In this document: in pieces, positions 1 through 25,109 of the stretch
Position numbering within the stretch: position 1 is the first letter of the stretch
How the letters are laid out: each line of letters opens with the position of its first letter
The notes under the pieces: model-generated
The model's input: only the letters and a program-made list of their open reading frames with translations
What the model was told of the DNA's origin: nothing
Databases searched by the model: none
Made by a program: the position numbers and the translations under genes
Virus record (IMG/VR): IMGVR_UViG_3300024518_003647
Span: 1-25,109 of that record
DNA from: a virus
Length of the DNA stretch: 25,109 bases
Strand: one strand, 5' to 3'

Positions 1-306
1 GAGTCCGTTGTTTGTGTACGGCTCGAGACCGGCGGAGACACCGCCGATCGTTCGGCTCGCGGGCTGCGAATAGATGGCTGCGATCTCATCAACAACCCAT
101 CGCAACAAATTGATTGAGGTATCTTCGTGGATGCGCAGCTTCTCGGCGTTCTGCTCGAGAAATCGCTCGTTGATCCGCTCCCGCAAAAGATGTTGCCATT
201 GATGGCGATACACCGCTATCAAATCGCGGACATCGCCGCGACGGACGATCTCGCCGCTATTGTGCCAGGCGTTGTACAGATCTTTTCTGGTGAGAATTGT
301 ATCCAT
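1..306 (-). CDS. Phage portal protein, N-terminal fragment (runs off left edge)
   Basis: An open frame of 102 codons starts with ATG at 306 and continues without a stop to the window edge. The start has a good ribosome binding site (GAGGG, six bases upstream). The fragment begins MDTILTRKDLYNAWHNSGE and contains a basic helical stretch, then an RWVVDEIAAIYSQP segment. That pattern (helical start, a 'VDE.A..Y..P' segment near residue 80) is what portal proteins of the SPP1 gp6 type show. Position directly after terS and terL is the classic place for portal, the dodecameric ring through which DNA enters the capsid. The identification rests mainly on gene order and this short segment; the diagnostic portal core lies outside the window. 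An unrelated structural protein is possible. Confidence 0.6.
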   Translation of the reverse strand, partial: MDTILTRKDLYNAWHNSGEIVRRGDVRDLIAVYRHQWQHLLRERINERFLEQNAEKLRIHEDTSINLLRWVVDEIAAIYSQPASRTIGGVSAGLEPYTNNGL

Positions 307-326
307 GCGTTTCCCTCTTACTCTCA

Positions 327-354
327 AGAATACATAGATTTATCCGTTTGTCAA
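327..354 (-). promoter_or_regulatory. Possible sigma70-like promoter ahead of the portal gene
   Basis: In the 69-bp gap between terL and portal the minus strand has TTGACA (349-354) and TATTCT (327-332) separated by 16 bp. Inverted 8-base arms (CTCAAGAA/TTCTTGAG, plus-strand 323-330 and 367-374) bracket the site. The -35 is perfect and the -10 is moderate, so this could be a secondary late promoter. It has no support beyond the sequence match. Confidence 0.35.
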
Positions 355-375
355 ACACTGGCGCGCTTCTTGAGT

Positions 376-1662
376 TCAAACAACCTTGACGCCGCTCGAG
401 ACCGGCGGAAACAAATTGACACACGGATATCGCAAGGCATCCATCACATGGCCGGATTCGTCCTCGACAGGATTCGACCGAGCCGGTTGACCGGGTTTTC
501 GCTCAGGCCAGCGATACGATGTCATCGCTCGCAAAATGTTGCGCCCGGTGAGACCCGAGCTTTCGAGCGAGCTGTCGAAAAACAAACGTCTCGATCCATC
601 CATCGAGAGGAGGCGAGATTTGACCACATCGATCCCGTTGAGAATGTTAGTCTCCTGCGGATCGTAGGAATAAATAACCTGGAATCCATACCTCTCGGAG
701 AGGAGATCGGCAACCGTGATCCCGTGGATTTGGTCGCGCTGGTTTCCCCCAAACGGATCCAGGTAAATGGATCCGAGCCTCCATCCCGATCGAGCGGCGA
801 GATCGCGGGCCATCGGCACGATCTTTGTGAGCGGCGTCTCGTCGGGCACAAGCTCGCCAAGAACATGGAAGCAATCCCGAACTCCGTGTCGATAGCAAAA
901 AGAAAGATGTTGGAAAAAGATCATTGCCGGGAATCGCATCCCAGGATCCATGCCTATATCCACCGGCCACCCGGGGAGATAGAGATCATCTTGGATCGCC
1001 AGGCGTTGATCGTATTCTTGCCCGTAAACGGATCCCGAACTCGACACCCATTGGCCCTCAACATATTGAGAAAACGTGCCAGGTGCCATCGATGAGGCGA
1101 GCCGATCGTAGTATCCCGGTTGGAGATTCATTGCGTTCTCATCGGTCCGTCCGTGGATCACGATACGATCCGAGCGGTTGGCGAACTCGTCGTAGATCCA
1201 ATTCATCTCGGGGGTTGAGCTACAGGCGATCATGGGATATCGAGCATTCGCAACCCTAACGCGGGCAACGCTTTTTACGTAAGAAGCTCGAGGCCAATAG
1301 CGGATCTCATCGCCAAGCAACCATCCAACATTTTTACCATCGAGCGTCGACGGCTTTTCCGCCGATCCGTATTGGATTGATCCGCCGTGGGTAAGATGGA
1401 TGGTGCGATCCATTTTGGTTTCGCTGGCGTAAAGACCCTCGATCTTGAGGCGTTGGATCACAAGCGGGATAATCTCAGTGCGCACATGATTCAGAACATG
1501 CGAGACGATCAACCCGTTGACACCGGGATTGAGACCTGCCAGGAGACACGCTGCAACGGCGAGAGAAAACGTTTTCCCGATGCCAACGCCAGTGCAAAAA
1601 AGGATGTGCCCGTTGCGTTCGAAGGCGTCGAAGAATCGACCTTGTGCCGAGTTAAGCGGCAT
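376..1662 (-). CDS. terL: Terminase large subunit (packaging ATPase and nuclease)
   Basis: This is the motor protein that docks on the portal, hydrolyses ATP to pump DNA into the prohead and cuts the concatemer. The 428-aa product has a Walker A motif GVGIGKT at residues 25-31 and a Walker B with catalytic Glu, LLGDE at 115-119. Its C-terminal RNase H-like nuclease has an acidic strand DIGMDPGM near residue 236, a LDPFGGN segment, and the family-typical DESGHVMDALRY at 401-412. Length is in the usual 400-550 aa range. The ATG at 1662 lies 11 bases inside the end of terS, implying translational coupling. The gene is followed by portal, the standard order. No frameshift or missing catalytic residue is apparent. 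Confidence 0.94.
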   Translation of the reverse strand: MPLNSAQGRFFDAFERNGHILFCTGVGIGKTFSLAVAACLLAGLNPGVNGLIVSHVLNHVRTEIIPLVIQRLKIEGLYASETKMDRTIHLTHGGSIQYGSAEKPSTLDGKNVGWLLGDEIRYWPRASYVKSVARVRVANARYPMIACSSTPEMNWIYDEFANRSDRIVIHGRTDENAMNLQPGYYDRLASSMAPGTFSQYVEGQWVSSSGSVYGQEYDQRLAIQDDLYLPGWPVDIGMDPGMRFPAMIFFQHLSFCYRHGVRDCFHVLGELVPDETPLTKIVPMARDLAARSGWRLGSIYLDPFGGNQRDQIHGITVADLLSERYGFQVIYSYDPQETNILNGIDVVKSRLLSMDGSRRLFFDSSLESSGLTGRNILRAMTSYRWPERKPGQPARSNPVEDESGHVMDALRYPCVNLFPPVSSGVKVV

Positions 1663-2182
1663 CGTCGGGATCGTTGTGTCGACGGCGGAGGAGATCTTCT
1701 AGCGTCTCGGCGGAGGTAGGCTCGGCACCGCCAGCAGCGACACCCATCTGCGAAAGCTCAGCAAGTTGGTCGTAGGCTTCGCGCTGAAGTCGAATAAGTT
1801 GCGGTAGGAGTAAGAGTAGAGCGTGGCTCGACATCTTGTGAAGCGGAGTTATCCGGAGCATTTCGAAAATGGAATCGGAGGCAGGTGTCAGATTTTGGAG
1901 TTGTGATCGAAGCGCATCCTCCATCTCGTCGTGAACATTTGCCCGAGCCGATGCACGAATCGCGGTGTCATGTTGATGGGCTCGATCCTTCCACTCATTC
2001 TCTCGGCACCAATCGCAAAAGAAACCTTGCGCTCGTCTTAGTTTGTTCTTAGGTTTCCCTGAGTTATAGCGTCGCCATGCTTCTTCAACGGAACGCGTGT
2101 GCGGAGGTTGCTCCAAATAAAAGCAAAACGCGGCATAAGCTTTTGTGGTTTCGTTTGGTTGGCGGTCCCATGATTCGGACAT
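1652..2182 (-). CDS. terS: Terminase small subunit
   Basis: The 176-aa product probably recognises the packaging site and hands DNA to TerL. The N-terminus (residues 1-75) contains MSESWDRQPNETTKAYAAF, then a Trp/Arg-rich stretch ending WKDRAHQHD. This 'WDR.P.E..KA..AF ... W..RA..(W/H)D' layout is widespread in phage small-terminase or terminase-like HTH proteins. The C-terminus is helical, has a Leu-rich segment (ALLLLLPQLIRLQREAYDQL) suited to oligomerisation, and ends in an acidic-basic tail. The frame stays open upstream to 2308, but that extension reads through the promoter and the leader terminator, so ATG 2182 with GGAA nine bases upstream is the sensible start. The end overlaps terL by 11 bases. 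Confidence 0.8.
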   Translation of the reverse strand: MSESWDRQPNETTKAYAAFCFYLEQPPHTRSVEEAWRRYNSGKPKNKLRRAQGFFCDWCRENEWKDRAHQHDTAIRASARANVHDEMEDALRSQLQNLTPASDSIFEMLRITPLHKMSSHALLLLLPQLIRLQREAYDQLAELSQMGVAAGGAEPTSAETLEDLLRRRHNDPDDAA

Positions 2183-2194
2183 GTGGCGTGTTCC

Positions 2195-2229
2195 AAAAAA
2201 AAAGCCCGGCCCGCGAAAATGGGTCGAGC
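2195..2229 (-). terminator. Intrinsic terminator in the terS leader
   Basis: On the minus strand GCTCGACCC (2229-2221) pairs with GGGCCGGGC (2212-2204) around an 8-base loop, with one internal mismatch and one G-U pair, followed at once by nine Ts (2203-2195). It ends 13 bases before the terS start and begins about 35 bases after the expected transcription start of the promoter at 2270-2298. As placed it would end a leader RNA of roughly 65-70 nt before any late gene is read. Confidence 0.75.
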
Positions 2230-2269
2230 CGGAAGAAAAAACGGAGAGCCGAGACAGTCCCCACCACAA

Positions 2270-2298
2270 AATATACCACCGGATCCGGGAGTTGTCAA
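2270..2298 (-). promoter_or_regulatory. Strong sigma70-like promoter for terS and the late genes
   Basis: On the minus strand TTGACA (2298-2293) and TATATT (2275-2270) are separated by exactly 17 bp, making it one of the closest matches to the bacterial consensus in the window. It fires towards terS, and an intrinsic terminator follows within about 70 bases. No coding region overlaps it if terS starts at 2182. Confidence 0.7.
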
Positions 2299-2375
2299 CG
2301 CAACTCAACCCGCAACCATTGGACGATGTTGTTTTAGAAAGCTGAGTTGTTCCTTGATGATCGGAGAATAGCAGA

Positions 2376-2675
2376 TCAGAAATGAGGTGTCAACCAAAGA
2401 TCGAGGCAGGCCTGGCTACAGAAATAAAACCGGACCGGCCATGATCCGGAAAGCTCAGGCAGATATTCATCTCGCCAGAATTGACGCGTATGCTGGAATG
2501 CGACATTGCAGATATCGCAATGTCGCAAATCATACGAAGGCAAGCCAGCCATCCGCAGAATGATATGAACTCTCGAATTGTGCATTTTCAAAATGCTCGC
2601 AATTTCAACCGGCGTTTTTCCAGATTTACGAAGCTGGATCAAGCGCATCAAATTCTTGATGTCCCTGCGCCTCAT
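2376..2675 (-). CDS. Small HTH protein with paired cysteines
   Basis: The 99-aa product has a basic helix-turn-helix-like first half (residues 1-45; KTPVEIASILKMHNSRVHII reads as a resolvase/MerR-like HTH). The second half has CDIC near 53-56 and CSQAC near 87-91, a spacing that could bind zinc. It is the last gene of the leftward early operon before the late promoter, joined to the preceding gene by an ATGA overlap at 2675-2672. A DNA-binding regulator is a reasonable inference, and its position suggests late-gene control. I do not recognise a named family, and nothing in the sequence ties it directly to the terminator downstream. Confidence 0.6.
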   Translation of the reverse strand: MRRRDIKNLMRLIQLRKSGKTPVEIASILKMHNSRVHIILRMAGLPSYDLRHCDICNVAFQHTRQFWRDEYLPELSGSWPVRFYFCSQACLDLWLTPHF

Positions 2676-2923
2676 GATGATTTCGGCAACTTGCGAAGTT
2701 GCGCAACCGGCATCGTCATAAAAAGGAGCGTGCCAAAATCCACACGAGCTTGCATCTCGCCGCGGCGGATGTGAGATGGGAAAACATCAACAACGAGACC
2801 TCGTTGCGAGACGACGAACGAGTGTTCGTGATCGATGACCTCGACGGAATCTCCGACAACGAGAGGGCAAGATGCGAACAGCTTTTCAAGCTCTCGTTTT
2901 CCATAGCGTTTCTGGAGACCCAT
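2672..2923 (-). CDS. Hypothetical small protein with SH3/KOW-like barrel
   Basis: This is an 83-aa protein of unknown function. After a basic helical N-terminus (residues 1-20) it has a beta-rich stretch, GDSVEVIDHEHSFVVSQRG, then VDVFPS and ARVDFGTLLFMTMPVAQLRKL. The pattern GD.V.V ... RG.V ... V.FG ... L resembles small SH3-like or KOW barrels common in phage early operons. The ATG at 2923 shares one base with the queD stop (TGATG), and its stop overlaps the next start as ATGA. A GTG at 2926 is an alternative start. Role inferred from fold resemblance only. Confidence 0.6.
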   Translation of the reverse strand: MGLQKRYGKRELEKLFASCPLVVGDSVEVIDHEHSFVVSQRGLVVDVFPSHIRRGEMQARVDFGTLLFMTMPVAQLRKLPKSS

Positions 2924-3288
2924 CACGGACCCTCATATACGGCGCCACTGTGATCGTTCTCAGAAACAGAAACAGCCAAGAGGAGCGGCCCGAGCTGCGT
3001 GATCGTGAGGAGATCCCAGATCCATCGAGCGATATTTTCGGAGGTTGGATTGTCGAGTCCATCAACATGGTTGAGATATTTATGATCGACCTCACAAAAA
3101 ATCAACTGATCCCAGATTGCATCGATCACCCCAAAATCAACGAGCCATCCCAAATGAGGATCGGGCGAGCCATCGAGCGTAATCATGGCAGTAAAATTGT
3201 GCCCGTGGATCCCGTGGCACTTATGATCTGGCGGAGTCATCGGCAGAGAATGCGCCGCCTCGAATTTGTAAATTCTGTAGATTTTCAT
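2923..3288 (-). CDS. queD: 6-carboxy-5,6,7,8-tetrahydropterin synthase (QueD/PTPS family)
   Basis: QueD converts 7,8-dihydroneopterin triphosphate to 6-carboxytetrahydropterin, the second step towards preQ0, the 7-deazaguanine precursor used for queuosine and for some phage DNA modifications. The 121-aa length matches the family. Zinc ligands are visible as His13 (FEAAHSL) and His28/His30 (HGIHGH), the catalytic Cys as Cys24, the Asp69-His70 pair in CEVDHKYLN, and the substrate-binding Glu110 in SVSENDHS. NPTSENIA (80-87) is also typical. ATG 3288 forms an ATGA overlap with the recT-like stop; an ATG seven codons upstream is less likely. No queC, queE, folE or DNA transglycosylase gene is seen in the window. 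Confidence 0.9.
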   Translation of the reverse strand: MKIYRIYKFEAAHSLPMTPPDHKCHGIHGHNFTAMITLDGSPDPHLGWLVDFGVIDAIWDQLIFCEVDHKYLNHVDGLDNPTSENIARWIWDLLTITQLGPLLLAVSVSENDHSGAVYEGP

Positions 3289-4202
3289 GCTGCCAATCGA
3301 TCTTTGCATTCGTCTTTTTTGATTTTGATCAACTCAAAAAATCGAGGCCGAGCCTCGAGCGCGGCCCGCCAGACATCCGCCAGGCCGTTGACGGAGGTTT
3401 GGTCGGACATTTCGGATAGCCAATAATTGATCACGTTGAGATCGCTGGTGTTTTGTTGGAGTTGATCCGTCGAGAGTTCGGTCATCGACGAGACGGAGAT
3501 CATCTTTTTAAAATCCTCTCGGTCGAGTCCAACCTCCCGCAATGCCGCATGTATTCCACGGCTGGCCTTTTTCCAATCGTCGCCTCGTTCGGGCTCGGGC
3601 TCGGGTTCGGGCTCGATGGGTTGTGCCTTTTTTTCTCGCATCGTCGAAACGATCGATGCCTTCTTGACCTCCTCCAATCTCGGCGGAGGTGTGGGCTCGG
3701 AGCCCGCCAGCTCATCGGGATCATAAAGCCCGAGCGCCACATCGGGAGCATACCAACGAGCGCCATTCATCATCGCCCTAGAAAACAGCATGTTGCGCGG
3801 AAACTTTTTCCAGGTTGGATTTGAGAGCAGGCCGGCTTGACTGGCGTCGGACATCGAAAACGAGGACTCTCCGATCTTCGATTCGGCACTCGGCGGGCCC
3901 TCAAAAAAGATGATGTCGCAGGCTGTCTCCGACCAATTGACGCGGTACTGTATACCGGCCCGCTTGATCATGGCGGCGACGAGGTTTGCAGAAAGCGTGA
4001 TCTTGCCTTTGATCACGTGGATCGAGGTCATCGCCTGGATCGGTGCGATCCCAAGCTCGGCACCGGCGGCGATTTTTACCATTGCTTGCGCCGCTTCGCT
4101 GGCGTCGGAAAAAAAGCCGGAGGCGCTAGCCATCCGTGCGAATTGTTCCAGCTCGGAAATGTTGGTTGGCACGATGCCACCGGAATGTTTAACGATTTCC
4201 AT
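3285..4202 (-). CDS. RecT-like single-strand annealing protein
   Basis: The 305-aa product looks like a RecT-superfamily recombinase, which coats single-stranded DNA and anneals complementary strands during phage recombination and repair. Residues 20-85 carry the hallmark of this branch: FARMASASGFFSD, AAGAELGIAPIQAMTSIHVI, then KGKITLSANLVAAMIKRAG. Around 155-180 comes FSRAMMNGARWYAPD with a nearby YDPDEL. A Pro/Glu linker near residues 205-220 (encoded by tandem 6-base repeats) leads to a helical C-terminal domain. ATG 4202 follows GGAGAAA in the conserved 90-bp leader; longer forms would translate the leader terminator. No exonuclease partner is adjacent, but a DEDD exonuclease lies on the divergent operon at 7649. 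Confidence 0.8.
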   Translation of the reverse strand: MEIVKHSGGIVPTNISELEQFARMASASGFFSDASEAAQAMVKIAAGAELGIAPIQAMTSIHVIKGKITLSANLVAAMIKRAGIQYRVNWSETACDIIFFEGPPSAESKIGESSFSMSDASQAGLLSNPTWKKFPRNMLFSRAMMNGARWYAPDVALGLYDPDELAGSEPTPPPRLEEVKKASIVSTMREKKAQPIEPEPEPEPERGDDWKKASRGIHAALREVGLDREDFKKMISVSSMTELSTDQLQQNTSDLNVINYWLSEMSDQTSVNGLADVWRAALEARPRFFELIKIKKDECKDRLAA

Positions 4203-4292
4203 TTTCGTTTCTCCGTTTGGGTTTGAGGTTGGGCACAAAAAACCCGGGTAGCCTGCGAGAGCCACCCGATGACCTGTCGCTGGTCGGGCTTA
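4203..4292 (-). repeat. 90-bp stop-to-start intergenic element, copy A
   Basis: The element runs from the TAA stop of the 105-aa gene to the base before the recT-like ATG. It holds a short hairpin, an intrinsic terminator, the segment GTGCCCAACCTCAAACCC and the Shine-Dalgarno GGAGAAA. Copy B at 4608-4697 has the same length and about ten differences, most of them inside stems and pairing-preserving. It sits before the annealing-protein gene and so probably sets its level. Confidence 0.85.
4237..4268 (-). terminator. Intrinsic terminator within copy A
   Basis: Minus-strand CGGGTGGC (4268-4261) pairs fully with GCTACCCG (4252-4245), including one G-U pair, around the loop TCTCGCAG; GG and six Ts (4242-4237) follow. 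It lies between the 105-aa gene and the recT-like gene. No promoter is evident between it and the next start, so partial read-through must be assumed. Confidence 0.75.
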
Positions 4293-4607
4293 TGAGAGCG
4301 ATTTTATCAAATAGCGGCCTGACAAAAATCGCCGATCCTTTTGTTTTTGCCACTCGATCACGTCTTCCGGTGACTCGGTTTTCGCTGGAAAATAATCCTG
4401 ATTCTCGATCCACCATGACGCGTTGGAAATGTTCTTTTCGAGAACATCGAGTGCGCTCTGCACTTTTTTAACTTCTGCGTCGGCACCGGCTTTTGCCATG
4501 CCGATGATCATGCCCGCCATATAGTTTTTGATGGATTTCAGATTCTCGTCTCGCAAAGATGTTGCCCAATCGATTTGTTTTTTTGAGCCGTACATTTTGA
4601 TTTGCAT
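4290..4607 (-). CDS. Hypothetical early protein, 105 aa
   Basis: Function unknown. The protein starts MQIKMYGSKKQIDWATSLRD and is predicted mostly helical, with a conserved-looking NISNASWWIENQDYF segment near residues 60-75 and a basic C-terminal end. Small phage proteins with a 'G..KQI.WA..LR' start and a later 'WWI' or 'FWI' motif are common near recombination genes, but I know no established role. ATG 4607 follows the GGAGAAA of the repeated leader; upstream in-frame codons would read the leader itself. Its TAA stop is the first triplet of leader copy A. It lies second in the leftward early operon. Confidence 0.7.
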   Translation of the reverse strand: MQIKMYGSKKQIDWATSLRDENLKSIKNYMAGMIIGMAKAGADAEVKKVQSALDVLEKNISNASWWIENQDYFPAKTESPEDVIEWQKQKDRRFLSGRYLIKSLS

Positions 4608-4697
4608 TTTGTTTTCTCCGTTTGGGTTTGAGGTTGGGCACAAAAAACCCGAACAGCCTGCGAGAGCTGCTCGATGACCTGTCGCAGGCCGGGCTTA
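4608..4697 (-). repeat. 90-bp stop-to-start intergenic element, copy B
   Basis: Same architecture as copy A: it begins with the TAA stop of the 43-aa gene and ends immediately before ATG 4607. The outer regions are nearly identical to copy A, while the terminator stem carries changed bases on both arms that keep it paired. An ancestral duplication of stop, terminator and leader is the simplest explanation. Confidence 0.85.
4642..4673 (-). terminator. Intrinsic terminator within copy B
   Basis: Minus-strand CGAGCAGC (4673-4666) pairs with GCTGTTCG (4657-4650), including one G-U pair, around the same loop TCTCGCAG as copy A, then GG and six Ts (4647-4642). Relative to copy A, a G-C pair has become A-T and a T-A pair has become C-G. 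Confidence 0.75.
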
Positions 4698-4826
4698 TCG
4701 GTTTGTTTTTTTCGCCGGCTTGGGAGCCAGTCCTAGATAAGCGCGGCGTTGGCTGGCGGTGGGTTTTGGTAGGTTGAGTTCGCGTTTTTTCTTTTGCAGG
4801 ATGGCCATTTTTTTCGTGTCGTTCAT
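4695..4826 (-). CDS. Small basic protein, 43 aa
   Basis: First gene of the leftward early operon, function unknown. The product is very rich in Lys and Arg (MNDTKKMAILQKKKRELNLP, then a segment ending KPAKKTNR), so it may bind nucleic acid. ATG 4826 has GGAGAAA seven bases upstream in the same leader sequence (CCCAAACGGAGAAACGAAATG) that serves the next two genes, which supports this as the real start even though the frame stays open to 4928. The TAA stop opens leader copy B. Confidence 0.65.
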   Translation of the reverse strand: MNDTKKMAILQKKKRELNLPKPTASQRRAYLGLAPKPAKKTNR

Positions 4827-4845
4827 TTCGTTTCTCCGTTTGGGG
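4827..4845 (-). promoter_or_regulatory. Third copy of the early leader/Shine-Dalgarno block
   Basis: The minus strand reads CCCCAAACGGAGAAACGAA directly before ATG 4826. The last 18 bases match the end of leader copies A and B almost perfectly, but the terminator part is absent here. All three leftward genes from 4826 to 3285 therefore share one ribosome-binding block. Confidence 0.7.
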
Positions 4846-4872
4846 TTTGTTTGTTTCCGGGGTACGAGATCA

Positions 4873-4900
4873 ACTATAGCACGGTGCAATACAAACGCAA
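4873..4900 (-). promoter_or_regulatory. Leftward early promoter with extended -10
   Basis: The minus strand has TTGCGT (4900-4895), a 16-bp spacer and TATAGT (4878-4873) preceded by TGC, an extended -10 feature. Transcription would start near 4866, about 40 bases before the first leftward gene. Confidence 0.6.
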
Positions 4901-4916
4901 GCTTTTTCTCAAACTT

Positions 4917-4945
4917 TCTATACACCATTCAAATAAGTACAACAA
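4917..4945 (-). promoter_or_regulatory. Possible second leftward promoter
   Basis: Minus-strand TTGTTG (4945-4940) and TATAGA (4922-4917) lie 17 bp apart, upstream of the extended -10 promoter. Its -35 overlaps one of the AAGTACAA direct repeats. Confidence 0.35.
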
Positions 4946-4961
4946 AAACAATAAAGTACAA
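4935..4961. repeat. Direct repeat AAGTACAA x2 near leftward promoters
   Basis: AAGTACAA occurs at 4935-4942 and 4954-4961, start to start 19 bp, each preceded by AATA or ATA. The spacing of about two helical turns and location over or upstream of a -35 element suit a pair of regulator sites. Nothing identifies the regulator. Confidence 0.4.
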
Positions 4962-4964
4962 GGC

Positions 4965-5001
4965 CAGAGGGGATTGGCCCATAGGCCAAAAATCCCCTCT
5001 G
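4965..5001. repeat. Perfect-arm inverted repeat in the divergent control region
   Basis: CAGAGGGGA (4965-4973) pairs with TCCCCTCTG (4993-5001), and inside it TTGGCC (4974-4979) pairs with GGCCAA (4984-4989) around CATA, leaving AAA bulged. No T-run follows on either strand, so it is not an obvious terminator. Together with the next hairpin it occupies the gap between the divergent operons, where a replication origin or operator is plausible. Confidence 0.7.
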
Positions 5002-5033
5002 TGGTCTTATGATCCGCACTGCGATCCTAAATC

Positions 5034-5087
5034 AGAGTAAGTAGGAGGGGGCGCTCCCCCTTTAGGGGGGGAGCCCCCTACTACTCT
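5034..5087. repeat. Long G/C-rich hairpin between divergent operons
   Basis: The arms AGAGTA...GTAGG...CTCCCCC (5034-5060) and GGGGGAG...CCTACTACTCT (about 5067-5087) pair over roughly 21 bp with three small bulges around a TTTA loop. Runs of five to seven G or C make it very stable. It lies between both sets of promoters in the only stretch of more than 300 bases without a gene (4827-5267). Confidence 0.7.
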
Positions 5088-5110
5088 ACCTATATAAACG
5101 CACGGGCGTC

Positions 5111-5130
5111 CGCGCATGTACGCGCGCGCG
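5111..5130. other. 20-bp perfect alternating purine-pyrimidine tract
   Basis: Every base alternates pyrimidine/purine for 20 bases, mostly CG steps with a central CATGTA. Such tracts favour left-handed Z-DNA under negative supercoiling, which would fit a position between two divergent transcription units. Confidence 0.6.
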
Positions 5131-5213
5131 AGCCGTCCACATAATTGGAGGGCCTAAGTGTTTGATCTAAAAAGAATGAACCCCCTGAATCTTAACGCTT
5201 GAAAACATAGGAC

Positions 5214-5251
5214 TTGCAAGGGATTGCATTCTGCCATACAATGCATTGCAA
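5214..5251 (+). promoter_or_regulatory. Rightward early promoter overlapped by a dyad operator
   Basis: TTGCAA (5214-5219) and TACAAT (5237-5242) are 17 bp apart. A dyad covers the whole promoter: TTGCAA at 5214-5219 repeats at 5246-5251, and ATTGCATT (about 5223-5230) mirrors AATGCA (5240-5245). The expected start near 5249 leaves a short leader with AAAGGAG before ATG 5268. The first gene encodes a ribbon-helix-helix protein, so autoregulation through this dyad is a natural inference. Confidence 0.6.
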
Positions 5252-5267
5252 CAGAAAGGAGAACACG

Positions 5268-5501
5268 ATGAAAAATGATGCGACTATTTATCTGAGATTA
5301 GAAACAGCTCTGAAAGAGGGACTCCGAAAGATCGCCGAGGTTGAAGGCCGTTCGCTTTCCAACCTCCTCCAAAAAATGATCCGTGACCTTATAAAGGAGA
5401 GATCCGATGTCGATGAAAAAGAAAATCAGATTACACATCGCTCGCCAGACATGGCCGGTGATCACGAACGGATCGGAGATCGCGGAGGCTGTAGGCTGTG
5501 A
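5268..5501 (+). CDS. Ribbon-helix-helix (Arc/MetJ-type) regulator
   Basis: The 77-aa product begins MKNDATIYLRLETALKEGL followed by an RSLSNLLQKMIRDLIK helix. That is the beta-strand, helix, G-R-S-L/S turn, helix pattern of ribbon-helix-helix repressors, which bind operator DNA as dimers with the N-terminal strand in the major groove. ATG 5268 has a strong AAAGGAG site six bases upstream; an in-frame TTG at 5214 is inside the promoter. After about residue 46 the polar tail overlaps the next gene out of frame for 95 bases, so only the first 45-50 residues look like the folded domain. It is probably a repressor of its own operon. Confidence 0.75.
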   Translation: MKNDATIYLRLETALKEGLRKIAEVEGRSLSNLLQKMIRDLIKERSDVDEKENQITHRSPDMAGDHERIGDRGGCRL

Positions 5502-5694
5502 TCGCTCGACCTTGAAAAGAGCGATCAAAGAAATGGAATCCGAGGGAACCCTCGAGCGACGACAGGTCGATCGAAACAACTCTCAATACATCCTCCTCTC
5601 CCCTCCCGGATCGACGCTGGAATTTCTGGCCAGGTCCAAAAAAATCATCACCGAGGATTTTGCCAAATGGAAAAAAAAGAGCGATACCAAATGA
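5407..5694 (+). CDS. Winged-helix-type DNA-binding protein
   Basis: The 95-aa product contains a helix-turn-helix at about residues 20-45 (NGSEIAEAVGCDRSTLKRAI) followed by KEMESEGTLERRQVDRNNSQYILL. Helix, turn, helix then a beta-wing with 'G.L.RR' is the usual winged-helix arrangement. ATG 5407 has AAAGGAG about ten bases upstream; ATG 5413 is a possible alternative. The start lies inside the ribbon-helix-helix gene and the stop overlaps the next start as ATGA. It probably regulates early transcription or assists replication initiation next to the helicase; which of these is not shown. Confidence 0.65.
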   Translation: MSMKKKIRLHIARQTWPVITNGSEIAEAVGCDRSTLKRAIKEMESEGTLERRQVDRNNSQYILLSPPGSTLEFLARSKKIITEDFAKWKKKSDTK

Positions 5695-5873
5695 CAGATA
5701 CAAAATACAACACGGCAGAAGGTCGTCGGCTTCTGGTGCTTTTCGTCGCCGCCTCGGGCGCTGCAAATATACATCGGATGGCGATCGCTGGCACGATGGC
5801 ATCCGAGTTCTCTGCCTGGCAAAAAAAATACATGGGCTCGGAGACGACGGCGCCGGAATGGGCAGACCGATGA
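5691..5873 (+). CDS. Hypothetical protein, 60 aa, between winged-helix and helicase genes
   Basis: Function unknown. It begins MTDTKYNTAEGRRLLVLFV, has a moderately hydrophobic centre and ends SAWQKKYMGSETTAPEWADR. ATG 5691 overlaps the previous stop and its own stop overlaps the helicase start, both as ATGA. The first six codons resemble the start of the helicase gene at the DNA level (ATGACAGATAC-N-AAA), as if the start region had been duplicated. Its coupling to the helicase suggests a replication accessory role, but no helicase-loader motif such as a P-loop is present. Confidence 0.6.
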   Translation: MTDTKYNTAEGRRLLVLFVAASGAANIHRMAIAGTMASEFSAWQKKYMGSETTAPEWADR

Positions 5874-7204
5874 CAGATACCAAAACCAAAACACCACATG
5901 CCCAACACTCGGAGCCGTATTTGTTGGGCTCCATGATCGCTCATCCGCACATAATACCGGAGGTCATCGCAACGATCCGGCCCGAATATCTGCACAACGA
6001 TCTCGGGCGCAAGGCCTTCGAGCTGATCTGTAAACACGCCGCGGATTTTTTGGCATCCGAGGATAGCGAATTTGAGATCTACCTCCTCCCATTTGTTGCC
6101 TCTAACGATTGGGTTCTCCTCGAATTTCTCACCTCCATCCGACAAAGCGCGCCGTCGCCTTCGAGCTGGTCTCGACATGCAACCCTAATCAGACATGCCT
6201 ACCTCCGTCGCCAGCTCGCCGAGGCAGGCGACGAGGCCCGAGAAAACGGAGATCCGCGGGCGTTGATTTCCGATCTCGTCGAGACCGAAAAATCCTTGAG
6301 CGGCGATGATAGCTCGCTGCTCGACTCGAGATCTGTACTCTCCTCGGCGATGGAGGAGATCCAAAAAGCGTACAACAACAAAGGCCCGATCGGAGTGTCC
6401 ACCGGATTCGGCACCATCGACGACGAGATCGGAGCCCTCGAGCCGGACTGTCTTTACGTCCTCGCCGGTCGGCCATCGATGGGAAAATCGGCATTGGCGC
6501 TCAACATGCTCCTGCACATCGCGTCTAAAAAACAGGCTCCGCCGTTATACATATCTTTGGAGATGTCCGGTTCGGATCTCGGCATGAGGGCGCTGGCATC
6601 CGAGTCGGGCGTCTCGATCCGATCCATGAAAAACGGTCAACTCACCGAGCGCGACATCGATCGGCTCACAAAAGCGACCGGCGTGTTGGCCTCGTTTCCG
6701 TGGCTCGTCGAGGACGTTGCCAGGTTAACCGTCTCCGAGGTCAAAGGTGCATATCATCGAGCGGCACAACGCGCCGGAGACGCGCCCTCCGTTTTGTTTG
6801 TCGATCACTTGCATCTGATGGACGCCGACGACGAAAAAGCGGAGGACATAAAGGCCCTCGGGCAAATCACTCGCGACCTCAAAAAGTTGAGCAGAGAACT
6901 GCACATCCCGATCGTCCTCCTTTGCCAGCTCAACCGCGGGCTCGAAAAAAGGAGCGACCGTCGACCGATTGCCTCGGACCTCCGAGGCTCCGGCGAGATC
7001 GAAGAAAATGCGGTCACCATCATGGCGTTGTACAGAGACGCCGTGTACAACGAGGACGCCGATCCAAGAGACGCCGAATTGCTCATTCTGAAAAACCGCA
7101 ACGGATCACTCGGCAACATTCCGCTGAGGTGGGAAGGCCCGATCACCACATTTTTTTCCACCACAAACCGTGCCAACCCCGGCGCCGCTATGGGGATGAG
7201 ATGA
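5870..7204 (+). CDS. dnaB: Replicative DNA helicase, DnaB family
   Basis: This is the hexameric ring helicase that unwinds the phage replication fork 5' to 3'. The 444-aa length matches DnaB. The N-terminal domain starts PHAQHSEPYLLGSMIAHPH, the usual 'E..LLG.m' opening. The C-terminal RecA-like domain has Walker A GRPSMGKS (200-207), ISLEMSG (H1a region, about 228-234), Walker B LFVDHLHLM (309-317, where DYLQL is common), LLCQLNR (350-356) and LRGSGEIEENA (371-381) with the conserved Arg. ATG 5870 overlaps the preceding stop as ATGA. No primase or polymerase is in the window, so the phage probably recruits host enzymes or encodes them elsewhere. Confidence 0.93.
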   Translation: MTDTKTKTPHAQHSEPYLLGSMIAHPHIIPEVIATIRPEYLHNDLGRKAFELICKHAADFLASEDSEFEIYLLPFVASNDWVLLEFLTSIRQSAPSPSSWSRHATLIRHAYLRRQLAEAGDEARENGDPRALISDLVETEKSLSGDDSSLLDSRSVLSSAMEEIQKAYNNKGPIGVSTGFGTIDDEIGALEPDCLYVLAGRPSMGKSALALNMLLHIASKKQAPPLYISLEMSGSDLGMRALASESGVSIRSMKNGQLTERDIDRLTKATGVLASFPWLVEDVARLTVSEVKGAYHRAAQRAGDAPSVLFVDHLHLMDADDEKAEDIKALGQITRDLKKLSRELHIPIVLLCQLNRGLEKRSDRRPIASDLRGSGEIEENAVTIMALYRDAVYNEDADPRDAELLILKNRNGSLGNIPLRWEGPITTFFSTTNRANPGAAMGMR

Positions 7205-7235
7205 TAGCAATTAAGAGATGGGAGATTAAAGCACA

Positions 7236-7652
7236 ATGAGCAAAGAGAGCGAAGCCATTTTGAAAGAGGGCGAAGCCATTTTGAAAGGAGAAGGCTGTGC
7301 GGTGTTTGTATTTCCCGACGGAGGAGAACTCCACGGTCCGCCGGAGATAGTCAAAGAGTGGTCGGATCAACTTGATCGATTCAAAGAATATGAAAAGAAC
7401 GGAGGGACGAACACATATTTCGAGTTCGTCGATAATGAAATGTACGAACGTTTTCTCGATCGAGTGAGAGGAAAGCATTTGACGAAGCTTCCTGATCACA
7501 TCCGATGTGAGGGATGTCAAAACCAATCCGATGAAGGGGGATTCGTGTGTCGATTTGAGCACGAGTTCTTTGACGACGATCTGAATAGCATCGTCGGATT
7601 CTTTGTTCGAAACCACGAACTTAGATGTCCTGGGATGAGGCCCTATAAATGA
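7236..7652 (+). CDS. Hypothetical protein, 138 aa, with C-terminal cysteines
   Basis: Not recognised. The N-terminus carries a duplicated EAILKEG/EAILKGEG heptad encoded by a 21-bp tandem repeat (7249-7290). The middle is charged and mixed alpha/beta. The C-terminal third has CEGC near 92-95, then a single Cys in FVCRFEHEF and another in ELRCPG, which might form a zinc site. GGGAG lies upstream of ATG 7236. Its stop overlaps the exonuclease start as ATGA. Codon use is more A/T-rich than that of the helicase, so it may have been acquired separately. Confidence 0.55.
   Translation: MSKESEAILKEGEAILKGEGCAVFVFPDGGELHGPPEIVKEWSDQLDRFKEYEKNGGTNTYFEFVDNEMYERFLDRVRGKHLTKLPDHIRCEGCQNQSDEGGFVCRFEHEFFDDDLNSIVGFFVRNHELRCPGMRPYK
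7249..7290 (+). repeat. 21-bp tandem duplication inside the 138-aa gene
   Basis: Two adjacent copies of GCGAAGCCATTTTGAAAG with three further bases per unit; in frame, it duplicates one heptad and so does not disturb translation. Confidence 0.8.
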
Positions 7653-8428
7653 AGATCGCGATCTACGACTGCGAGATCAAACAAAGCCCCGTCAACCGGG
7701 CTCGAACGGGCTCGGGATCATGGACGGATTATGCCAGAATGGGAATATCGGTTGCCGTCGTCCAGGATAATTGGACGATCGCCGGACAATGGAGACCACG
7801 TTTTTATGTCGAGGCGGAGGTGTGTCAACTCGTCGCACATCTCCGCCAGGCGGAGATCGTTGTTACCTATAACGGAAAGGCATTTGACGATCCGCTCGTC
7901 TCGCATTTCTTCGGCGGCCCGGTGAGCTGGTCATCCCATGTGGATCTCTGCGAACTGATCCACTTGGCAACGGGCAAACGTAGATCGCTCCAAGACGTGG
8001 CTGCGGCAACGCTGGCGGCGTCCAAATCAGAGCAAGCTAGCTTCGCACCCAAACTATTTCAAGACGGCGACTACGGGCGTCTATACACATATTGCAACGA
8101 TGATGTTCGGTTGACGCGGGATCTGTATTTGTTCGCCGGTCAAATCGGCGGCGTGTTCGTGCCGGGATCTCCGGATCGTCGTTTCGTGCCGGTCTCGATC
8201 CCCGGCGGATTTGCAATCGAGACCACAACAAAAGAACAACGAGCCTCGGCACCACGGCACAAAATGAAGCTGGCCTGGCGGAAAGATCCTGCGACCGATT
8301 CGCAGATATATAGGATTCGGCGTATGCTGAGAATGGAGGATTGGCAACCTCCGGATGGATTCGAAAAGGGCCCGGCTTGCGATATGATTGATCAACTCAC
8401 CGAGGAAAAACAAAATGAAAATAGTTGA
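7649..8428 (+). CDS. DEDD-family 3'-5' exonuclease (RNase H-like fold)
   Basis: Likely trims or proofreads DNA during phage replication or recombination. The 259-aa protein has the three exonuclease motifs of the DnaQ-like superfamily: ExoI in IYDCEI (Asp7, Glu9), ExoII in VTYNGKAFDDPLV (Asn75, Phe79, Asp80) and ExoIII in YTYCNDDVRLTRDLY (about 146-160, Asp152). A conserved-looking HVDL at 97-100 follows ExoII. 'N.K.FD' and 'YC..DV..T' resemble the YprB-like/RNase_H_2 branch. The C-terminal 80 residues contain a basic helical region not assigned. ATG 7649 overlaps the previous stop. It could act with the RecT-like protein at 3285; this is inference. Confidence 0.75.
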   Translation: MKIAIYDCEIKQSPVNRARTGSGSWTDYARMGISVAVVQDNWTIAGQWRPRFYVEAEVCQLVAHLRQAEIVVTYNGKAFDDPLVSHFFGGPVSWSSHVDLCELIHLATGKRRSLQDVAAATLAASKSEQASFAPKLFQDGDYGRLYTYCNDDVRLTRDLYLFAGQIGGVFVPGSPDRRFVPVSIPGGFAIETTTKEQRASAPRHKMKLAWRKDPATDSQIYRIRRMLRMEDWQPPDGFEKGPACDMIDQLTEEKQNENS

Positions 8429-8708
8429 CCGTGTTTTTTTGGATCCCGGCGATCTGGGTTGGATTTGGCGGCGAGCCCAACAAGAGGAGATCTCAATCTC
8501 TGAGGTCGTCGAAGATGCCGTACTATCGGCGATGGAGATCCCAAAAAAAGGGAGGCTCCCGGCATCGACGGGGATCCCAACCGCGCTGTTTTTTCGCGCC
8601 AGTTTTCTCTACCAGCTCGCGAGCCATCTTAAAGAAAGCGCTCGCAACGACCTAGTAAAATACGGTTATATTCGTTGGGCCATCCGTCGGGCTCGGACGA
8701 TCTCGTGA
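8415..8708 (+). CDS. Hypothetical protein, 97 aa, with possible ribbon-helix-helix-like N-terminus
   Basis: Function unknown. After MKIVDRVFLDPGDLGWIWRR comes EEISISEVVEDAVLSAMEI, a strand-helix-helix order that faintly resembles ribbon-helix-helix proteins; the C-terminus is basic and ends IRRARTIS. ATG 8415 with GAGGAAA upstream lies 14 bases inside the end of the exonuclease gene. The stop overlaps a GTG start of the next gene. Confidence 0.55.
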   Translation: MKIVDRVFLDPGDLGWIWRRAQQEEISISEVVEDAVLSAMEIPKKGRLPASTGIPTALFFRASFLYQLASHLKESARNDLVKYGYIRWAIRRARTIS

Positions 8709-8893
8709 AAAAGTTTAGGCTCTGCCTCCGGTGTGATCGGGAATTTCTCTCGGATGGAATCCACAATCGCCTATGTGAGAAATGCCGGATTGCATCGTCG
8801 CACGTCCGCCGCGCCATCATCGGAAAAGGCCGAACGAGCGAGCGGATCAATCCCTCCGGAGGTATCGAAAAAACAGATGCAGAGGAAACATAA
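8705..8893 (+). CDS. Small zinc-ribbon-like protein, 62 aa
   Basis: The protein starts at GTG 8705, which overlaps the previous stop as GTGA. It has CLRC at residues 7-10 and CEKC at 24-27 in the segment CLRCDREFLSDGIHNRLCEKC (split here by position), a four-Cys zinc-ribbon pattern widespread in small phage proteins. The rest is basic and polar. Likely a nucleic-acid-binding accessory protein; the specific role is unknown. Its stop is part of the first copy of the CATAA...TTATCGGAC motif. Confidence 0.65.
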   Translation: MKKFRLCLRCDREFLSDGIHNRLCEKCRIASSHVRRAIIGKGRTSERINPSGGIEKTDAEET

Positions 8894-8912
8894 GACAAGA
8901 TTATCGGACGCA
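8889..8912 (+). repeat. Start-associated motif, copy 1
   Basis: CATAA, seven bases, then TTATCGGACGCA. CATAA contains the stop of the zinc-ribbon gene; AGGAGG follows directly, ahead of ATG 8923. Confidence 0.85.
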
Positions 8913-8922
8913 AGGAGGATAC

Positions 8923-9297
8923 ATGCTTGACAAAGAAGAGCTTTTCAAAAAAATACAAAGCGCAAGAAATATGCTGATAGAGAATGATGGGTTTTTTTCT
9001 TTAGCTGACGAAAGCTTGTTCGTTGAAAGGCTTGTAGGGGGAATGCTCTTTCATCATGGAAACATGATGCACAGAGATCTACTTGAGGCGTTTTGCTTCG
9101 ACCTCGACAGCAACAGTCGTCGAAAGTATGGAAGGCTTATATCGCGCGCTCTTCGATGGCTCCGGGATCGAGAGGTCATTACCGTCATCAGTGGGACGCC
9201 TCGTAAATATGTTTACGCATATTGTCCTGAGAGAAGAAAATGGACCGAGGAGCAAAACGAAAAAACGCGCCTCAGGATCGAAGCAAGAAACAAGTAA
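8923..9297 (+). CDS. Hypothetical protein, 124 aa, possibly winged-helix
   Basis: First gene of the motif-flanked cassette. ATG 8923 has AGGAGG seven bases upstream. Residues 1-25 are helical (MLDKEELFKKIQSARNML). Around 55-115 a segment with DLLEAFCFDLDSNSRRKYG, then ISRALRWLRDREVITVI, and a beta-like SGTPRKYVYAYC looks like a winged helix with a recognition helix and wing. The C-terminus is highly charged. No family is recognised. The cassette genes are more A/T-rich and contain fewer GATC sites than the flanking helicase and methyltransferase. Confidence 0.6.
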   Translation: MLDKEELFKKIQSARNMLIENDGFFSLADESLFVERLVGGMLFHHGNMMHRDLLEAFCFDLDSNSRRKYGRLISRALRWLRDREVITVISGTPRKYVYAYCPERRKWTEEQNEKTRLRIEARNK

Positions 9298-9298
9298 A

Positions 9299-9321
9299 CA
9301 TAATTTCCATTATCGGACGCA
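9299..9321 (+). repeat. Start-associated motif, copy 2
   Basis: CATAA, six bases, then TTATCGGACGCA, immediately upstream of ATG 9326. No separate AGGAGG is present; GGA in the motif is the nearest Shine-Dalgarno-like sequence. Confidence 0.85.
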
Positions 9322-9325
9322 AATC

Positions 9326-9553
9326 ATGAGAAAAAGCAACTTCATACCAAAAAGAAAAATTCCCGGGTACTTCTACGAGGACGAAAAAGGCCTATGGTTT
9401 TGGTGTATTGAAGGAGGCATTCGGCTCAAGATCAGGACGCCAGAAAAAAACGAACGGAAACGAGGTATCTATGATCTCGTATCGGAGCAACTTGAGATCG
9501 TCGGAAATCGGACGAACCTTTCAATTCATCGATTGAAAACATTCTGGATTTAA
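9326..9553 (+). CDS. Hypothetical protein, 75 aa
   Basis: Function unknown. The protein is strongly basic at the start (MRKSNFIPKRKIPGYFYEDE), has an aromatic strand LWFWCIEGGIRLKI and ends in a helix with IHRLKTFWI. ATG 9326 is five bases after motif copy 2, which is why the shorter start is chosen over in-frame upstream codons that lie inside the previous gene. Confidence 0.55.
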   Translation: MRKSNFIPKRKIPGYFYEDEKGLWFWCIEGGIRLKIRTPEKNERKRGIYDLVSEQLEIVGNRTNLSIHRLKTFWI

Positions 9554-9576
9554 CATAAGACAGATTATCGGACGCA
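9554..9576 (+). repeat. Start-associated motif, copy 3
   Basis: CATAA, six bases, TTATCGGACGCA then AGGAGG. Nearly identical to copy 1 over more than 30 bases, including the GACA(A)GA spacer. Confidence 0.85.
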
Positions 9577-9588
9577 AGGAGGAAAAAC

Positions 9589-9822
9589 ATGCCACTCAAA
9601 AATGATAAAAGGCCTTTTAGCGAAGACACTGTAAGAGCCCTCGCAGATTTGGGGATTCTCGCAGATGAAGCACTCAACCATGCAAGCTACGTCGGAGATG
9701 TAGAGCTCTCCAACGAGCTAGAAGCAAGAGCCCAACACCTGGAAAAGGTGCTACGCCGGCTAGATGGGCTCGCAAGAGGTCACCTGAACACGATTGATTT
9801 TCTCACAGGAAAGTTGCCATAA
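9589..9822 (+). CDS. Hypothetical helical protein, 77 aa
   Basis: Function unknown. Following MPLKNDKRPFSEDTVRALA, the protein is almost entirely predicted helix with a heptad-like LSNELEARAQHLEKVLRRL segment (about 42-60), suggesting a coiled-coil or dimer. ATG 9589 has AGGAGG eight bases upstream. The stop codon forms part of motif copy 4. Confidence 0.6.
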   Translation: MPLKNDKRPFSEDTVRALADLGILADEALNHASYVGDVELSNELEARAQHLEKVLRRLDGLARGHLNTIDFLTGKLP

Positions 9823-9840
9823 TCGTAATTATCGGACTCA
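9818..9840 (+). repeat. Start-associated motif, copy 4
   Basis: CATAA (with the stop of the preceding gene), six bases, TTATCGGACTCA, followed by TTAGGAG and ATG 9854. Confidence 0.85.
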
Positions 9841-9853
9841 CTTAGGAGAACAG

Positions 9854-10060
9854 ATGCCAAAACCTCTTTCATGCAAAGACTTTACAACAGAAGAATACAA
9901 TGCTCTTTTTTCTGCGATCACAACTGCTGCACATAACCGGGGAAGCGAGGGACCGTATTGTGAATATGAGTTGCTGGAAGACACGCCAAGAACAACACTC
10001 GTTGTCGTTTTGATCGAAGCGTTGCACGAGCATGGATACAAGATCAAGAAGATTACATAA
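9854..10060 (+). CDS. Hypothetical protein, 68 aa
   Basis: Function unknown. It begins MPKPLSCKDFTTEEYNALFS; the middle is acidic (EGPYCEYELLED) and the end is a hydrophobic then basic helix, TLVVVLIEALHEHGYKIKKI. ATG 9854 follows TTAGGAGAACAG. The small size, acidic patch and position in a variable cassette would fit a host-takeover or anti-defence protein, but nothing in the sequence demonstrates this. Confidence 0.6.
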   Translation: MPKPLSCKDFTTEEYNALFSAITTAAHNRGSEGPYCEYELLEDTPRTTLVVVLIEALHEHGYKIKKIT

Positions 10061-10078
10061 CCATAGTTATCGGACACA
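10056..10078 (+). repeat. Start-associated motif, copy 5
   Basis: CATAA (containing the previous stop), six bases, TTATCGGACACA, then AA and ATG 10081 of the methyltransferase. Like copy 2 it lacks a separate AGGAGG. Confidence 0.85.
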
Positions 10079-10080
10079 AA

Positions 10081-11439
10081 ATGAAACTATTACAAGGCGA
10101 TAGCCTCGACGTACTCGCAACATTAGACGATGAATCGATCGACGCTCTTGTGTGTGATCCACCTAGTGGCATCGCCTTCATGGGTAAAGAATGGGACAAA
10201 GACAAAGGCGGTCGTGATGGTTGGATCGATTGGCTCGAGGAGATCATGGTGCAAGCCTTGCGCGTCCTCAAGCCCGGAGCCCATGCCTTGATCTGGGCTT
10301 TGCCTCGGACCTCCCATTGGACGGCAACCGCCCTGGAAAATTCGGGCTTCGAAATCCGGGATAGGCTCGCTCATGTGTTCGGATCCGGGTTTCCAAAAAA
10401 TCACGATGTCTCGAAGGCCATCGACAAGGCGGCCGGAGCAGAGCGAGAGGTTGTTGGAATTTCGCCAAGACACGGAGGCGGTGCAAAGGTCTTTGAAACG
10501 CAAGGCGGCAAAGGGTTTAGAACAAACGAACAGCCCGACATCACCGCCCCCGCAACACCCGACGCAAAACGCTGGCAAGGTTGGGGCACAGCCCTGAAAC
10601 CCGCGGTCGAGGACTGGTGGCTTTGCCGCAAGCCGTTGCAAGGCACGATCGCCGCTAACGTTTTGAGCCATGGCACGGGCGCCTTGAACATCGATGAATC
10701 TCGGATCAAGCATGACGAAGATTGCAAAATGCTGGCACCGCAAAAAGATCCAGGCTCGGAAAAGTTACAGCAAGGCGGACGCCGCAAGGACGTCTTAGAA
10801 CTCAAGCCGAACGGCCGATGGCCGGCACACCTCATCTTGAGCCACGCGCCCGGCTGTGGTGATGTGTGTGTCGAGGGTTGCCCGATCCTGTTGATGGGCG
10901 AGCAGAGTGGGGAGGGGGGGAGTGTTGGTGGTGAAAGAGGATCAGGGGCTTTTGGGGCTAAGGGGGAAGGGTGGAAAAAAAGAGAAGATCACAACGACGA
11001 AGGCACCGCCGCCCGATACTTTCTAAACCTCGAACACGATCCTTTTTTATATTGCCCGAAGCCCGGCAACGAGGAGCGCAACGCTGGTCTTGCTGGCGAG
11101 ATCGGCACCATCGACGACGGGCGCAACACGCCGATCGACAACCCATATCAACGCGGTGAGACGGAGCGGCGCAACGTCCATCCGACCGTAAAGCCCGTGG
11201 ATCTAATGCGCTGGCTTTGCAAATTGATCACGCCGCCAGGTGGCACGGTCCTCGATCCATTTATGGGATCTGGTACCACCGGGATCGCCGCACGTCTCGA
11301 GGGTTTTGATTTTTTGGGCATCGAGCGAGAGGCCGAATACATCGAGATCGCCCGGGCTCGAATCGAGTATGCAGTAAAATACGACCTCCGCCGAGGAGGA
11401 AAAACAAAGATCGATCCGCGTCAAATGAGTATGTTTTAA
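10081..11439 (+). CDS. DNA methyltransferase, beta-class (N6-adenine or N4-cytosine type)
   Basis: Transfers a methyl group from S-adenosylmethionine to an exocyclic amine in DNA. In this 452-aa protein the catalytic motif (IV) comes first, CDPPSGIAF with DPPS at 26-29. The SAM-binding motif I is near the C-terminus, DPFMGSGTTG at 392-401, preceded by HPTVKPVDLMRWL (motif X). This IV-to-I order defines the beta class. The intervening 300 residues, with FGSGFPKNHDVSKAIDKA and a long variable region, would contain the target recognition domain. The fourth position of motif IV is Ser where Tyr, Phe or Trp is normal. It may protect phage DNA from host restriction; target unknown. It is the last gene of the rightward operon. 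Confidence 0.88.
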   Translation: MKLLQGDSLDVLATLDDESIDALVCDPPSGIAFMGKEWDKDKGGRDGWIDWLEEIMVQALRVLKPGAHALIWALPRTSHWTATALENSGFEIRDRLAHVFGSGFPKNHDVSKAIDKAAGAEREVVGISPRHGGGAKVFETQGGKGFRTNEQPDITAPATPDAKRWQGWGTALKPAVEDWWLCRKPLQGTIAANVLSHGTGALNIDESRIKHDEDCKMLAPQKDPGSEKLQQGGRRKDVLELKPNGRWPAHLILSHAPGCGDVCVEGCPILLMGEQSGEGGSVGGERGSGAFGAKGEGWKKREDHNDEGTAARYFLNLEHDPFLYCPKPGNEERNAGLAGEIGTIDDGRNTPIDNPYQRGETERRNVHPTVKPVDLMRWLCKLITPPGGTVLDPFMGSGTTGIAARLEGFDFLGIEREAEYIEIARARIEYAVKYDLRRGGKTKIDPRQMSMF

Positions 11440-11441
11440 GC

Positions 11442-11457
11442 GTGCCAATGTTGGCAC
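11442..11457. repeat. Perfect palindrome after the methyltransferase stop
   Basis: GTGCCAATGTTGGCAC is a 7-bp stem with a two-base loop (or six with four), starting two bases after the stop. AAAAAA follows on the plus strand, so it is not a plus-strand terminator. It could be an operator or an mRNA 3'-end stabiliser. Confidence 0.6.
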
Positions 11458-11534
11458 AAAAAACCTCACAGGAGATCTACGCAGGGAATGCGGGTTGTGT
11501 GGTAAGCAGCGAAAAATCCATATGTTGCATGATG

Positions 11535-11562
11535 GCCGGAGGTGGAAACGCCTCCGGCTTTT
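11535..11562 (+). terminator. Intrinsic terminator of the rightward operon
   Basis: GCCGGAGG (11535-11542) pairs perfectly with CCTCCGGC (11551-11558), an 8-bp stem with an 8-base loop, followed by TTTT. It lies between the convergent methyltransferase and endolysin genes and would stop rightward transcription before it enters the late genes. The minus-strand side lacks a T-run. Confidence 0.75.
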
Positions 11563-11568
11563 GTGTGT

Positions 11569-12051
11569 CTACTTGTTGAGCGCTCCGAAGCCGAGGATCC
11601 GCTCGTTGATTTTGCGCCGCATTTTTTTGACGCCGCCATTTGGATGACCTCCAACATTGCCCTCGATCGTCTGGAGGTCGGACCGTTGATCGCCGACCTC
11701 CAACACAAAGCCAACATGATCCGGACGTTCTCCTCCCAACGAAAACAGGATGAGATCGCCGGGCTCGGGCTCCGCCTCCGAATATAAAAACCACATATCA
11801 TGATGATACAACCAATCCCACAACCACGGAACATAGGAGATCCCAGATCCATGATCGTGAAGAATCGGATTGTCGGCTTGCTCCAAACACCAACTCACGA
11901 ACGCCGCGCAGTAGGCATCGCCGGGTTTCATGGTGTATCGAGAATCACGAACCGATGCTCGATACTCGGCGATCCGTCCGTTGCTATCCTCGTTGGATGA
12001 TTTGTCTTCGCGCACTGCCAGCTCGCCGGTTGCAATCTCAAGATGTTTCAT
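11569..12051 (-). CDS. CHAP/NlpC-like endolysin
   Basis: Probably the cell-wall amidase or endopeptidase that ends infection. The 160-aa product has the papain-like arrangement: catalytic Cys in DAYCAAFVSWCLEQ (about residue 47), catalytic His in RPDHVGFVL (about 114), and a polar residue in TIEGNVG. PGDLILF just before the His is characteristic. No cell-wall binding domain, signal peptide or membrane segment is present, so export would depend on a holin. ATG 12051 overlaps the upstream stop as ATGA; ATG 12087 is possible but embedded in the previous gene. This is the last gene of the late operon in this direction. Confidence 0.8.
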   Translation of the reverse strand: MKHLEIATGELAVREDKSSNEDSNGRIAEYRASVRDSRYTMKPGDAYCAAFVSWCLEQADNPILHDHGSGISYVPWLWDWLYHHDMWFLYSEAEPEPGDLILFSLGGERPDHVGFVLEVGDQRSDLQTIEGNVGGHPNGGVKKMRRKINERILGFGALNK

Positions 12052-12455
12052 CGCTTCCCATTTCTCCGGCGCCGCCGGAATCTCCATTCAAAAATCTTGT
12101 CCACCTTTTTAGACATCCGATCGATCTTACGTTCGAGCCTGGCGGCGGCGTGGTTTTGCGCTTTGACATCGGATTTGAGAACCTCAAACGCGGTCATCGA
12201 AGGGACGGAGGTTTTGATTAGATCGATCGTCGAAGGATGCGGATGTTTCGAGTGTTGAATAATCGATTCCTTGATCTGCGAATCAACCTCAGATCTCGAT
12301 GGCTTAGAGTACAGCCACCAGCCACCGGCGGCAATTGCGGAGATGAGCCCAAACATGGTGGCATACATCTCGACACGTTCGCGCATCGAGCGTTGTACCT
12401 CGAGATTGAAAGTGTTCTCACCCATCGATGACCGATCTGAACTTTGCTTACTCAT
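12048..12455 (-). CDS. Single-span membrane protein, lysis cluster
   Basis: The 135-aa product has a polar N-terminus, one membrane segment (about residues 32-50, MFGLISAIAAGGWWLYS) and a long charged helical C-terminus ending in an Arg-rich tail (EWRFRRRRRNGKR). The layout of one transmembrane helix plus an outward or inward coiled-coil fits an inner-membrane spanin component or another lysis accessory protein. ATG 12455 overlaps the previous stop as ATGA; a second Met ten codons later is possible. The gene lies directly before the endolysin. I cannot assign a family. Confidence 0.6.
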   Translation of the reverse strand: MSKQSSDRSSMGENTFNLEVQRSMRERVEMYATMFGLISAIAAGGWWLYSKPSRSEVDSQIKESIIQHSKHPHPSTIDLIKTSVPSMTAFEVLKSDVKAQNHAAARLERKIDRMSKKVDKIFEWRFRRRRRNGKR

Positions 12456-12802
12456 TTGATGATCCCTATCGCGATGATGCCGCCGGCGCAAACGCCGCCG
12501 ACGAGTCCAGTGAGTAGCCAGGGGAGGGTACAATTGCAAGCTCGGATCTTAGATAAAGCCTGCCTTGTTTTCTCGCGCTGTCGACGCCGGGCTCGCTGCG
12601 AATCGGAGAGGAGGGAATGCAATTTCAACAACGTTTTTTTGTACTCAATGATTTTGAGCTTGTAAGATTTGGCACGAATTTTCAAACGCCGAACTTTGTT
12701 TAGATCCGCGGCGGAGAAACAAACGCCGCCACATGGCTGGCCTGCGCCGAGCAACATCAATGCAAAACACGCCAGGCACAATTTAGATATCGTCGATATC
12801 AT
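12452..12802 (-). CDS. Membrane protein with signal-like N-terminus, coiled coil and C-terminal helix
   Basis: The 116-aa product starts MISTISKLCLACFALMLLGA, a signal-peptide-like stretch followed by several cysteines (QPCGGVC). A strongly basic helical coil spans about residues 35-85, and a C-terminal membrane helix follows, LLTGLVGGVCAGGIIAIGII. N-terminal export signal plus coil plus C-terminal anchor is the layout of a single-protein (u-) spanin, which fuses inner and outer membranes, but no canonical lipobox is visible. A protein of unknown function is the alternative. It overlaps the upstream gene by 20 bases and the downstream gene by ATGA. Confidence 0.55.
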   Translation of the reverse strand: MISTISKLCLACFALMLLGAGQPCGGVCFSAADLNKVRRLKIRAKSYKLKIIEYKKTLLKLHSLLSDSQRARRRQREKTRQALSKIRACNCTLPWLLTGLVGGVCAGGIIAIGIIK

Positions 12803-13100
12803 CGAGCAGATCCTTTTTTTGTTCCTCCAATGATCCGACCGGCGGCGTCTCCGCTTCGATGCGAGCGGCGAAGTCGATGGCATTTTGTTTTTTCTTTCCC
12901 GTCTTTTCCAATTCGTTGATCGTCTTGTTCAGGCGATCGTCGAAATCCGCAGCCTTGTTGATGTGTTGAGCTGTCGCGGTGGCGGCGCCGCCGCCGAGGA
13001 ACACGGCAAGGAGGAGATCCCAAGCTTGGAGAAAAACACAAACCACCGCGAGACCAACAACGATCGCCAGGCCGCCGAGTACCCATTTATTTTTTAGCAC
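12783..13100 (-). CDS. Putative holin-like membrane protein, 105 aa
   Basis: Two adjacent hydrophobic segments (about residues 6-23, WVLGGLAIVVGLAVVCVF, and 26-40, AWDLLLAVFLGGGAA) precede a charged helical C-terminus ending LLDDIDDI. Two membrane helices with a charged tail next to an endolysin suits a holin, which forms the pore in the inner membrane. GTG 13100 has GGAGGT five bases upstream, making it a better start than upstream codons inside the preceding gene. It overlaps the previous gene by 14 bases. Confidence 0.5.
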   Translation of the reverse strand: MLKNKWVLGGLAIVVGLAVVCVFLQAWDLLLAVFLGGGAATATAQHINKAADFDDRLNKTINELEKTGKKKQNAIDFAARIEAETPPVGSLEEQKKDLLDDIDDI

Positions 13101-13317
13101 CTTTGACCTCCGGTTTTGCCTTGGCAATTGCCGACTTGACAACCGCGGACTTGAGTTGACCGATTCCCAACAACGAAGCCGAGGCGGTCATCAGGGTGTT
13201 TGCCTCCGTCGTTTTGCCAAGGTAGGCAAGGACGATGCCAGATGACCAACCCAAAAACCCCATCACACGGGTTGACGACAGATGGCCTCCCTCATCGGAA
13301 AAGATTTCTCGGATCAT
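13087..13317 (-). CDS. Putative two-helix membrane protein, 76 aa (holin candidate)
   Basis: The sequence starts MIREIFSDEGGHLSSTRVMG, then hydrophobic GFLGWSSGIVLAYLG and LMTASASLLGIGQL, and ends in a Lys-rich tail. Small phage proteins with an 'SSTRVMGF' motif and two helices are common next to lysis genes and are usually called holins or left unnamed. ATG 13317 overlaps the previous stop as ATGA. With the next gene this gives two holin-like candidates; sequence alone cannot decide between them. Confidence 0.55.
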   Translation of the reverse strand: MIREIFSDEGGHLSSTRVMGFLGWSSGIVLAYLGKTTEANTLMTASASLLGIGQLKSAVVKSAIAKAKPEVKGAKK

Positions 13318-13703
13318 GTCCAGACCAAATAAGGCGCCGCAGCCGCATGTGCCGCCGCCTCGTCTCCGGCGGCGAGTACGTCCGTAATAAATGCCGCACA
13401 TAAGGCCCGCTCAGTGAGAACGGCGGTGCCGATCGCGGTGATCGCCGCCGTCAATTCCGCGCTGTTTGCGAGCGATACGCCGGATCGCTCGTCGTGTGTG
13501 GTCACAACAAACGGATAAGACACAAGACCTCTCGAATCCAACGATGCGAGCTTGCCCCAATTATCCTGCGAATCCGTCGAGCAAGAAAAGAATTTGCCCG
13601 AGCCTACCGGATGTTCCGCCAAAACTTTGCGGTTGTTGAACTTCGCCCGGCGATGGATTTTTAAATGTCTCACGATGGCGTTTTGCGCCGTTGCTAAGCT
13701 CAT
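13314..13703 (-). CDS. DUF4376-like protein, probably tail-fibre associated
   Basis: The 129-aa product has FNNRKVLAEHPVGSGKFFSC, then TDSQDNWGKL, YPFVVTTHDE and an Ala-rich helical end with AAGDEAAAHAAAAPYLVW. That order (F.CS..SQ.N., yPf.v.t.D, Ala-rich helix) is typical of the DUF4376 region found near the C-termini of phage tail-fibre or fibre-assembly proteins. It directly follows the repeat-bearing fibre gene after 8 bases, with GAGG ahead of ATG 13703. The exact role is not established. Confidence 0.65.
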   Translation of the reverse strand: MSLATAQNAIVRHLKIHRRAKFNNRKVLAEHPVGSGKFFSCSTDSQDNWGKLASLDSRGLVSYPFVVTTHDERSGVSLANSAELTAAITAIGTAVLTERALCAAFITDVLAAGDEAAAHAAAAPYLVWT

Positions 13704-13711
13704 GATTTACC

Positions 13712-15184
13712 TCATCTTTTCCAACGATAGTCAACCCAAACCACGGGCATATATATAGTTTCTTGGGCTGAGGGCGAACTTCCTTGATCTTTATTGCGGC
13801 AAGCAATCACCGAATCCGCCGCCATATCCGCATCAATCGTAAGATCGCTCCCCTTGTTTCCGGCTGTAGACGTCGGAGGGCTCACTGTTGCAATCACCGA
13901 TGCATCGGATAAAATCTCAATGATCGGAGTAGTATTACTAGAATCTTTTGCCCATCCTATCCCCACGATCGTCGCCACGAGAGGAACTTGATAACCTCGA
14001 TCATTCCCGAGAGCCGATGGGTCTAGATACAGATGCCCGATGTTGAGATATTCTCCCTCATCCAATGCATAGGCGGTCATAAACGCGACATGCAAACACT
14101 CTACAGACAGCCATTTGGATCGCGTTGTATCTCGAAACATAGCACGCGCGATCGTCGTGTCGAAATAGCGATCGCCATCTAAGTATGTTCCACCGGTTGG
14201 AGGACTCGAGAGCGCGCCATAGTCGGCACTGCCGCTCGATGGGAGGTTGCCAATCGTGATCCGTTTTTTGTTGTTGGAATCCGCGGCGTCCTCGATGAGT
14301 AAAAAATCCGAACCCGTCGGGGTTGCCTTTGCCGTGATGGCCGAGATCTCCGCCGCCGTGTCATCGTGGATCGCTGTGGTATCCGTGCCCGCTCCGCCGC
14401 TCGATGGGAGGTTGCCGATCGTGATCCGTTTCTTGTTGTTGGAATCCGCGGCGTCCTCGATGAGTAAAAAGTCGGAGCCCGTTGGGGTTGCCTTGGCTGC
14501 GATGACCGAGATCTCCGCCGCCGTGTTGTCATGGATCGCCGTGGTATCCGAACCGGCGGAGGAGGGGAGATCGCCGATCGTGATCCGCTTCTTGCTGTGA
14601 GATGCCGCGGCATCTTCGATGAGTAAAAAGTCCGAACCCGTCGGAGTAACCTTTGCCGTGATGGCGGAGATCTCCGCCGATGTGTCATCGTGGATCGCTG
14701 TGGTATCCGTGCCCGCTCCGCCGCTCGATGGGAGGTTGCCGATCGTGATCCGTTTCTTGTTGTTGGAATCCGCGGCGTCCTCGATGAGTAAAAAGTCCGA
14801 GCCCGTCGGGGTTGCCTTTGCCGTGATGACCGAGATCTCTGCCGCCGTGTCATCGTGGATCGCCGTGGTATCCGTGCCCGCTCCGCCGCTCGATGGGAGG
14901 TTGCCGATCGTGATCCGCTTCTTGCTGTTGGAATCCGCGGCGTCCTCGATGAGTAAAAAGTCCGAGCCCGTCGGGGTTGCCTTTGCCGTGATGACCGAGA
15001 TCTCCGCCGCCGTGTCATCGTGGATCGCCGTGGTATCCGTGCCCGCTCCGCCGGTGATGTCGGAGATCGTGCCCGTGTCGTCGATCTGTTTTAGATGTTT
15101 GTCGGCTGAATCCACAAACAAAAAAAGCTGGCCGCTCGCTGGCGTCGGCGGTGTTGTGGATCCTGTAAATCTAATTCGTGACAT
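13712..15184 (-). CDS. Repeat-containing tail-fibre-like protein
   Basis: The 490-aa product probably forms an extended fibre or appendage. After a 45-residue start (MSRIRFTGSTTPPTPASGQ onward) come five near-identical 55-residue repeats at about residues 46-318, each with DTTAIHDDTAAEIS, ATPTGSDFLLIEDAADS and KKRITIGNLPSSG. 'FLLIEDA.DS..KKRIT...L' is known from phage tail and fibre proteins. The remaining 170 residues are Gly/Ser/Thr-rich and beta-like, with DYGALSSPPTGG and YMPVVWVDYRWK at the end, and probably form the distal domain. ATG 15184 directly follows the previous stop (TGA T ATG). Confidence 0.75.
   Translation of the reverse strand: MSRIRFTGSTTPPTPASGQLFLFVDSADKHLKQIDDTGTISDITGGAGTDTTAIHDDTAAEISVITAKATPTGSDFLLIEDAADSNSKKRITIGNLPSSGGAGTDTTAIHDDTAAEISVITAKATPTGSDFLLIEDAADSNNKKRITIGNLPSSGGAGTDTTAIHDDTSAEISAITAKVTPTGSDFLLIEDAAASHSKKRITIGDLPSSAGSDTTAIHDNTAAEISVIAAKATPTGSDFLLIEDAADSNNKKRITIGNLPSSGGAGTDTTAIHDDTAAEISAITAKATPTGSDFLLIEDAADSNNKKRITIGNLPSSGSADYGALSSPPTGGTYLDGDRYFDTTIARAMFRDTTRSKWLSVECLHVAFMTAYALDEGEYLNIGHLYLDPSALGNDRGYQVPLVATIVGIGWAKDSSNTTPIIEILSDASVIATVSPPTSTAGNKGSDLTIDADMAADSVIACRNKDQGSSPSAQETIYMPVVWVDYRWKR
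14231..15049 (-). repeat. Five tandem 165-bp repeats inside the fibre gene
   Basis: Five copies of a 165-bp unit (one 6 bp shorter at the third/fourth junction) in the same frame; for example, the plus-strand word ATCCGTGCCCGCTCC recurs at 14705, 14870 and 15035, exactly 165 bp apart. Differences are mainly synonymous or conservative. The high DNA identity makes unit number prone to change by recombination. Confidence 0.9.
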
Positions 15185-15185
15185 A

Positions 15186-15374
15186 TCAAATCTCCATCAC
15201 AAGGCAACCCACGATCAAGAGGACGCCATCCAAAATCAACAATCCATGAATCGCCATCTCCCGACGTGCCGGGATTGTAAATGTTTCGGATGCCTGAATC
15301 TCTTTGACCGGCAGACCAAGACCCGAAAACACATCGAAGCCCGTTGTCGCTGGCGGGCAAATGTAATCACCCAT
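15186..15374 (-). CDS. Hypothetical small hydrophobic protein, 62 aa
   Basis: The product has FSGLGLPVKEIQASETFTIP in the middle and a hydrophobic end (IHGLLILDGVLLIVGCLVM). 'Pa.ReMaIhG.l..dG.l...G.l' looks more like a small fibre-linked protein with a beta motif than a membrane helix. ATG 15374 overlaps the previous stop as TGATG, with GAGGT upstream. Unknown function; the position between structural genes suggests a virion or assembly role. Confidence 0.5.
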   Translation of the reverse strand: MGDYICPPATTGFDVFSGLGLPVKEIQASETFTIPARREMAIHGLLILDGVLLIVGCLVMEI

Positions 15375-15748
15375 CAGAATTTACCTCGTTGATTTGTTGC
15401 ATGTTCGTAGATGATCGTACATTTTGTGCCGGCGCCGGTGCCAACGGAGGAAACGACGATCTCTCCAAAATCAAGAGACGTCATCGCTGTGGGATCCTGG
15501 AAATGCCGCGCCTCATCGCCAGCCTCGAGCGTGACACAACCTAACAATACCTGCGGGCCACCGGCGATCTTATGTGGATCCAGCGTGATCGAAAACGTGC
15601 CAGGAAAAAGCGCAACGCTCTTTTGCATAAACACCGAGATTATTTTTACCGGTGCCCTGAAGGTGATCGTCTCGGTGATGTCGGCGCCGGCGTCATCTGT
15701 GATTGTAATGATCTCGTATGGATCATCACTGGCATAGGTAACAGCCAT
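15374..15748 (-). CDS. Hypothetical virion protein, 124 aa (paralogue of the next gene upstream)
   Basis: A beta-rich protein with ITETITFRAPVKIISVFMQ and a C-terminal GTGAGTKCTIIYEH. Its layout and length (124 aa) match the adjacent 15750-16124 product, which has LSETITFDRPFMMLGGAAM in the same place and KAVTLYF in place of KCTIIYE. Tandem duplication is likely. Tail or fibre appendage role inferred from the neighbours only. Confidence 0.6.
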   Translation of the reverse strand: MAVTYASDDPYEIITITDDAGADITETITFRAPVKIISVFMQKSVALFPGTFSITLDPHKIAGGPQVLLGCVTLEAGDEARHFQDPTAMTSLDFGEIVVSSVGTGAGTKCTIIYEHATNQRGKF

Positions 15749-15749
15749 C

Positions 15750-16124
15750 TCAAGATCCGCCCCACGATGGATTCAACAAATCACAAAAGTAGAGTGTCAC
15801 CGCCTTATTGCCGGAGACGCCGCCGGTTGTTGTCACCACGATTTGAGATCGTGTTGAGCCTGCGATCCGCGTTGCGCTGTGAGCTGTCGATTTGGTGGCG
15901 TCGAGATCAAGAGCGCCTCCTCTCAACGGTACCAAAGGCCCGTTTGTTGCGTCGGTATCCCCCTGGAATTGGACGGAGAGGACGGAGGTTGTCGGCACCA
16001 TCGCCGCGCCTCCCAACATCATAAACGGACGATCGAAAGTGATCGTCTCCGAGAGTTCGTCGGTGCCGGTGGCTTCGGTCGTGTAGGTAACGAATCCGGT
16101 ACGGTCAAAAGTTGGTTGGCCCAT
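15750..16124 (-). CDS. Hypothetical virion protein, 124 aa (paralogue of the next gene downstream)
   Basis: ATG 16124 has AGGAGAT about eight bases upstream. The beta-rich product carries DELSETITFDRPFMMLGGAA near residues 22-41, then a Gly/Asp-rich stretch and SQIVVTTTGGVSGNKAVTLYF. The same order occurs in the 124-aa product at 15374. No known family is recognised. It may be a small receptor-binding or fibre-decorating unit. Confidence 0.6.
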   Translation of the reverse strand: MGQPTFDRTGFVTYTTEATGTDELSETITFDRPFMMLGGAAMVPTTSVLSVQFQGDTDATNGPLVPLRGGALDLDATKSTAHSATRIAGSTRSQIVVTTTGGVSGNKAVTLYFCDLLNPSWGGS

Positions 16125-16136
16125 GATGTTGATCTC

Positions 16137-16841
16137 CTATGGTTTGACCGCTCCCACTAGGGTCGCGGATCCGTTTGATAAAGGTTGGCTGGCACCGCGC
16201 GTCTCAACGATGTTGACATCTAAGATCTCAACCTGAGCGCCGGCGGTATCGTTTTTTATCTCGATGTCGAGGGGATTCCAGACACCGCCTCGACATGGAA
16301 TGTTAGTGATCGTCGAGAGCCGAACAACCGATCCGCTCGTCGTCGTTTGCACGGGGACGCTAGCGGATTTTGTGTTTCGGTTGTGGATCCTAATATCCGT
16401 GATTCCGGCGGATGCATACACCACGATCCGAGCCTCGAGGCAACAAGGCGAGCTTGCGACGTTGAGTTCAATGGAGTCGATCCCGGGCGTAACGTATAGC
16501 ATGATATCGGGCACGCCTTGATCGTGAGTGAATTGCGTTGCGGATCCGTTGCGATCAAAATGGTAATAGGTATTCGCCAGAGTGCAAGTCAAGATCCATG
16601 TCGCTGCGAGCGTGGATCGCGCAAAAGAGAATTGCGAATTACGAGCCAACGAAACACCATGCCAACAATGATCGTGTGGCTTAAAAAGAATTTGCTGTGC
16701 GCCGGGAGGGTTGGCACCCGAGATCAATTCGAAGAGTGCGTTTGTGGCACCGTACGCAAGCCCGCCTCTCAAGGAGGACAAACGCTGCGCGATCTGGATC
16801 TTCTCCTGCGAGAGAACGCCGTATGAACTAAAAATACCCAT
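16137..16841 (-). CDS. Fibre-like structural protein with one GHDH-type module
   Basis: The 234-aa product is homologous to each half of its 488-aa neighbour. It has a helical start (GGLAYGATNALFELISGANP), then PPGAQQILFKPHDHCWHG near 46-63, a beta region, and a C-terminal block with IPCRGGVWNPLDIEIKN and LDVNIVETRGA. The neighbour has VPCLGDFWNEFDIQVRH and IVISEAYE in the equivalent block. The HDH motif might bind metal. Its start shares one base with the previous stop (TAATG). A tail appendage or adaptor role is inferred from the late-gene position. Confidence 0.6.
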   Translation of the reverse strand: MGIFSSYGVLSQEKIQIAQRLSSLRGGLAYGATNALFELISGANPPGAQQILFKPHDHCWHGVSLARNSQFSFARSTLAATWILTCTLANTYYHFDRNGSATQFTHDQGVPDIMLYVTPGIDSIELNVASSPCCLEARIVVYASAGITDIRIHNRNTKSASVPVQTTTSGSVVRLSTITNIPCRGGVWNPLDIEIKNDTAGAQVEILDVNIVETRGASQPLSNGSATLVGAVKP

Positions 16842-18307
16842 TAGCTGACCTGTACTTTTGTTGAGCCGGATCGCGGTACACCGAGGATCGTGGATCCGCT
16901 CGACGAAACAAACGCGCCTTTGTTGCCGTTGTATTCGTATGCTTCGGATATCACGATCCCCGCAACGAAGATTTGATTGCCTCCGCTCGGTGCCGAGGTG
17001 TGTCGAACTTGGATATCAAACTCATTCCAAAAATCTCCGAGGCAAGGAACGAATCTAATGTAACTCCACGTGTTGATCGTTGGCACGATTGTTTCCGAAA
17101 ATGTGCCCGTCGTTTGATTGTAGATCCGAAGCTCGAGAGCTGCCGATGCATCGTCGGCGTTGACAAAAATCCAGCCTTCCAAATACGGCGCCGCCGACGG
17201 TGGATCGCCGCTCGATGAGATCCCGATGGTAACGTATGCATCGAAGATCGGTGTGGTCGAGACGGTGCCGCCAGGCGTTGATCCGGCGGATGTTCTCCGT
17301 CGAGAAACATCATCATCTGCATAATACCATGTCGAGACAACTGCACCGGCAGTTCTCCAAATGTATTCTGGCGCCGGCGATGTTTCGTATCGTTCGAGAT
17401 CAACGCACGCCGAGTATATTTTACCATGTCCGATTGGACGGCCCAAAAGCAAAGCGGAATGATCATGTCCATTGATGGATTGCGAGCTTGCACCCGGGCA
17501 TGGCTTATCCATCGTCGCTTCGGCAAGAGCGTTGATCGCAGAAAACAAACGCTTGAACGTATCCGCGTTGAGTGAGAAATCATCGATGACCAGCTCGTCC
17601 GCCAACTCCTCCCCAAAATACCGCAAAAAAGTCTCGCCGCTTTTTGCCGTTTGCAATTGTCGCGATCCTCGTTTGAGCGCGCTGGCATTGTAGGTCTCGA
17701 CAACTTGTACGCAAAAGATCCGAATCTCCAAGGGCTCCGCGGTGAGATCCGCCGGTCCGATGTGCAGATATAAATTAATCCAATCTTTGTCTTTTGTGAT
17801 CGGGATCTGCAAAAAGGCCCAATCGTAAAGCCCGTCGCCCGTGACTTTTGCAACGGTGCCAATGGAATCGCTGGATCGGTTTGGGCTCCGTGGCGAGCCG
17901 GTTGAGTTGATGTCAAAATCCGAGCCGACGGCCTCATAACAAATCGCCACCTCCAGAAAGGTGAGGTCCGTACTTTTGAGGCCTGGCGAGATGTAGAATT
18001 TTCCGAGCCATGCAATGATCGAAACCGCCTCCGGCGGAGCCCAATTTGTCTTTTCGAAGATCGGCGTGTTGCCGCCGTCGAGCGTCAATTGACATCCGTT
18101 AATGATCCCAATTCCGCCCTCGTCTCCGTGATCATGCCCGTAAAATGTTTGTGTACCGCCGGAGGCACCGGGGTGAGATGCGTCGATTAATCCTTCGTAA
18201 ATGGCATTCAGCATCCCAAACAAATCGGCGATCGCGCCCGATTGTATCGCAACGCGTGGGAAAATCTTTGCCGTGTCGAGCTGTGTTATTTTTGCAGATG
18301 TGGACAT
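16841..18307 (-). CDS. Fibre-like structural protein with two GHDH modules
   Basis: The 488-aa product consists of two related modules. The first has SGAIADLFGMLNAIYEGL, HPGASGGTQTFYGHDH (GHDH at 57-60) and a later IFCVQVVETYNAS. The second has FKRLFSAINALAEATM, CPGASSQSINGHDH (about 223 residues later) and IFVAGIVISEAYEYNG. With the downstream 234-aa gene this makes three modules in a row. ATG 18307 is one base after the previous stop; upstream in-frame codons lie in the previous gene. No named family is recognised. The size and place after the large tail proteins suit a baseplate or fibre component. Confidence 0.65.
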   Translation of the reverse strand: MSTSAKITQLDTAKIFPRVAIQSGAIADLFGMLNAIYEGLIDASHPGASGGTQTFYGHDHGDEGGIGIINGCQLTLDGGNTPIFEKTNWAPPEAVSIIAWLGKFYISPGLKSTDLTFLEVAICYEAVGSDFDINSTGSPRSPNRSSDSIGTVAKVTGDGLYDWAFLQIPITKDKDWINLYLHIGPADLTAEPLEIRIFCVQVVETYNASALKRGSRQLQTAKSGETFLRYFGEELADELVIDDFSLNADTFKRLFSAINALAEATMDKPCPGASSQSINGHDHSALLLGRPIGHGKIYSACVDLERYETSPAPEYIWRTAGAVVSTWYYADDDVSRRRTSAGSTPGGTVSTTPIFDAYVTIGISSSGDPPSAAPYLEGWIFVNADDASAALELRIYNQTTGTFSETIVPTINTWSYIRFVPCLGDFWNEFDIQVRHTSAPSGGNQIFVAGIVISEAYEYNGNKGAFVSSSGSTILGVPRSGSTKVQVS

Positions 18308-18308
18308 C

Positions 18309-20738
18309 TTACAATCCCCAAACATGCGGCGTATCCGTGCCAAATAAAAGAGGCGGCGTACCACTGGCAAGCCATGCGTAATCTCCGATCAAGCCCGGCG
18401 ACACCGGGTTGACCGCAGGATACCAATCGTAAACGATGATGTCACCACTTGCGATTGTCCATGCTGGCAACGAGTCGAGCGTCAAAGTAAAGAATGGGAA
18501 TAGGTACGATCTCGCCGTGATGATCGCCTGATGATCGTTTGGTGTTGCGGCGCCGAGCGTCGAGGCGTCGAAGATCCTAACACGGTGATCAACATCAAAA
18601 TACTGTACATCCTCCCGGCCATCTTCGCCATTTGCCGCAAGCGGAAGGATGTTGCTTGCTCCGGTTATCGTTGGCGCGTAGTGTGTAAATGCTGTCGATT
18701 TGATCGTGATTTCCTTGAGCCCAACATCGAGCGCGCTGATTTCTCCGGCAGGTCCAATCAAACGAGTTGCCGCCGCCGGCGGCATTTGAAATGCAACGAC
18801 GGCGATCGAGCCCGCGTCATCTTGTGGGAACACCTCGACAACCTCGAACAATTCGGAGGCGAGCCCGGTTGAGCCGGTGAGGTTTGGCAGATGCGGAATC
18901 ACGACGCTTACCAATTGACCGGGCTCGATGACGATCGACTCATCGAAGATAAGATCGACCGCTAGCTCGATGCATGGACGAGACCAACGAGTGAGGATTG
19001 CACGCCCGATCAACTCAAACTTGTTGGCGGCCTGAGCTAACAAAAGCCCGGCATCCTCGAGATCCGGAAGTCCGCGCTTCCCATAAAACTGGATCGACTC
19101 CGGATCCTCAAACATGATCGTGTCGACAAAATCTTTTCCGCGCGGTGAGTTGCCTCGAATCACCCAAGAATTTCGGATGTTGGCGAGAGGTGTTGACCAG
19201 CTCGGGATCGAGGTCATCCGAAGATTGGAGGATCCGATCGTGAGTTGGCTCGCGGAATCGGGATAGACATCTCGCTCGGCGTTAACTGTTAAATTCCCGA
19301 ATCGATTCCAGAAAATCCGAGTTGCTGTTACTCTCGCCAGCGTTGCAAGCATCTCTTGGATCTTGACCGGGCCATCGAAGATCATTCGTCGGGCGTCGGA
19401 GTAATCGCGGATCTTGTCAAATGCGTAAACATCGATCAACGTTTGATCGATTCCGGCGCCGTATGATTTGGGCAACACATCGTAAATCCCGTTGTTGCCC
19501 GTGCCCGTCGAGAGTAGCATTTGCAAAACAAGATCCACATGATCGCCCTCGAGAATCCGAACTTCTTTCACCTGTGCGCCGATCGCGTGCGTTGCCATCT
19601 CCGTGCGAAGTTGGCCTGGCAGGAGGATCGAAAGCTTTTGTTTGCCAGTGGTCTCGACGGTATCGCCGGCGATTGGATTTGTTGCGCCGTTGTGAAAACA
19701 CCGAAACGTTCGATCGGTGCCGCCGGCGCCGGCTTCGATGAACGTGATTGTTACGTTATGTTCGACCAGCAACGAAACGTATTTAACCCAATCACCGATC
19801 GCGAAGTCCGCATCCGATTCGAAGTATTTGCCTGGCGTGCCAATCCCCACAGCACCAACGGTGCCGGTCAAGGCAGGCACTTCGGTATTGGCAAAGCCGA
19901 CGATCTCCTCATCGATCTGAAAATAAAAAAGCGCCGTCGGGCCAGCCGGGATCGAGAAGGGGAAATCCTCATCCTCGAGATCCAACATGATTCCGTTGTG
20001 TTTGGAGGAGATGTAATTTTGATAGTTGTTTACATTTGTTCGTGCAACGAAGGCACCGGCGAGAACGCCTTTTGCGTAACGTCCTCCCATCACCTCGGCA
20101 TCTTCTAAAAGTTTTTTGCCGTTGATCACATCGATGGAAAAAGCGTTATCACCGAAGCGCGGGTTAGAAACATAGCCGGTGAATCGAACGGTGTGATCGC
20201 CGCCACCGTCGGGATCGAACCATGTGATAACACATTTCCGACCTTCGAAAAATGGATTGTCTTCGTAGACTTTTCTTTTGTCGCCGGTTCGTGAATCGAT
20301 CTCCGAGGTCCATGTCCTGGCGGTTGTTCCGAAGGATCCGCGCGTCAACCCAAGAAAGCTCGCAACGGTTTTTGATGAATACTGGATCGCCTCATCGCCA
20401 ACATAAACTGTGCCACTTGCCGGGAATGCCGTTGTTGGCGAAGCGATCAACGCGGTCGTTTCGGTATCATTTAAATTTGAATCGAGTGTCGCGGTGTTGA
20501 TGTTTTTGCGCTGGTACAAATACGCCGCAAGTTGGTTGAGCCCGACGGAGGATCCCTGCGAGTCGAAGCCTCCGGTGAATGGATCGATCTTCGCACCTTG
20601 GCTTCTCGGAATGTTTGTGATCGCTTCGAGGTAAGAGGTCGACCAGCTCGCCGCGGCGCCAACTCCGACAACACCCGAGGCGGTGAATCCAACGGGTTGA
20701 CCGGCGATCTCGAGAAGAACGTTGCGCCGCGAACTCAT
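18309..20738 (-). CDS. Large tail protein, probable tail-tip or baseplate hub
   Basis: The 809-aa product starts MSSRRNVLLEIAGQPVGFTA and is beta-rich throughout. It has SRTGDKRKVYEDNPFFEGRK, DPDGGGDHTVRFTGYVSNPR and a late segment WSRPCIELAVDLIFDESIVIEPG, which reads like the 'rw..p...i.l.....~~~..~lGd.v.v..' passages in tail-hub proteins. It is the second gene after the tape measure, where siphophages keep distal tail and tail-associated proteins. No lysozyme or protease motif was identified. ATG 20738 overlaps the previous stop as ATGA; an earlier in-frame start inside the previous gene is less likely. Confidence 0.65.
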   Translation of the reverse strand: MSSRRNVLLEIAGQPVGFTASGVVGVGAAASWSTSYLEAITNIPRSQGAKIDPFTGGFDSQGSSVGLNQLAAYLYQRKNINTATLDSNLNDTETTALIASPTTAFPASGTVYVGDEAIQYSSKTVASFLGLTRGSFGTTARTWTSEIDSRTGDKRKVYEDNPFFEGRKCVITWFDPDGGGDHTVRFTGYVSNPRFGDNAFSIDVINGKKLLEDAEVMGGRYAKGVLAGAFVARTNVNNYQNYISSKHNGIMLDLEDEDFPFSIPAGPTALFYFQIDEEIVGFANTEVPALTGTVGAVGIGTPGKYFESDADFAIGDWVKYVSLLVEHNVTITFIEAGAGGTDRTFRCFHNGATNPIAGDTVETTGKQKLSILLPGQLRTEMATHAIGAQVKEVRILEGDHVDLVLQMLLSTGTGNNGIYDVLPKSYGAGIDQTLIDVYAFDKIRDYSDARRMIFDGPVKIQEMLATLARVTATRIFWNRFGNLTVNAERDVYPDSASQLTIGSSNLRMTSIPSWSTPLANIRNSWVIRGNSPRGKDFVDTIMFEDPESIQFYGKRGLPDLEDAGLLLAQAANKFELIGRAILTRWSRPCIELAVDLIFDESIVIEPGQLVSVVIPHLPNLTGSTGLASELFEVVEVFPQDDAGSIAVVAFQMPPAAATRLIGPAGEISALDVGLKEITIKSTAFTHYAPTITGASNILPLAANGEDGREDVQYFDVDHRVRIFDASTLGAATPNDHQAIITARSYLFPFFTLTLDSLPAWTIASGDIIVYDWYPAVNPVSPGLIGDYAWLASGTPPLLFGTDTPHVWGL

Positions 20739-21568
20739 GCTTTGTACCTTTTCATCGCAAAGGAAATTGACCAACGAGAGATGCCAGGCACCGTCCGCGC
20801 GAAGTTGGCGGCAGTTAGGATCTCGCCGGTGAGGTGATATTGCACGTAGGTTGCGGGATCGCTTCGGTCACCGAAAAAACGAAACCTCCCATCAGGCGCG
20901 CCTTGTTTGGCATACACAAGCCAAAATTCCTCCTCGAATTGCGTCCTACTCTCGGCGGTCAAAAACTCAAAAGCCAACGCGCGGATCTCCGTGTTTCGCT
21001 CGCCGCGTGTTGAGTCTCCGAAATCGTATGTCAAAACATTGCCGCCGAGACTCATCGAGTTGACCGAACGGCTTGAGAGCAATCCAAGATCATCCTCTTT
21101 TAATGTCGGTCCGGAGTCGGGCGCCGTTGGATACCATGCATTAGAATGCGCCTTATCTCCCGTGTGTGTCGATGTGGAGGTCGGTACGGATGAATCGACA
21201 GCATATCCAAAATGATTCGCACCGAGCGAACCGACGATGCCATCTCCGCCGGTCAGGAATTTCTGCGTAAATGTGAGTGTCAAATCAAAGGCAAAGACCG
21301 CCGTGCCCGCGGCGGTGATCGATACGATCCCTGTCTCGTTTGCAATCGTGTACGAATAGGTGATCGTGTCGCCGGAGGCGGCGGACTCAACGATCATTTG
21401 AGCAACGATATCGGCGGCGATATCCTGCGGATATTGCGGACCGGTCAAAGTCAAAACCTTTGACAAAACAAAAGGCCCGCCGCCGTCGGATTCGATCCAG
21501 TGCAAGGTATCGTTTGTGCCCGTTGTGATCGTAATCAATCCGCGCATCGCTTGTTTTTGTGCGCTCAT
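20735..21568 (-). CDS. Tail protein in distal-tail (Dit) position
   Basis: The 277-aa product directly follows the tape measure, overlapping it by ATGA. The first half, beginning MSAQKQAMRGLITITTGTND, is beta-rich with DTITYSYTIANETGIVSIT. The second half contains FLTAESRTQFEEEFWLVYAK, GRFRFFGDRSDPATYVQY and the ending GISRWSISFAMKRYKA, a 'surface-area, then W.is...' ending like those of distal tail or tail-tube-like proteins. Assignment depends mostly on gene order; similarity to a named family is not certain. Confidence 0.6.
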   Translation of the reverse strand: MSAQKQAMRGLITITTGTNDTLHWIESDGGGPFVLSKVLTLTGPQYPQDIAADIVAQMIVESAASGDTITYSYTIANETGIVSITAAGTAVFAFDLTLTFTQKFLTGGDGIVGSLGANHFGYAVDSSVPTSTSTHTGDKAHSNAWYPTAPDSGPTLKEDDLGLLSSRSVNSMSLGGNVLTYDFGDSTRGERNTEIRALAFEFLTAESRTQFEEEFWLVYAKQGAPDGRFRFFGDRSDPATYVQYHLTGEILTAANFARTVPGISRWSISFAMKRYKA

Positions 21569-24231
21569 CCGAATGACCTCGCGCCAAATCGTTTGGGTAT
21601 CTCAAAAGGTGACACGCCCTCGTTGCTCATCCGGCGTCCCCATGATTGCATTGCTCGAGCCTGCGCTTGCTCGTTCTGAGAATCCTTTTGCCATGGCAAC
21701 GGAGCCGAGGCAAAAAAGAAATTGACGGGCGCCCGGCCATCCGGAGATTTGGATCCTGGCAATTGCAACGGCGGCATCGATGGAGCGGAGGCACCGCCAC
21801 TTGAGACCGAGGGAGCGGAGGCGCCGCCACCTCCGACGAGAGAACCCAAACCTTTTAATGTGCCAGCCAAAGCCAATAACGCCACACCTCCGGCGATGGC
21901 ACCGGCACCGGTATACGGCGGGACGAATTGCTGAGCGGCGCCCGCGGCGATGAAGAAGGATCCCATCTGCGTTGCCATGCCCGCCAACACGTCGAGAAAC
22001 AATTTGCCCGCATTCGCGCCAGCATCGCCGGCACCGGAAACAACCATCTCCATCGTTGACGAAATGATGTTGCCGATTCCGCCGAGGGCAGTCTGAAAAG
22101 ACGAGTACAACTGCCTGCCTGTATCTTGTGCAATCTTTCCGGCGGATTCGTTTTTCGCTCTCCAAAATGCATCCGCCACCGTCATCCCTTTGAGATCGGC
22201 TTCGTGCACTTGTTGGATCTTTTCCTTTTTCAAATTCAGGAGATCTATTTGTTTCATGAGAGAAATCACATTTGAGGCGGCGGCCCGTTGTGATGCCTCG
22301 TCGAGACCGATCGCGATCCTGTTCTCGATCTGCATTTTCTTTGAAACCAAATCTCGGATGACAATCTGCACATCTCGAACCCGTTGCAACATATCGAGAC
22401 GAGCTTTTTCTTGCGGCATCATCCGACCTTGGGTGACTTGGATCTGGTTTACGAGATCCAACACACCACGCAGGATCTCGCGCTGGCGATCTTTTGCCTC
22501 CCGTCGTTGCGTTGTTTTCTCGATCTGGAGTTCGGCGATCGCGGTCATCTTCGTGATCTGCAAAGACCTGGCACGCTCGATTCCAATTGCCTTATATCGA
22601 TCCAATTGCAAGCGCAACGATTTGGCAACTTTGAGATTGACAAATCCGCCCTCCTTCTCGAGTTGAGCGATCACTTTGATCAAGCCAAAGATCGCAACCG
22701 TAACATCCTTTTTTTGGTTGAGCTGTTCGACGATCACCGAAGCGAGTTTCGCTTGCGATGCAAACAACGAATTGCCCGCCTTGAGTTGAGCATTGACGGC
22801 AACCTCGTTGTTGACAAATTCATTTAGATCATGCACGCCGGCTTTGATACGGCTTTGCAAGAGCGTGAAAACCTTGCGTAATTTGTCGCCTTGCTTGTGA
22901 GCCTTGAACATCTCTTCTCGTTGTTGCTTTGTGGATTTGAGAAGATTGGTCAGTGTCTTTTTGCCGAACAAAGCAGCAAAGATTTTGAATCGTTCGGGCG
23001 CATCTTTAAGAGCGGAGAACACGCCAGCGATCGGACCGCCAAGAGCGGAGATCGAATCCAAGAATGATGCTGTGTAATTTCTTAAAAGTGTACGCGCCTC
23101 CGTTTGAAATCCTTTGATCTCGTCGAGCTGTTCGGAGACGATGGTTGCTCCTAATCTTTTGCCGAGTCGAGCTTTTTGCAATCGCTTCAATTCGTCTCGC
23201 ATTTTGTCTGCCAACGTTTTGACGCCCGCGCCCGCGGTTTTTGACATCGCCTTTGCTGTATTTCCGGTGAGTGTTTGGATCTCCTTTGCGCCTCTTCCCG
23301 CCATTTTGACAAGTCCGATGATACCTCGAATCGGCGCCGTTGCAACCGCCGTGCCCGCCGCGGCCAAAGCTTTCACCCACGTTGGGATTTGATCTGTTAC
23401 CATTTTGATCTTCTTTCCGACAAACTCCCAACTCTCGGCGGCACCTTGTGCCAGGCCTTTAAGGGAGCGGATCGAACTCTCGACGAAGCCGATGATGTCG
23501 GGAAGTGACTTGTTGAGCGCCTCGGACAATTTAACATAAGCTGGCGCCAGGCTATTGAAGATCGCTTCGCCGGCGGATTTGATGTTGGCGGTCAACTTCG
23601 CAAATGGGGTTGCTTTGGCGAGTGCGCCGGCGAGATGGCTCACCTTGCCGAGGTCTTTCGATATGTTTTTAAAAACAACGCGGCGGCGTTCGATTTCCGT
23701 AAGCTCGCGCCCGAGTTCGGAGGAGGCTTTCTTGATCGCGTTCTCGATCGTTTGTTGTGTATGTCCGATCAGATTGAGAAACTCAATCGAGATTTGACCT
23801 GACTTGACTTGCTCGAGCGCCGCTTCGTTTGATACGTTTGTCAGGAATCCAATCGCGTTGGCGGTCTCCGCGACCTTCTTTTGCATCCCCTCGAATCCGG
23901 CGGTTGCGATCGATGTCGCTTCCCTCGTTCCCTCCATCATCGAAATCACGCCACCAAAGGCCTCGGTTACGCCCTTGACATCCTTTGCCATGACGTTGAA
24001 TACCTTAGCTCGATCCAGCTCGATGACGCGTTCAACGGCGGCGTCTAACACTTTCTTGAAAGAAACCATTGCAACGCTAACGGCGGCAATCGCGATGCCT
24101 GCTTTTTTGAATCCACCGCCGAGCTTTTGTTCTGCCTCCGATCCTGCGTTGTCTATTTGATCGGCGAGATCCTTGATTCCGGTTGCCGCTTTGACCGTGT
24201 CGACGAGGAGACCGATCTTAAACTCAGCCAT
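21565..24231 (-). CDS. Tail tape measure protein
   Basis: The longest gene in the window; the 888-aa product sets tail length and is ejected with the DNA. It is mainly helical, begins MAEFKIGLLVDTVKAATGIK, and has hydrophobic segments near the start (GIAIAAVSVAMVSF) and end (PYTGAGAIAGGVALLALAG), with long coiled-coil stretches rich in Lys, Glu, Gln and Arg between (for example QIEKTTQRREAKDRQ-like regions). The end is Gly/Ser/Pro-rich. It directly follows the frameshifted chaperone gene, as in most siphophages. ATG 24231 has GGGAGAAG upstream and overlaps the chaperone end by 8 bases; an upstream in-frame start is less likely. Confidence 0.9.
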   Translation of the reverse strand: MAEFKIGLLVDTVKAATGIKDLADQIDNAGSEAEQKLGGGFKKAGIAIAAVSVAMVSFKKVLDAAVERVIELDRAKVFNVMAKDVKGVTEAFGGVISMMEGTREATSIATAGFEGMQKKVAETANAIGFLTNVSNEAALEQVKSGQISIEFLNLIGHTQQTIENAIKKASSELGRELTEIERRRVVFKNISKDLGKVSHLAGALAKATPFAKLTANIKSAGEAIFNSLAPAYVKLSEALNKSLPDIIGFVESSIRSLKGLAQGAAESWEFVGKKIKMVTDQIPTWVKALAAAGTAVATAPIRGIIGLVKMAGRGAKEIQTLTGNTAKAMSKTAGAGVKTLADKMRDELKRLQKARLGKRLGATIVSEQLDEIKGFQTEARTLLRNYTASFLDSISALGGPIAGVFSALKDAPERFKIFAALFGKKTLTNLLKSTKQQREEMFKAHKQGDKLRKVFTLLQSRIKAGVHDLNEFVNNEVAVNAQLKAGNSLFASQAKLASVIVEQLNQKKDVTVAIFGLIKVIAQLEKEGGFVNLKVAKSLRLQLDRYKAIGIERARSLQITKMTAIAELQIEKTTQRREAKDRQREILRGVLDLVNQIQVTQGRMMPQEKARLDMLQRVRDVQIVIRDLVSKKMQIENRIAIGLDEASQRAAASNVISLMKQIDLLNLKKEKIQQVHEADLKGMTVADAFWRAKNESAGKIAQDTGRQLYSSFQTALGGIGNIISSTMEMVVSGAGDAGANAGKLFLDVLAGMATQMGSFFIAAGAAQQFVPPYTGAGAIAGGVALLALAGTLKGLGSLVGGGGASAPSVSSGGASAPSMPPLQLPGSKSPDGRAPVNFFFASAPLPWQKDSQNEQAQARAMQSWGRRMSNEGVSPFEIPKRFGARSFG

Positions 24232-25005
24232 CGTTCTTCTTCTCCCTGCGATCCATATACCATCCCTCGGACTCGCTCTCCAATTGCTCAAGCCTCGACA
24301 TCACCGAGATGTAAAATTTGGTTTGATGTCGAAGCCCCCTGGAATCGGGCAAGATACCTCTTTTATAAAATGCATAAGCGATCCAACTTTCCCGAATGAT
24401 CGCCATCTTGACCAACGAGTTCGGACATCGTTTGATCGCGGTGCCGCCGAGATCGTAAACCCATTCCTTTGAATCGTCATCGCAACCCCATTCTTTGCGG
24501 AAAAAAGGATCATCGCACATCGAGCAATCGGGCAAGCCCGCCTTCGGATATAACCTTTTCAGGTATCCGAAATAGGCGAGGGCCCGGAATCCTTTCCCTC
24601 GTCATCTCCGATGTTTGCGAGTTCGAAAATCCGATCGCCAACGGACCGAAGCACGATTCGAGGAATGACATCTCGATTCGCTGTGGTCATCGTTTGCAAT
24701 CCGGAGGATCCGCGTTCTCTTGAGGGTTCGTGCCATCCGTCGAAATTCTCGATCGATTCGATGCAAAGGCACGCCAGCTCGACGGATGCCTGACGCAACA
24801 TCACCGAGGTGACAAGCACGCCGCCCCCGCCCTTTGGCACGGTTGATGAATCCTTATCGAGTTCGAGCCCGGCGGCGTCGAGAGCAACGGCGATCTCCTC
24901 TTGCTGCGCGTGATGAAACCACACGGAGATCTTCTCGTCGTTGGTTGCCTCGAAATGTATTACATCGCGCCCGCCATAAAGCCGTGCCAGCTCGAACGTT
25001 GCCAT
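24224..25005 (-). CDS. Tail assembly chaperone GT, made by -1 frameshift
   Basis: Reading ATG 25005 to codon 138 (AAG, 24594-24592), then shifting back one base, gives a 260-aa fusion: 138 residues of the G product plus 122 residues in the -1 frame ending at 24224. The T part starts GFRALAYFGYLKRLYPKAG and includes the pairs CSMC and DSKEWVYDLGG. There is no AUG with a ribosome site for T alone; its frame opens only through the frameshift or a weak TTG at 24535. In lambda the equivalent gpGT binds the tape measure with gpG during tail assembly. Position directly before the tape measure fits exactly. Confidence 0.8.
24559..25005 (-). CDS. Tail assembly chaperone G (unshifted product)
   Basis: The 148-aa product starts MATFELARLYGGRDVIHFEA and has an alpha/beta N-terminal half followed by a helical middle (VMLRQASVELACLCIESIEN) and a polar end, GDDEGKDSGPSPISDT. 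It is the more abundant form when ribosomes do not shift at GGGAAAG. ATG 25005 has GAGG nine bases upstream and follows the previous stop by two bases. The homologous position and frameshift identify it; the sequence alone is too divergent for a firm family call. Confidence 0.8.
   Translation of the reverse strand: MATFELARLYGGRDVIHFEATNDEKISVWFHHAQQEEIAVALDAAGLELDKDSSTVPKGGGGVLVTSVMLRQASVELACLCIESIENFDGWHEPSRERGSSGLQTMTTANRDVIPRIVLRSVGDRIFELANIGDDEGKDSGPSPISDT
24592..24598 (-). promoter_or_regulatory. Programmed -1 frameshift slippery site GGGAAAG
   Basis: Read in the G frame the site is G GGA AAG, exactly the X XXY YYZ register, and the -1 frame (GGG AAA G) continues open to 24224. GGGAAAG is the same heptamer used by phage lambda G/T. 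The zero-frame stop is about 30 bases downstream. Confidence 0.85.
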
Positions 25006-25007
25006 CT

Positions 25008-25109
25008 TTAGAACCTCACAAGTTTTGGTTTTTTGGGTTGAGCGGCGTCGGTTTGATCATCGACGAAAGCAAAGTTTGCATTCCAATCTTGGAATTCGTT
25101 GTTGTTGGC
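25008..25109 (-). CDS. C-terminal fragment of a structural protein, probably major tail protein
   Basis: Thirty-three residues and a TAA stop enter from the right edge: ANNNEFQDWNANFAFV, then DDQTDAAQPKKPKLVRF. It ends two bases before the G gene. The gene before the G/GT pair is usually the major tail (tube) protein, so that is the likely identity, but the fragment is too short to confirm. Confidence 0.5.
   Translation of the reverse strand, partial: ANNNEFQDWNANFAFVDDQTDAAQPKKPKLVRF

Follow-up and report, generated by a model that had tools for sequence, protein, structure and literature searches.

The locus analyzed here raises the question of what a short motif does before each of five successive genes of a phage: does it control the expression of these genes, or does it mark borders at which they can be exchanged? 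The locus lies in an IMG/VR virus contig of 25,109 bases (the whole of this stretch is called the window below), which encodes a terminase, a RecT-like protein, a DnaB helicase, an exonuclease-like protein, an endolysin, and a baseplate-like structural protein. The carrier is an unclassified tailed phage, and we found no DNA-level match to the contig in phage records. Scans for relatives of DnaB, the exonuclease, RecT, and the first gene of the array (c1) found the same phage only as one other fragment (L126), which is 99.88% identical, reaches 2.5 kb further left, and ends at window base 9660. It has copies 1-3 of the motif unchanged and no additional copy. The rightward operon of interest starts with genes for RHH-like (5268) and wHTH-like (5407) proteins and DnaB, and ends at a strong terminator-like hairpin (11534-11559, + strand) located after a DNA methyltransferase gene. 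The array (8883-10077) is found near the end of this operon, between the gene of a small CxxC protein and the methyltransferase gene.

Copies of the motif and their conservation

The motif reads CATAA-N6/7-TTATCGGAC-N-CA. It occurs five times, always on the + strand, and is absent from the rest of the 25.1-kb contig. The TTATCGGAC part lies at 8901, 9310, 9565, 9829, and 10067, each time followed by N-CA, and its gap to CATAA is N6 in copies 2-5 and N7 in copy 1. There is no further exact copy of TTATCGGAC on either strand of the contig and no one-mismatch copy on the + strand. For comparison, none of 300 dinucleotide-shuffled versions of the window had a 9-mer with more than 3 copies within 1.3 kb. 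The original prediction had placed one copy at each gene junction, before genes starting at 8923, 9326, 9589, 9854, and 10081, and none elsewhere; this holds across the contig, and all five starts are correct. It had also rightly noted that, in copies 1, 4, and 5, the preceding gene ends with a stop codon inside CATAA; in copies 2 and 3 this stop is a few bases upstream of CATAA, within what is described below as an 11-bp arm. Two further details are borne out: copies 1 and 3 are nearly identical over more than 30 bases (33 columns agree, with one indel), and AGGAGG is missing from copies 2 and 5.

Pairwise comparison of the five copies gives 0/50 differences in CATAA and 0/110 at the fixed core positions, while TTATCGGACNCA has 7/120, every one of them at N. 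The spacer differs at 45/60, which is the 75% of random sequence, and the 10 bases on each side of the motif differ at 59/100 and 63/100. Two conserved blocks around a random centre indicate selection on the blocks rather than the trace of a duplicated leader. Such a pattern, with conserved arms flanking a random centre, characterizes tyrosine-recombinase sites and, together with a distance between core and start codon that varies from 2 to 13 nt across copies, it argues against the translational or transcriptional control site that had been proposed. The RBS is outside the core in copies 1, 3, and 4. A hairpin between ATAA and TTAT had been suggested as well, but folding of the leader RNAs gave z-scores from -1.1 to +0.8 and predicted no such stem: the inverted halves belong to the two Xer arms, of which they are the innermost bases, and not to an RNA hairpin.

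The window has other repeats. On the - strand (4194-4860), a second leader repeat, CAAACCC(C)AAACGGAGAAA, precedes the genes starting at 4826, 4607, and 4202 (the last being RecT) and is not an Xer site; two of its copies have a terminator-like hairpin right after the previous TAA (a 115-bp repeat, 84% identical). Five tandem copies of a 165-bp unit (14231-15053) are found inside a 490-aa ORF of the - strand (13712-15184), two genes start with ATGACAGATACNAAA (5691-5892), and a 21-bp tandem repeat (7242-7283) lies within the first codons of the gene at 7236.

Resemblance to chromosomal dif sites

The dif site is where bacteria separate joined chromosomes, and it is cut by the recombinases XerC and XerD. 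We took as its signature an 11-bp arm, a centre of 6 bp (6-8), a second 11-bp arm, and an inner ATAA/TTAT dyad, together with an XerD arm near TTATGTTAAAT / TTATGTNNACT, and both features are seen in the motif. Read on the minus strand, it consists of an 11-bp XerC-type arm (GNGTCCGATAA), a variable 6-bp centre, and an 11-bp XerD-type arm; the layout is 11-6-11 in sites 2-5 and 11-7-11 in site 1, with the inner dyad in all five. In window coordinates, and on the + strand, site 1 (8883-8911) has an XerD-type arm at 8883-8893 (AGGAAACATAA, the weakest of the five), a 7-bp centre at 8894-8900 (GACAAGA), and an XerC-type arm at 8901-8911 (TTATCGGACGC). The others, in the same order and on the same strand, are site 2 (9293-9320; AGTAAACATAA - TTTCCA - TTATCGGACGC), site 3 (9548-9575; ATTTAACATAA - GACAGA - TTATCGGACGC), site 4 (9812-9839; AGTTGCCATAA - TCGTAA - TTATCGGACTC), and site 5 (10050-10077; AGATTACATAA - CCATAG - TTATCGGACAC).

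Published pdif sites are made of an XerC arm, a 6-bp spacer, and the XerD arm TTATGTTAAAT or TTATGTTAATT (PMC13141974; PMC7399989). On the minus strand copy 3 reads GCGTCCGATAA-TCTGTC-TTATGTTAAAT, and its XerD arm is identical to the published one at 11/11 positions. The six outer bases of the XerD arm, which were outside every search pattern, match AGTT[AT]A at 23/30 positions over the five copies, site 1 alone being weak. Such a match was reached in 0/200,000 random draws of five, and in 0/400,000 with a weight matrix built from bacterial sites (joint P < 5e-6).

A chromosomal dif is defined by its single copy, its orientation, and its position at the switch of GC skew. Among the matches listed for CATAA-N6/7-TTATCGGACNCA in bacterial genomes there are many phyla, some of the matches being probably due to chance; those listed have the outer bases AGTT[AT]A and centres TATATA or TGTATA, neither of which was part of the search. 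Whole-genome searches returned exactly one such site in 12/12 bacterial genomes, and the reversed control returned none. Among the matches listed, 36 loci had a good outer arm and sufficiently long flanks; their mean GC skew was +0.045 on the side of the XerD arm and -0.053 on that of the XerC arm, and 30/36 shared one polarity (Wilcoxon P = 5e-6). A Pyrinomonadaceae contig sampled over 310 kb has mostly positive skew before the site and negative skew after it; with the same sampling, a Sphingomonas contig shows no clear skew switch. In the complete chromosome of Paenibacillus psychroresistens the match is ~48.7% of the way round the record, assuming that the record starts at the origin. Since the bacterial matches are single-copy, oriented, and placed at the skew switch, the phage motif has the sequence of a dif type that real chromosomes carry.

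On this sequence evidence, the motif is very probably an Xer/dif-like site, and its most likely role is that of an Xer recombination site rather than of a translation or transcription signal. We infer that XerC and XerD would bind and recombine the five sites. The alternative role offered by the original prediction, i.e., a boundary for the exchange of cassette genes, is thus supported, the candidate boundary being a dif-like Xer site.

Pairs of dif-like sites were seen in two MAGs. In a Myxococcales MAG (L389, 408-5112), two sites of the same orientation share the centre TGTCGC and are 4.7 kb apart, which resembles what an element integrated at dif would leave. In a Gemmataceae MAG (L413, 3352-3456), two sites of opposite orientations are separated by ~100 bp.

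An exhaustive scan of IMG/VR identified the full pattern in 71 contigs, among which only L126 has more than one copy, a multi-site count that covers this XerC arm type only. The other matches have a good XerD outer arm in 38/70 cases, so single dif-like sites are common in viral contigs; by their outer-arm profile, many of these matches are dif-like sites rather than chance occurrences. Among the fetched loci (4.36 Mb in total), a scan with relaxed criteria revealed no other locus with more than two sites. The same junction was found once in L305 (5032-5060), with a stop in the XerD arm, the XerC arm, and then directly AAGGAGG and a small gene. In the related phages L057, L304, and L311, a single site lies immediately before the RBS of a gene of ~230 aa; its arms are conserved among them and its centre varies.

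Repeats of other kinds were observed in further viral contigs. L239 (IMGVR_UViG_3300050026_000207) has TTAA(A)CGGCATTGTTAAAGGAGGGATATG seven times before successive small genes over 2.5 kb (10517-13038); this repeat is absent from the rest of the 42-kb contig, usually holds the upstream stop codon, and is not dif-like. In L129 (IMGVR_UViG_3300020057_000042, 6395-7030), four small genes in a row before a related methyltransferase each start after a copy of (CAC)GACCCGAAGGAGG, which also codes for a C-terminal tail common to the preceding proteins. A GAAAGGGATGCACATG-type leader is present 4-5 times before successive genes in L265 (3826-4840) and L266. Finally, in L064 (IMGVR_UViG_3300024518_002597), an unrelated phage of 44% GC with a neighbouring IMG sample number, RTTATCGGAC occurs nine times, on both strands, in a noncoding stretch flanked by divergent genes (3107-3635). 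We rejected these nine TTATCGGAC copies as a like array, as they have neither XerD arms nor a link to gene starts.

Putative single-gene cassettes and their possible exchange

Upstream of the array, the gene of the small CxxC protein (8675-8893, + strand; phrog_13335; GC 0.543) contributes its 3' end to site 1, where the last TAA of the XerD arm is its stop. The four genes that follow, each between two sites and all on the + strand, are ORFans: c1 (8923-9297, 124 aa, GC 0.443), with its stop (9295-9297) within the XerD arm of site 2; c2 (9326-9553, 75 aa, GC 0.417, without AGGAGG), with its stop (9551-9553) within that of site 3; and c3 (9589-9822, 77 aa, GC 0.491) and c4 (9854-10060, 68 aa, GC 0.430), whose stops are the final three bases of the XerD arms of sites 4 and 5. 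The DNA methyltransferase gene (10081-11439, + strand; PF01555, phrog_67; GC 0.563) has a site at its left only and probably belongs to the phage backbone. A stop codon is therefore found inside the 11-bp XerD arm in 5/5 sites, as its last three bases (TAA) in sites 1, 4, and 5, and the RBS or the start comes after the XerC arm at every site. Hence, each cassette is one promoterless gene.

The products of c1-c4 have no credible match in Pfam, PHROGs, NCBIfam, PADLOC, or phage records. The one Pfam hit of c1 is far below the cut-off; this protein has no match in plasmids, and its predicted structure is of low confidence (pLDDT 63) and has no match in the PDB. With no relatives of the cassette products elsewhere, movement between genomes is something that we infer. 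In terms of composition, the genes with sites on both sides are AT-rich (44% GC) relative to the flanking genes (54-56% GC), and the neighbours with a site on one side have the composition of the backbone. The low GC and GATC content that had been attributed to the genes of the locus is correct for c1-c4 (GC 0.44; GATC 7.9/kb) but not for the methyltransferase gene (0.563; 16.9/kb), the averages of the contig being 0.528 and 15.7/kb. Two other small genes, both outside the array (7236-7652 and the gene at 4607), are also AT-rich, so composition alone is no proof. GATC is fourfold over-represented in the contig (15.7/kb vs 3.9 expected from base composition) and about half as frequent in the cassettes.

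We propose, with a probability of about 70%, that 8883-10077 is an array of four single-gene cassettes exchanged by the host XerCD. A cassette would extend between the centres of two adjacent sites, and would comprise the XerC arm, the ribosome-binding site, the ORF, and the XerD arm with the stop. With such a layout, a crossover in the centre would swap exactly one complete translation unit. Cassettes without a promoter of their own would depend on transcription of the phage operon upstream of them. The contig, itself incomplete, encodes no tyrosine recombinase (PF00589), so the host XerCD would have to act. These enzymes may join a circular cassette, or a replicon with a like site, to a site of the phage, and a crossover in the 6-bp centre would then insert or exchange cassettes, as in integrons with attC and in Acinetobacter plasmids with dif modules. 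Recombination of pdif sites occurs between those with identical spacers or with one differing position (PMC13141974). As the five centres all differ, the sites should rarely recombine with each other and the array should be stable, and a history of mutual exchange is not directly visible. The pair likeliest to react would be sites 1 and 3 (GACAAGA/GACAGA). No rearranged, empty, or alternative array was seen, and L126 carries sites 1-3 as they are in the window.

Xer sites could also serve the phage itself, either for integration at the host dif, as in IMEX elements, or for the resolution of circular dimers, in which case the array would stem from the duplication of one attP-like site and the genes would be passengers. 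IMEX phages do have dif mimics and no integrase of their own, the contig encodes no integrase, and single dif-like sites are common in viral contigs, as seen above. Yet one site would be enough for these functions, and there are five, at successive gene borders and with stops in their XerD arms. Integration at any of them would split the operon, and their centres differ, unlike those of simple duplicates, with the exception of sites 1 and 3. We regard this explanation as unlikely.

It is improbable that the motif is the binding site of a regulator, i.e., a stoperator-like repressor site or a start-associated sequence (SAS) controlling the transcription or the translation of each gene. Its single orientation and the short gaps near starts are reminiscent of stoperators, SAS, and the Microbacterium EC/EI repeats, and the RHH-like and wHTH-like proteins encoded at 5268 and 5407 could be taken as candidate regulators; but it matches chromosomal dif sites that are single copies at a GC-skew switch, its distance to the start is variable, neither operon has a copy near its promoter region, and the leaders do not fold. 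Very improbable, in turn, is a duplicated leader (RBS region) devoid of function, a remnant of the homologous recombination by which small genes were gained. The near-identity of copies 1 and 3 over 33 columns would fit, as would the presence of leader repeats at three opposite-strand starts of the same phage (4826, 4607, 4202) and at successive small genes of unrelated phages (four in L129, seven in L239, and four in L265). However, copies 2, 4, and 5 have all 16 fixed positions intact next to a centre and flanks that are random, a pattern not expected of simple leader copies, and copies 2 and 5 keep the arms without an RBS.

Several specific signals were tried and rejected. There are no sigma-70 promoters at the motif beyond the expectation from shuffles. 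With a T7-like or other promoter core, the start codon of copies 2 and 5 would sit at or upstream of the start of the transcript. The other strand has a sigma-28 -10 element (CCGATAA), for which inspection showed TAAA to be missing at the -35 spacing. The stoperators of cluster A phages do not fit with only five sites in 1.2 kb, none elsewhere in the incomplete contig, and no cognate repressor identified. An SAS of cluster K type includes the Shine-Dalgarno sequence and is placed 3-7 bp upstream of the start, in contrast with a core at 2-13 nt and an RBS outside it in copies 1, 3, and 4.

Comparison with known systems and implications

The gene cassette array of an integron is made of compact, promoterless, single-gene cassettes in the same orientation, with a recombination site at each junction. 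The phage array shares this layout and, unlike integrons, has no IntI, attI, or attC folding site, its sites being dif-like.

The closest known kind are the dif (pdif) modules of Acinetobacter Rep_3/OrfX plasmids (PMC13141974, PMC7399989), where small genes or gene groups lie between 28-bp sites composed of an XerC arm, a 6-bp variable spacer, and the XerD arm TTATGTTAAAT. In line with these modules, the array has no recombinase of its own, the spacers vary between sites, and c1-c4 are each between two Xer sites. However, neighbouring pdif sites are normally inverted relative to each other (C and D modules), whereas the five sites of the phage all point one way; among pdif modules, ends of the same orientation are found only in fused CD modules (PMC13141974). 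Moreover, pdif modules are carried by plasmids and the array by a tailed-phage contig. In the phage, a cassette comprises a single ORF whose stop codon falls within the XerD arm, and the XerC arm (GNGTCCGATAA) is not of the pdif type. The array is not a standard member of either dif modules or integrons.

Phages and elements of the IMEX type (CTXphi, VGJphi, TLCphi, and the gonococcal genomic island) also have dif mimics that rely on the host XerCD, and their centres often differ from that of the host dif (PMC5357621). For integration they rely on a single attP, or on two arms that fold into one; the present contig, which is incomplete, has five sites, and no prophage was seen. None of these elements is presented in the source consulted as having an array of sites between single genes (PMC5357621). 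The start-associated or intergenic repeats of actinobacteriophages (cluster K and Microbacterium EC, EF, EG, and EI; PMC3203893, PMC7302621) are, like the present motif, short, of one orientation, and placed in small gaps upstream of the starts of accessory genes, the Microbacterium EC repeat being upstream of the RBS, 21-30 bp before the start (PMC7302621). They differ in that they have other sequences, are spread over large parts of the genome, and have no reported link to dif (PMC3203893, PMC7302621). The original prediction had mentioned the start-associated repeats of mycobacteriophages, for which the resemblance holds in position and in nothing else (PMC3203893). Our search of the open-access literature retrieved no description of tailed phages with cassette arrays based on dif sites.

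How phages gain small accessory genes singly, and cleanly at gene borders, is an old question, to which the usual answers are homologous boundary sequences and illegitimate recombination (PMC3029335). The presence of dif-like sites exactly at gene borders points to a specific mechanism using enzymes that nearly every bacterium has, and suggests that this phage collects single genes as exchangeable cassettes via host recombination enzymes. Tentatively, tailed phages might practise an integron-like gene capture without a recombinase of their own, based on promoterless cassettes of the same orientation that carry the host dif sequence, have their stop in the site, and are moved by the host XerC/XerD. 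If true, dif modules, described from Acinetobacter plasmids, would occur in phages too, the accessory genes of phages would be linked to the chromosome terminus and to plasmids, and exchangeable phage genes could be recognized by a sequence signature. In addition, the idea that other unexplained start-associated repeats of phages are recombination sites becomes testable.
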